Shown here piece after piece: positions 1 through 64,000 of a stretch of 64,000 nucleotides of DNA (positions are counted from its first letter, which is position 1; each line of letters begins with the position of its first letter). A program made the translations under genes and the position numbers. Location: assembly GCA_937951345.1 (NCBI GenBank), contig CALFCF010000016.1:1-64000 (forward strand), given 5' to 3'. Origin of the DNA: an uncultured Granulosicoccaceae bacterium (GTDB lineage Bacteria > Pseudomonadota > Gammaproteobacteria > Granulosicoccales > Granulosicoccaceae). The notes beneath the pieces are model-generated. The model saw only the letters and a list, made by a program, of their open reading frames with translations. It did not search any database and was not told the origin of the DNA.

Positions 1-1143
1 ATCTCGCGAACCCGCATCCGGAAATCCATCACCGTCGTTATCGAAAGACCCTTCGTCTACATCCAGAATACCGTCGTTGTCGTCATCCAGATCGTCCTGG
101 TTTCGTATCCCGTCTCCGTCTGTGTCAGGGCCACCGGCACCACCGATCGCGCCGTTCGGGCCCGGGTTTGTATTACCGTTGCCGATACTGCCCGGTGAAC
201 CAAACACCACATTTGACTGACCGTCTGGAATACCGTCTCCGTTGGAATCTGTCTCGCGGAAGTCCGATGCGCCATCGCCGTCTGTATCTGTCGGTGATGA
301 ACCGTTAGGACCGGCTTCAGTTCTGTCGTCCAAACCGTCGTTGTCAGAATCTGTATCAAGGAAATCAAACGTGCCGTCACCATCAGTGTCGAACAACGTA
401 AAACCTGCCGATATCAGACTGTCGGCTATGCCCTTGCCGTCGGCGTCAACAAAATTATCGACTCGTCCGTCGCCGTCACTATCCGTGCCTCCGGCCTCGA
501 CAAGATCAGGAATGGTGTCGTTGTCGCTGTCAAGATCGAGCGGATCAACGAGTCCATCGCCATCTGTATCGGTCAACGGATAAAGCAGCACTCCAGAATC
601 AGGAGCTGTTTCGATGATATCGGGAATACCGTTGTTTCCAACCGGGAAAGAGATGTCGATAGCACCGACGCCAAGCAGGTCAAGTGTTCTGTCCAGACTC
701 TCCAATGAGTTGGGCACACGCTCGTCAGCCAGCAACTCTCTCAAATCGGTGATGCCGTCATTATCACTGTCAAGGTCGCGGGCATCCGGAGTTCCGTCGC
801 CGTCAGTATCGCGCGAATCAGCATCCAGGAAACCATCCCCGTCACGATCAATACCTCCTTCGTCAATATCGAGGATACCGTCGTTGTCATCATCAAGGTC
901 TTCCTGATTTCGCAGCCCGTCGCCGTCAGTATCCGGCCCCGGTAGCAAAACCTGAGTAGTGGGCACACCATCGGCTACAGCACCGGCATTGAGGGCACTT
1001 GCTACAGAAGCTGTGTCGCCACAAGCTGCAAGCAGCACAACAGGTGCAGCCAGAGCCAGTGGTTTCAGGTGTGAGAAATGCGCTGAAATAAAACTGTCTA
1101 ACATATTCTTTTCAGCGGAATTTATTGGTTTTTTTACCGACAT
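1..1143 (-). CDS. Thrombospondin-type-3-like repeat lipoprotein, C-terminus cut by window edge
   Basis: Reading from an ATG at 1143, the frame stays open for 381 codons to the window edge, so only the N-terminal part is seen. A hydrophobic stretch ends in a lipobox-like LLAAC (Cys41), which suggests an exported lipoprotein; the N-region before it is unusually long, and Met14 is an alternative start. From about residue 65 the protein is made of repeats of the type DTDGDG, LDSDNDG and DDDNDGILD. These acidic loops bind calcium in thrombospondin type 3 repeats. The role is inferred to be structural or adhesive at the cell surface. The repeats keep the other frames open too, but those frames lack sensible composition. 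The family is clear; the exact function is unknown. Confidence 0.85.
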   Translation of the reverse strand, partial: MSVKKPINSAEKNMLDSFISAHFSHLKPLALAAPVVLLAACGDTASVASALNAGAVADGVPTTQVLLPGPDTDGDGLRNQEDLDDDNDGILDIDEGGIDRDGDGFLDADSRDTDGDGTPDARDLDSDNDGITDLRELLADERVPNSLESLDRTLDLLGVGAIDISFPVGNNGIPDIIETAPDSGVLLYPLTDTDGDGLVDPLDLDSDNDTIPDLVEAGGTDSDGDGRVDNFVDADGKGIADSLISAGFTLFDTDGDGTFDFLDTDSDNDGLDDRTEAGPNGSSPTDTDGDGASDFRETDSNGDGIPDGQSNVVFGSPGSIGNGNTNPGPNGAIGGAGGPDTDGDGIRNQDDLDDDNDGILDVDEGSFDNDGDGFPDAGSRD

Positions 1144-1928
1144 TTGAATAACTCTCCGGAAAAATCGGTTGATAACTGCCTATCAATCAATCGCATTGTG
1201 TCGTGCCTACGGTGTACCAGCGCCTCCAGCGCCTGATACCCCTTATTACTGATCCAAATGTGTCGGGAGAGCATCACAACCTGTTTTGCAGCGATGTGGT
1301 CAGTGAGGCTATAGTTGTTACAAAGTATACGATTCGCAAGCATCGCCAGCAGTGACGCCCAGCAGTGACGCCGGAACGAACCAGAACAACCCACTTCCCC
1401 GAACATTCGAAATCGAATGCGGACACAACGTTAAATTTACCGGTGCAATATTACCTGACAAATAACTGACGTTCATGTTGAAGATGCTAAACAATACACG
1501 TAATGACGTGAAAAATTGGAAACTCAACAGCAAAACTCCTTAAAAAAGCGTAATGAGCGGCCAACGGAGAAAAACTGACACGGCGGGTCGTAAGTGACGA
1601 TCAGTGACCGCCGAGTGGTGGGGTGTTGGAAGAAACAACTCCTGACCCGATTATCAGCGACAGAAGTTGTCGGGGCTAATTTTTTGTGAAATGCCGCGCA
1701 ATACCGGTAACGCAGCTGCCCACAGAACAGCTAAAGAACAACTGCAGAACATCGATAGGCTGTCATCGCAAACACCAGAACCCCTACTGATGAGATCCGG
1801 GATCGCTGGCCCACTTACGTCTGAGGCAAAAAGTCTGAGGCAAAAACGGGTTTCATCAACTTTTTATTCACGCTTTTGACGCACTAGCGCATGGGTGAAC
1901 ACAGCCGACTGGGTCAGTCTAAACAAAA
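1144..1928. other. Intergenic stretch with two short perfect tandem duplications
   Basis: About 0.8 kb with no convincing gene: short open frames on both strands lack ribosome binding sites and recognisable domains. It holds two perfect tandem duplications, a 13-bp unit CCAGCAGTGACGC twice at 1346-1371 and a 14-bp unit GTCTGAGGCAAAAA twice at 1819-1846. The promoter of the minus-strand lipoprotein gene should lie in the part next to 1143, but I cannot place it confidently. Confidence 0.6.
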
Positions 1929-1951
1929 AAGCCCCGATATTTCCGGGGCTT
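1929..1951 (-). terminator. Rho-independent terminator of the small basic protein gene
   Basis: On the minus strand a GCCCCG/CGGGGC stem, extended by AA/TT, with a 7-nt loop is followed by TTTTTTG. It lies 10 nt past the stop of the small gene at 1962-2132, which supports that gene being transcribed. Confidence 0.85.
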
Positions 1952-1961
1952 ATTTGGATTA

Positions 1962-2132
1962 TTAAGTTCGATCAGCCTGACGCCGTATCACCTTTCGTCT
2001 TTCAGTAAATTTGATAGGTTTCTTATGCTTGCGTCGATCTGGCAATTGACGCTCTTCAAGCGCTTCTTCCAGTTGTGAAAGCGTTGGAGCCGGAAACACC
2101 CCTGCTTGGCTGGTTTTAACTAATACGTCCAT
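1962..2132 (-). CDS. Small basic protein of 56 aa, unknown function
   Basis: This start was chosen because AAGAGG sits 7 nt before the ATG at 2132; a longer frame back to 2288 has no such signal. The protein has an N-terminal half with hydrophobic and acidic residues (TLSQLEEALEER) and a strongly basic C-terminal half (DRRKHKKPIKFTERRKVIRR). A short strongly basic tail could bind nucleic acid or an acidic partner, but that is a guess. A classic intrinsic terminator follows directly, so it is probably a monocistronic expressed gene. I do not recognise a family. Confidence 0.65.
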   Translation of the reverse strand: MDVLVKTSQAGVFPAPTLSQLEEALEERQLPDRRKHKKPIKFTERRKVIRRQADRT

Positions 2133-2607
2133 ATCACGTCCTCTTCCCCTGACGGCTCCAGTTTCGATGCCGAAAAACCCGGGTTTATCTTGGAATGTAA
2201 CAGTTAACTCTCGTTGACAAATTTGCCAGGAAGAAGACTTTTGCAATAAACAAAAAAGTTCTTCGAAAACCGTTCTTCCTATAGACACTTTTAATAACCA
2301 GAAACTTCCAATTGGTTTTTCAGAGTGTCAAAAAGAATTGCGGTAGCTAACCGTTTACGGACTACCCTTCAAGAGACTTCCCTGGTTGCAATACACAAGA
2401 TATCCATACGGATACTTAAACAAAGCACCGTTACAACAACTATTAACCATACTCTTGTCAGACCAAATAGACAAACTCAGCAATATGTCACGCCAAGTTG
2501 ACGCAACATTTGTAACTTAAAGTATTAAGCATGTCAATTCACATTGACATACTGAAGGAAATTACGAGGAAATAGCCAGACTACAAGCAATATTAATCAC
2601 TTTTGCT
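2133..2607. other. Long upstream region of the 56-aa gene
   Basis: About 475 bp between the molybdenum hydroxylase stop and the start of the 56-aa gene. I see no gene on either strand. A minus-strand promoter candidate with an inverted repeat lies at 2531-2550. If it is used, the small gene has a leader of roughly 370 nt, long enough to hold RNA structure. Confidence 0.5.
2531..2550 (-). promoter_or_regulatory. Inverted repeat overlapping a possible -35 box
   Basis: ATGTCAAT and ATTGACAT form perfect 8-bp arms around a 4-nt spacer. Read on the minus strand, the second arm supplies TTGACA, and 17 nt later comes TACAAA, a fair -10. A dimeric regulator bound here would cover the -35 box. The regulator is unknown. 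The promoter would drive the 56-aa gene. Confidence 0.5.
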
Positions 2608-4977
2608 TTAAGCATCTTTTTGTTCATTGGATGCGCTATTTTGCAGCTCTTTGAGTTTATTGTATAAACGTACCGGGGTGGCAGGCATATCAATCTCAGT
2701 CTCTCCAAACTCCCGAATGAGTGCGTCTGACACAGCGTTCATCACTGCCGGGCAACTTCCGATTGTCCCGGCCTCACCGGCGCCCTTAATCCCTAGCTCA
2801 TTAGTGGTCGACGGCACGTTACGAGTTTCGAAGTGAATCAACGGCAAATCGTCCGCCCGCGGAAGGGTGTAATCCATCAGCGATCCACTCAGCAACTGGC
2901 CGTCGTCGCTGTAGATGACTTGTTCTAACAGGCACTGGCCAATGCTTTGAACAATCCCGCCGTGGATCTGCCCTTCCAGCAGCAACGGATTGACGGTGAC
3001 ACCGAAGTCGTCCACAACCGAATAGGCGGCGATCCGCGCAGAGGCAGTTGCCCGGTCTATTTCAATTTCACAGATATGCGTACCGTTGGGGTAAGTGGCT
3101 TCGTCCTGCTGAAATACACCTGTCGCACGGCGTTCTTCATCACTACAGGCTTTGGCAATATCAGCAAAGGTTAAAAATTCGTTGCCGTCTTCAAGCTTTG
3201 CGGTGTTTTCGTCGAGTATGACCATATCTGCGTCACAGCCCATTTCACGTGCCGCCACCTGCTTTAGTTGTATAGCGAGCGCACGCGCTGCACGTACGGT
3301 GGATGTGCCACCAAGCGGCACCGATCGTGATCCACCAGTTCCACCACCCTGTGACAACACGGCAGTATCTCCCTGATGAATGGAGATATTCTGATAATCC
3401 ATGCCCAATTCACCGGCTGCGAGTTGTGCATAAGCAGTTGCGTGACCCTGTCCATTGCTCTGCGTGCCGATCGTGATTCTCACACTGCCATCATCCAACA
3501 ACATCAGGTGTGCTGGTTCTGCGCCGGCAAATGCACACGCTTCAATGTAGGTTGCCATGCCGATACCGCGCAGACAGTTACGTTCTCTGGACTCGGAAAG
3601 GCGGGTATCAAACCCGGTCCAGCCGGCACGTTCCATACATAAGTCCATATGACCTTCAAATTCGCCGGTATCTATCACTCGGCCCGCTGGCGTTTTGTAA
3701 GGCAACTGTTCTGGCTTGATGAAGTTACGTCGTCTGATATCGTCTACCGGTATATCGAGTTCACGCGCGCACTTATCGACAAGTCGCTCAATCAGATAAG
3801 CAGCCTCCGGTCGACCGGCACCGCGATAAGCATCGGTCGGAACCGTATTGGTGTAGACACCCTGCGTGGTGCAAGCGATCAACGGGATGTCATACAGGCC
3901 GGTTGCCATCGTCACGCCAAGATAGGGTATGTAGGGTCCATAAGCGTGCAGGTAAGCACCCATTGCTGCGATTACGTTTATTTCAAGGGCCTGAAATCGA
4001 CCGTCTGCGTCAATACCCATGCGCGCAGTTGTGACGTTGTCACGACCGTGTGCATCCTGCAGAAAATGTTCTGATCGATCAGAATTCCACTTGACCGGTC
4101 TGCCCAGCATACGGGCAGCAAGCATTACGAGTGGATACTCGCGATAAGTGAATACCTTGGTGCCAAAGCCTCCACCAACGTCTCCGGTTTTGACCCGGAT
4201 ATCATCAATACCGACACCGGTTAGCTGGCTGAGAGCTGTGCGCACGCCGTAAACACCTTGCGAACCGACAGTAACCGTGAATTGTTCACTCTCTGAATCC
4301 CAAACCGCATGACAAGCACGTGGTTCCATGTAATTGCTGATCAGACGGTTATTGCAGACTTTGATCTCGACAACATGAGCCGCAGATTCCAGCGCTGCCT
4401 GGGTGGCGTCCTGTTCGCCGAGAAAATGCACATAGGCGATATTGTCAGTGCGATTTTCGGCAACTGTGGGCGCTTTATCCGCCAGCGCACCTTCGGTGTC
4501 GACAACAGCCTGGAGAGACTCGTAGTCAACATCAATCAATTCAAGCGCATCGCGGGCAAGCAGCACGGAGTCCGCAACCACCATCGCGATGGCATCTCCC
4601 ACATGATGAACAGAATCCCGACACAACGGTGGAATATCCCGAAAATCCGGATCACTACCATCCCGCTGCTTAACGAAGTTGATGCAGCGTAAATCTTTTA
4701 GATCCGGGAAATCGGCCGCGGTGTATACCGCGTGTACACCCTCAGCGGCCTTCGCCTCAGATATATCCTGAATAACAAAGCGTGCGTGAGCATACGGTGA
4801 TCTTAGAAAACACACATGTAGTGTTTTTTCATCCTGCAAGTCATCAGTAAAACACCCCTTGCCGGTGAGCAGTCGCGCGTCTTCGTTTCGGGTAAGAGAG
4901 GCACCGATGCCGAACCGCCGACCAGGCAATGGCGAGGGTGCGGTTGTTGTTGGTGCATCTTGAGGGGAGTCAGCCAT
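2608..4977 (-). CDS. Molybdenum hydroxylase large subunit (xanthine dehydrogenase/CoxL family)
   Basis: This 789-aa protein has the usual length of CoxL-type subunits. It starts with the aldehyde oxidase a/b-hammerhead domain (about residues 20-140), followed by the molybdopterin-cytosine-dinucleotide-binding region. The active-site loop reads AYRGAGR (383-389), not the AYxCSFR of true form I CO dehydrogenase, so CO oxidation is unlikely. The catalytic glutamate is Glu735 in GAGEAG. Such enzymes hydroxylate aldehydes or N-heterocycles using water. They need a [2Fe-2S] subunit and usually an FAD subunit. The only iron-sulfur subunit here is 11 kb upstream (16332-16805), and no FAD subunit is present. 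The start ATG has GAAGG close upstream. The substrate is unknown. Confidence 0.93.
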   Translation of the reverse strand: MADSPQDAPTTTAPSPLPGRRFGIGASLTRNEDARLLTGKGCFTDDLQDEKTLHVCFLRSPYAHARFVIQDISEAKAAEGVHAVYTAADFPDLKDLRCINFVKQRDGSDPDFRDIPPLCRDSVHHVGDAIAMVVADSVLLARDALELIDVDYESLQAVVDTEGALADKAPTVAENRTDNIAYVHFLGEQDATQAALESAAHVVEIKVCNNRLISNYMEPRACHAVWDSESEQFTVTVGSQGVYGVRTALSQLTGVGIDDIRVKTGDVGGGFGTKVFTYREYPLVMLAARMLGRPVKWNSDRSEHFLQDAHGRDNVTTARMGIDADGRFQALEINVIAAMGAYLHAYGPYIPYLGVTMATGLYDIPLIACTTQGVYTNTVPTDAYRGAGRPEAAYLIERLVDKCARELDIPVDDIRRRNFIKPEQLPYKTPAGRVIDTGEFEGHMDLCMERAGWTGFDTRLSESRERNCLRGIGMATYIEACAFAGAEPAHLMLLDDGSVRITIGTQSNGQGHATAYAQLAAGELGMDYQNISIHQGDTAVLSQGGGTGGSRSVPLGGTSTVRAARALAIQLKQVAAREMGCDADMVILDENTAKLEDGNEFLTFADIAKACSDEERRATGVFQQDEATYPNGTHICEIEIDRATASARIAAYSVVDDFGVTVNPLLLEGQIHGGIVQSIGQCLLEQVIYSDDGQLLSGSLMDYTLPRADDLPLIHFETRNVPSTTNELGIKGAGEAGTIGSCPAVMNAVSDALIREFGETEIDMPATPVRLYNKLKELQNSASNEQKDA

Positions 4978-4986
4978 ACGCCTTCT

Positions 4987-5021
4987 GTGCGTGAAAATAC
5001 TGAGACGATTTTATCACGCAC
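4987..5021. promoter_or_regulatory. Inverted repeat just upstream of the molybdenum hydroxylase gene
   Basis: GTGCGTGA at 4987-4994 and TCACGCAC at 5014-5021 are perfect 8-bp arms 19 nt apart, and A/T-rich flanks (AAAT/ATTTTA) extend the symmetry. The site begins 10 bp before the start codon on the minus strand. It could be a repressor operator or an mRNA hairpin near the ribosome binding site. A TAAAAT element inside it may be a -10 box. Confidence 0.5.
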
Positions 5022-5179
5022 CAGCGTACACTGTGATGATCGACAGACTGGTTTTCAACGGTGTTACCACCGCTGCTACTGTTTAACGGTTTGACCTACG
5101 ACTTCGGCTGTGGCGGTTCGACACTACGTTTGGCTTGACCCAACCCAAGTGGTACAGGGTTTCCAGGACAGTGAGCGTT

Positions 5180-5689
5180 CTACTGCAGAAAGTAGATGGA
5201 TACGCGTCGGTTGGCTTTGCGCCCATCCGGAGTTTCGTTCGACGCTACCGGGCGAGTTTCCCCCAATCCGACAGGTTCGAGCCGGTGCGCTTCGATGCCT
5301 GCGGCAATTAACGCATTTCGTACCGCAAATGCACGCTGTACAGACAAATCAAGATTCGCCTGCTCTCTTCCCATGGCGTCAGTATGACCTTCAATTCTGG
5401 CAACACTGTGTTTGCGTTTGAACAAAAATTGAGCGGCATCTGTCACCACATAGTCGGCTTCACCCGGCAGTGCACTGCTGCGAGGATTGAAAACAATATC
5501 GTCGCGTGTTTTTAGCCGGCCATCCCCATCCTGTGCGAGCCCTGATGCAGCAAATGAACCTGGAGCGCCTGAAAAATTTGCAGCCTTTGCAGCAAACAAT
5601 CCGGGTTCCGCGCGGTCACCTCGATCAAATACCGAACAGCCGCTTGCAGATAAAACAGCAACAAGTACAACGAAAATACTGGATCTCAT
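5180..5689 (-). CDS. OmpA-family peptidoglycan-binding lipoprotein
   Basis: This is a 169-aa lipoprotein. The signal peptide ends at LSASGC, giving a lipid-modified Cys about 18 residues in. The C-terminal half is an OmpA-like domain: IVFNPRSSAL, EGHTDAMGREQANLDLS, RAFAVRNALIAAGI and a closing RKANRRVSIYF. Family members bind diaminopimelate in peptidoglycan through the Asp and Arg of these motifs, and tether the outer membrane to the wall. A GTG two codons upstream (5695) is an alternative start, and neither has a clear ribosome binding site. It has no partner gene next to it, and a 200-bp gap separates it from the downstream hydroxylase gene. Confidence 0.88.
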   Translation of the reverse strand: MRSSIFVVLVAVLSASGCSVFDRGDRAEPGLFAAKAANFSGAPGSFAASGLAQDGDGRLKTRDDIVFNPRSSALPGEADYVVTDAAQFLFKRKHSVARIEGHTDAMGREQANLDLSVQRAFAVRNALIAAGIEAHRLEPVGLGETRPVASNETPDGRKANRRVSIYFLQ

Positions 5690-5828
5690 GGACACAAACC
5701 GTGTTGGTTACAGGCAGGGACTGATATACGGGCCCGTCAGACATCACCAGATGCATAATAGGTAATGCAGGTATCGGCAAGACAACAGGCGAGCTTGAGA
5801 CTGGTGTTGGGACTGGAAGAAGGCTGTG

Positions 5829-5909
5829 GGAGTGCGGAGTGCGGAGTGCACCCGCGGGTTTATGCATCATTCCTTCCATGCATTTAAAGCTTTTGCATTT
5901 AAAGCTTTT
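5829..5909. repeat. Two short tandem repeat clusters
   Basis: GGAGTGC occurs three times without interruption at 5829-5849. GCATTTAAAGCTTTT, 15 bp, occurs twice in tandem at 5880-5909, followed by a partial third copy (TGCATTAAAA). Both lie between the YceI gene end and the OmpA-like lipoprotein start. They look like replication-slippage duplications; no function is evident. Confidence 0.8.
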
Positions 5910-5929
5910 TGCATTAAAAACCCTATGCA

Positions 5930-6631
5930 TTATTGGCGTTGAAATTCAGCAAAAAACTCAAGATCAACACGATCACTGACCAAACCGGGAAATCTTGCTA
6001 TGCCGAAATCAGATCGCATAAAACTGCCGAATGCTGAAAACCCAAGGGTATATTTGCGAGTCAAAAGATTATCCGCACCACCATTAAAGACGGCCGTAAG
6101 CGAGACCGGCCTGGTGACGCCGCGCAAAGTGAGCTCACCATCAACTGCAAGTTCGATTCTGCCATCATCCAATGGTCTAGCGTTAACCTGAGTACTGAGA
6201 AACCTCGCTTGCGGATACTGCTCTGCATCGAACCAGTCGCTGCCAGCTAGAATGGCATCGAACTCGGCATTGTTAGTATCAATACTGCCCACGGCAACGA
6301 CCCCTTCAAGTACCGTTTCTTCAAGTGCAGCGGGATTAAACTGAAGACTCGCATCTATCTGGTTGAACCGGCCAACGTAGGTTGCCAGATTCAAGTGTTC
6401 GATTTTGAAAAGCAATGTCGAATGTACAGGATCGAGTTTATAGTTACCTTCACGGAGCTTGACGGTTTCTGTTTCAAAATTCGGTCGCACGATCGACGGT
6501 ACTGCGAGAGACGAACAGGCACTGATAAGCCAGAATAATTTCAGAATGAAAAGCGTGCGTACTACACCGGCTGCATCACTGGAACGTAGACCAAAACCGC
6601 GTCGAAGTGAATATTGTAAAAAAGAAAACAT
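5930..6631 (-). CDS. YceI-family lipoprotein
   Basis: The start at 6631 is preferred because AAGGTG lies about 8 nt upstream and the N-terminus then looks like a lipoprotein signal (hydrophobic FILKLFWLISAC). An open frame continues upstream to 6853 but encodes implausible sequence. The mature part is a YceI lipocalin-like beta-barrel: YKLDPVHSTLLFKIEHLN, VGRFNQIDASLQFNP, SDWFDAEQYPQARF, GELTLRGVTRPVSL, FGSFMRSDFGIARF. YceI proteins bind isoprenoid or other amphiphilic ligands in the periplasm and are often stress-induced. Lipid attachment is less usual for the family. The gene is divergent from the HNH nuclease gene across 205 bp. Confidence 0.9.
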   Translation of the reverse strand: MFSFLQYSLRRGFGLRSSDAAGVVRTLFILKLFWLISACSSLAVPSIVRPNFETETVKLREGNYKLDPVHSTLLFKIEHLNLATYVGRFNQIDASLQFNPAALEETVLEGVVAVGSIDTNNAEFDAILAGSDWFDAEQYPQARFLSTQVNARPLDDGRIELAVDGELTLRGVTRPVSLTAVFNGGADNLLTRKYTLGFSAFGSFMRSDFGIARFPGLVSDRVDLEFFAEFQRQ

Positions 6632-6836
6632 TTGCCGCACCTTGTAGAAAACAGACCAAAATAAAATACAGATCAAAAGTCTTTGGATACCATTGTCAGA
6701 ATAGCATCTATTGACGAAGAATTTACCTGCATACCATCCGGCTATCGGTGCGGATGAAAAAAATTCATTGTATACAATAAGTTTGATAATTCTCTTAACA
6801 ACTGCCTTCAAACAAAAATTTACAGCTTCGCGCTTC

Positions 6837-7169
6837 ATGTCGAATAAAAACAAATACGGCCCGTGTACGCTTTGTAGCCGTGAAACGCACTTATCGTTTC
6901 ATCACCTGATTCCACGCAAAGCGCACCGACGCAAGTCGTTTAGGAAACGCTACAACACAAAGCAACTACAGCAGGGAATAGATCTTTGTCGATCTTGCCA
7001 TAATGCTATCCATAAATTTTACGATGAAATGCATATAGCCCGGAATTTAAACACGCTCGATAGACTACAAACTGACACAACGATTGCTCGATACTTTGAA
7101 TGGGCCAAAAAACAAAGGATAGGCCCTGGATCTATACGGATTAAAACTACGAAAGAAATATCCAGATAG
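6837..7169 (+). CDS. Small HNH endonuclease family protein
   Basis: A 110-aa protein starting at the ATG at 6837. Its core is CTLC (zinc knuckle), then HHLIPR with the catalytic histidine, then LCRSCHNAIH with the second zinc cysteine pair and the metal-binding HNH residues. The C-terminus (WAKKQRIGPGSIRI) is basic. HNH proteins of this size nick or cut DNA; many stand-alone copies are of unknown role. It has no methylase, phage or toxin partner here, and no clear Shine-Dalgarno sequence. The domain call is solid; the biological role is open. Confidence 0.85.
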   Translation: MSNKNKYGPCTLCSRETHLSFHHLIPRKAHRRKSFRKRYNTKQLQQGIDLCRSCHNAIHKFYDEMHIARNLNTLDRLQTDTTIARYFEWAKKQRIGPGSIRIKTTKEISR

Positions 7170-7338
7170 CCGAACGTGCAAACCAGCCACACTGACAGCA
7201 GGTTTAACTCGCGGCGAATAGGGAATCTTTTGAAAACGGAGTGTGTTTGTAGAGAGTCGAGCAGGAATGGTTAACAGCTACTCAGTCTAGCAACGAAATT
7301 GACCGCCGTTGGTTGTCTAGTGACATATGCCAAGTGTT

Positions 7339-7369
7339 GCCTGGTTGTGGTCCAGTTGTGAAACCAGGC
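7339..7369 (-). terminator. Hairpin directly after the Ig-repeat protein gene
   Basis: GCCTGGTT/AACCAGGC form an 8-bp stem with a 15-nt loop, ending 3 nt beyond the stop at 7372. No T-run follows on either strand, so it may stabilise mRNA ends or act in Rho-dependent termination. Confidence 0.45.
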
Positions 7370-7371
7370 GA

Positions 7372-10300
7372 TCAGCTCTCGATTTCAATTTCAAAGTCAT
7401 CTGGCGCAACCGTCGTCTGCATTGATCCGATATCGGTTGCCGACAACACAACATCCACAGTTTCAATGGCCAACGGTGTACCGGACAAAATGCCGGTCAT
7501 GGCATCCAGCTCGAGGCCGTTCGGCAGCGGAGCTGCAGAAAACGTCAATGTGTCACTCTCCGGGTCTGAAAAGAAGCCTGAAAAATCCACTGGAATGATC
7601 GGTGTTGCCAGAGTGAAATTAAAATCTATCAACGTACCGCTGAATTCCGGAGCCAGGTTTGCCACAGGAGTCACAGGAGCCGCGGCAGTGACATCGATTT
7701 CAAACGGTGGCAATGCATCGACCGTCGTTCCGCTGCCGGTAGTGTCTGTTGCAGACACGGTAACCGGAACAGTTTGCACCATCGTCGGTGTGCCACTTAT
7801 CTCACCAGTCATCGTATCAAGCTCCAAGCCATCAGGGAGTTGATCAACAGAAAACTCGAGAACATCACCGTCCGGATCACTGAAGAGCACAGTTATATCT
7901 AATGGCGTTATCGCCGCACCCTGCTCAAACTGCTGATCTGGAACAACACCAACAACTTCCGGTCCGGCATTGGCAGGTACAGTTACATCAAACGACACGT
8001 CATCGGTCAAACCGGCGGCATCTGTCGCAGTCACAGTGATTGTGGATGTTCCGATTGATTGCCCCATCAGAAATACGGTAGCACTTGCCTGATCAATAGC
8101 GGTTACAAGTACCACTGCAGTGTCCGAACTAACAGCGCTCAGTAAAACAGTCGCCGGATCTTCATCGGCAACCGTGAAGGCAACGGGATCGGTATCATTG
8201 ATAAAAATGCCGGTAATAGGATCAGCAGCAGGCACCCGGCCAGTGATTTCAGGAGCGACGTTGGCAACACCCTGCACGATTACCGGCACCACTTCGGTGG
8301 CGCTCAGCCCTTCGTCATCAGTAACCACTATTGTGACTGTCGCCGTACCGGCAGCTATCGCTTGAAACAGATATTCGTCATCATCGACTACCGTTACATC
8401 CACGACGCCGGTGTCGCTGCTCAGGGCACTGAACGATGCGGTAGCCAGCGATTCATCAGTTACCGTGATGTCTATGGTCTCACTGGCACCGACTGCAATC
8501 GTTACTGTTCCAGCCGGTGTTCGGTTAACAATCTCAGGTGCTATGTTGTCTTGCCCAATGACATAATCAAAACTGTTTGAAGAAACACTCGCTCCGTCTT
8601 CATCAGTGGCTACGGCTACCAATGTCGACGTGCCGACAGCAGTAGGTATACCTGAGATAGTGTCGTTTGCTGTAAAAGTCAGCCCCGGTGGCAGTGTGCT
8701 TCCAGCGGCGAGCGAAATTGTCAGCGAATCGCCAGCGTCAGCATCGTCAAAGAAGTCGGCCAGCATTAATGGAACTACAGGATCTCCAACAACACCAACC
8801 TGATCGGGTATAGGGCCTGAGAAGGCAGGAACAGTATTCGGAAGCGCTGTCACGGTTATCGTGAATGTATTCGATACAGCACTATCACCGTCAGGGTCAG
8901 TCGCTGTAATTGCGACACTGCTGCCACCCACAGCGGTGGGCGTTCCGGAGACGACGCCGGTTGTGGTATTAATTGTTACACCCGTCGGTAGCCCACTGGC
9001 ACTAAACACCAGTGTGTCATTATCAGCATCACTGAAACTTCCTGTTATTGGCTGCAAAGCGGTGCCAAGCACAACACTTTGCGAGGCAATACTGCCACTG
9101 AATACAGGTTCTGCGTTCGCAGGAGCAGCAACAACAATTGCAAACGTGTTCGATGCAGTACTGTCACCGACACTGTCTTCGGCAGTAATCGTTACGTTGA
9201 AGGTGCCGGCACTTTGCGGGGTGCCTGAGACCTGACCGGTTGCCGTGTCTATTGTGACTCCAGCCGGTAATCCAGTGGCTGAGAAACTGAGACCAGCACC
9301 TTCAGGATCTTCAAAATCTGCAGAAAACGGTGTAATAGCCTGACCAACAACTGCACTTTGATTCGCTACCGCAGACTGTAATTCCGGCGGTTCATTCGCA
9401 AGTGCCACGACATTGATCGTAAACGAATTCGACGTAGCCTGAAGTCCGCCTTGATCTGCAGCAGTGATTGCAAGACTGAAGGCCCCGAGTTGCGTCGGCG
9501 TACCTGACACGACACCGGTGGCCGCGTTGAATGCCAGACCGGGAGGCGTCGATGACAATGTAAATGTCAACGTATCTCCATCAAGATCTGTGAACTGCGG
9601 TGAAACCGGAGTAATGGCCTCACCGATCGTGACAGCCTGATTCGCAATGTTGTCACCGAACACAGGGGCTCTGTTGGGTTGTTCTAGCTGCGTGACTGTG
9701 AAAGTCGTGCTTGCCGGTTCGGTAAAACCGTCATCAGCAATAACTGTGATTTCAAAATCACCCTCAGTATCCGGAGAACCTGTAATCAAACCCGTATCAG
9801 CATTTATACGGATATCGCTCGCCGGCTCACTAACCAACGAGTAAGTCAGTAGCTGACCTTCTGGGTCACTGGCCTGCACTGCAATATTCAGAAGTTGACC
9901 AAAATCAACCACAATCGAATCCAGCTGTGAGATTTGTGGTGGCTGATTCGCAACAATATTCAGCAAAAAGTTTGCATCAACACTATTCGTACCGTCCGAC
10001 GCATTGACAGCCACGGTAAAACTGCCAATGTCCGCGTTCACGGCGGTACCGGTAAGCACACCGAGCACGCTGACTTCAAAATCAGAGGCTGGTGGTAATG
10101 TGCTATCAGTCACGCTGAAAATCAGCTGACTACCTTCAGGGTCTTGAAAACTCGCTGCGAAATCAAACTCAGTGGGTATACCGGCGACAGCGGTATGCGC
10201 GGAAATTCCGGCTATTTGCACCGGAGGATCATCCCGCGTGACCACAGTAATTCTAACCTCGGCACTGCCGGTGTTCTGGCCATCAGTAACCTGATAAGTG

Positions 10301-11070
10301 AAAGCATCTGATAAACGATCAGTACCCAGTGCATTCAGGTCACCATTGAACAGGTAGCTGAATCCACCATCTGCACGCAGTTCAAATTGAGATGCTTGCT
10401 GTGGTGGCGCTATCGGTGTCGGCGAAACACGCAGTGGCAGGTTAGACGTATCAACATCGTCAACATCATTACTCAGCAGATTAATCGGGCTGGCCTGGGT
10501 TATGTTTAATGTCTCACCCTGAACAACAGTAAAAGAATCGTTAGCGGCCACCGGCGGATCATTCTCCGGTATCAAACAGAAAGTGGCCTGCAAATTAACG
10601 GTTTCATCCAGTGATGTTGTACCCTCAAGACCATACAACAGAGCGACTGGTGCACGCAGCACTGGAACATCGACCACAAACCGCTGCATTGCCCGGCCAT
10701 CGGCACCGGTTATCACCGACTGATCAAAATCAAAATTGCACTGCGCAGGACTTGCACAAGCCTGTCCAAGCGAGTTGACTGCAAGACCCAGATCAAAGCC
10801 ATCGCGTCCTGCACATTGCGCCAATGCACCGGATCTCAACGGCTCGGCTGTAAAACTCCAGTCAACGATATCAACTGCATCCGTTGCAACACTTGGCAGT
10901 ACTTCAAAACTGCGTTGTTCCAGAAGTGGGAATATTCGATCGGTACCATCGAAATTAACCAGTACCGTACCGTCACCACCGCCACCACTCGACGACGAAT
11001 CCGAGCAGGCAGAAACCAGCAACGACAGCAGTACGATTGAAAAAGCCAGTCGGGATCTCGATAGATTCAT
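7372..11070 (-). CDS. Large Ig-repeat surface lipoprotein (cadherin-like and He_PIG domains)
   Basis: A 1232-aa lipoprotein; the signal ends at LLSLLVSAC and is followed by a Ser/Gly linker. After a first folded region comes a cadherin-like/VCBS module (PPVAANDSFTV with LLSNDVDDVD, about residues 175-280). Then follow at least eight putative-Ig (He_PIG) repeats, each closing with a version of ATGVVSGTPTAVG...ITATD, and two other bacterial Ig-like modules after the sixth. Such proteins are long extracellular stalks used in adhesion or matrix formation. The ATG at 11070 gives the best signal peptide; an ATG at 11091 is also possible. The gene stands alone. The repeats are diverged, not recent copies, since no two are identical. 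Confidence 0.88.
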   Translation of the reverse strand: MNLSRSRLAFSIVLLSLLVSACSDSSSSGGGGDGTVLVNFDGTDRIFPLLEQRSFEVLPSVATDAVDIVDWSFTAEPLRSGALAQCAGRDGFDLGLAVNSLGQACASPAQCNFDFDQSVITGADGRAMQRFVVDVPVLRAPVALLYGLEGTTSLDETVNLQATFCLIPENDPPVAANDSFTVVQGETLNITQASPINLLSNDVDDVDTSNLPLRVSPTPIAPPQQASQFELRADGGFSYLFNGDLNALGTDRLSDAFTYQVTDGQNTGSAEVRITVVTRDDPPVQIAGISAHTAVAGIPTEFDFAASFQDPEGSQLIFSVTDSTLPPASDFEVSVLGVLTGTAVNADIGSFTVAVNASDGTNSVDANFLLNIVANQPPQISQLDSIVVDFGQLLNIAVQASDPEGQLLTYSLVSEPASDIRINADTGLITGSPDTEGDFEITVIADDGFTEPASTTFTVTQLEQPNRAPVFGDNIANQAVTIGEAITPVSPQFTDLDGDTLTFTLSSTPPGLAFNAATGVVSGTPTQLGAFSLAITAADQGGLQATSNSFTINVVALANEPPELQSAVANQSAVVGQAITPFSADFEDPEGAGLSFSATGLPAGVTIDTATGQVSGTPQSAGTFNVTITAEDSVGDSTASNTFAIVVAAPANAEPVFSGSIASQSVVLGTALQPITGSFSDADNDTLVFSASGLPTGVTINTTTGVVSGTPTAVGGSSVAITATDPDGDSAVSNTFTITVTALPNTVPAFSGPIPDQVGVVGDPVVPLMLADFFDDADAGDSLTISLAAGSTLPPGLTFTANDTISGIPTAVGTSTLVAVATDEDGASVSSNSFDYVIGQDNIAPEIVNRTPAGTVTIAVGASETIDITVTDESLATASFSALSSDTGVVDVTVVDDDEYLFQAIAAGTATVTIVVTDDEGLSATEVVPVIVQGVANVAPEITGRVPAADPITGIFINDTDPVAFTVADEDPATVLLSAVSSDTAVVLVTAIDQASATVFLMGQSIGTSTITVTATDAAGLTDDVSFDVTVPANAGPEVVGVVPDQQFEQGAAITPLDITVLFSDPDGDVLEFSVDQLPDGLELDTMTGEISGTPTMVQTVPVTVSATDTTGSGTTVDALPPFEIDVTAAAPVTPVANLAPEFSGTLIDFNFTLATPIIPVDFSGFFSDPESDTLTFSAAPLPNGLELDAMTGILSGTPLAIETVDVVLSATDIGSMQTTVAPDDFEIEIES

Positions 11071-11626
11071 AATTTTCAACTTAGTAGGCATGCGTCGAGT
11101 TTACAGGTAAATTCCGTTTCTTCGGATCTGAACGGGCAGGTTAAACCTGACTAGCAGGTAAGGTTTGCGATAGCTAAAGAGCCCGATCCCAATCTGTCCT
11201 GCATAGATCACTATCGTTGAATGACTTGCCAAGCACAGAGGCAATCGCTTCCCTGCCAGCATCAATCGGTCGGTCATCGGGTGCGAACTACCGCATCCGG
11301 AAACCTATCACTAGTAAGGATTATCCGCGAAGTTTGTAACTTTTGGTCGCGAAAAGCGTTGAATTTAGTGAACGCTTCGCAGATGAATTGAGATTTCGGT
11401 CAAACTTTCAGCCTCTGGGGCGAAAATGCAAAACCTTTCGGCACGCTCCGCAACGCACACAATCCACAAACGGACCGGACCCGGTCAGTAGTAGCAACAG
11501 GAGTGACAACGATGCCGGAGCTCCGACGGCCGCAACAGTCGGGGCCAAGTGTCAGCTAACCGTCCTACGGTTGTGAAACATGACAAAACCGCAAACCTGC
11601 ACCGAGAAGCTGGTTAATGCCTGCAA
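11071..11626. other. Intergenic stretch, no gene seen
   Basis: About 0.55 kb upstream of the Ig-repeat gene and downstream of the cystathionine enzyme gene. Open frames here have no ribosome binding site or recognisable motif. A perfect small inverted repeat, CAGGTT-A-AACCTG, lies near 11137-11149 and could be an operator for the Ig-repeat gene. Confidence 0.5.
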
Positions 11627-12793
11627 TTACAGGGCTTGAGTGATATCAGCTATTAGATCCTGGGTGTCTTCTATACCTACCGACAATCGCACCAGACCAT
11701 CATCTATACCAAGCGCCTTGCGGTTCTCCGGTGGTATCGATGCATGGGTCATGATCGCCGGGTGCTCAATCAGACTTTCGACGCCACCCAGGCTCTCTGC
11801 CAGTGAGAACAACTCCACCTTCTCCAGAAATGAAGTAGCCGCAGGCAGGCCACCTTCCAGCACAACAGTCACCATGCCGCCAAAACCGTGCATTTGCCGT
11901 TTTGCCAGCTGATGTTGCGGGTGGCTCTCCAATCCAGGGTAATAAACAATTTTAATCGCAGGGTGTTGTTCAAGAAATGTTGCAATCTCTGCTGCACTTT
12001 CACAATGCCGTTGCATCCTGAGAGCCAGCGTCTTGAGTCCCCGCAGTGCGAGAAAGCTATCAAACGGTCCTTGTACTGCGCCGACCGCGTTATGCAGATA
12101 TTCCAGGCGTTCCGACAGCTCACCGTGTTCGCGCACAACCAATACACCACCTACCATGTCGCTGTGGCCATTCAGATATTTGGTTGCTGAATGCATCACC
12201 ACATCAAAACCTAATTCAAGCGGACGCTGCACCCAGGGACTGGCGAACGTATTGTCACAGCAGCAAAGCACATTGTGCCGCGCAGCGATAGCAGCTATAG
12301 CTTCCAGATCGGCAAGCTTCAACAACGGGTTTGTCGGTGTCTCTACCCAGATTATGCGCGTACGATCCGTAATTGTCTGTTCAAGGAGTGTCGTATCAGA
12401 CAAGTCAATCATCGAAAAATCCAGGCCTTGCGAGCCACGTCGGACATTTTCAAAAAGCCTGTACGAACCTCCGTAAAGATCGTCCATCGCGATGATATGA
12501 TCCCCCGGCGACAACGTATCGAGAAGTGTGGCGATGGATGCCAGACCCGATGCGAACGCATAGCCCTGCACACCGCTTTCCAGATCAGCAATACAACGTT
12601 CATAGGCCATACGCGTCGGATTCTGCGAACGACTGTATTCATAACCCTTGTGCACACCGGGGCTATCCTGCACGTACGTTGATGTTGCATAGATAGGTGG
12701 CATGATTGCACCTGTGGAAGGATCAGGTGCCTGTCCGGCATGAATGGTACGGGTTGTGAAACCGTGGCGTTGTTTGAAGTTGTTGGATGACAT
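11627..12793 (-). CDS. Cystathionine gamma-synthase/gamma-lyase family PLP enzyme
   Basis: A 388-aa enzyme of the Cys/Met-metabolism PLP family. Visible motifs are TRTIHAGQAPDPSTGA, YEYSRSQNPTR, FASGLAS and the PLP lysine Lys205 in SATKYLNGHSD. The C-terminus has SLGGVESLIEHPA and LVRLSVGIED. The start at 12793 fits the family's usual N-terminus (FTTRTIHAGQ soon after Met). With a cystathionine beta-synthase gene just upstream on the same strand, the likely reaction is cleavage of cystathionine to cysteine (reverse transsulfuration). Sequence alone does not separate lyase from synthase. It is 193 bp downstream of the beta-synthase gene, so it may have its own promoter. Confidence 0.93.
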   Translation of the reverse strand: MSSNNFKQRHGFTTRTIHAGQAPDPSTGAIMPPIYATSTYVQDSPGVHKGYEYSRSQNPTRMAYERCIADLESGVQGYAFASGLASIATLLDTLSPGDHIIAMDDLYGGSYRLFENVRRGSQGLDFSMIDLSDTTLLEQTITDRTRIIWVETPTNPLLKLADLEAIAAIAARHNVLCCCDNTFASPWVQRPLELGFDVVMHSATKYLNGHSDMVGGVLVVREHGELSERLEYLHNAVGAVQGPFDSFLALRGLKTLALRMQRHCESAAEIATFLEQHPAIKIVYYPGLESHPQHQLAKRQMHGFGGMVTVVLEGGLPAATSFLEKVELFSLAESLGGVESLIEHPAIMTHASIPPENRKALGIDDGLVRLSVGIEDTQDLIADITQAL

Positions 12794-12858
12794 AGTCGGT
12801 AGTCGAATACTGCTCGGCGCTTGGCCATGAAAATTTATGTTACAAGTATCACGGTTAA

Positions 12859-12891
12859 AAATAACAAAGAAATAACAACAAAATAACAAAG
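12859..12891. repeat. Three copies of an A-rich 11-bp repeat
   Basis: AAATAACAAAG, AAATAACAAC and AAAATAACAAAG follow one another just upstream of the gamma-family PLP enzyme gene. They are probably slippage products; an effect on the leader of that gene is possible but not shown. Confidence 0.75.
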
Positions 12892-12986
12892 CTTCTGTTG
12901 GCGTAGCGGCTAAAACTTTAATGCCACTCTTATCTTACCTGACCAATCAAACTTTACTGGCTAACCAGATCGGATAACTAAAACAG

Positions 12987-14390
12987 CTATCGAAGCGAGC
13001 TGCGAAGATAATTCAATAGATCAATTCGCGTTATCAAACCACAGAACTTTCCGTTGTCAACGATCATCGGTACCAATTCCTGCTTGAACAGCGGCAACAG
13101 CGATTCCAGAGGCTGAGTTGCCTCAACAGTCTGCAACTGCGTAGACATCACACCACTGACGGATTCCTGGAACCGGCTTTGATCACGAAAAACCGCCAGC
13201 AGAATATCTGATTCATCTACAATCCCTGATACTCCCCCTTGCTCATCTATGATTGGCAACTGGGATATATCATGAAGCTTCATCCGGTTGAGTGCCTGCA
13301 ACAACGTATCACCCGGCGACGCGATTACCGTATCACTTTGAAGATGACTGTACGGAATAAGGTCGCGCAGATCACCATATTTTTCGCGGTTTAGGAGCCC
13401 TTGATCGTGCATCCATACATCATTGTACATTTTTGAGAGATACTTATTCCCGCTGTCACAGACAAATGTCACAACGCGTTTCGGTGTCGTTTGCTCACGA
13501 CAATATCGCAATGCTGCAGCCAGCAAGGTACCGCTTGATGAACCCCCAATGATCCCTTCCGTTTGCAGGAGTTCGCGTGCAGCTTGAAATGCTTCAGCGT
13601 CGCTGACGGTGTAGGCCTTTCGTGTTAATGATAAATCTGATACTGGTGGAATAAAATCTTCGCCAATACCTTCCACCAACCACGATCCGACATCTTCAGA
13701 AATTTCCCCGGTCTCTATGTACTGCGCCAGGATGGATCCTTCAGGATCAGCCAGCACCATTTCGATGTTTTTATCGACGCTCTGAAAATACCGCCCCAAG
13801 CCTGTTATGGTTCCACCGGATCCAACGCCACACACCATTGCGTCCATACGCTGATCCATTTGCGACCATATCTCCGGTCCCGTTGATTCTTCATGTGCTT
13901 TCGGATTCGCCGGATTTTCAAACTGATTGACAAAAAAGGAATTCGGCGTTTCTTGATGAATGGCCAGCGCCATGTCCTGATAATACTCAGGGTGACCTTT
14001 ACCAACATCAGATCGCGTGAGTCGGACGTCCGCGCCTAGTGCTTTCAGATGGTATATTTTTTCTTGTGCCATCTTGTCAGGTACAACCAGTATCAAACGC
14101 AAGCCCATCTGCGCGGCAACCAGCGCAAGGCCAAGACCGGTATTACCCGCTGTTGCCTCGATCAACGTGCCACCCGGCTTTATCTTCCCTGATGAAAGCG
14201 CTTCTTCAATCATCGATTTTCCGATGCGATCCTTGATCGAGCCGCCCGGATTCTGGTTCTCGAGCTTGAGGTATAAATCACACACACCGGTATCCATACG
14301 GGTGACTCGAAGCATGGGTGTATTGCCAATACTATCGAGCGCACGCTGAAACACCGGAGCGGTAATACTGTCTGTTGATTGCTGTGACAT
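12987..14390 (-). CDS. Cystathionine beta-synthase with C-terminal CBS domains
   Basis: A 467-aa enzyme that condenses serine (or O-acetylserine) with homocysteine to cystathionine. The PLP lysine is Lys53 in NPGGSIKDR; TAGNTG binds the substrate carboxylate and GSGGTITG the cofactor phosphate. Two CBS domains follow at about residues 335-465, as in eukaryotic and many bacterial enzymes where they regulate activity. There is no N-terminal haem domain. The ATG at 14390 is preferred, with AGGGG 12 nt upstream. A TTG at 14435 with AGGAAG upstream would add 15 residues. It follows the MFS transporter gene by 70 nt and likely shares its transcript. Confidence 0.92.
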   Translation of the reverse strand: MSQQSTDSITAPVFQRALDSIGNTPMLRVTRMDTGVCDLYLKLENQNPGGSIKDRIGKSMIEEALSSGKIKPGGTLIEATAGNTGLGLALVAAQMGLRLILVVPDKMAQEKIYHLKALGADVRLTRSDVGKGHPEYYQDMALAIHQETPNSFFVNQFENPANPKAHEESTGPEIWSQMDQRMDAMVCGVGSGGTITGLGRYFQSVDKNIEMVLADPEGSILAQYIETGEISEDVGSWLVEGIGEDFIPPVSDLSLTRKAYTVSDAEAFQAARELLQTEGIIGGSSSGTLLAAALRYCREQTTPKRVVTFVCDSGNKYLSKMYNDVWMHDQGLLNREKYGDLRDLIPYSHLQSDTVIASPGDTLLQALNRMKLHDISQLPIIDEQGGVSGIVDESDILLAVFRDQSRFQESVSGVMSTQLQTVEATQPLESLLPLFKQELVPMIVDNGKFCGLITRIDLLNYLRSSLR

Positions 14391-14460
14391 TGTATGATTT
14401 ATCCCCTGTTTAACGAGAGAATGTGAAGCGGCCAAAGCGCTTCTTCCTGGCGCGAACTAA

Positions 14461-15612
14461 CTACCTGATCAGCGGAACCTTCGCCGGTTGCCGAATCACC
14501 AGCACAACAGCGAAAACACAAAGCGCAGCCGACAGGATATTCAACCCTCTCCACCCGACAACGGGATAGACAATACCGGCAACGTAGATCGCAACACCCA
14601 TACAGATATAGGTAGCACCGCTATACAGACCCAGCACTGTACCACGACGATCAGGATCAATCGCACTCAGTTGCGCCACAAGAATATTCAGAGCGAGGTG
14701 GTTAGCCAGGCCCCATAAAAAACAAACGAACAGCAAATGGATGAACGATAGCGGCAACGACAAAACCAAATATACAGCTGCCAACCCAGCCAGCGACACC
14801 GGCATCGACAGGCGGGATGGCAGTCGGTCAATTAAGCCATCAAAAAATACTGCTATCCCGAAACCAAGCCCGTAAGTCAGTGCTATCAGGCCGGATTTAC
14901 TGACAGGTTTGTCCAAGTGACTGACCAGGTAATCACTCACAAACGCATAACTTGCGTAGAAGCTGGCCATATAAAACGAAACAACTATCAACAGCAGTGG
15001 CACACCACGAATAGTCAATGCGTTAAGCGGAGAAGGGGCAACCTTAAGTGGGTCGCGCGGCTCAAACTCCTGTTCGAATAAAATCACAATGAAAACGACG
15101 ACAGCTGAAAATGTCAACAAGTAGTAAACTGATCGCCAGCCAAGATGATCAGCTACCAGCGCGGCTATCGTAACTCCGGCGACCAGACTTATCGTCCACC
15201 CAACCAGAACAATACCCAGTGACCGGCTTTCAAAACCGACAGGTGAAACCTGTGCGGTACGTGCGTAAATGGCAGGAAGACCAACCCCTGAAACGAGCCC
15301 AGCCAGAAATTGAAAAGAGGTTAATGCAAAAGGGCTCGAGACAACGGCGCAACCAAAAAATGATAGAGCCAGAATCGCAATTGATACGCGCATGACCTGT
15401 ATCGCACCCAGGCGATCGATCAAACGAGCAAGCAATAAAGCACCAGCTCCGGTACCTAGTCCGAAGGCTGAAGATGCATGCAGAACTGATTCGACAGGTA
15501 CACCAAAGCCAAGTGCGATCTCAGGTGCTATAGGACCGAGTGATAGTGAATTCGATCCTATAAGAGCAACAGCACCGAGTAACGGTAAAACTTTGATAAA
15601 TAGCTGAAACAT
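14461..15612 (-). CDS. MFS transporter, about 12 membrane helices
   Basis: A 383-aa hydrophobic protein with about twelve predicted helices. The loop between helices 2 and 3 carries the MFS signature (LLLARLIDRLGAIQVMR). The central loop after helix 6 is short and polar (EQEFEPRDPLKVAPS), and the second half repeats the pattern (FFDGLIDRLPSR). AAAGG lies 7 nt before the ATG. It is the first gene of a probable operon with cystathionine beta-synthase and the gamma-family enzyme, so a sulfur compound or amino acid is a reasonable substrate. That is context only. Direction of transport cannot be told from sequence. Confidence 0.88.
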   Translation of the reverse strand: MFQLFIKVLPLLGAVALIGSNSLSLGPIAPEIALGFGVPVESVLHASSAFGLGTGAGALLLARLIDRLGAIQVMRVSIAILALSFFGCAVVSSPFALTSFQFLAGLVSGVGLPAIYARTAQVSPVGFESRSLGIVLVGWTISLVAGVTIAALVADHLGWRSVYYLLTFSAVVVFIVILFEQEFEPRDPLKVAPSPLNALTIRGVPLLLIVVSFYMASFYASYAFVSDYLVSHLDKPVSKSGLIALTYGLGFGIAVFFDGLIDRLPSRLSMPVSLAGLAAVYLVLSLPLSFIHLLFVCFLWGLANHLALNILVAQLSAIDPDRRGTVLGLYSGATYICMGVAIYVAGIVYPVVGWRGLNILSAALCVFAVVLVIRQPAKVPLIR

Positions 15613-15689
15613 TTACCGGCCTTTCTGAAGAGCCCGGTCAGCGAGGCAACAGCGAATCAGCGACTCGTATAGGTTAGCGTTCTGCTGAT

Positions 15690-16100
15690 TCAGAATGGAA
15701 TATCATCGTCAAAGTCAACTTGAGCCGCCGGCGCAGATGCAGGGGCTGATTGACCCGTATCATTATTCGAACTGGCATTCGATGAGGACGACGCTGCCGT
15801 ACTGACAGCTGCCGTACTAACTGCAGCTGAACTGCCGTCGGCAGCCTCTACACGCCAGGCATTGACATTAGTGAAAAACTTGCCATTCCATTCGCGCCCG
15901 CGCAGGTCGAAGTGAACCTTAACGCGGTCACCTTCATTGTAGTTCTCAATCAATTCGCATTTATCCTGAACCAACTGGAATTTTATAAACTGCGGATATT
16001 GTTCTTCACTTTCAACGACAAATTCACGCGCCTGAAATCTCTCAGACTTCTGCTCTGTATCAAACACCTTATGCAGAATGCCTTCCATTTGAAAAGCCAC
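15690..16100 (-). CDS. DUF3127 OB-fold-like protein with SSB-type acidic tail
   Basis: A 136-aa protein. Residues 1-88 match the DUF3127 pattern: an EGILHKV start, then REFVVESEEQYPQFIKF, DRVKVHFDLRGREWNGK and TNVNAWRVE. The fold is predicted to be OB-like. A low-complexity Ala/Ser linker follows, and the last residues are DFDDDIPF. This is almost exactly the C-terminal tip by which SSB recruits repair and replication proteins. The layout (OB domain, linker, acidic tip) mimics SSB. DUF3127 is best known from Bacteroidetes. Translation starts at GTG (GAGGG 9 nt upstream); ATG four codons later is possible. A role at single-stranded nucleic acid is inferred. Confidence 0.85.
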   Translation of the reverse strand: MAFQMEGILHKVFDTEQKSERFQAREFVVESEEQYPQFIKFQLVQDKCELIENYNEGDRVKVHFDLRGREWNGKFFTNVNAWRVEAADGSSAAVSTAAVSTAASSSSNASSNNDTGQSAPASAPAAQVDFDDDIPF

Positions 16101-16331
16101 TTATACTCACCCTCTTTGATCTGAATTCAACTTTGCGTTTTTGACTTTCTGTTGATAATTGAAATTAGACGACAGATAATCAAAAACGATATTCTTTTAA
16201 AAACCAATATCAATTAAAACAGCTGGATTACTCATAGAGTATTTCTACACTTGAGCTCCAAGCCAAACTTATACGCCTAAATTACCTGCGTAACATCTAC
16301 GCGTAATTTCTATGTGGTTTTTATAGGAGTT
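16101..16331. other. AT-rich gap between the [2Fe-2S] subunit and DUF3127 genes
   Basis: No gene seen. The DNA is markedly A+T-rich and probably carries the promoter of the DUF3127 gene, since the upstream coding sequence ends 231 bp away. No clear terminator was found. Confidence 0.4.
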
Positions 16332-16805
16332 CTATGCTTTGCGCATTAGTGCGGCGCCCTGTTGCACGGATTTGACAATATTCTGATAACCCGTGCAACG
16401 ACAGAGATTTCCTTCCAGCCAGTGCCTAATCTCGGCTTCCGTCGGGCTCGCATTACGATTCACAAGATCGATCGCGCTCATTACCGTGCCCGGAGTGCAG
16501 AACCCGCACTGCAAACCGTGGCATTGACGGAAAGCCTCCTGCATCGGATGCAATTCATCGTCAACCGCTATGCCCTCGATGGTCGTTATATCCGCACCAT
16601 CCAACTGCGCAACCAGGACACTGCACGCTTTAACTGATCGCCCGTCTACGTGTACCACGCAGGCACCACACTGACTGGTGTCACAACCCACGTGCGAGCC
16701 GGTTAACAGCAGTTGCTCGCGTAAGAAATTTATTAATAACGTTCTTTCTTCGACTGTTGCATTAACAGCTTCACCATTAACGGTACACGATACACTTACC
16801 GGCAT
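16332..16805 (-). CDS. [2Fe-2S] subunit of a molybdenum hydroxylase (CoxS family)
   Basis: A 157-aa protein with both expected cluster sites. The plant-type ferredoxin cluster is bound by Cys41, Cys46, Cys49 and Cys61 (CDTSQCGAC). The helical C-terminal domain binds the second cluster through Cys101, Cys104, Cys136 and Cys138 (CGFC and CRC). It passes electrons from the molybdenum site to FAD or another acceptor. A GAAGAG element is spaced well before the ATG. Unusually it has no large or FAD subunit gene beside it. The nearest large subunit gene is at 2608-4977, same strand. Whether those two proteins pair is untested. Confidence 0.94.
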
Positions 16806-17700
16806 TTCAGACTCTTCTTCAGTAAACGTTTATAAGCGCGATATCCAAGTGGTCATTCTATCACCGACACCTGTTCACTTGTCAGTTTGATTTTTATCGA
16901 GCGTCCACCAACTTCCTGATTTTTGGGCTTAATGCCGATAATGATCATCACTAATTACATACAAACAGAAGCGGGAAACAGGCATTTTCACCTCACCGAA
17001 CCCGACCCCGTCAGTCGCAATGGATGCCGCTTGACGTCAAATGTAACTATGAGTGGGGAACCACTCCGAAAAGGACGAGGCGCTCAGACTAACCACGCTT
17101 CACGCGATGTTGTCATCGCTAACAACGATTGGTACCCCGGAACTCAGGCAACAGTTAAAACCGCCCGCGCCCCGAGAGTGCGCGCAGCGTCATCACCAAC
17201 AACCAGTCTCTCGATATTCCGCCTGATCGATCCGTCAACCCTCATCACGGATGCGAGCATGGATGCATTTATTGTTTTGCCCAACAACGAAACGCCCTCT
17301 TATATTAATCTGCAAAACTAAAGGCTAACCACTTTAGGACGACGATATTGCGTGATCAGCTGCAACAAATTTCCACACTGGCACGATTTGTGCGCCCCCT
17401 GTTGACCAGTATTTACTCATCAAGTGCATTGGATTGATACATGCAACGTCGATCACTGCTTGTTCAGCGATTTCAACTGCTCTTGCTATTTAGAGCACTT
17501 TAACAACGCATAACGCATAGCGCATAACACGAAGCCTGTAACTACGCTACACGAAAACCATTTGATCGAGTTGATACTGTTTCAGAGTGATGTCATGCGA
17601 GACAGCACAAGGCAATGACGATTCAGATTACATCCCGATAAAGCGCTTTGATAAAAATAATCAAAAGATAGATATAAGATTTCCGCGCTCGCTAACAACA
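16806..17700. other. Long intergenic region between divergent genes
   Basis: Nearly 0.9 kb between the [2Fe-2S] subunit gene and the sulfotransferase gene. A plus-strand frame at 16923-17321 is open, but it has no ribosome binding site, no family resemblance and odd composition. A perfect 10-bp palindrome TTGACGTCAA lies at 17031-17040. A slipped repeat (ATAACGCATAGCGCATAAC) lies near 17508-17528. Both flanking promoters should be here. Confidence 0.5.
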
Positions 17701-18903
17701 ATGTCAAACTCATTGCCGTCAAATAACAACCCCTCAGGAAAATCACGTATTGCCTGGGTTCACATAGGTTGCGAGAAAACCGGCACATCATCAATCCAGA
17801 AATTTCTGCTTGAAAATCAGAAAATACTTGCTTTAGAGGGTCTCTACTTTCCTATTGAATGCGGGTTACTCAGCAATCATCGATTGCACTGGATAATAGA
17901 TGACGACCCAAACCTTCATCCGTTCGCCTACCATCATGAATCCGGAATGGGCAATTCACTTGAAATCGAGAGAAGCAAATTTACCAACGAACATTATGAA
18001 AAAGTAAACACTTTTCAAACCAGTCACAGGCAGGAAAGTCATGTAGTCTACTCATCAGAACACCTGCATTCGCGCGTATACAACACAAGCACCATACAGG
18101 CGCTGAAAGACTGGTTACTCCCTCTATACGATGATATTAAAATCGTCGTCTATCTGAGACGTCAGGACAAGCTGGCTCTTAGCGCTTACAGCACTCATCT
18201 AAGAGGTGGAACAACAGAAGCTTTCAGATTTCCGCAAGCAGATATAGAGTCGCCCTATTTCGGCTATCGAAAGCTTGTCAATCAATGGGCATCTGTTTTC
18301 GGCAAGTCAAATGTACTGATCAAACATTTCGAGAAAAAACAGCTTCACAAGGAAAGCATTGTCGACGATTTTGGCCGAATAATGGATTTCGATTTCTCAG
18401 ATTCAATATACGATCTTCCTGTAAATTCCAATACATCGCTCTCGCACGCGGCAAAATACTGTTTGATTCAAATAAACCGAAAAATAGCAAAACACGATAC
18501 CTGCAGCGAAACTTCCGCTCGCTGGCAACCCGTAAAAGATGAATTTATAAAATTCGTCGAATCAACGAACGTTAAAACTTCTGACAAGGACACCCATCTC
18601 GCAACGCGTACAGATGCGAAGGATTTTTACAACCGGTTTACAGAAGACAACGCACAACTATTTTCTGAATATCAGTTGGACTGGGATTTCAGTGATGATT
18701 TCACAATGTATTCGGAATCGAATCAGACAGTTCTGAATGATTTACTTAAAGACAGCGAAACTGTTGCAAGTAACAAGGATCTCTTACCGCAGAGCCATGA
18801 AGTCATACAAATCCGCAAACAAGCAGCAGAAATTATCAATAATTTCGGCAATTCTACCAGTGCAGAAAACAAAATATTACTGGATGACTTGAGTGTTTGT
18901 TAA
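17701..18903 (+). CDS. Sulfotransferase family protein
   Basis: A 400-aa protein when started at 17701, which puts the PAPS-binding loop near the N-terminus as usual (HIGCEKTGTSSIQKFL, compare the 5'-phosphosulfate loop). The 3'-phosphate-binding segment is IVVYLRRQDKLALSAYS. Such enzymes move sulfate from PAPS to polysaccharide, lipid or small hydroxyl compounds. The C-terminal third is polar and not recognisable. The gene is visibly richer in A+T than its neighbours and stands alone, which hints at horizontal acquisition. A longer start at 17587 (GTG) exists; neither start has a convincing ribosome binding site. The acceptor is unknown. Confidence 0.82.
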   Translation: MSNSLPSNNNPSGKSRIAWVHIGCEKTGTSSIQKFLLENQKILALEGLYFPIECGLLSNHRLHWIIDDDPNLHPFAYHHESGMGNSLEIERSKFTNEHYEKVNTFQTSHRQESHVVYSSEHLHSRVYNTSTIQALKDWLLPLYDDIKIVVYLRRQDKLALSAYSTHLRGGTTEAFRFPQADIESPYFGYRKLVNQWASVFGKSNVLIKHFEKKQLHKESIVDDFGRIMDFDFSDSIYDLPVNSNTSLSHAAKYCLIQINRKIAKHDTCSETSARWQPVKDEFIKFVESTNVKTSDKDTHLATRTDAKDFYNRFTEDNAQLFSEYQLDWDFSDDFTMYSESNQTVLNDLLKDSETVASNKDLLPQSHEVIQIRKQAAEIINNFGNSTSAENKILLDDLSVC

Positions 18904-18990
18904 ATTTTTTGCGTCTGCTTTCACTTATATTGTTCATTCTGACACCCGGTATAAAAATCCAATTCCTCAGCATTCGCTCCAGACTCATCA

Positions 18991-19521
18991 TCACTGACGT
19001 TCATCGTGGGACATCAAACGCCTGGAAAGTAACGGTCTGTATATGACCTTACCTCCTATTTTTTCTGAACACATAAGATAAAGACAGTCAGCTAAAAAGC
19101 GGAAGGCCGGTTCAATCAACGGTAACCCAGGCAATTGCGCGCACCGACGGGCAAGCGTTATATGCGGCACGTATTCCCGCTTTTCTATACCAATATCGCA
19201 TTGCCGACAGACTGACTTCAGAGCAGTAACTAAAGCAATGAGCTGAATCGGCGGATTTTGCATTCCTAGCCAAAGAATATCTGCTTTGTTAAAAAAGCCG
19301 GTGCAATTGAATTCAAGATCTATTGCAGGCTCAGCCATTTTTCGAACGGCGTCATGCAGACACTGTAATTGTTTTCGATTGATGTCTCCGGAAAATAGGA
19401 GCGTAAGATGAAGATTCTCCGGTGATACAGGCCGTTCCAGCAAAGGCCAATTGATTGCTCTCCATTTATCTATAGCAAGCACTGCCTCGGGAGGCGGAAT
19501 AAAAGCGAAGAAAGTTCTCAC
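18991..19521 (-). CDS. thpR: RNA 2',3'-cyclic phosphodiesterase (LigT family)
   Basis: A 176-aa 2H-phosphoesterase. The two catalytic motifs are HLT (His38, Thr40) and HIT (His120, Thr122), spaced as in ThpR/LigT. It opens 2',3'-cyclic phosphates on RNA ends and in vitro can act in RNA ligation. The start is a GTG with GGGA close upstream. It lies 18 nt behind the acyltransferase gene and is the last gene of the malQ-acyltransferase-thpR run. Confidence 0.9.
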   Translation of the reverse strand: MRTFFAFIPPPEAVLAIDKWRAINWPLLERPVSPENLHLTLLFSGDINRKQLQCLHDAVRKMAEPAIDLEFNCTGFFNKADILWLGMQNPPIQLIALVTALKSVCRQCDIGIEKREYVPHITLARRCAQLPGLPLIEPAFRFLADCLYLMCSEKIGGKVIYRPLLSRRLMSHDERQ

Positions 19522-19539
19522 AATCCCATGATCGCCGGG

Positions 19540-20481
19540 CTAGGTGGATCCGGTACTTTTATATAACGCTTGACTGGGTAAATCAGGCTGTGTTTTAAAT
19601 CGCTTGTGAATCCACATGTATTGTGTTGGTGCGCCCAGTATTGCCTCTTCGATCACGCAATTCACAGCCCTCGCATCTGCTTCATCATCACCAGAAGGAA
19701 AATTCTCAAGCGCAGGAAAAAATCTCAGCGAATACCCTTGAGCGGCAGATTTTCTGTACTGAGACATCATCACCACTGGTGAGCCTGTAAGTTGCGCAAG
19801 CTTGGATGTTGTCGTCAACGTGGCAGCAGTTTGTGCGAAGAACGGAACAAATACAGAATTCGAAGGCCCAAAATCATGATCCGGCGCATACCAGACAATT
19901 TCGCCTTTTCTTAAACATCGCATAACACTTCGCATATTAGACTTGGGTATTACCGAAGTCGCGTATTTAAGCCGCCCAGTGTTCATATAGTGATTTATCA
20001 ATGCATTCTTTTGATCTCTGTACACAATATGTACGGGGAGTTCAGGAAATTGCTGCCTGAATATCGCAGTACTGAAATCCATGGTCGAAAAATGTCCTGC
20101 CAGCAGGATCACTCCTTTTCCCTTGCCAAGCGCAACTTTCAGATTTTCAACACCGATCACCTCAAGACTATCCAGAAAACCCTCCGGCATATTAAACCAG
20201 CCCATACCGATCTCAACCAGGGCGATCGTCCAGTCCTGAAATGAACGCTTAACGAATGCATCCACTTCTTTGGGTGACATATCCGGAAAACACAGTCGTA
20301 CATTTACCCGAGCCACTTCACGACGTTTTTTAGCGATCCGGTGTACCAACAATCCAAGCGTAGCGCATAGATTCACTTTTAATGAGTATGGCAGGCGATT
20401 GAACAACGCAAGCATCGCCATAAGCGCTGCTGACGGCCAGTTTGACGGTTTGGTTAGAAGCGATGACAGGTGGTTAGGCAT
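19540..20481 (-). CDS. LpxL/HtrB-type lipid A late acyltransferase
   Basis: A 313-aa member of the bacterial lipid A acyltransferase family. It has an N-terminal hydrophobic helix (LMAMLALFNRLPYSL), the catalytic His130-x4-Asp135 motif in GHFSTMD, and the family signature WYAPDHDFGPSNSVFVPFF. These inner-membrane enzymes move an acyl chain from acyl-ACP to Kdo2-lipid IVA or a related lipid. I cannot say whether it adds the primary (LpxL) or secondary (LpxM) secondary acyl chain. It sits 15 nt after malQ and 18 nt before thpR. No clear ribosome binding site is visible, so translation may be coupled to malQ. Confidence 0.9.
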   Translation of the reverse strand: MPNHLSSLLTKPSNWPSAALMAMLALFNRLPYSLKVNLCATLGLLVHRIAKKRREVARVNVRLCFPDMSPKEVDAFVKRSFQDWTIALVEIGMGWFNMPEGFLDSLEVIGVENLKVALGKGKGVILLAGHFSTMDFSTAIFRQQFPELPVHIVYRDQKNALINHYMNTGRLKYATSVIPKSNMRSVMRCLRKGEIVWYAPDHDFGPSNSVFVPFFAQTAATLTTTSKLAQLTGSPVVMMSQYRKSAAQGYSLRFFPALENFPSGDDEADARAVNCVIEEAILGAPTQYMWIHKRFKTQPDLPSQALYKSTGST

Positions 20482-20496
20482 CGTAGGGCGCGTTGT

Positions 20497-22881
20497 TTAT
20501 CCGGTTGTTTGTGTTCCAGCAGACCGTGGTAAGCAGGCTTGGGATTCAGACAGAAAAGCGCTCAGCTCATCCAGATTATGCTGCAACCGGCCTTTCCAAT
20601 TAGGATAGGAGTGGACTGTGCCTGGCATATTTACCATATCTTTTTGTAGCAAAAGGTCATCAAGCTGTAACATGATCAGTTGAGAACCGGCTGTGGATAT
20701 CAGATAGTGGATAAGATGGACAAAGCATTCTGTATCACCCGGACTTATATCACCTTTCTCAAGTTGTTCAAGTAAAGCATCGCACCGCTCGATGCTTTCG
20801 CGGTTTTCCGTTCGAGCGCTCATGACTTCCTTTACACACGACAGCAGCTGAACAATTGAAGCTCTGCGCTGCTGTTGTTCAACACACTCAGAGTGTTCGT
20901 CGCTATAGTGTCCCAGCTCGCTTCGAACTTTTATATCATTTGACAGAAAGTACCCCGCAAGTGTAGGCAAATCGTGAGTGCTTGCTGTGGCTAAGCTCTG
21001 TCTGATGTATTTCGACGGAGATATATACGCGCCTTTTTCATTGCGCTCAAAATACAATACGCGATAGCCCAGTATTCCTTGGGTCTCAAGATCTTCGCGG
21101 AATCCATCAGGGACAGTACCAAGGTCCTCACCGATGATAACGCACTGATTACGATGGCTTTCAAGTGCAACAATTCCAATTAAATCATTAAAAGGAAACT
21201 CTACATAGCAACCGTTGACTGCATCTTGTGATAGAGACAGGTTATTTACCGGGTTATCAGCGGGTGACGGTGTGCACCAATACTGACGCAAAAAACCCAT
21301 GACATGATCGAGTCGCAGCACCCCTGCAAACTGCATGTTAGCCCGCAACATTTCGACAATCGGCGCATAACAAAAATGTGCAAGTGTTTTAGGATTGTAG
21401 GGCGTCAATTGCCAGTCCTGACCCAAAGGTCCAAGCTCATCCGGTGGTGCACCCACATGAACTCCGCCAGCGTACAAATCTTGATTTGCCCAGGTGTCAC
21501 CGGCTCGAAAATCAACGCCTACAGCCAGATCCATATATAGACCATACCGCATACCCAGGGCCTGACAATATTTTGCGACGTCTCCCAGCTGTGCTTCGGC
21601 TATCCACTGTAAAAATACATAAAACTTCACACGTAAGATCAATTGCTCAGCAAGGTGCCGGCTATCCGGCGAATCAGGATTGCGATAAGCTTCCGGCCAA
21701 TCGTGCCAGTCGTTGCATTGATGCTCTGCTGACAGATATTCATCAAAAGCCTGGAACTCCGCATGCCTTACCAAGGCTGTTCCTGCACAATGCCAAAATT
21801 TAAGAAAATCCCGGTTTACCTCTTCTTTTTCCTGATCACCACTAGAAGTTTTGTCCTTCTCGTCCTGGCTGTAGATATGAAGAAAAATTTCATAAAGTGC
21901 CTGCAGTTTCAGAGACATGACTAATGCATAGTCAACTGTTTCCGCGTGTCTCGCCTGTTCAAGCCTTGCAACAAATTCTGTTGATTTTATTAATTTGACA
22001 AAGCCCGGGGATAGTTTTGCCAGAGGCACACGTGTTACATCGATGTATATCGGATTGAGAAAATTTCTGCTGCTGGGGCTATACGGGCTGCACCGTTGCG
22101 GGTGTGCTGGAAAGAGAGCGTGTAGTGGATTGAGCCCAACAGCATGAAAACCGTTGTCCGCAAATTTCGAACAAAGCTTCTCCAAATCGCTAAAGTCGCC
22201 AATACCCCAATTACTATGGGAACGTAACGAGTAGAGCTGTAACGCAACGCCCCGTAGGGGTAGTGTGTCAGGTTCATTCGGATTCCAGGCTTTTGCCGGG
22301 ACCAGCACTAGCTGTATTGCAACAGTTTCAATATCAATATCAGAGCAATCGCCAGCGCCATGCTTGGGCTGACCGGTTACTATCAGTTGGTGATAACCCG
22401 GGGGGAGCGATTCAGGCAGCTTAATCTGGCAGGTTGCGATTGATTCAACAGGCCCAGCAACCGGATTGACGTTTTTGGAGCTATTCAGACAGACATCACC
22501 TGAGAACCGATCGCCAGTCTCAGCGGTGATCGTCCAGCTAAGAGTGTATGCAACAGCGTGTGCTGCCGGAACAGAGCTTTTCGAGGACCCGACATGATCG
22601 TCAACGTCCGCGAGGACAATCAACCGTGGGTTGGTTGCTTCAGGTACAGCGTCGGCACGAGCTGCTTCGACCGTCCAGGACAACATCAGCTGTTGAGCGG
22701 GCCTTACAACCGCGACCCTTGCAGGCCTTGCATCCGACGGGCATAGGCTGCCAGAGTGCATTGCGCGAACAACAGCTTGAACAGCGTCGCGTGACGAGCG
22801 TCGCTCGGTGCCCCAGTTATCAACAAAAGTATCAGAAATGCCCAGTGCACGGCACGCTTCGTCTAAACGATCAGCACTCAT
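20497..22881 (-). CDS. malQ: 4-alpha-glucanotransferase (amylomaltase)
   Basis: A 794-aa GH77 enzyme of the long proteobacterial type, with an extra N-terminal domain of about 250 residues. Catalytic residues are the nucleophile Asp525 (RLDHVMG), the acid/base Glu585 (GEDLGTVP) and the stabiliser Asp637 (THDLPTL). It transfers maltooligosaccharide units between glucans and releases glucose in cytoplasmic maltodextrin or glycogen turnover. No other glycogen or maltose genes are in the window. It leads an operon with an acyltransferase and thpR. The palindrome at 22958-22973, about 77 bp upstream, is a candidate operator. Confidence 0.94.
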   Translation of the reverse strand: MSADRLDEACRALGISDTFVDNWGTERRSSRDAVQAVVRAMHSGSLCPSDARPARVAVVRPAQQLMLSWTVEAARADAVPEATNPRLIVLADVDDHVGSSKSSVPAAHAVAYTLSWTITAETGDRFSGDVCLNSSKNVNPVAGPVESIATCQIKLPESLPPGYHQLIVTGQPKHGAGDCSDIDIETVAIQLVLVPAKAWNPNEPDTLPLRGVALQLYSLRSHSNWGIGDFSDLEKLCSKFADNGFHAVGLNPLHALFPAHPQRCSPYSPSSRNFLNPIYIDVTRVPLAKLSPGFVKLIKSTEFVARLEQARHAETVDYALVMSLKLQALYEIFLHIYSQDEKDKTSSGDQEKEEVNRDFLKFWHCAGTALVRHAEFQAFDEYLSAEHQCNDWHDWPEAYRNPDSPDSRHLAEQLILRVKFYVFLQWIAEAQLGDVAKYCQALGMRYGLYMDLAVGVDFRAGDTWANQDLYAGGVHVGAPPDELGPLGQDWQLTPYNPKTLAHFCYAPIVEMLRANMQFAGVLRLDHVMGFLRQYWCTPSPADNPVNNLSLSQDAVNGCYVEFPFNDLIGIVALESHRNQCVIIGEDLGTVPDGFREDLETQGILGYRVLYFERNEKGAYISPSKYIRQSLATASTHDLPTLAGYFLSNDIKVRSELGHYSDEHSECVEQQQRRASIVQLLSCVKEVMSARTENRESIERCDALLEQLEKGDISPGDTECFVHLIHYLISTAGSQLIMLQLDDLLLQKDMVNMPGTVHSYPNWKGRLQHNLDELSAFLSESQACLPRSAGTQTTG

Positions 22882-22957
22882 ACCAATGTCAATCGTCAGT
22901 CAGTGCAATTAAGCGTCGAGTAGCCTGGGTCAACATCAGGCTTGGCCAGTTGTCCTG

Positions 22958-22973
22958 TGTACAGTTCTGTACA
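22958..22973. promoter_or_regulatory. Perfect palindrome upstream of malQ
   Basis: TGTACAG-TT-CTGTACA has perfect 7-bp arms. It lies between the end of the upstream monooxygenase-like gene and malQ, in the place expected for a repressor or activator site. It does not fit the LexA pattern. The regulator is unknown. Confidence 0.55.
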
Positions 22974-22980
22974 ATTCAAA

Positions 22981-23373
22981 CTATCGTCGAAATCCGGTTT
23001 CCAGCACAAAGTAGGTAGGGTTTAAACCCTTTAGCGGATCACGCAATTTCGATAGTTCAGATTCCGGGCCATGAATCTCCAGTTGATCAATACTGGCCAG
23101 CTGCAATGCCTGTTTCAGAAGACTATCAACATTCTGTAAATGCGCCAGCACCCCTTCACCGGATGCGTAACCTTCACGACAAAATGCCCGGTCACCGTTG
23201 AAACTAAAACCATAGAAGAGCACGTCTTTCTCGTGAGCAGTCTTTGCCACCATTTGCTCGCCAAGCGCTTTGAACTCAGCCAACTTGCCGTTATTAACAG
23301 TAAAATAAGGAACAATCGTACACATCGTGTCTGTCATTGCAGTATCACTCGTTGTCGTATCATTTGCTGCCAT
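22981..23373 (-). CDS. Dimeric alpha/beta-barrel (ABM-like) protein
   Basis: A 130-aa protein with a ferredoxin-like alpha+beta pattern seen in antibiotic-biosynthesis-monooxygenase-like proteins: CTIVPYFTVNNGKLAEFKAL, a central CREGYASGEGVLAHLQN, and a final strand NPTYFVLETGF. A strong GGAG lies 7 nt before the ATG. The first 16 residues are Thr/Asp-rich and may be a disordered extension or part of a wrongly long start (internal Met13 and Met17). Family members handle small aromatic molecules or haem as dimers; nothing here shows the substrate. Confidence 0.7.
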   Translation of the reverse strand: MAANDTTTSDTAMTDTMCTIVPYFTVNNGKLAEFKALGEQMVAKTAHEKDVLFYGFSFNGDRAFCREGYASGEGVLAHLQNVDSLLKQALQLASIDQLEIHGPESELSKLRDPLKGLNPTYFVLETGFRR

Positions 23374-23419
23374 ATTTACGCTCCTTCATCTATGATCTGT
23401 CTTTGTAGCCGGTTTTTGC

Positions 23420-23460
23420 AACCAGTCTTTGCAATCAGTCGTTTAACCAGTCGTTTAACC
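23420..23460. repeat. Tandem 12-bp repeat upstream of the ABM-like gene
   Basis: AACCAGTCTTTG, AATCAGTCGTTT and AACCAGTCGTTT follow each other with one extra base, then a partial fourth copy. They lie about 50 bp upstream of the ABM-like start codon, inside the probable promoter or leader. Confidence 0.75.
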
Positions 23461-23563
23461 ATAAGGGGCACGGTCAGAAATTACCTATCCAAGTCATTAT
23501 CATTCAAAACAACCAACTTTTAAAGCAATTGAACACCGAAACAGCCTATCCAGTTTTAACCCT

Positions 23564-23908
23564 TTAAGTTTCGCCAACTTTTTTTCGCGCGACTCCTACC
23601 ATTTCGACCAGCATGCTGCGGCAGTCCTCTGGACTTTTCATTTCAACAACATTGATTGTGTTCTCAAACGAAAGCTTCAAACATTCAACTCTATTTTTTT
23701 TATCCCGGTTATCGCCAATCAACAAAATCTGCAGTGTGACGCCTACCCGATCGATATCAAGCATCTCAACAGTTAGATTCCGATCATCAGGTGAATTAGC
23801 AAGATGAGGAGCAAATGCGCGCACATAAAGTTCAAGTGCGTCACTATGATCTTCATTCATGTGCTGTATAACAGCAGCTTTAAATTTTTCGTCAATAACC
23901 GCACACAT
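23564..23908 (-). CDS. DUF2470 domain protein (HugZ C-terminal-like)
   Basis: A 114-aa protein consisting only of a DUF2470 domain. The opening helix HMNEDHSDALELYVRAF and the strand pair MLDIDRVGVTLQIL match the domain found at the C-terminus of HugZ/HutZ haem-utilisation proteins. The split-barrel flavin-like domain that normally precedes it is absent. Stand-alone copies are of unknown role; haem or iron handling is the family clue. The ATG at 23908 is preferred over a TTG three codons upstream. Confidence 0.82.
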   Translation of the reverse strand: MCAVIDEKFKAAVIQHMNEDHSDALELYVRAFAPHLANSPDDRNLTVEMLDIDRVGVTLQILLIGDNRDKKNRVECLKLSFENTINVVEMKSPEDCRSMLVEMVGVARKKVGET

Positions 23909-24001
23909 AAAATACAAATTGCTCTACGAGAAAAACAGTTGTAATCATCGAACGATTCCCTGTACGACTATGGAGACGTTCTGAGCACACACCGTTCACA
24001 A

Positions 24002-24322
24002 CTAGAAACCTGTATAAATCAACATTCCGAAAACTGTAGCAGCTGCCAAAGTCGCGAGAACCACCCGTCGACCAAGAAGAAGAAAAATCGAAAATCCGAC
24101 CACCATCGCCGCAAGACGCGCAGAAAGTGAAGTTTCCGCCAGCACGCCGGCAGGAAACACGAGCACCCTGGACATAAGGCCTGCGAGCAGAGCGAACGCC
24201 ACACAACTCAACCAGTGAAACAAAGCGCTCTGAACCGGCAAACGCGCACCGATAATGACGCCACCAGCACGCCACACGTAGGTCGCCAGAGCTGAGAGAA
24301 CAATCAGCAAAGTAATTGACAC
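24002..24322 (-). CDS. azlD: AzlD-family branched-chain amino acid exporter subunit
   Basis: A 106-aa protein with about four membrane helices and the AzlD features ATYVWRAGG near the N-terminus and FALLAGLMSRVL in the middle. It forms an export pair with AzlC. The GTG start at 24322 lies 2 nt past the azlC stop, so the two are translationally coupled. Confidence 0.9.
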   Translation of the reverse strand: MSITLLIVLSALATYVWRAGGVIIGARLPVQSALFHWLSCVAFALLAGLMSRVLVFPAGVLAETSLSARLAAMVVGFSIFLLLGRRVVLATLAAATVFGMLIYTGF

Positions 24323-24324
24323 AG

Positions 24325-25035
24325 TCAGTTTCTCTCAGCCAGGCGGGGCAATAGAAAACCCAACGTACCAGCTATCAAACCGCAAAGCAGCAACCCCCAG
24401 TCAGACGAAAAAAGATACAGTGGCGGCCCCATGATTACCCCGAGCACCAGTGCGCACACGATATCAGGTCGCGTATTACAACTGAACAGAAAGATAAAAT
24501 AGGCCGGATTGAGAAACACCAGAACCAATGTGACAACAGCCGGTAGAGTTGAAGCGAGCACCCACCCCAAAGCCGCGCCAATCAATCCCCCAAGAAAACA
24601 GAGTGTAGCGAATCCGGCAAAAAAACCCATGCGTACGCTTGCATCCATTTCTGGCAGAATCTCACGGCAATGAGTCCAACTATTTACGGAGAGTGTTTGC
24701 ACGACAAGGAATCGCAAACGATACCATCGGTCATCAACAGCAAAAAGCGGTATCAACACAACTGTCATCGGCAGAAAACGCAGATTGGCCATACTCACGC
24801 CAGCGATCACGGCCAAAGCACTTGCACCGGTTGCATGCAATTCCAGCATGGCCACCTGCCCCGGCATACCGTAAATCGCTGCCGCGGAAAGTAACGTATG
24901 CCATAAGTCCAGTTGCTGGGAATTAGCCAACGACCCGAAGCCCACCATACTGAAAAGAACCATGAGCGGCGGCACACCCACTGCTGCACGCAATCCTGCG
25001 AAGAAAGGACTATGGTGAATAGATGACGATAACAA
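24325..25035 (-). CDS. azlC: AzlC-family branched-chain amino acid exporter subunit
   Basis: A 236-aa membrane protein of the AzlC family: GVPPLMVLFSMVGFGSLA, FGLN-type region IYGMPGQVAML, and VSMANLRFLPMTVVLIP. AzlCD (YgaZH) pairs export valine or other branched-chain amino acids and analogues. The start at 25035 is TTG with a poorly placed ribosome binding site, and the frame is open a little further upstream without a better codon. No Lrp-type regulator gene is next to it. Confidence 0.88.
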   Translation of the reverse strand: MLSSSIHHSPFFAGLRAAVGVPPLMVLFSMVGFGSLANSQQLDLWHTLLSAAAIYGMPGQVAMLELHATGASALAVIAGVSMANLRFLPMTVVLIPLFAVDDRWYRLRFLVVQTLSVNSWTHCREILPEMDASVRMGFFAGFATLCFLGGLIGAALGWVLASTLPAVVTLVLVFLNPAYFIFLFSCNTRPDIVCALVLGVIMGPPLYLFSSDWGLLLCGLIAGTLGFLLPRLAERN

Positions 25036-25204
25036 TCCTGCACTCTCAACACGTTCGACACCCGGGTAGTATGCCGCAAAGGGGCTCAGCGCAACGCGAA
25101 TTTCAGAATTTAGCGATCAACGCCGCTCAGCAGCAAAAACACCGCAGGTGGAGCCACAGAATGAATCGCGGAGTTAGACTATTTGGAGCACCCGGAACAG
25201 GCAC

Positions 25205-25606
25205 TCAGGATGGACATCGTAGAGAATTTGCCACATCAACACTGACCGGCTTGAGCAATTCCCTGGTTTCATCCCGACGTCGTATGCTGACTCTGATCGA
25301 TAACCAGTGCTGCCCGGTTTTAGCATCAAGGTAAAGACGTTGCCTTGAGTGACGAGAGCGAATCTCGATCGGCGTTAGCCGAGTTTTCAATACATAATAT
25401 CCGGGGTGAATCGCACACGCGAAACGCCCGCCGTCGCGGCTCTGCGGAGCATTGCAAGCGATCACTGTTCGCGCGTTTTTCCATGGCGGAACATCTTCAT
25501 TGTCTACCGACAATATCTTTGACAACCAATCGTTGCTGCACAGGTCCAGCTCACAAGAGCTGCTAATTTTGAGGGCTTTGTTAGTTGAACAACTAATTTC
25601 AGTCAT
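25205..25606 (-). CDS. Possible hypothetical protein, 133 aa
   Basis: An open frame on the strand of azlC, 170 bp upstream of it. It has six cysteines spread over the first 65 residues (SCS, SCELDLC, IACNAP, RFACAI) and a basic C-terminus. I recognise no domain, and the ribosome binding site is weak (GGA three bases before the ATG). It may be spurious. Its length in otherwise gene-free DNA is the only positive evidence. Confidence 0.3.
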   Translation of the reverse strand: MTEISCSTNKALKISSSCELDLCSNDWLSKILSVDNEDVPPWKNARTVIACNAPQSRDGGRFACAIHPGYYVLKTRLTPIEIRSRHSRQRLYLDAKTGQHWLSIRVSIRRRDETRELLKPVSVDVANSLRCPS

Positions 25607-25960
25607 GATCCGTATGCTCGAACCCAGTAGACATCAATCAATTACAGTAGCCACGAGCCACACGATAAGACGCGCGATTCTCACGTATCTAGCCTGCTAC
25701 TGCTGATATCCGTATACACCCGAACGTTGTTTCCGGTTGTCGTAAATTATTAAAGCAAGCTGTTACCGCTTAAGTCTGAGCAAAACTATATCAGCCTGAT
25801 ATGAAATATATATGAAACTGACATTCCACAGACAGACAAGCTGCAGGCAAACCCTGACCCAATTGATTTCGAGCAGATCAGCACGGACGCTTTAATTTAC
25901 AGCGCCGGTTATTTACAACCCCGATTACCACCAGAATTAGGTTCCTGTTACCCCCGACTG
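25607..25960. other. Gene-free stretch
   Basis: About 350 bp with no supported gene. A small inverted repeat TATCAG-C-CTGATA lies near 25789-25801. The DNA is A+T-rich around 25740-25830. Confidence 0.4.
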
Positions 25961-26344
25961 TTACTGCGGCGCGACGCCGTCAATCTGATCGCTCCAGACG
26001 CCGAGCTCGTTCCCGTGCGGGTCCCTGAATTGAAATCTTCGCCCCCCCGGGAACGAGAAAATTTCACGAGATATAGTGCCACCGGCGGCTACAACTCGCT
26101 GATAGGTTGACGTAAGATCTAGCGCATAAATTATCACCAATGCAGCACCGTTCTCTGTGCTTGAGATCAGCGCCGACTGATAAAAGCCACCATCGAGCTT
26201 GTGATCGTGAAAGGCTCGGTACTCTGGACCGTAGTCGGTGAAATGCCAGTCAAAAGCCTTACGATAAAACCGCTCGATTGCATCAAAATCTGCTGCCGGT
26301 AGCTCTATATAGTCGAGCTTCTGGTCAATATTTTCCCGATTCAT
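25961..26344 (-). CDS. VOC-family (glyoxalase-like) protein
   Basis: A 127-aa vicinal-oxygen-chelate protein. It shows the paired bab-bbb halves: LDYIELPAADFDAIERFYRKAFDW for the first and the closing FPGGRRFQFRDPHGNELGVWS for the second. The Glu in the last motif is the usual metal ligand. This small single-domain subgroup includes many proteins of unknown activity. The gene stands alone, divergent from the chorismate-mutase-family gene. Confidence 0.88.
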   Translation of the reverse strand: MNRENIDQKLDYIELPAADFDAIERFYRKAFDWHFTDYGPEYRAFHDHKLDGGFYQSALISSTENGAALVIIYALDLTSTYQRVVAAGGTISREIFSFPGGRRFQFRDPHGNELGVWSDQIDGVAPQ

Positions 26345-26444
26345 GTTAGTGTCCGCTAGATGGTTTTACATCTGAAGTAACCGGGGCAACCCGGTACGTC
26401 CTTGACGCTAAAGGCACTTTACCAGTCTCTGTTTTAAATTCGGT

Positions 26445-27170
26445 ATGAACAATACAAAAACCAATCAACTTGAACACGCCGAGCTTGATCTTGCCGGTAC
26501 GATCCGCCCGGGACTTGATATTCTCGCCAACGAAATAGTCATAGCGCTAAAAAAACGTACTCGCTTCGTCAAAAATGCACCTGTGTATGCTCCCGGCCTG
26601 GTGATTGGGCAACCGGATGTCAGCTTGCTCGACTACGAGCTTCACATGGAGGAGCGTCAACATGCCGAGCTTGGTCGTTATCAGTTTGCGGTTCAGGAGG
26701 CCTTTACCGATGTCTCGCAAATTTCATCTGTGGTCAAACGGCAACTCCCTCACAGCGTAGTGAAACGTATTCCCAGTGATGCTGGAAAACGAATCCTGAA
26801 GTTCTATCGTTCGTGGATAGACAGTGCCTGTCAGGATGGCACAGACGAAACAACATTCGGGGAAACAGTCACATCGGATGTTAATGCACTGCTATCAATT
26901 ATGGAGCGTGTAAATCTGGGTAAATCTGTTGCTGAATCAAAATATCGCGAACAGACCTCAGCGTTCATCAATACACAGGGTGATCGCGAGGCAATGCTCG
27001 AGCTTATCATTCGCAAGGATCGTATGCAGGAGGTATTGAATCTTGCACGCAAATTGGCCACACACTATGAACTTGATGCCAATAGTGTTGAATCGGTTTT
27101 CGAGTTCATGATGGAATTAACGATTGATATAGAGATTGTATATATCCGGAACCGTCTTAGCGAAAAATAA
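26445..27170 (+). CDS. Chorismate mutase family (AroQ-like), all-helical protein
   Basis: A 241-aa protein. The N-terminal segment (TIRPGLDILANEIVIALKKR) looks like helix 1 of AroQ-type chorismate mutase, and PVYAPG follows. A later block reads TFGETVTSDVNALLSIMERV, then LGKSVAESKY. The C-terminus (LATHYELDANSVESVFEFMM) resembles the last AroQ helix. I recall a family of about 240-280 aa with these same blocks that is annotated as chorismate mutase. The catalytic residues cannot be assigned with certainty, so activity may differ. The ribosome binding site is weak. Confidence 0.65.
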   Translation: MNNTKTNQLEHAELDLAGTIRPGLDILANEIVIALKKRTRFVKNAPVYAPGLVIGQPDVSLLDYELHMEERQHAELGRYQFAVQEAFTDVSQISSVVKRQLPHSVVKRIPSDAGKRILKFYRSWIDSACQDGTDETTFGETVTSDVNALLSIMERVNLGKSVAESKYREQTSAFINTQGDREAMLELIIRKDRMQEVLNLARKLATHYELDANSVESVFEFMMELTIDIEIVYIRNRLSEK

Positions 27171-27230
27171 CTCAAAGCATCACCAACGATCGTCGGTAGC
27201 CAACAACGAACACCGGTTGATCGTTTCAAG

Positions 27231-27398
27231 TTAATTTCGATCAGGTTTCACACAAGCTGCTTTGTTTAGCCGGCACTTCTCGGAGCAGTAAACAACACTC
27301 AACCAGTTTTTCTGCCACTTTTTTCTCCAGATAAAGGGACGCTTGCATATCGGGCAAACTTTTGACGGCAGCTGACTTTTTCTTATTTGAGCTGGCAC
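27231..27398 (-). CDS. DUF2256 zinc-ribbon-like small protein, 55 aa
   Basis: This 55-aa gene starts at a GTG at 27398, with AGGGGG 11 nt upstream, and ends with TAA at 27231. The protein has the DUF2256 pattern: a Lys/Pro start, KVCPICKRPF, then IWRKKWQKNW with its characteristic W-R-K-K-W, then VVYCSEKCRLNK. The C-x2-C and C-x3-C pairs form a predicted zinc site. The family is conserved in bacteria and often, as I recall, near cryptochrome/photolyase genes; there is none here. Function is unknown. The match across the whole length makes this a real gene despite its size. Confidence 0.9.
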   Translation of the reverse strand: MPAQIRKSQLPSKVCPICKRPFIWRKKWQKNWLSVVYCSEKCRLNKAACVKPDRN

Positions 27399-27599
27399 GT
27401 GCTTCGATACCCCCTACTCGTTTGGCAAAATACCCGTCGAAATGTGACAGCGGACAAATAAATTTAAACCCAAATTGCCCACAAAAACCCGATTATCAAC
27501 CGTTATTCTAGTGACCCGCTAATCGATTTTAACTAGAATAGGCGTCGAATCACTCCACGATATGTCCATTAATTAACAGCTCCTTGTTCAGGATCCTGT

Positions 27600-28403
27600 A
27601 TGTCGCTATCAGAGCCGAAAATTGACACACTCGCTAACCCGGACATGCTCCGGTCGTACGATGCTCTTGATATTGAGCTGGTGGCTGATACCCCGCACCG
27701 CGAGCGTACTACTCAAAAAGCTCAAAACTACCGACAAAACACGCAAAACAAACGTCTGAATCGCTGGCCGCGAGCGGTCGCCCGGTTGGTCGACACCAGC
27801 TGGGAACTTGTTCTTATTGCCGGACTGTTACTGGTTTTCCTGGCAACCCGAACCGATCACATTACATCCGGTTCGTTCCTGTTTTTTATGGTTCTTTTCG
27901 TTTCGCTTCCGCTGGCGCTGGGACTTGACGCAATTATTGCGGCAATTGCCGGCAACACACCGGCTAAAGCTTTAGTTGGCGTAAAAGCAAGTTCAAGCCG
28001 AGGGGGCCGTGTCGGTTTCGCCAAGCACTTAAAGCGCAATTATGGCGTCTGGACTGATGGTATGGGTATGGGTGTCTTACCGATTACGCTATTCACAGCG
28101 ATGAGCCAGTTCAAACGTGTTTCCGGTCGCCGCGAAGCGATTTATGACGAACGCCTGCATTTACGGGTGAGTAGCAGCAATTGGGCTGGAACCCGCGCAA
28201 CGTTGCTATTGCTGAGCATGCTGGCATCTTTTGTATTGCTGACGGGATCCGGCTTAAGCAGTATCAAAAGTGTCTCCGCCTCATTGACTTCTCTGTTAAA
28301 TCGAGATTCTGTCCCGGTAGTAACGGCAACAGTTGATTCCGAAGCTGAGGCACAACAACAAAATCCATCAACCGGCGATCTGGACGCAGCGCGAACACGT
28401 TAA
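27600..28403 (+). CDS. RDD-family membrane protein, probably the N-terminal part of a split gene
   Basis: A 267-aa protein with the RDD signature WPRAVARLVDTSWEL at the start of helix 1, a second helix region (FLFFMVLFVSLPLALGL) and the NTPAKALVGVK motif. A further helix (ATLLLLSMLASFVLLTG) lies near residue 205. After it a polar Ser/Thr/Glu/Gln tail begins and stops at a TAA. AGGA lies 6 nt before the ATG. The next open frame, in the -1 register, overlaps the last 55 bp and continues the same kind of acidic, Thr-rich linker. The two are probably one protein split by a frameshift. RDD proteins are thought to act in transport or ion exchange; substrate unknown. Confidence 0.82.
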   Translation: MSLSEPKIDTLANPDMLRSYDALDIELVADTPHRERTTQKAQNYRQNTQNKRLNRWPRAVARLVDTSWELVLIAGLLLVFLATRTDHITSGSFLFFMVLFVSLPLALGLDAIIAAIAGNTPAKALVGVKASSSRGGRVGFAKHLKRNYGVWTDGMGMGVLPITLFTAMSQFKRVSGRREAIYDERLHLRVSSSNWAGTRATLLLLSMLASFVLLTGSGLSSIKSVSASLTSLLNRDSVPVVTATVDSEAEAQQQNPSTGDLDAARTR

Positions 28404-28465
28404 CTGCCACATCAACACATACATCGACAGAAGAACTGACAACGGAATCTGCAGGCGAAAGCGAA

Positions 28466-29017
28466 GTGATCGATTCGACAACTGCTGATGTACCTGCACA
28501 AAACGAGTCAGACACAGACGCGGTGGCAATAGAGGAAACCGAAATAAATTCAGCGGAACCCGCTAATCGCTACTGGACGAACCCGTTGTCTGAACTGGAG
28601 GTTGAGATACCCGCGTCATTCGTTCAAAACAACCAATCCAGTGACTTGACTACTTTTGAACATATCAGTGCTGACGCACAGATCTCAGTAGTGAAAATCG
28701 AGTTCAATGCCGGTCAGGAAACTTCAATAGAAACGACAACTGAAAGTGCCGCAGCAATCTACCCGGATGTGGATTTCGGCAATGATAATCGCTCGTTTCT
28801 CTTCGGATCAAGATTGATCCACGAGTTAAACGGGACCGACAAGCAAACCGACCAACCAGTGACCATCCAGATATCTCATCCCGCTTCAGGTGTTGATCGA
28901 GCGTGGACAGATGATGACGAGGCACTGGCGATCTATAGCCGCAGCCGCGCCGATGACGTGTCTTTACTGGACAACATCGATCAACTGAGAACTGCGCTCT
29001 GGAGCAGCTTTCCCTGA
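28466..29017 (+). CDS. Probable C-terminal domain of the split RDD protein
   Basis: As drawn it begins at a GTG at 28466 and encodes 183 aa, but the frame is open back to 28349, inside the RDD gene. Its first 45 residues are low-complexity and acidic (Thr, Ser, Glu, Asp), exactly like a continuation of the RDD tail. A folded domain of about 135 aa follows, starting YWTNPLSELEVEIPASF and ending DNIDQLRTALWSSF. I do not recognise that domain. There is no good ribosome binding site for the GTG. A -1 frameshift near 28349-28403, natural or an error, would fuse it to the RDD protein. As a separate gene it would need re-initiation. Confidence 0.6.
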   Translation: MIDSTTADVPAQNESDTDAVAIEETEINSAEPANRYWTNPLSELEVEIPASFVQNNQSSDLTTFEHISADAQISVVKIEFNAGQETSIETTTESAAAIYPDVDFGNDNRSFLFGSRLIHELNGTDKQTDQPVTIQISHPASGVDRAWTDDDEALAIYSRSRADDVSLLDNIDQLRTALWSSFP

Positions 29018-29116
29018 AGTTAACCGGTGTGTGATCTACCGGGTCTTTTGTGTGGGTACAGCAAGACGATTCGGCAGATGCCTGCTGCAAATTGGCGGCA
29101 AGGCCGGAATATCAGA

Positions 29117-30955
29117 TCAGGCTAGCTCTACATCCGTATGACCGCTTACACGTCCCCGGTTCGCGGACTGCAACGAGTCTGATTCCTGTATCAACGATGT
29201 CAGATCAGCAGGCATCGTTCGCTCGTTTACGCTCCCGATACCGGTCATATCCGACTCCAGTGACAATGCCAACTGTAGAACGCCCGGCCACTCCGGATTG
29301 CGGCCACGTGACATTAGATACATATCCTTACCAAGCTCTGTAAATCGCATCACATCACGCCGCTTCGCATAGCGTTGCAGAAGCCGCATCCGGATATCCT
29401 GGCGCTGCGGATGACGCGTCAGTGCTTCCAGTAATGCGTCATCGCTCACCTTGTCACTACCGAGGTGACGTTTGAACCAAGTCAGCGCCGATGTTGTATC
29501 AGTTCCAGCGGTCACCAGATCAACCGCTGGTTTCGAATCTGCTCTCGACAAACCACCGACGGTCTTCTCGTCCGATTTTTTGCGCCCGGCTGAAGTATCT
29601 GTCGCAATAGATTCCCGTCGCGCCAGCAATTGTTTGACAACAAGGAAAAGCGCCAGAGTCAGCGCCAATGCCAACAAACCGAGACTTCGCAGATACGGTG
29701 TACCGGCTACCTTTGTCCAAATACTTTCTTTCGCCAATGCATTGCTTTGTTCAGACTGCGGACTTGTATCAACTGATACCTGCCGCAAATCCACGGTTTG
29801 AACAGCTGTTTTAGATGGCGAGACCTCCAGTGTCTCTACTCTTGATTCCATAGCCTTTACCGCGTCGTTCTGTTCGCCGATCGACTGATCGACGGCGACG
29901 AGCGTCCGTTCAAAACTGGCTATCTGCTGACTCAAACCGGTCAGCGTCGTATTAATCGGCTCAAGTCTTTCAGTGAGGGCCTCATCGATCAAAGCATCTA
30001 CTCGCGCCTCTGGAAAAGGTTGCACGACAGCCTGTGAGATCGGTACCGATGTCGCATCAGCTGTTACCGGTTTATTGCTGTTCTCTACCGGTGGGACCGG
30101 TTGTGAAGTCACAGTCGGCACTACCCGTGCTTGCGGTGCAGAATCAGGCGCCTGCACCGATTGGCGAGCCGGTCGTTTAAATAGCACGCTGGCATCATTC
30201 TGAGTTGCCTGACGCAGTTGCGCGGCATCCGGTAAGCTCAAAGTGGCACCTGCGCGCAGTCGATTGGGTGAACCCAGAAACGCGTCGGGATTGGCGCGAT
30301 AGATCGCGAGCATCAACTGTTCGTTGGTATACGAGCCTGATGCAACGCCTGCAGGTGGATCAAGATTCCGGGCAATCGACAACAATGTATCGCCCCGCTT
30401 CACAGTAACAGTTGACGCGCCGGCAACAACCCCATTTAAAGCCTGATCGACTGCACTGTTCGTTGCATTGCGTGATCCTTCGTTCGTCGCAACACGTGAC
30501 ACGCTACCAGCAACCGGTGGACGCACGACATACTCACGAAGGTAACTTCCACCCGTCCACGCTAATTCAACAATAATCTCGTTATGTTTATCAGGCATGG
30601 GTTCACCTGAGAGCAGCATAACCACCGGGGAGGTGCTTGTTAACTCACGTAGCTCCGCCCACAAAAATGGTAGATCATCAGACTGTTTAAGGCCGGCAGC
30701 GCTCGATAAGGTCTCATCACCAATCGTTACCTTTAACGACGACAGTGTGGCCGTATCAATATCATTGACGGGGATGCTGGCCTGCAAGTGTTCACCGGCT
30801 ATTGATGAAAAGCTAATGTCACCCAGGGTTGCGGCATGCCCGGTCGAGAGCAAAGCACCGCTTAGCGGGGCTGCGCAACATAACAGCACTAGCCCTGGCT
30901 TGAGTCTATTCAGCGGGTTGAACGGCGCCGTAAAGGCAGGATTTAAGCTACGCAT
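29117..30955 (-). CDS. fimV: FimV-like peptidoglycan-binding pilus/polar assembly protein
   Basis: A 612-aa protein started at the ATG at 30955, with GAGGG 6 nt upstream. A signal sequence comes first. Then comes the FimV N-terminal domain (LGDISFSSIAGEHLQASIPV to about residue 160) and a LysM domain (VTVKRGDTLLSIARN, then RLRAGATLSLPD). A proline-rich linker, a coiled coil (about residues 310-390), one membrane helix (LLALALTLALFLVVKQLLA) and a helical cytoplasmic tail follow. FimV links peptidoglycan to type IV pilus assembly and polar localisation. The conserved FimV C-terminal domain seems missing or very short. No pilus genes are in the window. Confidence 0.88.
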   Translation of the reverse strand: MRSLNPAFTAPFNPLNRLKPGLVLLCCAAPLSGALLSTGHAATLGDISFSSIAGEHLQASIPVNDIDTATLSSLKVTIGDETLSSAAGLKQSDDLPFLWAELRELTSTSPVVMLLSGEPMPDKHNEIIVELAWTGGSYLREYVVRPPVAGSVSRVATNEGSRNATNSAVDQALNGVVAGASTVTVKRGDTLLSIARNLDPPAGVASGSYTNEQLMLAIYRANPDAFLGSPNRLRAGATLSLPDAAQLRQATQNDASVLFKRPARQSVQAPDSAPQARVVPTVTSQPVPPVENSNKPVTADATSVPISQAVVQPFPEARVDALIDEALTERLEPINTTLTGLSQQIASFERTLVAVDQSIGEQNDAVKAMESRVETLEVSPSKTAVQTVDLRQVSVDTSPQSEQSNALAKESIWTKVAGTPYLRSLGLLALALTLALFLVVKQLLARRESIATDTSAGRKKSDEKTVGGLSRADSKPAVDLVTAGTDTTSALTWFKRHLGSDKVSDDALLEALTRHPQRQDIRMRLLQRYAKRRDVMRFTELGKDMYLMSRGRNPEWPGVLQLALSLESDMTGIGSVNERTMPADLTSLIQESDSLQSANRGRVSGHTDVELA

Positions 30956-31277
30956 ATGATTCCCTCGTGGTCTGGGCCACCTGAGGCGATGCACGGTCCT
31001 CAGGGCACATACCTGATGGGGCGGCTACAAAAGATTAAAGGGATTGCAAGAGTATAGACACACCTTCAAACTCTGCTCCACTGGCTGGCCCTGCTACGCT
31101 CTGGTTTCACACGAATACTACCGGCGTCATCCGCGCAACCGGGCTCCATACCGGGTACTCATCGCACGCCGTGTATCCCCGGTAACCGCGCTAGCCTGAC
31201 ATGCCGATACGACTGGATGGACAACGACCTTTTTTCGTGAGCAAATGCGCGTACTTTTAACTGGAGGCTTTGAATAA
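30956..31277. other. Divergent promoter region of fimV and the DMT exporter gene
   Basis: About 320 bp with no gene. It should hold promoters for both flanking genes, but no strongly consensus -35/-10 pair stands out. GGAGG near 31261 is the ribosome binding site of the exporter gene. Confidence 0.5.
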
Positions 31278-32225
31278 GTGGCCGAATACCATCGGCAACC
31301 TTCGTCGCAAGCGGCTGCCTCGACATGGTGCGTTCTGTTTATTGTTTTCGGCTTGCTGGCTTTCGCGATTCAGGATGCCATCATCAAGGGGCTTTCCCAA
31401 ACCTACCCGGTGCTGCAGCTGCTCACAATCAGAAGCGCGATCGTGATGTTTCTGCTGTTGATACTGACAATTTCAATTGGTGGAATTGATCTTCTAAAAA
31501 CCCGTCGCTTACCTGTATTAATGTCGCGAGGCGTATTTGCATTTTTCGCGTTTACTCTCTACTACCTCGCGCTCTCCAAGCTACCGCTTGCGGAAGGTGC
31601 TGCGGTTTATATGACCGCGCCCCTTTTCGTGACAGCCCTTTCGGTCCCATTACTCGGTGAGAAGGTCGGCATCCATCGGACGGTAGCCGTGATAGCAGGC
31701 TTTATTGCGGCACTCATGATGATAAATCCCGGTTCTGCAATATTTCAGGTTGCAGCCATGCTGCCGTTGATCAGCGCCATGCTGTACTCATTCATCCCGA
31801 TAATAAATCGACATATTGGCCGACGGGAGCATCCACTGACTATGGCTGTTTACACCATGTTGAGCTACCTGTTACTGAGTCTGGTCGCGAGCCTGCTGGT
31901 GCATGTTATTCGTTTGGATGTGAATAGTCAGAGTGTTTTATCCGGTTTACTCGACATATGGCCTCCAATGGATTTCAGCGATGTGCTGGCAATTTTCTGC
32001 TCCGGCGCTTTATTCGTTCTGGGTCTGCTCGGATTGACCCAGTCGTATCGATTGCTCCCGGTCAGTATTGTTGCACCCTTTGAGTATAGTTATCTCATCT
32101 GGGCAACTGTGATCGGCTATGTTGCTTTCAATGAGATTCCTTCGCTTCGGACACTGATTGGAGGTATTGTGATCGTGGGTTGCGGTTGCTATATCGCCTT
32201 CAGAGACAATCGCTCGCCGGTTTAA
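31278..32225 (+). CDS. DMT-superfamily transporter (EamA domains)
   Basis: A 315-aa inner-membrane protein with ten predicted helices in two EamA repeats. The first ends with KLPLAEGAAVYMTAPLFVTALS and the second with LLPVSIVAPFEYSYLIWATVIGYV, both typical EamA positions. Family members export amino acids, nucleotides or other small metabolites. The start is a GTG with GGAGG 10 nt upstream. The next gene, aroD, follows after 118 bp on the same strand; a link to aromatic metabolism is only suggested by position. Confidence 0.88.
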   Translation: MAEYHRQPSSQAAASTWCVLFIVFGLLAFAIQDAIIKGLSQTYPVLQLLTIRSAIVMFLLLILTISIGGIDLLKTRRLPVLMSRGVFAFFAFTLYYLALSKLPLAEGAAVYMTAPLFVTALSVPLLGEKVGIHRTVAVIAGFIAALMMINPGSAIFQVAAMLPLISAMLYSFIPIINRHIGRREHPLTMAVYTMLSYLLLSLVASLLVHVIRLDVNSQSVLSGLLDIWPPMDFSDVLAIFCSGALFVLGLLGLTQSYRLLPVSIVAPFEYSYLIWATVIGYVAFNEIPSLRTLIGGIVIVGCGCYIAFRDNRSPV

Positions 32226-32343
32226 ACTGTTGATATCATGTGATGAATATTTTATCGATGTACCGATATGTCACTCCATCGCGATGAGACAGCGTAATCA
32301 AATTCCTTTATTTTGACTTGAACGATAATTTTTCACACATCCG

Positions 32344-33255
32344 ATGAGCAATCGATTCAAAAACAATCAGGTGATCGGTGTTGTTGCAGAATCAACAAAC
32401 GAACTGACCTATGCCGAAAAATACGGTCTTACAGCCGTAGAAATACGCGTCGATCTGTTGCTGGCAGCCGGCGAGAGTGTCGAGAGCATTCTGCGTTTGG
32501 TTTCCGATGCTTCAAATCTCAAGCTCGGTGTATTGGCAACCGTTCGTCACCCATCACACGGCGGTAAGTACGCAGAATCTGAAACAAAACGCGTTGCTCT
32601 CTACCATACCATTCTCGAAGCTGGAGCAGATTTGATCGATGTGGAATGGGACAGTGAGGCAGCTACTCTACTACAGGATGTTCATCACCGACTGGTTCTG
32701 AGCTATCACAATTTCGATGGAATGCCGGCAGCCTCGGAACTTGCAAAGTTGACGACATCACTCGAAGCCAAAAAACCATTTGCAATAAAGATTGTACCTA
32801 CGGCAACTCAGCTTGCTGATGCTGTGTGCCTGCTTGACTGGGTGAGTCAATCATTGTCAACAACAAAACAATCACCCGTACGCCGTATTGGTTTTGTGAT
32901 GGGAGAACAAGGTGCTTGTAGCCGCGTGCTTTCGACTTGCTTTGGTGGTGCGCTTACGTATGCGAGCTTTGGCGAGGCTGTCGCTCCCGGTCAGATATCG
33001 CTTGATGAACTACTGAATTTGTACCGCGTACCAGAGCTGAATGAGACAACACGGGTAACTGCGGTTTTCGGTAAAACTTCGTCAGCTCAACAGACAGCGG
33101 CAGCGGATACCGCTTCTGCAACAGTGACTAATTTGAACCAGAACTACAAAAGAGACAATATAAATCGCGTTGCTATAGATTTATCACTCTCCACCCTGAC
33201 AGAGATCAGGGCGCTCGCAAAGGCACTACGAATAGATGACGTGGTGGAACTCTAA
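32344..33255 (+). CDS. aroD: Type I 3-dehydroquinate dehydratase with vestigial shikimate dehydrogenase tail
   Basis: Residues 1-230 are a type I dehydroquinase. His122 (SYHNFDG) is the general base and Lys149 (FAIKIVPTA) forms the Schiff base, so activity is expected. It makes 3-dehydroshikimate. Residues 236-303 do not belong to this fold. They read TRVTAVFGK, then NLNQNYKRDNINRVAIDL and LTEIRALAKALRIDDVVEL. This matches the first 65 or so residues of shikimate dehydrogenase (V-x-G-x-P, then the Y-V-P-x-x-V strand and helix). In plants and some bacteria the two enzymes are fused; here the second is cut off by a stop before any catalytic residue. The N-terminal call is firm; the tail's origin is inference. 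Confidence 0.92.
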   Translation: MSNRFKNNQVIGVVAESTNELTYAEKYGLTAVEIRVDLLLAAGESVESILRLVSDASNLKLGVLATVRHPSHGGKYAESETKRVALYHTILEAGADLIDVEWDSEAATLLQDVHHRLVLSYHNFDGMPAASELAKLTTSLEAKKPFAIKIVPTATQLADAVCLLDWVSQSLSTTKQSPVRRIGFVMGEQGACSRVLSTCFGGALTYASFGEAVAPGQISLDELLNLYRVPELNETTRVTAVFGKTSSAQQTAAADTASATVTNLNQNYKRDNINRVAIDLSLSTLTEIRALAKALRIDDVVEL

Positions 33256-33283
33256 TCAATAGCGTTAAACTTTGAACGATTCT

Positions 33284-34810
33284 ATGTCTACACCGATCGT
33301 TGCAGTGGCAGGGTTTCATCACGAGACCAATACATTTGCTCCACAACCGACCCCTTATGAGGAGTTTGTAAAAGATGACGGCTGGCCGGGACTCGTCACT
33401 GGGAAAGACGTTATCACTGCACTTGAACCGCTTAACATCGGCATGGGTGGGTTCATTCAGGCTGCCCGGCGGCATGCCTGGCATCTCGAGCCCATACTCT
33501 GGTGCAATGCTGAACCCTATGCACATGTAACTGAAGACGCCTATGAGCGGATTGTAGGCAGCATACTCGACGAACTACGTATTCTATGTAAAAGCAGCCC
33601 TGCACCTGATGGCATATATCTGTGTCTACATGGTGCGATGGTGGCACAACATATCGACGACGGTGAAGGTGAACTACTGGCACGAATTCGCCAAATCACA
33701 GGTAGCGATATACCGATTGCGTTGAGCCTCGATCTGCATGCGAACATCTCTCCACAAATGTTTGAATTAAGTGATGCAATAACAATATTCCGCACTTATC
33801 CTCACATTGATATGGCCGACACCGGTCAACGCGCTTTTGCGCTGTTGCAACAAATGATAGAAACCGGATGTAAACCCGCGAAAGCGTACCGGCAAGGAGA
33901 ATTTTTGCTACCACTGACGGCGCAATACACCGGCTCACCACCCACGCAAACAATTTATCAGCGGGTTAAAGACTTGTCAGTGGATAAAACTATCAGCTGC
34001 GACTTTGCCTGCGGTTTTCCACCATCGGATATTCCACACTGTGGCCCGGCAGCTGTGGTGTACGCAAGCGATGAGAAGACGTCACGACAAACACTGGACG
34101 CACTTATGCAAACAGTGTCAAAACTCGAAACAGATTATGCAGAATCTTTAATGAGCGCCAAAACTGCAGTGGCGACAGCGATTCAACTGGCTGCAGAACA
34201 ACAAAATACATCAGACAATAAACCCGTTGTCATCGCTGATGTACAGGATAACCCTGGAGCAGGCGGCAGCGGAGATACCACCGGACTGCTGTTCGCGATG
34301 CTGGAGCAGGGTTTGACCAACAGTTGCCTGGCAGCAATATGGGACCCGGAAACCGCCAGGCAAGCAACCGATGCAGGCATCGGTCAAACAATAAATTGCT
34401 CAATCGGCGGAAAAAGCGGCACACCGGATGTCGCTGCGTGGCAGGGTGACGCTGAAGTTTTATCGCTATCTGACGGCAGGTTTTACGGTGTTGGCCCAAT
34501 GATGAAAGGAACACAATATAAACTCGGACCCATGGCGCTGTTACGTATCACGACAAACGCTGCCGACATCCAAGTCATCATCCAATCGGAGCGCGCACAA
34601 TGCCTCGACCGTGGATTTTTGTTAGCACTCGGTATCAATCCAAAGGACTTGTCCATTATTGCGCTTAAAAGCACAGTTCACTTTCGTAATGATTTTGAGG
34701 ATCTGGCCAGCCATATACTGTTGGCTGCCTGCCCCGGTGCCAATCCATGTGATCTACATGCCATTGCGTACACCCGACTGCGGTCATCCGTGCGTCTGCC
34801 CATGAGTTAG
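33284..34810 (+). CDS. M81-family metallopeptidase (MlrC/microcystinase-like)
   Basis: A 508-aa protein of the MlrC family. Metal-binding and signature motifs are GFHHETNTFAP at the N-terminus, LCLHGAM, SLDLHAN and TYPHIDMADTG. The C-terminal MlrC domain follows (QDNPGAGGSGDTTGLL, then VHFRNDFEDLA). MlrC acts on linearised microcystin, but most family members sit in unrelated bacteria and act on unknown small peptides or amides. It lies 28 bp after aroD and may be co-transcribed. The ATG at 33284 is chosen over a TTG four codons upstream. Confidence 0.9.
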   Translation: MSTPIVAVAGFHHETNTFAPQPTPYEEFVKDDGWPGLVTGKDVITALEPLNIGMGGFIQAARRHAWHLEPILWCNAEPYAHVTEDAYERIVGSILDELRILCKSSPAPDGIYLCLHGAMVAQHIDDGEGELLARIRQITGSDIPIALSLDLHANISPQMFELSDAITIFRTYPHIDMADTGQRAFALLQQMIETGCKPAKAYRQGEFLLPLTAQYTGSPPTQTIYQRVKDLSVDKTISCDFACGFPPSDIPHCGPAAVVYASDEKTSRQTLDALMQTVSKLETDYAESLMSAKTAVATAIQLAAEQQNTSDNKPVVIADVQDNPGAGGSGDTTGLLFAMLEQGLTNSCLAAIWDPETARQATDAGIGQTINCSIGGKSGTPDVAAWQGDAEVLSLSDGRFYGVGPMMKGTQYKLGPMALLRITTNAADIQVIIQSERAQCLDRGFLLALGINPKDLSIIALKSTVHFRNDFEDLASHILLAACPGANPCDLHAIAYTRLRSSVRLPMS

Positions 34811-34979
34811 GCCACATTGACTGAATTCAGGTGAAGTGATTTGAGCTAAATCATCTGTTACGCGCTGCTCTGCGTATTAGCAACACACGAACCAGCTCAA
34901 CGAAGAGCACACTGCTCCAGTACTTTTCATAAATTCTTGATACTAACATTGTGGCAGAACCCTATCGCGCGCTAAAAAT

Positions 34980-35513
34980 ATGATTCAAAAACTATTTATA
35001 CTGATCGCTGTTGTTGGTATGACAACCGGCTGCGCATCGTCAATCAAAGGTCAGGCTTACGAAAGCCAGAGTCCGGCAATTGATCTGGCCGCATTTTTTG
35101 ACGGCAAAGTCAAAGCCTGGGGAATTGTTCAAAACCGCAGTGGTAATATTATCCAGCGATTTACCGTTGATATAATCGGAACACGTAACGACAATCAACT
35201 AATCCTTGATGAGACGTTTCAATATCAGATCGGCGAAGGTCCCGAGCAAAGACGCTGGACACTCGAAGAAACCACAAGTGGTGTGTGGCAAGGTCAGGCG
35301 AACGATATTGAAAGTCAGGCAACTGGAAAGTCGCACGGCAATGCCTTTAATCTGGTCTACCAGATGGAAGTACCGGTAAACGGACGTAAAGTGAAAGTCA
35401 CGCTTAACGACTGGTTCTGGCAAATGGATGAGAATTCCCTTATCAATCGTTCATATATTCGTAAGTTCGGTCTGACATTTGCCGAAATCACCATTTTTAT
35501 GCAACGTCAATAG
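34980..35513 (+). CDS. DUF3833 lipoprotein
   Basis: A 177-aa lipoprotein: signal MIQKLFILIAVVGMTTGC, then the DUF3833 pattern with FFDGKVKAWGIVQNRSG, RFTVDIIGT, LDETFQYQIGEGPEQRRW and a tryptophan-rich LNDWFWQMDE. The fold is a predicted beta-barrel. The family is common in marine gammaproteobacteria and alphaproteobacteria; function is unknown. The gene lies 170 bp after the MlrC gene and upstream of a thioesterase gene. Confidence 0.87.
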   Translation: MIQKLFILIAVVGMTTGCASSIKGQAYESQSPAIDLAAFFDGKVKAWGIVQNRSGNIIQRFTVDIIGTRNDNQLILDETFQYQIGEGPEQRRWTLEETTSGVWQGQANDIESQATGKSHGNAFNLVYQMEVPVNGRKVKVTLNDWFWQMDENSLINRSYIRKFGLTFAEITIFMQRQ

Positions 35514-35552
35514 ACCTTGTTTACCGTAGATTTTACTCTGTACCCACAGACA

Positions 35553-35584
35553 AACCCATTAACCCGTTAACCCATTAATCCGTT
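35553..35584. repeat. Four copies of an 8-bp tandem repeat
   Basis: AACCCATT, AACCCGTT, AACCCATT and AATCCGTT lie in direct tandem, ending 21 bp before the thioesterase start codon. The third and first copies are identical, as if a 16-bp unit had duplicated. Confidence 0.8.
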
Positions 35585-35605
35585 CGCAGCAATCTCGCAA
35601 TCACA

Positions 35606-36151
35606 GTGAAACTGTACATACGCCTCTTCTGGCTTCTACTTACGCAATCAACAAGAAGCCGCTGCGAATTAACCGGTCCGGTAAGCACGTCGTTACGGGT
35701 TTACCCAAATGATCTTGACGTCAACGGTCACGTTAACAACGGTGTGTATCTGACCTATGCAGACCTGGCCAGAACAGATCTAATGTTACGCTCCGGTTCA
35801 TTCAAGCCTATTATCCGGAACGGCTGGTACCCGGTAGTTGTTGCAGAAAGTATCCGCTTTTACCGATCACTAAAAATTCTTCAGCGCTTTGAAATAGAGA
35901 CCAGCGTCATTGGCTGGAACGACAGAGACATTTTTCTGGAACAACGCTACTACCGCAACAACACGCTCAGTGCAGCTGCCGTTATAAAAGCGCGTTTTTT
36001 GTCCCGCAAAGGAGGTTCTGTTGCTGTCAAGGAATTGCTTGCAACAATAGGTTTTGACCAACCAGCTCCGGAGCTCCCCGGGTGGGTTGCCGAATGGGAT
36101 AACTCGGTACGATCAATGGAAATGGCCACAAGCCGTGATCCCGGCCAATAA
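35606..36151 (+). CDS. Acyl-CoA thioesterase (4HBT hot-dog fold)
   Basis: A 181-aa protein with a hot-dog thioesterase fold. The helix start LDVNGHVNNGVYLTYADLAR carries the catalytic-region Asp and the HVNN motif typical of the 4HBT_2 group. Later strands include VVVAESIRFYRSLKILQRFEIET. A hydrophobic, basic N-terminal stretch of about 20 residues (YIRLFWLLLTQS) precedes the domain and may anchor it to the membrane. It hydrolyses acyl-CoA esters of unknown chain length. The start is GTG without a clear ribosome binding site. Confidence 0.85.
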   Translation: MKLYIRLFWLLLTQSTRSRCELTGPVSTSLRVYPNDLDVNGHVNNGVYLTYADLARTDLMLRSGSFKPIIRNGWYPVVVAESIRFYRSLKILQRFEIETSVIGWNDRDIFLEQRYYRNNTLSAAAVIKARFLSRKGGSVAVKELLATIGFDQPAPELPGWVAEWDNSVRSMEMATSRDPGQ

Positions 36152-36466
36152 TCTCGATTATTTTCTGTCTAAAACCTGCTGCCGTTGAACCCGATTTACT
36201 TAAAATCGACGCATAGAGAAGTATCTTGACAGCGGTTGTTGTCACACTCCTCTTGCTTGGTGCGAAACTGCGGTAGAATCCACATCCGGACCTGTAAGCA
36301 CAGATTTTATTATCCTGCGCTCAGCTGTATAAATTAGCTCTGCCATTAAAATCTCTACCACCAAAGCCGGCGAGCAATAAATACTGGCAGCCTTTTAGAT
36401 ATTTCAACGCACATATCTTCAACGCACGATATTTTCAACGCAAGTTAACCTGAACTTAATACTACA
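36152..36466. other. Regulatory region upstream of the ABC importer operon
   Basis: About 315 bp with no gene. TTGACA occurs at 36226-36231 and TAGAAT at 36274-36279, but the distance is far too long for one promoter. TTGCTT at 36253 gives a 15-bp spacing to TAGAAT, also poor. A triple direct repeat (36399-36443) lies next to the start codon. I looked for TPP riboswitch sequence and found none. Confidence 0.5.
36399..36443. repeat. Triple 14-15-bp direct repeat before the importer operon
   Basis: ATATTTCAACGCAC (36399-36412), ATATCTTCAACGCAC (36413-36427) and ATATTTTCAACGCAA (36429-36443) follow each other almost without spacers. The core TTCAACGCA recurs every 15-16 bp, about one and a half helical turns. 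The block ends 23 bp before the first start codon, so it lies in the mRNA leader or over the promoter. It could be a multi-site operator or another slippage product. Confidence 0.75.
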
Positions 36467-37732
36467 ATGCTCAACGTACAGCTGTGCCAACTACGCCTGA
36501 ATAAACTTAACCCGTTACAGGCACTAATACTATTTTTTAGTATTACATTACTCACACCGACGACTGTTACAGCAGCCAGCGAAAATGAATTTGCTGACGA
36601 TTCATGGGATGAGATTGTCGCGGCAGCTAAAGGTGGCGAGGTCAACTGGTTTATGTGGGGTGGCTCCGATGACATCAATCGTTATGTTTCTGACTTTGTC
36701 GGCGGCCTGCTCAAAAAACGTTACGACATTACACTCAATCGTGTAGGTATCAACGATACAGTCGAAGCGGTGAATCTGGTACTGGGTGAAAAAGAAGCCG
36801 GTAATACTGACAGTGGGTCGGTAGATTTGATCTGGATTAACGGAGAGAACTTCCGCTCAATGAAACAGGGTGATATGGCATTTTGTGGTTATCTTGATGC
36901 AATGCCCAACAACGCATTGATCGACTGGGAAAATGACTCAATTGCGAATGATTTTGGTGTTCCTGTCGACGGTTGTGAAGTTCCGTGGTCGAAAGCGCAG
37001 TTTGCCTTTGCCTATGACGAAAAGCGCACTGATACTCCACCGACAACGATTGCAGCGCTAATTGATTGGGTAACGAAAAATCCAGGCCGTTTTACCTACC
37101 CGGCACCGCCAGATTTCAGCGGATCCGTATTTGTTCGACATGTGTTCTACCATGCGGCTGGTGGTGTCAAAAATCTACTGGTGGATTTTGATCAGGCACT
37201 TTTCGATGAAGTTGCCGCGAAAACCTGGCAGATACTAAATGACATGAAGCCCGCATTGTGGCGAGCAGGTCGAACCTACCCGCAGTCGATCACACAACTT
37301 GATCAGATGTTTGCCAATTCAGAAGTGGACATCACCTTCAGTTATGATCCGTCAAGCGTCGGTTTGAAAATCGAGAACGGAAGCTACCCTGCAACCACTA
37401 AAGGCTTCGTAATGACTGATGGCACAATCGGTAACACCAGTTACACGTTGATTCCATTTAACTCACCCAACAAAGCTGCAGCAATTGTGTTACAAAACTT
37501 GCTGACATCGGACGAAGCACAATACCAAAAGGCGTTGCCCGAGGTTTGGGGCACGATGCCAGCGATCGACCTGTCGCGCATCAGCGATGAATATAAAGAC
37601 AAATTCAATACACTCGAACGCCACCCTTCTGTGGTGTCGGAAGCAGAACTCGCCGAGGTTGCCTTACCGGAGCTACAATCGTCCTGGATAACTGCTATCG
37701 AAGAGGGCTGGAAGGAGAATGTCGCGAGGTAA
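36467..37732 (+). CDS. ynjB: ABC transporter substrate-binding protein, YnjB family
   Basis: A 421-aa periplasmic binding protein with an N-terminal signal ending near TVTAASE. It resembles E. coli YnjB along its length: VNWFMWGGSDDINRYV, DTVEAVNLVLGEKEAGN, SVDLIWINGENFRSMK, and QLDQMFANSEVDITFSYDPS later. YnjB proteins resemble thiamine- and iron-type binding proteins, but their ligand is not established to my knowledge. It is the first gene of a four-gene operon with two permeases and an ATPase. The next gene starts 9 bp after its stop. Confidence 0.9.
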   Translation: MLNVQLCQLRLNKLNPLQALILFFSITLLTPTTVTAASENEFADDSWDEIVAAAKGGEVNWFMWGGSDDINRYVSDFVGGLLKKRYDITLNRVGINDTVEAVNLVLGEKEAGNTDSGSVDLIWINGENFRSMKQGDMAFCGYLDAMPNNALIDWENDSIANDFGVPVDGCEVPWSKAQFAFAYDEKRTDTPPTTIAALIDWVTKNPGRFTYPAPPDFSGSVFVRHVFYHAAGGVKNLLVDFDQALFDEVAAKTWQILNDMKPALWRAGRTYPQSITQLDQMFANSEVDITFSYDPSSVGLKIENGSYPATTKGFVMTDGTIGNTSYTLIPFNSPNKAAAIVLQNLLTSDEAQYQKALPEVWGTMPAIDLSRISDEYKDKFNTLERHPSVVSEAELAEVALPELQSSWITAIEEGWKENVAR

Positions 37733-37741
37733 CTAAAATTT

Positions 37742-38635
37742 ATGCCGCGACTCGGTCGACTACGCGCACGAAAAATCCGGTTTCAACGGCTGACCCCGTG
37801 GCTGTTGCTGCTACCGGCGCTTATTGTCATAGTGCCGCTGTTCGCCGGCGGCCTGGCTGCAGGGCTATTACGCAGTTTCAACTACATGCCGGTAATCGGC
37901 CTGGATTCACCCAATCTTGCTGCCTATTCTGCTCTGCTGCGTGATGATGAATTTCTCCCGTCGCTACTCCTGACAACATACATAGCGTTAACTTCCACTG
38001 TCATCGCGTCGCTACTGGCGCTCGGTGCAGTGTTGATGATACGAAGATTAAACGCTGGCAGGTCGCTGATAAATTTCCTGCTTCAGCTTAATCTTACAAT
38101 CCCGCATCTAGTCGGCGCAGTCGGTATCGTTTATCTGTTCTCGCAATCCGGCAGCTTTGCACGCCTGGCATTACATGCCGGTTTTATCAACGAACCGCAG
38201 CAATTTCCGGCTCTCATCTACGATCCTGCTGCCATCGGAATCATTCTGGTGTATGTCTGGAAAGAGCTGCCGTTTATCGCACTCATATTGCTGGCATCGC
38301 TACAGCAGGGCGGGGAAGAATTTGAAGCTGTCGCCCGGACACTCGGTGCCTCACGGTGGCAGGTTCTGCGATTCGTCACCCTGCCGAATCTGCTGCCCGC
38401 ACTTTTGGCATCGTCAATGATCGTACTGGCGTTTACCTTTGGTGCCTACGAAATACCTGCACTACTTGGCGCCTACTATCCGGCGCCACTACCGGTCCTT
38501 GCCTATCGAAAATTTACCGATGTCGATCTGGCCTCACGACCGGAAGCGATTGCCATATCGATGATCATCGCGGTGCTTTCGTTGATTTTTGTACTGCTTT
38601 ATGCACACATTACGCGAAGGCAGATTGAAAACTGA
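37742..38635 (+). CDS. ABC transporter permease 1 of the YnjB-type importer
   Basis: A 297-aa inner-membrane permease with about six helices. The EAA motif (GEEFEAVARTLGASRWQVLRFVTLP), which docks on the ATPase, is at about residues 188-215. In E. coli the two permease halves are fused in one YnjC protein; here they are separate genes. GAGGT lies 11 nt before the ATG, overlapping the end of the binding-protein gene. Confidence 0.9.
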   Translation: MPRLGRLRARKIRFQRLTPWLLLLPALIVIVPLFAGGLAAGLLRSFNYMPVIGLDSPNLAAYSALLRDDEFLPSLLLTTYIALTSTVIASLLALGAVLMIRRLNAGRSLINFLLQLNLTIPHLVGAVGIVYLFSQSGSFARLALHAGFINEPQQFPALIYDPAAIGIILVYVWKELPFIALILLASLQQGGEEFEAVARTLGASRWQVLRFVTLPNLLPALLASSMIVLAFTFGAYEIPALLGAYYPAPLPVLAYRKFTDVDLASRPEAIAISMIIAVLSLIFVLLYAHITRRQIEN

Positions 38636-38636
38636 C

Positions 38637-39476
38637 ATGACTACATCGGTACACAGGACGCAATCCAGCCGCCAAACACCAGCGCCCGTGCTATTGGCAT
38701 TTGCACTGATGATAATCTGGCTGGTGCTGCCCCTTGTACCCATAGTCGTCTGGTCGTTTGCGAAACGCTGGTTTTTCCCAGACCTTGTTCCGGGTGAATG
38801 GTCTCTACAAGCATGGCAATACCTTTTTTCACCAGTGTCCGGACTTGGAAAAGCCATCTCCGCGTCGCTAGCGATAGCGATACCTGTCACGCTGTTGTCC
38901 TGTTGCATCGGAATACCAGCAGGACGCGCACTTGCCTGCTATAACTTCCGCGGCAAACGCGCCGTCCAGCTCCTTGTATTAGCACCAGTTCTTGTTCCCG
39001 GCATAGCGGTGATCACGGGCTTACACGGTATTATGCTGAATCTTGAACTCAACAATCAGCTCGCCGGCGTGATCGTCGCGCATCTGATTCCTGCACTTCC
39101 CTATATGATTTTGGTCATGGCCAGTACATTCGCGCGTTTTGATACCGAATTCGAGGCGCAAGCCCGCACGTTAGGCGCCAACACTTTTCAGGTATTCACC
39201 CGTGTTACGTTACCGGCAATCCTACCGGGTATTGTGATTGGCGCGTTGTTTACCTTCCTGGTGTCCTGGAGTCAGTACATTCTGACGCTCATCGTCGGCG
39301 GGGGCAGAGTCGTAACACTACCTTTATTGTTATTTAATTTTGTATCTGCAGGTCGCAACGACGTCGCAGGAGCGCTCGGCGTAATTTTCATTTTACCCGG
39401 ACTTATCATACTGATCGCTGTGGCGCGCTTTATATCCGGTAGAAGTGGCATAGCCGAATTACCTTCACGACTGTGA
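38637..39476 (+). CDS. ABC transporter permease 2 of the YnjB-type importer
   Basis: A 279-aa permease. The ATG at 38637 is chosen because it lies one base after the stop of permease 1, which indicates coupled translation; the frame is open further upstream inside that gene. It has about six helices and an EAA loop (FEAQARTLGANTFQVFTRVTLPA split over residues 180-205). Its last four bases overlap the start of the ATPase gene. Confidence 0.9.
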   Translation: MTTSVHRTQSSRQTPAPVLLAFALMIIWLVLPLVPIVVWSFAKRWFFPDLVPGEWSLQAWQYLFSPVSGLGKAISASLAIAIPVTLLSCCIGIPAGRALACYNFRGKRAVQLLVLAPVLVPGIAVITGLHGIMLNLELNNQLAGVIVAHLIPALPYMILVMASTFARFDTEFEAQARTLGANTFQVFTRVTLPAILPGIVIGALFTFLVSWSQYILTLIVGGGRVVTLPLLLFNFVSAGRNDVAGALGVIFILPGLIILIAVARFISGRSGIAELPSRL

Positions 39477-40588
39477 CTACGTTAACGCTTGAGAACCTGA
39501 ACCTGAGGTACAACGGTGGCGCAGATCACGCCGTCCGGGAATTTTCATTGCACGTAAATTCCAGTGAGTTTATTACTTTGCTGGGACCATCAGGGTGTGG
39601 CAAAACGTCTACGTTAAAAATGATAGCCGGTTTGATCGCGCCCGACAACGGCGACATTCTTTTCGATGACCGATCGATCACACACCTGCCCCCTGAGAAG
39701 CGCAGAGCCGCTATGGTTTTTCAAAATCACTTGCTCTTTCCGTACCTGACGGTGCGCCAGAACGTAGCATTCGGCCTAAAGATGAAGCGTGTTGCAGCTG
39801 CAGAGATACAACGTAGAGTGAATAACATGCTCGACGATGTACAGATCAGCGATTTAGCTGACAGTAAGCCTCATCAAATATCCGGTGGGCAACGACAGCG
39901 CGCCGCCCTGGCACGGGCACTGGTTACTGAACCGCAACTACTGTTGCTCGATGAACCACTGTCCAGCCTCGACGCGCACCTCCGTGATGAGATGCGTAAT
40001 CTGATAATCAATCTACAGCGTCAGTCAGGCACTACAACCGTAATGGTCACGCATGACCAGCATGAAGCGTTGCATATATCGGATCGGATCGCACTGATGT
40101 TTGATGGCAGGCTTGGTCAGTTCGACCGCCCAACAGCGCTATTTGAACGACCATCCGATATAGCCACAGCAAAGTTCTTCGGTTGCCAGAATTTTCTCGA
40201 ATGCAGAATATCAGGACAACGCATGCTGTGCCAATTTGGTGAACTTCATTTGTCGGCAAATAGCACGGCAGGCATTGGCGCGGCGTCCGAGTATAAAGGT
40301 ACCGCCACATTCCGTGCTGAAAGTCTGATAGTCAATCCATCACAAACGTCAGTTAACTTGTGCAAAGCGGAATTACTAAACGTGGAAGTGGCGGGTTCCT
40401 ATCGCAAATGCCAGGTGAAAATAACACGTTGCAACGACAACCCGGTGTCAGCCGGTGAGCAGGAACCAACGGACGATAATTCGATAATTTATTTGCACTG
40501 TCACGCCAGAGATATCAACGCGTATGCCGTCGGAGACCAGATAGATTTATGCATACCGCCTGAATCTATCTGGATAATACCTGGTTAG
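39473..40588 (+). CDS. ABC transporter ATPase of the YnjB-type importer
   Basis: A 371-aa ATPase. Walker A is GPSGCGKTST (38-47), the Q-loop MVFQNH, the signature SGGQRQR (137-143), Walker B LLLLDEP (156-162) and the H-loop MVTHD. About 130 residues follow the nucleotide domain and form a TOBE/MOP-like regulatory domain (ECRISGQRMLCQFGELHL; FRAESLIVNP), as in spermidine, iron and thiamine importers. E. coli YnjD lacks this extension. It starts with GTG overlapping the previous stop (GTGA), completing a tight operon. Confidence 0.92.
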   Translation: MTTLTLENLNLRYNGGADHAVREFSLHVNSSEFITLLGPSGCGKTSTLKMIAGLIAPDNGDILFDDRSITHLPPEKRRAAMVFQNHLLFPYLTVRQNVAFGLKMKRVAAAEIQRRVNNMLDDVQISDLADSKPHQISGGQRQRAALARALVTEPQLLLLDEPLSSLDAHLRDEMRNLIINLQRQSGTTTVMVTHDQHEALHISDRIALMFDGRLGQFDRPTALFERPSDIATAKFFGCQNFLECRISGQRMLCQFGELHLSANSTAGIGAASEYKGTATFRAESLIVNPSQTSVNLCKAELLNVEVAGSYRKCQVKITRCNDNPVSAGEQEPTDDNSIIYLHCHARDINAYAVGDQIDLCIPPESIWIIPG

Positions 40589-40697
40589 CAATAGCAACTT
40601 GGTGTCAGTACTATTAGGCCTGTACCTTTTGTCCGAATCCGAGTCTTATCGTCAGACGATGATACAGCAACGTTAAATAATCACACTCCGGTTGTAA

Positions 40698-41411
40698 TCA
40701 GTACCTGACCGATAAATCCTGCAGCCAGGCTGGCATGCGATCCAGCAACCAGATGTCGATGTAATGATTGACGCGCAATAACAATGCTATGCCAACCAGA
40801 AGCAGCGTTACCCCCATTAGCGGTCGAGCCCAGGGCATGATCTTCATCATGCGGTCTCGACGTTTCGAAACCACTTCGCGCGAACCATAAGCCAGTGCTA
40901 ACAACATGGTCGATACACCGAAACCAAAGAACAGCATGGTAATCGCAGCCTGACCTAAGCCCTCGCCACTGGCAGCCAGCGAGAGCGCACCCCCAAGCGT
41001 CGGTCCTATGCACGGTGCCCAAACGGCGCCGAGCAATATACCAATGAGGAACTGACCGTGTATCCCGGTACCTTCGGTTTTCTCCAGTCGCGTGTTAGCA
41101 CCACCTGCCATCGGCGTAACCAGTCGCGAAAAATAACCAGAGGCTTGCGGAACCAGCAGCACCAAACCAAAGGCGATCATTAAAAAGGCTGCAATCTGAT
41201 TCAATCGCTCGGGTGTCAGACCGATCAGATGGCCAAAAGCTGTGACGAGTACACCCACGGCAGTGAAGGACACAATGAGGCCGGCAGCCAGAGCAACCGG
41301 ACCGAGGCGTGATTGCTGTAACGCGGATGCGATAATAATCGGCAGCAGTGGCAGCACGCAGGGATTAATGAGTGTTAGCAAGCCTGCCACATAGGCCCAA
41401 AATAATACCAT
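40698..41411 (-). CDS. ccdA: CcdA/DsbD-type transmembrane thiol electron carrier
   Basis: A 237-aa protein with about six helices. The redox cysteines sit in INPCVLPLLP near the N-terminus and WAPCIGPTLGG in the second half, the two positions conserved in CcdA and the DsbD core. A pair of thiols here carries electrons from cytoplasmic thioredoxin to a periplasmic acceptor. The gene follows the selenocysteine thioredoxin gene (41602-42000) on the same strand by 190 bp. A periplasmic thioredoxin is the expected partner of CcdA, so the two probably form one pathway. No cytochrome c maturation genes are in the window. Confidence 0.9.
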   Translation of the reverse strand: MVLFWAYVAGLLTLINPCVLPLLPIIIASALQQSRLGPVALAAGLIVSFTAVGVLVTAFGHLIGLTPERLNQIAAFLMIAFGLVLLVPQASGYFSRLVTPMAGGANTRLEKTEGTGIHGQFLIGILLGAVWAPCIGPTLGGALSLAASGEGLGQAAITMLFFGFGVSTMLLALAYGSREVVSKRRDRMMKIMPWARPLMGVTLLLVGIALLLRVNHYIDIWLLDRMPAWLQDLSVRY

Positions 41412-41601
41412 GGTGAAACCTGAGTCTATTTAGTCAAAAAAGTCATTGCCAGGATGGGTGAAGTCTCTGAGCGAAATTGCAACCAGCAGACGACAGCCCG
41501 GCAACGGCAATGGATTGAGTGGAAATCAATGTGTACCTGTAACGGCAGCGGGCATCAAACCCGCTACCGAATTGTACCAACCGCTGAATGTTGCAACGAC
41601 A

Positions 41602-42000
41602 TCAGGTAACCGACTTGAACATTGCTTCAATGACATCCTTGCTGGTTTGAAACTGCAAACGCTGAACTTCTTCACCTTGATGAAACATCACCAGCGTGGC
41701 CTGTCTGTAGACTTTCAGTTCAGATGCAATGGGTGAATTGCGATGCAGATCCCAGTCAACATAAATAACTTTTACTTTTCGGTACCGTTCGTTTTGATCT
41801 TGGAGCGCACTCACGGTGCGCTTCTGGCTACGACAAACGGGTCACCAGCTAGCTGTAAAATCGAGTAGGAAAGGCTCGCCACTGGCAAGTGCTTCTTCAT
41901 AGATTTCACGTGAATAATTAACTGCGCCCACTGCCATTGAGTTGTTGCACGCAACAACTGCCAGACCTGCGCAACATTTAAGTAATGTTCGGCGATTCAT
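41602..42000 (-). CDS. Predicted selenocysteine thioredoxin-like protein, exported (in-frame UGA at codon 53)
   Basis: From an ATG at 42000 with GAGG 5 nt upstream, the frame reads a signal peptide with a twin-arginine motif (NRRTLLK) and an AVGA cleavage region. It then gives a thioredoxin fold: PFLLDFTASW, one TGA (41844-41842), PVCRSQ, KVKVIYVDWD, ATLVMFHQGEEV. The TGA falls exactly on the first Cys of the CxxC site, giving W52-U53-P54-V55-C56. Coding quality continues unchanged after it to a TGA stop at 41602 (132 residues). A SECIS-like hairpin follows (41804-41822). The residue before the conserved Thr, normally cis-proline, is Ala. A CcdA gene lies downstream. Alternatives are a nonsense mutation or base-call error (TGC to TGA). 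Confidence 0.85.
41804..41822 (-). promoter_or_regulatory. Predicted bacterial SECIS element
   Basis: On the minus strand AGCGCAC-CGTGA-GTGCGCT forms a perfect 7-bp stem with a 5-nt loop inside the coding sequence. The loop starts 26 nt after the in-frame TGA and has G as its second base. Bacterial SECIS elements, as I recall the published consensus, need the loop 16-37 nt after UGA and a G in the first two loop bases. The hairpin would recruit SelB with Sec-tRNA. Confidence 0.75.
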
Positions 42001-42638
42001 ATTTTCCTCATCACGCCTGTACCTATAAAGTGCAAGCGGGTTAAACCGGTATCGTCATATCCGGTTATCGGGTTTTAAACTAACGGGCTGTAAGCTAACG
42101 GTTTTTGAAAAACCGGTATCACATAAATCACATAACTGAATTAGCAATTCTGTGGCCGAAAATTCTGTGGCCGAAAATTGCCAGAGATTCTGTAGCAGGG
42201 AATTCTGTGGCCGTAGAATTTTGTGACCGTAGAATTCCGCGGCCTGCAGCAAGGTCGCTATGTAAGCCCGAGGACACGCGGATAAGCCTCGAAAAGCTAC
42301 ACCTTACAAAAGTACCTGATCCATAGCGACCGTTAAAGTTCCCAAAAAAACGTCAACTTTGAATACGGTTGCAATAAAACAGTAGTCGACTCACCGCAGG
42401 TACCTGACGGAGCCAAAAATAGCTTTATATTGCAACTGAGATTCTATTTTCAATACCGGGAATTGTGCAATCCTGTAACCTTCGCCAGCTGTGCTGAAAG
42501 TTGTGACAGAATAACGCTGGGCTCAAGCCTGATTTACGCTTATTTTTTGCGATGTCTGGATTAACTAACCCACAACTGGCAACGAATTTGTGTGCTAACA
42601 CATTCTTTGTTACGAACCTCTGCATGAGAATTTACCCG
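42001..42638. other. Divergent region between the Sec-thioredoxin and DUF4197 genes
   Basis: About 640 bp without a supported gene. Open frames at 42105-42326 and 42552 onward on the plus strand run through repeats or upstream of better starts. A strong hairpin CGGTTTTT-G-AAAAACCG lies at 42099-42115. The degenerate repeat block at 42146-42249 is listed separately. Promoters for both genes should be here. Confidence 0.5.
42146..42249. repeat. Degenerate 15-16-bp tandem repeats upstream of the Sec-thioredoxin gene
   Basis: About six copies of a unit like AATTCTGTGGCCGTAG. Clear copies start at 42146, 42161, 42201, 42217 and 42233, with a more decayed stretch in between. There are no unique spacers, so it is not a CRISPR array. 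It starts 146 bp upstream of the Sec-thioredoxin start codon. Confidence 0.8.
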
Positions 42639-43385
42639 ATGAAATACAATTCCAGGATGTTGCCAGCTATATGCCTTTGCGTTCTGATACTGTCTGGCTG
42701 TGGCACCTCCGGCAAGGATCTCGGACAAATAGCAACAGCTGCCGGTGCTGTACTGGGTCAACCCGGCTCCACACTAGGAAGCAATGAGATCGCCCGAGGC
42801 CTGCGCGAGGCACTGTCGAAGAGCTCCGGTATTGTCGTTAATCAGGTCGGGCGCTCCGGTGGCTATCTGAACGATGCTGCCATAAAGGTCCCACTGCCCA
42901 CAGCGCTGGTAAAAGCCAGAGACATTGGTAAGCGGGTTGGCATGGACAATTTTTTCGTTGACCTGGAGAGTCGAATCAACCGCGCAGCTGAAGTTGCCGC
43001 ACCCAAAGCCCGTGGCATATTCCTGTCAGCTATTCAACAAATGACAATAACGGACGCGAAAACAATTCTGAACGGACCTGACGACGCGGCGACACGTTTT
43101 TTCGAACGCAGCACGTCAGGGCAGCTAAAGAGCGCGATGCGTCCCATTATCGATGACTCGCTGGCACAGGTCGGTGCAGTGACAACTTTCAACAATCTGT
43201 TAACTGCCTATCGACGGATCCCGCTTGCGCCGGAAGTCGATGCAGATCTGACCGAGCATGTGCTCGAAGAAGGGATGGAAGGTTTGTTTTTCTATATAGC
43301 AAAAGAAGAGCAGGCGATCCGGCGTAATCCGCTGAAACGCACAAGCGAACTGCTGCAACGCGTTTTCGGTGCAGCCGGCACCTGA
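42639..43385 (+). CDS. DUF4197 lipoprotein
   Basis: A 248-aa lipoprotein when started at 42639 (signal MLPAICLCVLILSGC within the first 20 residues). The rest matches DUF4197: IARGLREALSKSSGIVVNQV, LNDAAIKVPLP, ESRINRAAEVAAPKARGIF, ITDAKTILNGPDDAATRFF and TEHVLEEGMEGLFFYIA. It is a helical periplasmic protein of unknown function, common in proteobacteria. Alternative starts at 42624 and 42552 would spoil the signal peptide. The gene is convergent with the aldehyde dehydrogenase gene. Confidence 0.88.
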   Translation: MKYNSRMLPAICLCVLILSGCGTSGKDLGQIATAAGAVLGQPGSTLGSNEIARGLREALSKSSGIVVNQVGRSGGYLNDAAIKVPLPTALVKARDIGKRVGMDNFFVDLESRINRAAEVAAPKARGIFLSAIQQMTITDAKTILNGPDDAATRFFERSTSGQLKSAMRPIIDDSLAQVGAVTTFNNLLTAYRRIPLAPEVDADLTEHVLEEGMEGLFFYIAKEEQAIRRNPLKRTSELLQRVFGAAGT

Positions 43386-43412
43386 TCGCCGGCATCGGGC
43401 ATCGGGCCCCGA

Positions 43413-44885
43413 TCACCTGATAACGAACGGGTTTGCCATCGGCTCATCCGACAAATTAATCCAGGTGGTTTTGGTGCGCGTGTAGTCCAGAACCGATTCA
43501 AGCCCCGCCTCGCGTCCATAGCCTGACTGGTTGAATCCACCAAACGGAGCAATCGGTGATATTGCCCGATAGGTATTAACCCAGGTTATACCTGAGCGAA
43601 TACGTGAAGATACGCGGTGGGCGCGCGCCACGTCACGCGTGAACACACCCGAACCCAGGCCGAAATCGGAATCATTTGCCATTGCTATCGCATCCTCCTC
43701 GGTATCAAACGGTATAAGCGACATTACCGGACCGAACATTTCGACTTTCAATGTGGCGGTGGCCGGGTCATCGCACAACAGCAGTGTTGGCTTAAAGTAG
43801 TGGCTACCCAGCTCACTGTGGCGCTCACCTCCAAACCCGATTCTGGCACCCTGCTGCTTTGCCTTCGATAGTGTGTCCTCAATACGTTTGACTTGTGCCT
43901 CTGTGCACAGGGGCCCGAGGTGGGTACTGCTGTCGTGCGGATCACCAACGACCAGATCACCGGATAATCGCGTGATCTTTTCAACCAGTGCGTCATACAC
44001 ACCCCGTTCGACCAATCCACGTGTACCAGCAACACAGGATTGACCGGATGCGCCAAAGTTACCCGCAATCAAACCATTCGCAGCGGCATCGAGATCAGCA
44101 TCTGCAAACACCAGTATCGGGGATTTGCCACCAAGTTCCAGTGTCGTGACAGCAAAATTCTCGGCGGAATTACGCACTACGTGGCGCGCCGTCTCCGGTC
44201 CACCTGTGAATGCAATACGATCGATGTCAGGGTGGCGCGTCAGCGGGATGGAGCAATTATCAGCATCGCCGGTAATTACAGACACCACACCCGGCGGGAA
44301 GCCTGCCTGCTCAATCAAGCGCGCAAACTCAAGCATCGGTGCCGGTGCAATCTCTGATGCCTTCAGTACGACACAACATCCGGCAGCCAGCGCCGGCCCC
44401 AGTTTAGTTGCAGTAAGAAACATCTGGGCATTCCACGGCACAATCGCAGCAACCACTCCAATCGGTTTACGCTCAGTGAAAACATGCATACCGGGTTTGT
44501 CTATCGGCAGCACCTGCCCCTCAATTTTATCCGCCAGGCCTGCGAAGTAACGATAATAGTCCGCTACATAACCTGTTTGAGATAGTGTTTCAGCCGCCAG
44601 CTTACCGCTATCTGTTGTCTCTAACCGCCCGAGTTCTTCAGCATTGCTCTCTACCAGATCAGCCAGTTTATAAAGTAGCTTGCCGCGCTGCGTCGCGGTC
44701 ATGTCCCGCCATTGTGGATTATCCAGCATTCCGCTTGCCGCACTCACTGCAGCATCAACATCGTCGGCGGACGCACAATCAAAGCTCATCCAGGGTTCGC
44801 CACTTGCCGGATTGATACTCTGCATTACCTGTGCGGTGGATCCTGCTGTCCATTGGCCTGCAATAAAAAGTGAGAAGTGCTTCAT
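43413..44885 (-). CDS. NAD(P)-dependent aldehyde dehydrogenase
   Basis: A 490-aa enzyme of the ALDH superfamily with catalytic Cys284 (GQSCVAGTR), general base Glu250 (LELGGKSP), the oxyanion Asn152 (PWNAQM) and the Rossmann motif FTGGPETARHV. The C-terminus has the usual PFGGFNQSGYGREAG and a long oligomerisation arm. It oxidises an aldehyde to the acid; closest in look to betaine-, amino- or hydroxy-aldehyde dehydrogenases. The substrate cannot be fixed from sequence, and no choline or polyamine gene adjoins it. The gene stands alone. Confidence 0.92.
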   Translation of the reverse strand: MKHFSLFIAGQWTAGSTAQVMQSINPASGEPWMSFDCASADDVDAAVSAASGMLDNPQWRDMTATQRGKLLYKLADLVESNAEELGRLETTDSGKLAAETLSQTGYVADYYRYFAGLADKIEGQVLPIDKPGMHVFTERKPIGVVAAIVPWNAQMFLTATKLGPALAAGCCVVLKASEIAPAPMLEFARLIEQAGFPPGVVSVITGDADNCSIPLTRHPDIDRIAFTGGPETARHVVRNSAENFAVTTLELGGKSPILVFADADLDAAANGLIAGNFGASGQSCVAGTRGLVERGVYDALVEKITRLSGDLVVGDPHDSSTHLGPLCTEAQVKRIEDTLSKAKQQGARIGFGGERHSELGSHYFKPTLLLCDDPATATLKVEMFGPVMSLIPFDTEEDAIAMANDSDFGLGSGVFTRDVARAHRVSSRIRSGITWVNTYRAISPIAPFGGFNQSGYGREAGLESVLDYTRTKTTWINLSDEPMANPFVIR

Positions 44886-45204
44886 ATCAGTGTTTTTGAG
44901 ATATCCAGTGCTTTCTAAAAAGTTTCATTACAGAGAAAAGAATTTATGCATTTATAACTTAAATCAACAAATGTATTCAATAGATCGGAATAATTCGATT
45001 TACATCCACGGCTTTAATCGTTTCGATCTAATTTTTCAACTGATTTAGTTGCAACCAATCTATCGATTACCCGTCTTACTTTCCGTAACACAGATTAACA
45101 CGGCACCAGATAAACAATGGTAATCGGCTACAGCAGATTAAGTATCCGAAAAGTGTCAATCCAATAACATACATGTACACACAAGCTTCTCAAGGAGAAT
45201 ACTT
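44886..45204. other. AT-rich promoter region of the small exported protein gene
   Basis: About 320 bp, A+T-rich, no gene. It separates the divergent aldehyde dehydrogenase and small-protein genes and must carry both promoters. AAGGAG, 7 nt before 45205, is a near-perfect ribosome binding site. Confidence 0.5.
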
Positions 45205-45414
45205 ATGAAAACTCGATCTATCATTTCTGCTTCTGCTATTGCTGTTTCTTTCCTGATTGCTGGCGCTGCAAACGCAATTGATTCAGATTCATATTACACG
45301 CTTGCCGGCACTGATCCTCTGGTATACGAGGCAAACGAAGACTTTGATACTGATTTCAAAGTCACTGCAGAAGAGTCCGAGCAAGAAGAATACGATTGGA
45401 CTCCTGCCATGTAA
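45205..45414 (+). CDS. Small acidic exported protein, 69 aa
   Basis: A signal peptide (MKTRSIISASAIAVSFLIAG, cleavage after AANA) leaves a mature peptide of about 45 residues. That peptide is very acidic (YEANEDFDTDF, EESEQEEYDW) and rich in Tyr and Asp. It has no Cys. AAGGAG with 7-nt spacing and a strong terminator about 110 bp after the stop suggest a well-expressed single gene. I recognise no family. Such a peptide might bind metal or a basic partner, but nothing shows this. Confidence 0.85.
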   Translation: MKTRSIISASAIAVSFLIAGAANAIDSDSYYTLAGTDPLVYEANEDFDTDFKVTAEESEQEEYDWTPAM

Positions 45415-45523
45415 GATAACTGGACGCAACCGGTTTTAAGTCTATCTATCCCTGGACTTCTTATTGACCGGTACAAGCGTTTAATCAGAGCTGGAGGATA
45501 CAACAGTCCTCCGGTTCAAACAG

Positions 45524-45563
45524 ACACGCTGCAATACACTCGTATCGCAGCGTGTTTTTTTTT
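45524..45563 (+). terminator. Rho-independent terminator of the small acidic protein gene
   Basis: ACACGCTGC/GCAGCGTGT form a 9-bp stem with a 14-nt loop, followed by TTTTTTTT. The rest of the 350 bp between this gene and the convergent DUF1501 gene holds nothing I can name. Confidence 0.9.
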
Positions 45564-45762
45564 GCAGAGTTGAAAACTTGAAAAAACAGACGAACTAACC
45601 AGAATTACAGTCAAAGATAAATTTATCCGAGAACTGTAGATATGAAACAACCGACATCAGTAAAACTATCAAGACAACAAATTCAGGCTACTTCAAATCA
45701 TCAGAAAATCATTCGGCAAGACCTGTCAACCGCACAGAAATTGCCAAAAATCTTAAATCGAA

Positions 45763-47163
45763 CTAACTGAACAACTGAATGTTGTTTTGCCAGTCATTAC
45801 TAAAATTACCCAGATCAGGAAATATTTGATTCGTATCAGATTCTGTTAACCCCATCCAGCGTGCAAGGGATCCACCAATCTGATTAATGGACAACGAGGG
45901 AATGACACGACCTTTATCACCGGTATCATCATCTGCACCCGCTTCGAAACTGGGCCAGGCGCCGAAAAGCTGCCCACCATTCACACCACCACCCATTACC
46001 AGATAGTGTCCTGACCAGCCATGATCAGAACCGTCGCCATTCACGGTTAATGTACGCCCAAAGTCTGAAGATGTAAAAGTACAGACATCATCACCCCGGC
46101 CGATTTCACCCAATGTCTGCTGGAAATCATATAAATCCTGATCCAGTGACGGTAACAACTCATTCAGGCGCAACGTCTGGTTATCGTGCGTGTCCCAGCC
46201 GCCAATACCGACAAAAAAGATTTGTCGGTTCATACCCAGCACACTCTGCGAACGTATCAGACGGGCGACCATGCGCAACTGACTGGCGAGCTTACTGGTA
46301 CTGTTGTAGCTGGTTGCGAATTCGCTGGCAGCATCCAACGCGGTGTCGAGTTCACGGGATAGCTCACGGGTACGGTCAAGACTGATAGACGCCTCTCGAA
46401 TAAGCGGATGGTTATAGGCGACATCAAGCAGGCTTGTCAGACTGTCTCTGCGCGCTGCTGTTGCTCCCGATGCTGTTGCTGTATCCAGATCAGCCAGCGT
46501 ACCCAGGCCATTTGAGCCGATGCGTACGGGTTTAGTTACATTGCCGGGCGAAAACCAATCTGAGCCATCCAGAGCAAATGTTGGTGGTAGCGGAGCACCC
46601 TGATTTGCGTCCTGTAGAAGATCTGCCATGCGCCCTCCCCAGCCGGCATCGACAACTGTCGTTGGTTGACTGCTGAATGCCTTAAGCGCCTGCTCCTGCT
46701 GATGATTGTGCGCAAAAAGATCAGCGGGAATATTCAGACTGTTATTAAGGTAGTCAGAGCGTGTAACCGGGGCAATCAAATTGCCGGCATTTCGTACAAT
46801 CGACAATTCGCCTGATTCGTAAAGTTCATGCAAACGCGGTAGTTGCGAATTGAACTGCACATCACCGCCTGATACCGTCAACAACGACGAAGAATCAACG
46901 GCAAGCGCACCACGGGTCGATTGGTAAGAATCAAGCAGCGCGCTGTCTCCCGGCACAAACATGTTGAACGAATCCGAACCTCCGTACAGAAACACACAGA
47001 CCAGCGCTTTGTAGTCTGTCAGTGCTGTGTAGCTGTTGCTGGATGCCAGTGCAGAGCCGATCAGGCTCATCTTGCCATTCATAGCCAGATGACCGGAACC
47101 GAGTAACGATACAGTGGCAAATCTCTGCAACAAACGCCGGCGTTTTAACTGCTGTTGATTCAT
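45763..47163 (-). CDS. DUF1501 Tat-exported protein
   Basis: A 466-aa protein with a twin-arginine-like signal (KRRRLLQRFATVSLLG). The DUF1501 features are LVCVFLYGGSDSFNMFVPG, GGWDTHDNQ near residue 325, TSSDFGRTLTVNGDGSDHGWSGHYLVMGG (split here only for length) and a final SLARWMG. The fold is related to alkaline phosphatase/sulfatase. The family is nearly always encoded beside DUF1800, as here, and is thought to be secreted; activity is unknown. It follows the DUF1800 gene by 88 bp. Confidence 0.92.
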   Translation of the reverse strand: MNQQQLKRRRLLQRFATVSLLGSGHLAMNGKMSLIGSALASSNSYTALTDYKALVCVFLYGGSDSFNMFVPGDSALLDSYQSTRGALAVDSSSLLTVSGGDVQFNSQLPRLHELYESGELSIVRNAGNLIAPVTRSDYLNNSLNIPADLFAHNHQQEQALKAFSSQPTTVVDAGWGGRMADLLQDANQGAPLPPTFALDGSDWFSPGNVTKPVRIGSNGLGTLADLDTATASGATAARRDSLTSLLDVAYNHPLIREASISLDRTRELSRELDTALDAASEFATSYNSTSKLASQLRMVARLIRSQSVLGMNRQIFFVGIGGWDTHDNQTLRLNELLPSLDQDLYDFQQTLGEIGRGDDVCTFTSSDFGRTLTVNGDGSDHGWSGHYLVMGGGVNGGQLFGAWPSFEAGADDDTGDKGRVIPSLSINQIGGSLARWMGLTESDTNQIFPDLGNFSNDWQNNIQLFS

Positions 47164-47251
47164 TGGTTATTTACACGGCAAAAGTAACAGACAACCCAGA
47201 AAGACCAGCCCTGTGCAGAAGATAAGAAATTTTGTCTGATCGAAATCATAG

Positions 47252-50200
47252 CTACCTTTGTATGGAATATTCCGGCGACACAATAATCAAGCTTATTGCA
47301 TCCCGAACACGCTGTGACAAACCGGCTGGATCATCCGGCAACCCGTCAAGATGATTCTTTATCACCGCACGCATGTCGTTACTCATCATTTGATTCATCA
47401 ACAGCAAATCCAGTCTGTCCAACAATTCATCACTATCATCGGCAACTGCCAGTTCGTCTGAATAATTCAGGTATGACGGGTTGAGATCAATAGAATTCGT
47501 TGTACTTGCAAAATGCCTTATGACCTGCCGAGTGAGTCGATTAACACTACGAACAAGATTATTTTCAGTGAGTATTTCGAACTCAGGCCCCACCAGATCA
47601 GCATCTCTGACCGGCCCGTTAGGTGAAAAATCAGGTTTAAAGAAATTAAACACTGACGGCGAACGCATAACTGCCTGACCAAAATCCAGCTCAAGATTCT
47701 CTAGTGCAGGGGAAAATGTATTGTATTCACCCCTGACACTGGACTGCACACCACGCTGAACGTCAAACGCTCTCCAGAGATGTGTCATTTTTAGTAACGG
47801 CTCTCTCAGTTTTCCAAACTGTTGATTGTTGAAACCATTGCGTGCCTCGGCATCAAGCAAAATGGCGCGCACTACCGCCCCAAGGTCTCCTCGCACTCCT
47901 GATCCATTGTTGTTAAACACAGCGGCAACACGCTGGACGTAAGCCGGCGTTGGATTACTCGTTACCAGCCTTTGTATCAGTTGTTTACCGATAAACGGGC
48001 CTACATTGGAGTGATTAAATATATTATCCAGCGCCAGCTCGAGATCGGCTCTTGCTGACAAGCCGGCTGGCGAAATCACACCGTTTAACAGTGTCTTTGC
48101 ACCTGTATCGTGAAAGTCCTCGAACGGCTCCATCGGGCTGATCAAGTCTGGTGTCGTGAAGAATTTACGATCCCACACACCTGCATCTTTGTAATTCCAA
48201 CCGGTAAAAACCCGTGCGAAAGCCTCTATTTGATCCTGCGTAAACGTATTGGTGCCTTGCGAGGTACCATCGGGATTGAGGTTATACAAACCGATCGAAA
48301 ACAGTTGCAGAACCTCACGCGCATAGTTTTCGTCAGCACGGGTGTTTGTCTCGGAATCTGCCTTGGCATTTTGCAACATGCTCAGGTACAGGCCCATCAC
48401 CGGGCTTAACGTGACCGTTTCAAGCAAATCCCTATAGTTGCCAAACGCCAGACGACGCAATTGGTCATAGAAATGCGTTAAGCCGTATTGACCGTTAGCC
48501 AGGGTTCGCCCGATACCTGAAACGACAAAAATCTCGCTCAGTGCAAACGCCACACGCTGCCGCAGTTGATCATCTGCCTCAACGGCATTCTCCCACCAGA
48601 TTTCATGTCGCGGCCAACGGTTACTGCCATTGGAGTGCTCAAGCACATAAGGCAGGTGATCCGGACCGATAAGCTGGAGTTGTTGATCGACCCATTCTTC
48701 AATGCCCAGTGTCCTGACTGCATTGATATCTGCCATTGTGGGACCGAAGGTCGCTTGCGTAAGCAACCTGGCAGCATCCTGCTCAGACACGCCACTGACC
48801 GTAGGCAACACTTCTATGTTTAACGTTGCAACATCGGACTTGGCTTGAATATCCAGGGTTGTCAACGTAACCGTGTAAACACCCGGTGAGTCGTAACTGT
48901 GAGATACACCGGTCGGATCGTCCGTCGTTACAGTTGCAGAACCATCGCCAAAATCCCACTCATAGACCACGACCCCCACATCGTCGACCGAGGCACTGGC
49001 ATCGAAAGCGGCAGTGAAAGGTGCAAGGCCACTAGCATCACCCGCGAATCCTGACACGATGAATACAGCTTCAGGTGCTTCGTTACCATCAACGAGAATC
49101 TGTACTGTTATCGCATGGCTTAAACCTTCGCCGTCGAACACTGTTAAGGTGACATCGTGTGTACCAGCATCAAAACTGTGCATCACTTCAGACAACGCAG
49201 GACCCTGACTGGTCGAGGAATCACCAAAGTCCCACAGATAGTCCACGACCCCCTCTACTGCATCGTCAGTGCTACCACTGGCATCAAACTCAACCAGCAG
49301 CGGCTCCGTACCGCTCAACACAGATGCTTCAAAAAAAGCGACTGGTGGTTGATTGCTCAGCGTCTCAACAACTGATATTGGTGTAACAGTAAAAGCAGAT
49401 GCGCCATGCACATTTCTCGCCCGAACTTTCCATTGATAATCGAGTGCTGGATCAAGGCTGACAGGTAAATCATAAGTACAGGGGCCGGACGCACAATAAG
49501 TTGCGGCATCCAGACCTGTAATCACCGCGAAGGCATTGTCGCCGCTGTCCTCCAGATCGAGCTCATAAACTTCAGCGTCGGCACTCTGAGACCAGACGAA
49601 CGTTATCGTTGAATCTGCAAGCACTTCGGTACCTGCGGCAGGCGAGACAGCGACCGGTGACGCGGGTGGAAAGTCGACGGGGGGAGTAGAACTAAAAAAA
49701 TGACGCGTGCGCTCGGATACTCCTTGTGAATTGACCGCACGAACTTCCCAACTGTGAGACGTACCATCAATAGTTTGTGTTATCTGACGGGTGTATGTAC
49801 AGCTTCCCGCATCGCAGATGTCATCCGGATCCAGATCACGCACAAACTCAAACCGGTCAGTCGGCGCCAGATGATCAAAAAACACGAAATCATAACCAAC
49901 AGCCAGCGGATCATGTTCCCATATAAAGTCGACTGTGGAACCGAAAACCAGCTGTGCCCCGTCTTCAGGCGCTATAAAAACCGGGGCAGGTCTTTTTTCG
50001 GTAGCAACGGGAACCACCTGCACCTGCGCACTGGCCCATTCGGATGTACCGTCAGCGGTGGTCACCCGAATGCGCCAAATATGCGCGGGCGCAACCGATA
50101 AAAAGTCAGCAGACGGATAGGTCAGTCGGCAGCTGGTGGTATTACAGAATGCCGTTGCGTTTGTCAGACCCGTTGCTGCGATCACCACATCGGTTATTGA

Positions 50201-51508
50201 ATCAATTAATTCAAAATCATAGGTCAACGCATTGTCAACCGGCGCCCACTCAAAGCGAAAATTTGTATCATTCTGTTCCACCTCATCACCCTGGAGCGGG
50301 CTCAATGGTACAGGCGCAGCAACTACTGAGGGAGTCGGATCAGAGACGGTGATTGTTTGTTCTGCAATGCTTGTCAGTCCAGCCGCATCGGTGACAGTAA
50401 GTGTAATTTCGTAAGTACCAACTTCTGTATAAGTGTATGAAGCAGTCTCACCGACAACCGGATCGGCACCTGCTTCAAATATCCAGCTGTAAGATGCAAT
50501 ACCCACATTGTCTGTGGAGTTACTGGCATCAGCGGAAACCGTAAACGGAGAGGAACCCACAGTGGACGGGATAGTTATAACTGCAGTGGGCGGAGGATCA
50601 TCAACAACTATTTGATTAGTTGTTCTGGTCGTTTGTCCTGCGCTGTCTGTCACCACAAGGGCAACATCATAAACGCCACCGGCTACGTAAACGTGCTCGA
50701 CTACTTCGCTTGTCGCGATTGTGTCGTCGCCTAAATCCCAACTGTAAGAATCAATGCCAAAATCATCGCTAGCTATCGCAGTCAGTGTGATCGCAAGCGA
50801 ATTATCAGCACCCGGCGTCACCATTGTTTCAAAGGATACAACCGGTGGACTATCAGACGGTGGAAGTACCGAAACGACCAGGCCGGTTCGCCCCAATTGA
50901 CCCAGCGCATCCATTACCACCAGCAAAACCAAATGATCGCCAGGTTCATTAAACGTTTGGGTTATTAGCGCTTGATGCGAGGTGTCACCATCTTCGAAAA
51001 ACCAGTTGTACTGAACGATACCGGCATCCGCGCTCGAAGATGTGGCATCAAATTCAACAGTCAGCGGTGCTTCGCCCGATGAACCGGATACAGCGATTTG
51101 CGCCTCCGGGGACTGCCGCGACAAACTGCTATCGGAACCGGAACCCGAATTTCCCCTATCACGAACAACCGGTATGGGCAGTTGATCAACAGTTAAAGGT
51201 AATGACGATTGAGAATCACGCGATCGCGTACCAAACCGCGCAGCCTGGTTATACCAGCGCAGTGCTTCCGGGCGATTTTGCGGAAAACCGCGAATGCCAC
51301 TTGATAAACGTACAGAAAGCTCAAGCTCGGCCAGCCTGTCGCGAATGGCGACGCGACTTAGCAACTGCTCTTCATTCAAAGCCGGGAAAGTGGTGCGATA
51401 GTCCTGCCGGGCCTGATCGGACGCGGATGCAGAGCACGAAAAACCCGCGAAAATCAATAGGATAAGTATTTCGAGGAATCGACGTGGAAATGAACAAGTC
51501 AGGCACAT
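47252..51508 (-). CDS. Multidomain DUF1800 protein with PKD and Fn3-like repeats
   Basis: A 1418-aa exported protein (signal ends near SCSASAS). Domains in order: a short helical region; three PKD domains (about 130-395; strands ending YNWFFEDGD, YSWDLGDD, YSWIFEAG); three Fn3-like modules (about 400-715; FRFEWAPVDNALTYDFEL, VDFIWEHDPLAVGYDFVF, ITFVWSQSADAEVYELDL); two more PKD domains (DYLWDFGDSS, YEWDFGDGS); and DUF1800 from about 915 (AARLLTQATFGPTMADI, ENYAREVLQLFSIGLY, FTGWNYKD). The partner DUF1501 gene follows. The repeats suggest binding of an extracellular polymer. DUF1800 activity is unknown. Most family members are near 500 aa, so the N-terminal extension is large. Confidence 0.92.
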   Translation of the reverse strand: MCLTCSFPRRFLEILILLIFAGFSCSASASDQARQDYRTTFPALNEEQLLSRVAIRDRLAELELSVRLSSGIRGFPQNRPEALRWYNQAARFGTRSRDSQSSLPLTVDQLPIPVVRDRGNSGSGSDSSLSRQSPEAQIAVSGSSGEAPLTVEFDATSSSADAGIVQYNWFFEDGDTSHQALITQTFNEPGDHLVLLVVMDALGQLGRTGLVVSVLPPSDSPPVVSFETMVTPGADNSLAITLTAIASDDFGIDSYSWDLGDDTIATSEVVEHVYVAGGVYDVALVVTDSAGQTTRTTNQIVVDDPPPTAVITIPSTVGSSPFTVSADASNSTDNVGIASYSWIFEAGADPVVGETASYTYTEVGTYEITLTVTDAAGLTSIAEQTITVSDPTPSVVAAPVPLSPLQGDEVEQNDTNFRFEWAPVDNALTYDFELIDSITDVVIAATGLTNATAFCNTTSCRLTYPSADFLSVAPAHIWRIRVTTADGTSEWASAQVQVVPVATEKRPAPVFIAPEDGAQLVFGSTVDFIWEHDPLAVGYDFVFFDHLAPTDRFEFVRDLDPDDICDAGSCTYTRQITQTIDGTSHSWEVRAVNSQGVSERTRHFFSSTPPVDFPPASPVAVSPAAGTEVLADSTITFVWSQSADAEVYELDLEDSGDNAFAVITGLDAATYCASGPCTYDLPVSLDPALDYQWKVRARNVHGASAFTVTPISVVETLSNQPPVAFFEASVLSGTEPLLVEFDASGSTDDAVEGVVDYLWDFGDSSTSQGPALSEVMHSFDAGTHDVTLTVFDGEGLSHAITVQILVDGNEAPEAVFIVSGFAGDASGLAPFTAAFDASASVDDVGVVVYEWDFGDGSATVTTDDPTGVSHSYDSPGVYTVTLTTLDIQAKSDVATLNIEVLPTVSGVSEQDAARLLTQATFGPTMADINAVRTLGIEEWVDQQLQLIGPDHLPYVLEHSNGSNRWPRHEIWWENAVEADDQLRQRVAFALSEIFVVSGIGRTLANGQYGLTHFYDQLRRLAFGNYRDLLETVTLSPVMGLYLSMLQNAKADSETNTRADENYAREVLQLFSIGLYNLNPDGTSQGTNTFTQDQIEAFARVFTGWNYKDAGVWDRKFFTTPDLISPMEPFEDFHDTGAKTLLNGVISPAGLSARADLELALDNIFNHSNVGPFIGKQLIQRLVTSNPTPAYVQRVAAVFNNNGSGVRGDLGAVVRAILLDAEARNGFNNQQFGKLREPLLKMTHLWRAFDVQRGVQSSVRGEYNTFSPALENLELDFGQAVMRSPSVFNFFKPDFSPNGPVRDADLVGPEFEILTENNLVRSVNRLTRQVIRHFASTTNSIDLNPSYLNYSDELAVADDSDELLDRLDLLLMNQMMSNDMRAVIKNHLDGLPDDPAGLSQRVRDAISLIIVSPEYSIQR

Positions 51509-51900
51509 ACGTAATAGTCAAAAGCCTCTTTACTTTTCCCGTCCATTAGGCGGTTGGGATCGCCACGCACAAAGTATAGAAAAAACCATGAAATCCAACT
51601 ACTTGCAGGAAAAACCTAGTCCGAGAATACCCTACAAAGAATATTCTGCCTGATACAGGCTGCCATTAAACAGCACCAGCAAATAGCAACAGCAAATAGC
51701 AACAGCAAAAACTACAAATTTTACCCGTCAATATATTCACACAAATGGTAATCGAAACAGATCAGCGCTATCAAGGCAAACCACAATCAGGAGCTGTATT
51801 CAGGCGCCTGTTTGATCAATGGTATCTCCGGCACTTCAGTACAGAACACCATCAAAGCCACTTTAACGGCACGCCCGCAGGGCTTTGATCCCGGCAAAAT
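51509..51900. other. Intergenic region with a 13-bp tandem duplication
   Basis: About 390 bp, no gene. CAGCAAATAGCAA occurs twice in tandem at 51677-51702, followed by a partial third copy. The DUF1800 promoter should be near 51509-51600. Confidence 0.55.
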
Positions 51901-52341
51901 TCAAACGGGTAGCGAATACAGGATGAAATCCGACTTATCGCAATATTTATCGTACAAATGCCTGCCACGGTAATTGAAGTCCTGAGTTAGCCAGCGGACG
52001 TTGCTTATTTCACGCCTTCGTGCAAACCCGATCACGTGATCAATCAACCCCTTCCCGGCAGATTGGCAACGCATTCCCGGTTGCACATACAAATCACTGA
52101 GATAGCAGACCATTGATCCACCAAGGGATCGATGCATGAGTTGGTATTGCGTGAACCCGAACGGTTCATCACTGTCGGCCACAACAACATCGCACCAGAA
52201 GTCGTTAGTATCATCAAAGATCCAGTTCCAGACAGTTTCGTGGCCGCCCGCTGGCACCTGCGTCTTGTAAAACTGCGCATACTCATTAAACAGCGACTCC
52301 CAGATGGCTCGCTCTTGAATACGTATTGGCCGGATTTTCAT
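51901..52341 (-). CDS. GNAT-family N-acetyltransferase (146 aa)
   Basis: A 146-aa GNAT protein. The acetyl-CoA region reads YLSDLYVQPGMRCQSAGKGL, close to the R/Q-x-x-G-x-G/A motif; the preceding strand is GFTQYQLMHRS. The C-terminal part has LTQDFNYRGRHLYDKY, typical of the final helix and strand. The substrate is unknown. It lies 67 bp after a second acetyltransferase gene on the same strand; the two are different subfamilies, not duplicates. Confidence 0.87.
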   Translation of the reverse strand: MKIRPIRIQERAIWESLFNEYAQFYKTQVPAGGHETVWNWIFDDTNDFWCDVVVADSDEPFGFTQYQLMHRSLGGSMVCYLSDLYVQPGMRCQSAGKGLIDHVIGFARRREISNVRWLTQDFNYRGRHLYDKYCDKSDFILYSLPV

Positions 52342-52408
52342 AAAAACTTCTGCACCTTCAATTAGGTCCGATCAGGAATAAAAAATAGTACCGCTACGTC
52401 TCAACAAG

Positions 52409-53104
52409 CTAAACACTTGTCTTACGCTGATTTTCTATTAATTGCGCAAGCGACTGTTGCTGATTACCGGTAGAGTCAAAATTCTCTGGTGACAACCATT
52501 GCTGATAAGCCAGATCCAATGCCGGCCATTCAGTGTCAAGCATTGAAAACCAGGCTGTATCACGATTTTTTCCTTTAACAATTAAATGCTGGCGAAACAA
52601 ACCTTCATGTTTAAATCCGAAACGTAGCGCTGCACGCTTCGATGGTTCATTTTCGTTATTACATTTCCATTCAAAGCGACGGTATCCCAGAATATTGAAC
52701 ACATAGTTAGCGAAGAGATACAGAGCCTCGGTTGCAGCAGGCTTTTGACTTACCAATGGCCCCCAGTAAATGTTACCGATTTCGATACAGCCATTTGCAG
52801 CGTCGATTCGCATCAGCGTTTGACGCCCGGCCACACGACCAGTGGCTTTATCTATTACTGCAAAGAACAATGGATCTTCACTGGTCGCAACTTGTTCAAC
52901 CCATCCGATAAAATTTTCCTTATCTTCTGGCGGGTATTCATACAAATAGCGAAACTTCATTGCCGCATCGGAAACATTCGACGCGTCATACAGCTCGTCG
53001 GCATGTGCACCCGGATCAAGAGGCTCCAATCGCACATATCGCCCGTCGAAAATTTTGCGCTCCGGCAATAGGCAAGGAGTCCAGCTGGACAAATCTGAAG
53101 ACAT
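52409..53104 (-). CDS. RimJ/RimL-like GNAT acetyltransferase (231 aa)
   Basis: A 231-aa protein of the acetyltransf_3 group: DGRYVRLEPLDP at the start, IDKATGRVAGRQTLMRID, EIGNIYWGPLVSQKPAATEA (acetyl-CoA binding) and FEWKCNNENEPSKRAALRFG, the block common to this group. Relatives acetylate protein N-termini, amino acids or polyamines; which applies here is unknown. It is probably co-transcribed with the smaller acetyltransferase downstream. Confidence 0.88.
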   Translation of the reverse strand: MSSDLSSWTPCLLPERKIFDGRYVRLEPLDPGAHADELYDASNVSDAAMKFRYLYEYPPEDKENFIGWVEQVATSEDPLFFAVIDKATGRVAGRQTLMRIDAANGCIEIGNIYWGPLVSQKPAATEALYLFANYVFNILGYRRFEWKCNNENEPSKRAALRFGFKHEGLFRQHLIVKGKNRDTAWFSMLDTEWPALDLAYQQWLSPENFDSTGNQQQSLAQLIENQRKTSV

Positions 53105-53427
53105 GGAAATCCGGTAGCTACTCTGAATAAAGTAGGCAATATGGTACCACTAGCCTGCTCTGTTCATGAAGGGTTCGCCACCAGAGTCTGGCTACCTAAG
53201 CAGGTCGCTCGATTCAGCGAAATTCGTAGAAATCTACGGGTTGAGCTCAATCGAGTGAGCTGCGACGGCAGACTGGCACTGGTGGTGAATAGAAAACAGT
53301 GTGCGAATACCCGCAGCGACACTAAAACTGCTTATCTAACTGGAAATTGCTTAGTTTTCAATGTCACTGTTTTCGCCTTCGTGAATAGAGCAGGCTAGTA
53401 ACAGAAGGAGATCCTGCAGGCGAAAAA
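53105..53427. other. Intergenic region, no gene seen
   Basis: About 320 bp. A plus-strand frame at 53141-53398 has no ribosome binding site or family. Two inverted repeats are present: CGTAGA-AA-TCTACG near 53226-53239 and AGCTCA-ATCGAG-TGAGCT near 53244-53261. Confidence 0.4.
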
Positions 53428-53460
53428 AAACCGGAGCAACCTGAACGGTCACTCCGGTTT
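53428..53460 (-). terminator. Rho-independent terminator after the first OmpA paralogue
   Basis: AAACCGGAG/CTCCGGTTT form a 9-bp stem with a 15-nt loop, followed on the minus strand by a T-run (TTTTTTTT counting the stem end). It lies about 60 bp past the stop at 53518. Confidence 0.9.
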
Positions 53461-53517
53461 AGTGTTACATCCAACCTACTGAATTGAGATCAGCAAGCCA
53501 GTCAGAAAAACAAAGTT

Positions 53518-54609
53518 TTAGTGAGCGATCAACTCGACTCGACGGTTACGTTGACGACCTTCTGCAGTATCGTTAGTGTCAATAGGCGCTGTTTCACCGT
53601 ATGCCGTTGAGCTCAATCGACTTCCGTCAATGCCTCGATTACTCAGGTAATCAACAACTGAACTTGCACGCCGCTCGGACAGGCCCTGATTGTAGGACTC
53701 AGCACCGACACTGTCAGTATGTGCAGATATTGATACTGGTGTAGTTGAGCAATCCTGTAAAGAGAAAGCTACCTGATCAAGTATCTGAGTTGCTGTATCA
53801 GTCAACTGCGCAGAATCTGTATGGAAATTAACACCCTCAAGTACACCACTCAGATGATCACAAGTGTTGTAGGGCACAGGTTCAGGCTGAGGCACAGCTG
53901 CCACAGGCTCAGGTATTATCACTGGCTCCTCAGCAATCTCAACAATTTCAGCTTCTGGTCGTCGGCCAGTTCTGTAAATCACACCCAGTTGTGCATACTG
54001 CGCATCCTCTTCAAACGCGATACCTTCTGCTCTTAACCCAAGGCCAAGGCGAGTCATGTATTCAACACCTGCACCAAACAAAACATGGGTTGCATTGTCT
54101 TTTACGAAGGGAACATTTCCTACCGGTGTATTTTCAAGGTATCCCAGTCCAACACGCCCGTAACCGCTTAACCCACGACGTTTGAAGTTATGACGGTTTT
54201 TACCTGCATATACCAGAGCACTGGCACCGGCGATGTGATAGTTGATGCGGCCGCCCGGATCAAAACCGGCGCTGCCAAGATCAGCAGAATGCAGCTCTAC
54301 CGCCATTTGTCGACTCAAATCAACACCGATAGTTGCCTGCCCACCACGTTCAACACGGTCATTGACAGTAAATGCAGGAACTTCGCTTGCGTCCGGATTC
54401 ATTCGACTGACGCCGAGACCCGCACTGGCGTAGATGTGTCGACCAACTCGATCAGTGCTGTCGCGCAGTTGTTTACCCTGAGCCTGACCTATTGCCGGCT
54501 CGGACTGACCAGGTAATATATTTTGTACAGTGCTGCAACCAGCAGAAGCGAAAACACTCACTACAGCTAACGAGATAATTCGCATGTTAGTAACGATGGT
54601 AGATTTCAT
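53518..54609 (-). CDS. OmpA-family lipoprotein with N-terminal barrel-like domain (paralogue 1)
   Basis: A 363-aa protein; AAAGGA lies 7 nt before the ATG. The signal ends in FASAGC, so a lipid-modified Cys is predicted. Residues 55-220 resemble an OmpA/OprF-type beta-barrel (HIYASAGLGVSRMNP, AVELHSADLGSAGF, GYGRVGLGYLEN, AEGIAFEEDAQYAQLGVIYR). A Pro-rich hinge and a peptidoglycan-binding OmpA domain follow (VSISAHTDSVGAESYNQGLS, ERRASSVVDYLSNRGI, GRQRNRRVELIAH). A lipid anchor plus a barrel is unusual. A paralogue of the same length is 430 bp upstream, each with its own terminator. Confidence 0.9.
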   Translation of the reverse strand: MKSTIVTNMRIISLAVVSVFASAGCSTVQNILPGQSEPAIGQAQGKQLRDSTDRVGRHIYASAGLGVSRMNPDASEVPAFTVNDRVERGGQATIGVDLSRQMAVELHSADLGSAGFDPGGRINYHIAGASALVYAGKNRHNFKRRGLSGYGRVGLGYLENTPVGNVPFVKDNATHVLFGAGVEYMTRLGLGLRAEGIAFEEDAQYAQLGVIYRTGRRPEAEIVEIAEEPVIIPEPVAAVPQPEPVPYNTCDHLSGVLEGVNFHTDSAQLTDTATQILDQVAFSLQDCSTTPVSISAHTDSVGAESYNQGLSERRASSVVDYLSNRGIDGSRLSSTAYGETAPIDTNDTAEGRQRNRRVELIAH

Positions 54610-54939
54610 TTACTTTTCCTTTAGTACTTTCGGTACTCTTCGTACAGCACCCGTTAATCTCATATTTGCGAGTCAGCAAAACAGAATATCCATTCCCTGC
54701 AAAATTCGCACTCGTAACAACTTAGGTATCGACAGAGGAATGCGCGTGGCGACGAACATTGTGTGAACTTGCGCAAAATTCCATGATTTTCTGATGCGCA
54801 ATTTAAGATTCCGCATCAATTTGGATGCCAGAAAATCAATCACCTGATTTATAAATCACTTATCACTTACTCATACGATCTATAAACCAGGCTTAAATCC
54901 TTAATCCTTCCAATTTACAGAGAAATAAACAGGCAAAAA
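54610..54939. other. Promoter region of OmpA paralogue 1
   Basis: About 330 bp between the terminator of paralogue 2 and the start of paralogue 1. No gene. It must carry the promoter of paralogue 1; candidate elements are too weak to name. Confidence 0.4.
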
Positions 54940-54965
54940 AAAACGCCTGCTTTTGCAGGCGTTTT
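54940..54965 (-). terminator. Rho-independent terminator after the second OmpA paralogue
   Basis: AAAACGCCTGC/GCAGGCGTTTT form an 11-bp stem with a 4-nt loop; on the minus strand a run of nine T follows. Outer bases (ACAGAGAAA/TTCTCTGT) could extend the structure. It lies 78 bp beyond the stop at 55043. Confidence 0.92.
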
Positions 54966-55042
54966 CTCTGTAGTGTTGGAGTTTTCCAACATTATGTTGC
55001 AACTAAATCGTAAGGCTGCATTCTATGGTTAGGCTTCACAGT

Positions 55043-56107
55043 CTAGTAAGCTACCAGTTCAACGCGCCGGTTCCTGCTTCGTCCTTCTGACGTTGCGTTT
55101 GAATCGATCGGTTGTGATTCTCCCATCGCCTGAGGCGTCATACGCCCGGCGTTCACTCCCGCACTGCTTAGATAGTCAAGCACAGCGTCTGCACGTCGTT
55201 GTGATAACGCCTGGTTGTAACCATCCGAACCAATACTATCGGTATGCGCACTGATACTGACCGGTGCGTTATCACATTCTGCCAATGTCGCTGCAACGTC
55301 ATCGAGAATGTTTTGCGCAGTTGCTGTCAGAGCTGATGAATCAAACTCAAAATTAACACCGTCAAGCGAACCGGCAAAATCACTACACTCGTCATATGCC
55401 ACCTGTTGCGGCTGAGCAGCTTCTGATACGGGTTCCGGTGCAGGCGCCTCAGCTATTTCAATCGGACGACTTTCAGCACGTCTTCCGGTACGGTAAACCA
55501 CACCAACCTGCGCATACTGAGCATCGTGGTCAAATTGCACACCTTCAGCCCGAATACCCAATCCACGGCGCGTCATATACTCCATACCGGCACCAACTAC
55601 CACATTCGCGTGATCTCTGATTTCACCGGCAAAACTACCTTCGTTGTCGTGCTCAACCAAGCCAACACCAAGCCGACCATAAGGGCTGAGGCCACTGCGC
55701 TTAAAGTTGTCACGGTTTTTACCTGCATATACCAGCGCACTGGCACCGTGAGCATGATAATTAATGCGGCCTCCCTGAGAGAATCCTGCACTACCGAGAT
55801 CTGCAGAGTGGAGTTCCACTGCAAGCATTCGGTTTATATCTGCGCCAATCGTAACTTGTCCTGCTGGCTCAACGCGATCATCCTGATCCAGAGTCGCGAG
55901 GAAACGGTCATCAGGTTCTAACCTACTCGCACCGATACCGGTGCTGGCATAAAAATGCCGTTGCAAACCACTGTCAGCCCTAGCCTGTCCAAGCGCTGGA
56001 TCTGAATTGCCACTAATCGGGCTTGTTGTCGAACAACCAACTCCCAGTATTGAAGAAGCCACAAAGAGAACAGCTACGTTCAACCTCGTGGAGATAAATG
56101 TTTTCAT
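55043..56107 (-). CDS. OmpA-family lipoprotein with N-terminal barrel-like domain (paralogue 2)
   Basis: A 354-aa protein started at the ATG at 56107, with AGGGA 7 nt upstream; an ATG at 56134 would add nine residues before the signal. The signal ends in SSILGVGC. It is clearly a duplicate of the gene at 53518-54609: HFYASTGIGASRLEPDD, AVELHSADLGSAGFSQGG and NRDNFKRSGLSPYGRLGVG line up with its barrel-like part. So do the OmpA motifs VSISAHTDSIGSDGYNQAL and RSRNRRVELVAY. Divergence of the hinges shows the duplication is old. Both probably tether the outer membrane to peptidoglycan. Confidence 0.9.
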   Translation of the reverse strand: MKTFISTRLNVAVLFVASSILGVGCSTTSPISGNSDPALGQARADSGLQRHFYASTGIGASRLEPDDRFLATLDQDDRVEPAGQVTIGADINRMLAVELHSADLGSAGFSQGGRINYHAHGASALVYAGKNRDNFKRSGLSPYGRLGVGLVEHDNEGSFAGEIRDHANVVVGAGMEYMTRRGLGIRAEGVQFDHDAQYAQVGVVYRTGRRAESRPIEIAEAPAPEPVSEAAQPQQVAYDECSDFAGSLDGVNFEFDSSALTATAQNILDDVAATLAECDNAPVSISAHTDSIGSDGYNQALSQRRADAVLDYLSSAGVNAGRMTPQAMGESQPIDSNATSEGRSRNRRVELVAY

Positions 56108-56278
56108 GTTTGTATCCCTGGTTATGTCGCCCATTCATTAGCACGGGCTTGCAGGGGCAAAACTGTGAGCAAGTAGCCGACCACACCACGGAACAATTCT
56201 TCTATGCGCTACGCAAAATATCTAATTGGTAACACAAGACAGGGATAAGACTGAACTCTTGTTCAGTTAAAAGGCAGG

Positions 56279-57691
56279 TTATTGCTGCGTATAGAGTACG
56301 CCACCCTCGTGCATGAAATTCTCCCACGCAAACCAATAAGAAATATGACCAGGTAAACGGGCACGACGTACTGGTTGAGCTGTCTGTTGGTTTACATCAG
56401 AGCTAACTGTCAAGAATTCTTCATCCAATAACCATTTATCTTTTTGCGTTACCAGATTCCCGTCAGCAGACAGTGAAAACACCTCGTCGTCTTCGCGAGC
56501 ATACGCACGCACGGTTCGCGTGGAAGCATCGCCGATCAATACGATCGGCGTGCTGCCCAGTTTATCGTTGATGATGGGCATTTCGTTGAACGCTTTTAGC
56601 GGCCAGGCTTTGCTGGCAGCAAACTGCCGCATTGCGAATACATAGTCCTTACGCAGCAAGTCGCTTTCATCCTGCACTACCGCCGGAAACATTAAACCGG
56701 GACTGGCAAAGTAGTCGTGATAGACGAATCCGGAGTCATAGTTGCGGATATAACCTGTATCAAGTGACAGGACAGTGGTATCCGGATGCAATTCACGCCA
56801 CTTTGTCCAACTGGTGATTGAAACCGGTAGAGTTTTCAGTTTTACGCCCTGATCAACAAGCGGCCCGATAACCGGCTCACCGGTGAACTGATTCCATACG
56901 CTGTTGGTTTGCCGGTCAAACATTAATTTGTTGGAACGGTACAAAAGGCCGGTTGATCCGAACACAAATGGCTCAGAGCGCCCTGCCACATGTGTTTCGT
57001 ATAAAATACCGGAGCCACATAGTGTGCAGTAAGCCAGCGCAACCGGGACGCCTCCGATTACATCATTAAACATTTCGTGCCAGCCCATAATTCTCAAAGG
57101 ATATGCACGTGCGTCATCGTTAATCTCAATACCGAAAACGAGGTCAGACCCAAGTAGGTAGTCAGCTTCATCAGCTTTGATCATGCTGGCTGAATCAAGA
57201 GATGGAATATCATCATACTGGGCCCCACCCCACACGATTTCTTCTAACCGGATACGCATGTTCTCCCGGTTTCCAAAGGGAGGTTTGAATAAATCAAGAA
57301 AACGTGCATCGGTATTACCAAGAAAGCGCAGCTTGAGATCACGGTAACTTGGATGAGGAATCACTTCCGGATGCCGCTCCTGCCAGTTATAGGCCTCATG
57401 CCAGTGAGTGATTTGTTCGCCCGTCAGCTCAGACAACGCCTTAGCAATATGCACATTGGAGCCGGTCCAGCGCATGGCCAGTACAAAAGTCGGAATAAGG
57501 CTTTTATCTTTTAAAGCAGCTAATTTCTCGACGATTGATTTTTTTCGAGCGCCCTGCTCGACAAACATGTCGAGACTGAGCCCGGCTACATCCAGGTTGC
57601 CATCTGCGTGGGTAAAAGTACCCCACAGCAAACTACAACAAAGTAGACAAATCGAATTCAATCTAGCTACACGACAGCTGTGTCTACTCAT
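56279..57691 (-). CDS. DUF3179 domain protein, exported
   Basis: A 470-aa protein with a signal sequence (LNSICLLCCSLLWGTFTHA). The DUF3179 core is clear: AYPLRIMGWHEMFNDVIGG, VALAYCTLCGSGILYE, FGSTGLLYRSNKLMFDRQT, SVWNQFTGEPVIGPL and LHPDTTVLSLDTGY. The conserved Cys pair in YCTLCGSG suggests a redox or metal site. The family is found in bacteria and archaea and has no established function. The N-terminal 120 residues are helical. It stands alone; no terminator was seen. Confidence 0.9.
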   Translation of the reverse strand: MSRHSCRVARLNSICLLCCSLLWGTFTHADGNLDVAGLSLDMFVEQGARKKSIVEKLAALKDKSLIPTFVLAMRWTGSNVHIAKALSELTGEQITHWHEAYNWQERHPEVIPHPSYRDLKLRFLGNTDARFLDLFKPPFGNRENMRIRLEEIVWGGAQYDDIPSLDSASMIKADEADYLLGSDLVFGIEINDDARAYPLRIMGWHEMFNDVIGGVPVALAYCTLCGSGILYETHVAGRSEPFVFGSTGLLYRSNKLMFDRQTNSVWNQFTGEPVIGPLVDQGVKLKTLPVSITSWTKWRELHPDTTVLSLDTGYIRNYDSGFVYHDYFASPGLMFPAVVQDESDLLRKDYVFAMRQFAASKAWPLKAFNEMPIINDKLGSTPIVLIGDASTRTVRAYAREDDEVFSLSADGNLVTQKDKWLLDEEFLTVSSDVNQQTAQPVRRARLPGHISYWFAWENFMHEGGVLYTQQ

Positions 57692-57882
57692 AGTCTGACG
57701 ACAATATGACCAACGATTTCAATACGACAGCTGGTGCGGGTAATGATTCAAATCAGGGTTCCCACTGCGAGCCATCAGTAGTATTAATGTGTAGTACCAG
57801 CGTTCAAGGTATACGCCAGACAGACCAGAGAAATAAGATCAAATACAACCTGGTTTATTTATGTAAAAAATTTTAGACAAGA
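57692..57882. other. Upstream region of the DUF3179 gene
   Basis: About 190 bp, with the porin terminator at its far end. No gene and no obvious promoter. Confidence 0.35.
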
Positions 57883-57911
57883 AAAAAGCACCCACAATGT
57901 AGGTGCTTTTT
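57883..57911 (-). terminator. Rho-independent terminator after the porin gene
   Basis: AAAAAGCACC/GGTGCTTTTT form a 10-bp stem with a 9-nt loop on the minus strand, ending in a T-run. It lies 80 bp past the porin stop. Confidence 0.9.
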
Positions 57912-57990
57912 CATTCGCTAGATTCAGACCCGGTTTAAGAGTCATAAATACCGCATTTCAGTTCAGGACATTTTCAATATGCCCAGAGAC

Positions 57991-58962
57991 TTAGTACTTA
58001 TAGCGGAATCCAGCGTAAGTTGCGCTCAGCGATGCACCATCACCGTTGTCAAAATTCTGCACCCCGCCGTAGATGTCAACTTGTTTGGTAGCCTTGTATT
58101 CCGCACCAAATCCCATGAACTCGTTCTCACCATCAATGCCGTGCTCACCAAAGTCTACGGAGAGGTTTAGCTTACCAATAGCGTATCCCAGACCCACCTG
58201 GAACTGTTCCGTCTCATTAGCTTCGATGGCAGCTTGCTGTGAAGTAAACGAGTAGTATCCACTCAGACCAAATTTGAATTTATAGCCGATACCTAACATC
58301 GTTCTATCACCGGCACCGGTTTCGGTGTTGGCAAAACCCGCTACTGCTGTCAGCTTGCCCGGACCTATTCCTCGCTTGAAACGTGCGGCGAGTTCAGACC
58401 GCTCACCATTAGTCAAACTGGCAGAGAGTTTCAATCCGCCCAAGCTGGGAGTGTCATAGCGAATGCGGGAGTTACGGCTGAAACCATCATAATAGGTGTA
58501 AGCAACATTCGCAGCATTGTCACGGTTTAAAACGCCGCGTACTGCGAAGAAAGGCAGGTGACCGCCACCTAGAATGTTACCAGTCACCTGATAACTTACT
58601 TCACCTGTGCCGTTCGCTGCACCGTCACCTTTTCCGAGACTAAATGAACCGAATTTGCCTTTGAATCCAACCTCAGCATAGCGTGTATCGATTGATTCGG
58701 AACCATCAAGAGCACCGAAGGATTGGTTTTCTTGGATTTGTATCTCGTATCGAGTAAACACAGTGATACCACCCAACTTGTGATTTCCCCGAAGCCGGAT
58801 ACGCGAGCCGGTACCAGTGTTGTCAGCGATTTCTGGATTTTCCACATCCCCGCCAAACAGCAGCACAGGTGATACCTGACCGCTAAGGCTCAGATCCGCA
58901 TTTGCGGACAATGGAAGTAATCCAGCTGCTGCTGCAGCAATAACAATCTTTAGCTTTCCCAT
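57991..58962 (-). CDS. General porin, 16-stranded type
   Basis: A 323-aa outer-membrane porin. The signal peptide (IVIAAAAAGLLPLSANA) is followed by DLSLSGQVSPVLLFGG and alternating amphipathic strands: SRIRLRGNHKLGGITVFTRY, RYAEVGFKGKFGSFSLGKGD, KLSASLTNGE. It ends in a C-terminal strand closing with YAGFRYKY, lacking the usual final Phe but ending in Tyr. The G-S-F-S-L-G-K-G-D block is the typical porin strand before the constriction loop. AGGTG sits close to the ATG. A promoter and a palindrome upstream suggest regulation. Ion selectivity cannot be told. Confidence 0.9.
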   Translation of the reverse strand: MGKLKIVIAAAAAGLLPLSANADLSLSGQVSPVLLFGGDVENPEIADNTGTGSRIRLRGNHKLGGITVFTRYEIQIQENQSFGALDGSESIDTRYAEVGFKGKFGSFSLGKGDGAANGTGEVSYQVTGNILGGGHLPFFAVRGVLNRDNAANVAYTYYDGFSRNSRIRYDTPSLGGLKLSASLTNGERSELAARFKRGIGPGKLTAVAGFANTETGAGDRTMLGIGYKFKFGLSGYYSFTSQQAAIEANETEQFQVGLGYAIGKLNLSVDFGEHGIDGENEFMGFGAEYKATKQVDIYGGVQNFDNGDGASLSATYAGFRYKY

Positions 58963-59110
58963 AAGTCACCTGCTCCAAGTGTTTACATTACTGTGGGCTT
59001 TGCTGTTGCCCGAGTTTATTGAACCTGAAAATGCGCACTCGCCAGATAATCGGGAGGCATGACGTTTTGTCCTATGTCTCCAAAAAACAACAACGCCGCA
59101 TTACCCCTTG

Positions 59111-59139
59111 TATTTAGTAAGAGAAATTAAATGCGTCAA
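59111..59139 (-). promoter_or_regulatory. Likely porin promoter
   Basis: On the minus strand TTGACG (59139-59134) and TAAATA (59116-59111) are exactly 17 bp apart, reading toward the porin. The -35 box overlaps GCGTCAA, the same 7-mer that forms the palindrome at 59186-59200. The -10 box matches consensus at only three of six bases. Confidence 0.6.
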
Positions 59140-59185
59140 GAAAAAATGCAAAATCTGTCAAATTTCATGAATTCACGGACTTTCT

Positions 59186-59200
59186 GCGTCAATTTGACGC
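59186..59200. promoter_or_regulatory. GCGTCAA palindrome upstream of the porin promoter
   Basis: GCGTCAA-T-TTGACGC has perfect 7-bp arms and lies about 47 bp upstream of the -35 box, which itself carries one more GCGTCAA. The spacing suits an activator or a repressor binding in a cooperative pair. The regulator is unknown. Confidence 0.55.
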
Positions 59201-59942
59201 CATATGCATGTCGGGAATACTACAAAACGCATATCAAACGCAATTACGACGACTTCCTGCAATAGATTCACTGGAAAGCTGTTTAGTGGCCACATAGTGC
59301 ACGAAAGAGCGTGCTAAGCACTGTCAATACGCCAGATCGTGACAAACAGGAACTGACCAAAAGAATAGCTTGTTGGCTTGATACAACTCAGGGAGGCGTG
59401 TAACCGGTCTGTCCCGTGGAACATCGAGCGAAGCATGCGCTCTTTACGACTTGTTTTAGCAGCTTTCAGTGAAAATCGCAGGGCAACTCAAACTGCGCTT
59501 GAAAACAGCTGTCCGCATCACTTTTCAAGCGTGGAACTCCATGACAAATAGAGTGATTCAATACGCGCTTGGGCAGATAGTTCGGACTTAGATGCATTCA
59601 GATTTGAAGCTGGTACACATATATAAAAACGACAAGTATCTTTGATCCCATTGATAAATAATTATCATCACTTGATTGCCAGCAATTAACGAATGTGTCA
59701 CCGATAGCGGCGGCACTTTCCCTTGCTGAGTGCATCCAATCGAATGACTATCAACGAAAACGGTAGATGTAGTATGCCTGTTTGATCCGGAACACTGATT
59801 TGATCCGGATCCTCTCTTGTAAATGAGAAACATTAGGCAAGCAATCAGGGAACAAATATTTGTTCAGCAAACATACAGGCCTTGTTATCCATCATGCCAC
59901 TACCATTTAAAAAATGGTCAGTACTCATATCGAGAGGTAACT

Positions 59943-60335
59943 ATGCAATTCAATTTAATTGAGAAAATTTCCGATCCGACGAGATCCGGAAAAACAAACA
60001 TTCGTCACTTCATACAAAGCTCATGTCTGGCTGTCTTTTTGACAGTAACACTAGCGGTGTTTTCAGCACCGACATACGCACATCAAGGCTATGGTCACGG
60101 CAAGCCACTGCTCTACTATGGATTGGTTCATCATTTTAATCATGGATATCGCTATAACAAGCGTCACCACGGTTACAGACAAAAAAATAAACGTTACGGA
60201 TCGTACGGATACCGGCAGCGTCACTACGGAAATTACCGCAATCAAGGGCACCGGGGAGATCGGTATTCTGACAGGCGACGATACAGCTACAGAAACAATA
60301 GGGGTATCGATCACGGACGTTTCAGACGACACTAA
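59943..60335 (+). CDS. Basic His/Tyr/Arg/Gly-rich exported protein
   Basis: A 130-aa protein; AGAGG lies 5 nt before the ATG at 59943, and the open frame upstream of it is ignored. A long N-region precedes a hydrophobic stretch (CLAVFLTVTLAVFSAPTYA) that ends in a signal-peptidase site. The mature part, about 82 residues, is low-complexity and strongly basic: repeated Tyr, Arg, His, Gly and Asn (HHGYRQKNKRYGSYGYRQ, RHYGNYRNQGHRGDRY). It has almost no hydrophobic core, so it is probably disordered and could bind metal, nucleic acid or acidic polysaccharide. I recognise no family. A hairpin follows about 90 bp after the stop. Confidence 0.8.
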   Translation: MQFNLIEKISDPTRSGKTNIRHFIQSSCLAVFLTVTLAVFSAPTYAHQGYGHGKPLLYYGLVHHFNHGYRYNKRHHGYRQKNKRYGSYGYRQRHYGNYRNQGHRGDRYSDRRRYSYRNNRGIDHGRFRRH

Positions 60336-60422
60336 GTTCAGAGAACACCTAGTCTCAGAGAGCACTTAGTTTCAGACGGCAGCTGATTTTAGACAGCAGT
60401 AAAGTACGATCGTCTGTTGTAC

Positions 60423-60450
60423 AACAACCACTGCGTGTGCAGTGGTTGTT
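60423..60450. terminator. Strong hairpin downstream of the basic protein gene
   Basis: AACAACCACTGC/GCAGTGGTTGTT is a perfect 12-bp stem with a GTGT loop. No T-run follows on either strand beyond TT, so it is only a candidate terminator. The region around 60336-60400 has slipped repeats of TTCAGA/CAGAGA. Confidence 0.6.
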
Positions 60451-60630
60451 AAGCTCGCACTGTTTGCAGCAAGTTAAATGCAATCAAAAAAGAAACACAA
60501 ATAAACTGCTACCGACACTAAATTCCAAAAAACTCGATATTCTGAGCAAATTTACGCTGCACACGATCTTATTCGAAAGCATATTTGAAAGCGAAGCAAT
60601 ACTATTGTCAGAGCTATGAAAGGATCAGAG

Positions 60631-62007
60631 TTAGTTGAGCAAATGTTTAATATCGCTGATCGCAGCAGTGATACTCTCATGCAGCACAGCATAGATCTCG
60701 TCAATTTGTTTAATCGTTAGAATTAATGGCGGTGATAAAACGATCATCGCACCAAGAGGTCTGACGATTAAACCACGCGCTTGCGCATGTTTGGACACCA
60801 ACATGCCAATTGCAACATCTTCATCAAAATATTGTTTGTTGTCTTTATTTCGAACAAACTCCAACCCCATCATAAAATGACTGCCACGCACGTCACCAAC
60901 AATATCCAATTCAGCAAGCTTTCGTAGCGATGATTCAAAGTAAGGCCCAACTTCCAATACATGTTCACAGATTTTCTCGTTTTCAATGATATCCAGATTG
61001 GCAAGTGCGGCTGCGCAACAGGCAGGGTGGCCTGAATAGGTCATACCGTGCAGGAATTTATTACCTTTTGCACTAATCACCTCATGTATCTCATCAGATA
61101 AAAAAGTCGCTGAAATCGGCTGATATCCGGAAGACAGTCCTTTAGCGGTTGTGATCATATCAGGCTGGATATTGAATACAGTCTCCGACGCAAACATGGC
61201 GCCCAACCGGCCAAAAGCGGTAACAACTTCGTCAGAAATCAATTTGATGTCATAGTTTCTGCATACTTCAGCGGTTCGATTATGGTATCCGTCAGGAGGC
61301 ACAAGAACACCACCGGCGCCCATGATCGGTTCTGCAATAAACGCAGCGATATTCTCAACACCAATCTTTTCGATATCACGCACCATTTCATCTATTAAAA
61401 AGTCGCAGAACTCGGCACCAGTCATATCAGCATCATGATGATAAGCACAAGGAGAAGATAAAAAATGCACAAACTCATCCGCTGATTCCCATCCAGCACG
61501 ATACACAGGTGTTGTTAGTGCAATCGCTAAATGCGTTGAACCATGATAGGCACCTATGCGAGACAAAATTTTCTTTTTCTTATAGTTACCCAGTCTGTTC
61601 TGATAGTAATGAAGAATTCGAACAGCGGTGTCATTTGCTACTGAACCTGAATTACCAAAATAAACGGTATTCAGATTGGTTGGCGTTAATGCTGTAAGTC
61701 GAGCGGCCAGTTCCGCTGCACCCGGGTGCGTGAGATTGTAGAACGTTGAAAAATAATCCAGCGTTTTTAATTGCTCAGCTACGGCATCTGCAATTTCTTT
61801 ACGACCGTGACCAACGTTGACACACCAGAGGCCAGCCATTCCATCAAGGAACCGCTCACCTTTCTCATTGTAAACATAAGCACCTTCCGCCTGAGATATG
61901 ACAGTGCGGGCACCAGCATGTGTTAATGATTCAAGGTCTGAAAACGAATGAATCAGATGGGCGTCCTGCTCAAGAATGACGTCAGTTCTATCGTTTTTTA
62001 TTTCCAT
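60631..62007 (-). CDS. Class III omega-aminotransferase
   Basis: A 458-aa PLP enzyme. The PLP lysine is Lys289 (TTAKGLSSGYQPISA) and Asp259 (LISDEVVTAFGR) binds the ring nitrogen; NSGSVANDTAVR and AYHGSTH bind phosphate. Length and the YFSTFY and GYQP features place it with omega-amino acid/polyamine:pyruvate aminotransferases. The divergent cluster across 358 bp holds a Rieske oxygenase and a PotF-like polyamine-binding protein. A polyamine or related omega-amine as substrate is therefore likely, but not proved. Confidence 0.9.
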   Translation of the reverse strand: MEIKNDRTDVILEQDAHLIHSFSDLESLTHAGARTVISQAEGAYVYNEKGERFLDGMAGLWCVNVGHGRKEIADAVAEQLKTLDYFSTFYNLTHPGAAELAARLTALTPTNLNTVYFGNSGSVANDTAVRILHYYQNRLGNYKKKKILSRIGAYHGSTHLAIALTTPVYRAGWESADEFVHFLSSPCAYHHDADMTGAEFCDFLIDEMVRDIEKIGVENIAAFIAEPIMGAGGVLVPPDGYHNRTAEVCRNYDIKLISDEVVTAFGRLGAMFASETVFNIQPDMITTAKGLSSGYQPISATFLSDEIHEVISAKGNKFLHGMTYSGHPACCAAALANLDIIENEKICEHVLEVGPYFESSLRKLAELDIVGDVRGSHFMMGLEFVRNKDNKQYFDEDVAIGMLVSKHAQARGLIVRPLGAMIVLSPPLILTIKQIDEIYAVLHESITAAISDIKHLLN

Positions 62008-62365
62008 GGAAACTACAGCTCATTGAATATAGGAAATTTTCAGATTGCGATCACAACACAGCCCGAATGGTTAATTAAACATTACATCAATATTTGTATA
62101 GTAATCGAATACCGATGCAAGCCGATGCAAAGAGACACTTGCCAGTACGCGTCGGCGCTGTAACAAACGTCATTTGCAGTGCTTCAAACAGATATTCATG
62201 GCGTTTATCACGCATGAAAAAACATCCTTTGCTCTTGGACAGACAGGATTATACAATCCTCTGCAGCGATCGATCGCACCGTTCATGGCGACGCACCGCC
62301 AAAAGTCAATTACTAAGGTAACTTAGAATCACCGTGACATACCTGCGAACATAACTGAAAAAACA
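62008..62365. other. Divergent promoter region of the aminotransferase and Rieske genes
   Basis: About 360 bp, no gene. CCGATGCAA occurs twice in tandem (62112-62129). No clear operator or -35/-10 pair was found. Confidence 0.45.
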
Positions 62366-63550
62366 GTGACCAATAAACCTACAACCGAAACAGAAAACCG
62401 CAAGAGTGACTATCTACCTCCGTGGACGTACCAATCAGACTCATTTCTTCAACTTGAAATCGATTACCTCTTTAAACGTAATTGGTTACTCGCGGGACAT
62501 ATCAGCGACGTGTCGAAACCAGGAGACTACCTGACATTCGATGCGTTTGACGAACAAGTCCTGGTTATACGCGATCGTGCAGGTGAACTGAATGCATTCT
62601 TTAACCTGTGTCAACACAGAGGCGGTCGAATTCTGGATCAGTCAACCGGACACTGTAAAGGTGCAATGACCTGCCCGTTTCACGGTTGGAGCTATGACTT
62701 GAATGGCAAACTCCTGAACGTCCCTCGGGCTGACACGTTTAAAGCATCAGATATTACCTCGGTGAGCTTACGCCCAGTCGACATGGAAATCTGGATGGGT
62801 TTTATTTTTATTCGACTGCAGGCCGGTTGCCAGTCAGTGGCAGAGCAACTTGCACCAATTGCTGATGAAGTTCTTAACTACCAACCGGAATTAATGGAAC
62901 CTTATCTACCTGCCAGTGAAGAGTTAAAACCGTTTAACTGGAAATGCATTCACGACATAGACAACGAGGGCTACCACGTGCCGATAGGTCATCCGGCATT
63001 ACATGAACTCTACGGTGAGACCTATAAAGACACCATTGAAAATGAAATCATGGTTGCACGTGGCACGATCAGCGATCGAATCGCCCGGAGTTGGAGTGTT
63101 CGGCACTATCAAAAACTGCTGCCAGCGTTTGATCATCTGCCCGCACAACGACAACGGATTTGGTTCTACTTTAATTTCTATCCAAATCTGATTTTCGGTT
63201 TTTATCCGGACATGATGGAAATTTACATGACCATCCCTGAATCAATCGACACAACACGCTACATATCACGCACTTATGCACTACCCGACAAACGCCCGGA
63301 AACCCGTGCCAGCCGCTATCTGAATGTCAGGATAAACACAGAAACCGCCGACGAAGACGATGCTTTTGTGGCTGCACTGCAAAAAGGTATGCTATCCACT
63401 GCATGGCAACCACCGCGCCTTTCAACTCTCGAGGAAGGAGTGCGTTTCTTTCACCACCGGATTCAACGGGACTTGCCTGTCGGGCAGCTCGAAAAGCCGC
63501 CGTTTGAAACAGAAATCCCGAATATAAACAATAAGTTACTAAATTCGTGA
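62366..63550 (+). CDS. Rieske non-haem iron oxygenase, alpha subunit
   Basis: A 394-aa oxygenase subunit. The Rieske [2Fe-2S] cluster is bound by Cys82 and His84 (CQHRGG) and Cys103 and His106 (CPFHGW). The mononuclear iron ligands are His204 and His209 (DNEGYHVPIGH) plus a later Asp. It would hydroxylate or demethylate a substrate using electrons from a separate reductase, which is not in the window. A start at GTG (62366) has only a weak ribosome binding site. It precedes a PotF-like binding protein by 141 bp. Relatives in such contexts act on quaternary amines or amino compounds; the substrate is unknown. Confidence 0.9.
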   Translation: MTNKPTTETENRKSDYLPPWTYQSDSFLQLEIDYLFKRNWLLAGHISDVSKPGDYLTFDAFDEQVLVIRDRAGELNAFFNLCQHRGGRILDQSTGHCKGAMTCPFHGWSYDLNGKLLNVPRADTFKASDITSVSLRPVDMEIWMGFIFIRLQAGCQSVAEQLAPIADEVLNYQPELMEPYLPASEELKPFNWKCIHDIDNEGYHVPIGHPALHELYGETYKDTIENEIMVARGTISDRIARSWSVRHYQKLLPAFDHLPAQRQRIWFYFNFYPNLIFGFYPDMMEIYMTIPESIDTTRYISRTYALPDKRPETRASRYLNVRINTETADEDDAFVAALQKGMLSTAWQPPRLSTLEEGVRFFHHRIQRDLPVGQLEKPPFETEIPNINNKLLNS

Positions 63551-63691
63551 ACGATGTTTGTGGCATCCGTCAAAAGCCTGCGCATGCTGATAATCTGCCT
63601 TGGCTGATTTCAGCTAACATGAGGCCACTGGAGCACAAATCACACCCCTGTTATGTGGGTGCTCAGTCTATCCAAAGCTATGGAGCACAAA

Positions 63692-64000
63692 ATGAAAAAG
63701 CACCAAACCCTTACACTAACCGCCGCCTTTGCGGTGATGGCGCAGGGCATCCTGTTCTCAGCGTCCGCTACCGCCGCCGGAACACTGAATGTGTACAACT
63801 GGGGCGAGTACATTGGTGAAGAAACTATCGCCAACTTCGAAAAGGAATACGACATCAAGGTTACTTATGACAACTATGATTCAGTCGAAACAGCCGATGC
63901 AAAATTACTCGCAGGCAGCTCAGGTTATGACGTAGTCTCGCACTCGGGCACTTCAATCGGTCGATTGATCCCCGCAAATATTTTACAACCCATCGACAAG
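63692..64000 (+). CDS. PotF-like polyamine ABC transporter binding protein, cut by window edge
   Basis: 103 residues are seen before the edge. GGAG lies 6 nt before the ATG. The signal peptide ends near SASATAAG. Then come LNVYNWGEYIGEETIANFEK and YDNYDSVETADAKLLAGSSG, followed by YDVVSHSG. This is the N-terminal lobe of PotD/PotF putrescine- and spermidine-binding proteins. With the Rieske oxygenase and the class III aminotransferase it suggests uptake and breakdown of a polyamine-like compound. Permease and ATPase genes should follow beyond the edge. Confidence 0.92.
   Translation, partial: MKKHQTLTLTAAFAVMAQGILFSASATAAGTLNVYNWGEYIGEETIANFEKEYDIKVTYDNYDSVETADAKLLAGSSGYDVVSHSGTSIGRLIPANILQPIDK

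Follow-up and report, generated by a model that had tools for sequence, protein, structure and literature searches.

Does the TGA that interrupts a thioredoxin gene on the minus strand of the window (the whole stretch of 64,000 nucleotides analysed here) end translation, or does it encode selenocysteine (Sec)? And if Sec is inserted, with which partner would the resulting protein work? Judging from the comparisons described below, the UGA at codon 53 of this gene almost certainly encodes Sec. The features of the gene itself are as follows.

Positions 41602 to 42000, minus strand: coding sequence (132 codons and a stop codon, one in-frame TGA) of a predicted exported thioredoxin selenoprotein.
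Positions 41842 to 41844, minus strand: TGA of codon 53, putatively encoding selenocysteine as the first residue of U-P-V-C, placed by homologue alignment.
Positions 41833 to 41835, minus strand: codon 56, the Cys of UxxC (putative resolving cysteine), Cys in 38 of 38 homologues.
Positions 42005 to 42009, minus strand: Shine-Dalgarno-like GAGGA, 4 nt 5' of the ATG, read directly from the sequence.

An earlier note on this DNA had described a TGA at codon 53 as the only interruption of the minus frame from 42000 to 41602, and direct translation gave the same result. The single internal TGA (window 41844-41842) lies between DFTASW and PVCRSQ; the translation runs MNRRTLLKCCAGLAVVACNNSMAVGAVNYSREIYEEALASGEPFLLDFTASW up to codon 53, continues with PVCRSQKRTVSALQ and ends in EAMFKSVT, followed by a terminal TGA stop at 41602. 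The note's ribosome binding site is plausibly the GAGGA at 42009-42005. Mechanical ORF calling yielded a 70-aa GTG remnant at 41602-41814, which is the truncation that the note had foreseen. When the TGA was read as Cys, the protein matched the Pfam family Thioredoxin (PF00085) with 44.6 bits (E 1.6e-11, cut-off 23.5), and codon 53 fell on the first Cys of CxxC. The family profile matched solved thioredoxin-domain chains with E-values down to about 1e-22. AlphaFold2 with single-sequence input gave a model of the window thioredoxin with a pLDDT of 36.6, too low to be used. For the NCBIfam equivalog TIGR01068 (thioredoxin), the protein scored 41.4 bits, under the cut-off of 96.8. None of the curated NCBIfam models reached its own cut-off on this protein, so the group is likely truncated in annotation. 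Upstream of the gene, at 42147-42228 of the window, short direct repeats like ATTCTGTGGCCG occur four times, spaced 15, 25 and 15 nt apart.

The presence of Sec machinery in the genome had been named in the note as a check on its prediction. The source genome (115 contigs, 95.5% complete) contains a tRNA-Sec on contig C23 (65.9 bits; UCA anticodon by ARAGORN), selA (562.8 bits) and selB (362.9 bits) close to it, and selD on contig C9 (232.6 bits). A genome-wide reassignment of TGA, or its weak decoding as Trp or Cys through a near-cognate tRNA, has a negligible probability: such codes occur in other bacteria, but neighbouring genes of the window terminate in TGA, the genome has the UCA-bearing tRNA-Sec along with selA, selB and selD, and homologues lacking the TGA always have Cys in its place, and the column before it is already taken by Trp; on the TGA stops in the neighbours and the presence of Sec machinery, we rejected genome-wide reassignment. 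As for selD itself (L126:3134-5488, G000:C9), the gene carries a fused N-terminal pyridine-nucleotide oxidoreductase domain, and it is preceded on C9 by a rhodanese-domain gene that looks like a tRNA 2-selenouridine synthase.

The distribution of the TGA among homologues was examined in 48 genomes of the order, where 38 homologous genes passed an E-value of 1e-8. At the column of codon 53, 23 of them had TGA and 15 had Cys (TGT in 11, TGC in 4), and no other residue occurred, which is exactly the Sec/Cys pairing that the note had proposed to look for. The W before this codon and the C three residues after it were invariant in all 38. The 23 TGA forms were spread over 17 genomes and each contained one in-frame TGA, with none in the 15 remaining homologues; the reading frame after the TGA was kept to its end in the TGA forms. 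When the 38 homologues were placed on a protein tree, the Sec and Cys labels required two changes. Beyond the order, we sampled 369 genomes from the class and 398 from the phylum; apart from the two copies of this genome, every form in them lacked an internal stop. A search of genome contigs returned only distant thioredoxins from other phyla, with 25-47% identity. The second of the two copies is a TGA paralogue at G000:C15:19669-20064 (L089), which is about 50% identical and has no ccdA nearby.

Across the order, the TGA form and the Sec machinery occurred together. tRNA-Sec was found in 16 of the 17 TGA-form genomes versus 3 of the 31 other genomes (Fisher p 7e-9), and selA in 15 of 17 versus 2 of 31 (Fisher p 2e-8); in both comparisons the genomes are related and the counts are not independent. 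Neither tRNA-Sec nor selA was found in one TGA-form genome, G003, which is 84% complete in 410 contigs. tRNA-Sec was absent from the 11 checked full-length Cys-form genomes outside the order, which came from the class and phylum samples. Three genomes combine the elements differently: G041 (L091) has tRNA-Sec and selA with a thioredoxin in the Cys form, G022 (L119) has tRNA-Sec with no match for selA, and G016 has both tRNA-Sec and selA, with no thioredoxin homologue found. These three are useful for the question of Sec/Cys exchange.

A candidate for a Sec-insertion signal in the mRNA follows the UGA.

Positions 41804 to 41822, minus strand: predicted bacterial SECIS (bSECIS) hairpin, with the 7-bp stem AGCGCAC/GUGCGCU and the 5-nt loop CGUGA.

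The spacing from the UGA to the CGUGA loop is 26 nt, and the hairpin lies within every published bSECIS limit: a loop of 3-9 nt, a stem of 4-16 bp, a G within the first two positions of the loop, a distance of 16-37 nt from the UGA and an MFE at or below -7.5 (PMC13188914). The 42-nt stretch from the UGA had an MFE of -12.6 kcal/mol with a z of -1.61, and 16 of 200 shuffles were as good; taken alone, the hairpin energy is not exceptional. Over the 20 distinct TGA-form sequences, 89% of the pair cells were standard, and shifting the stem partner reduced the pairing. The covariation rests on one pair, altered on both sides from G-C to A-U in four of these 20 sequences. Most of the sequences from one genus, labelled g4 here, have a C-A mismatch at one stem pair. 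Stronger evidence for a SECIS than folding or covariation came from synonymous-site conservation. In the TGA forms, the excess of shared synonymous codons was 0.55 at codons +7 to +13 versus 0.06 elsewhere (Mann-Whitney p 1e-7), whereas in the Cys forms it was 0.015 versus 0.024 (p 0.54). This suggests a nucleotide-level constraint just 3' of the TGA that is tied to the presence of the TGA. A search of the window for tRNA genes returned none. Rfam gave no match in the window either, as expected for a bacterial SECIS, which sits inside coding sequence.

These results bear on the alternative that the TGA is a real stop in an ordinary CxxC thioredoxin, whether through pseudogene formation, through a point mutation or because a TGC or TGT was misread in sequencing. 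The TGA is indeed one base from TGC and TGT, and mechanical ORF calling ends at it. Nevertheless, the same codon is TGA in homologues from 17 genomes with the downstream frame kept, it follows the Sec machinery across genomes, and the synonymous sites after it are conserved in the TGA forms only. With the TGA recurring across 17 genomes, a sequencing error is untenable; because the TGA is recurrent and tracks the Sec machinery while the downstream coding is conserved, pseudogene and sequencing error were both rejected, and we regard a real stop of any kind as extremely improbable. The reading of codon 53 as Sec is supported by the Sec machinery, the exact pairing with Cys, the co-occurrence across genomes and the TGA-only hairpin with its synonymous selection.

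We then considered where the selenoprotein would act and what would reduce it. Two further features are relevant.

Positions 41932 to 42000 (extent approximate), minus strand: putative signal peptide with a twin-arginine motif (MNRR), from homologue alignment.
Positions 40698 to 41411, minus strand: CcdA/DsbD-TM-type membrane electron carrier (Pfam DsbD_TM, E 2.2e-13), likely redox partner.

A signal peptide had also been claimed in the note, and the N-terminus, MNRRTLLKCCAGLAVVACNNSMA, is signal-like. Every one of the 35 homologues with an aligned N-terminus has the twin arginines, often as RRQFL, which points to likely export through the Tat pathway. The ccdA gene is the next one downstream of the window thioredoxin; its start is 190 bp away, so co-transcription is not assured. 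Its product has two PC-type cysteines, Cys18 and Cys134, conserved in 15 of 15 relatives. For 17 of the 38 homologues of the order, ccdA was the immediate neighbour of the thioredoxin gene, lying downstream of it in 6 cases and upstream in 11; the 11 additional full-length Cys-form loci that we examined from other families all had ccdA adjacent as well. Given the established role of CcdA and DsbD, electron transfer from CcdA to an exported carrier is the simplest model, and gene order suggests that CcdA is probably the reductant of the window copy.

A different possibility is that Sec is inserted but CcdA is not the partner: the protein would then act on its own in the periplasm as a peroxidase or reductase, or would be reduced through another carrier, and the adjacency of ccdA would be left over from a Cys ancestor. 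This would fit the g4 TGA forms and the second copy of this genome, which lack ccdA over a distance of about 5.5 kb, and it makes the partnership less certain for the g4 forms. On the other hand, ccdA adjoins the window copy as well as Cys forms from distant families, and it does so on either side of the thioredoxin gene, a pattern that fits a functional pair. We consider the absence of a CcdA partnership unlikely for the window copy, though worth keeping in mind. The conserved neighbours of the g4 TGA thioredoxins (L093, L097, L100, L102, L105, L111, L112 and others), judged by sequence alone, resemble LarA, LarB, LarC, LarE, a ferredoxin-NADP reductase and a GFA-like protein. The lar genes belong to lactate racemase and its nickel cofactor. 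A functional tie to these lar-type neighbours was set aside as probably shared gene order, since they are absent around the window gene.

Returning to the preferred reading, the TGA, the Sec/Cys pairing, the Sec machinery, the selection on the hairpin region and the adjacency of ccdA lie in the DNA itself, and from them we infer Sec insertion, Tat export and reduction by CcdA. During translation, SelB and Sec-tRNA(Sec) would bind the hairpin about 26 nt 3' of the UGA, and Sec would be inserted at codon 53 to give the active-site motif W-U-P-V-C. The folded protein would be exported to the periplasm, probably by its twin-arginine signal, where the Sec selenolate would attack disulfides, or other oxidised groups, of a substrate. 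The mixed selenenylsulfide would then be resolved by Cys56, and the CcdA-type membrane protein of the neighbouring gene would re-reduce the Sec-thioredoxin with electrons from cytoplasmic thioredoxin. Overall, we judge it highly probable that the gene encodes a periplasmic Sec-thioredoxin whose UGA is read via the hairpin and which is probably re-reduced by the adjacent CcdA.

How does this protein compare with known systems? Sec thioredoxins with UxxC (PF00085) are listed in PMC13188914 and likewise in PMC9312934, and a Sargasso Sea survey contained 11 thioredoxin selenoprotein sequences (PMC1088965). The prediction of the earlier note that this gene encodes a selenoprotein was supported by the computable tests, but Sec in thioredoxins was itself already known (PMC13188914, PMC1088965). 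The window protein shares with these the thioredoxin domain and Sec as the first residue of UxxC. Unlike them, it has a twin-arginine signal-like N-terminus and a ccdA neighbour, and it lies far under the NCBIfam thioredoxin cut-off. The GOS survey described Trx-like 2, a 'thiol disulfide interchange protein' (cd02953, UxxC; PMC2398784), likewise a thioredoxin-like Sec protein of the disulfide-interchange kind; compared by description only, the difference is that carrier and ccdA are separate genes here. Some of the GOS Trx-like sequences may belong to the branch of the window gene. In TsoB (NF045694), a selenoprotein resembling a rhodanese/DsbD fusion, the match to the window CcdA lies in the membrane part, and that to the window thioredoxin in the C-terminal thioredoxin part. 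However, TsoB is one protein of 572 positions with two Sec (UxxxxU, PMC13188914), whereas here there are two separate proteins, which scored 29.8 and 37.3 bits against the NF045694 cut-off of 805 and are not a fusion. Pairs of CcdA and an exported CxxC thioredoxin have the same neighbours, with about 26-41% identity between the window protein and thioredoxins of the Cys form that adjoin ccdA in other families; by contrast, the window gene has Sec for Cys and a SECIS-like hairpin. A literature search on SaoT/CcdA and periplasmic Sec thioredoxin returned no description of a pair of CcdA and a Sec-thioredoxin.

What appears to be new is therefore an apparently uncatalogued branch of exported, ccdA-linked Sec thioredoxins, and it adds a coherent and well-supported selenoprotein gene group of 23 copies in 17 genomes. 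We tentatively suggest that it could represent a selenium branch of the CcdA pathway, in which a free-standing Sec-thioredoxin, exported by Tat and supplied by CcdA with electrons across the membrane, forms a distinct uncatalogued selenoprotein family, duplicated in one bacterial family and found beside Cys versions in close relatives. The occurrence of close Sec and Cys forms in sister genomes, including the Cys form in the Sec-decoding G041, offers a natural comparison of the benefit of Sec outside the cytoplasm.

The source genome contains one more gene of this kind. Upstream of selA, a PrdB/GrdB-like gene (L125:4075-5247, G000:C23) has an in-frame TGA at L125:4534-4536, within U-P-N-C. Its frame, read through, matched PrdB with 82.8 bits, short of the 300 bits set for the equivalog, and gene callers will split it at its TGA. 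The gene has its own hairpin, with a CGUGA loop identical to that of the thioredoxin gene, which is what a single SelB specificity would give. The CGUGA loop is thus a local bSECIS pattern common to two unrelated selenoproteins of one genome.
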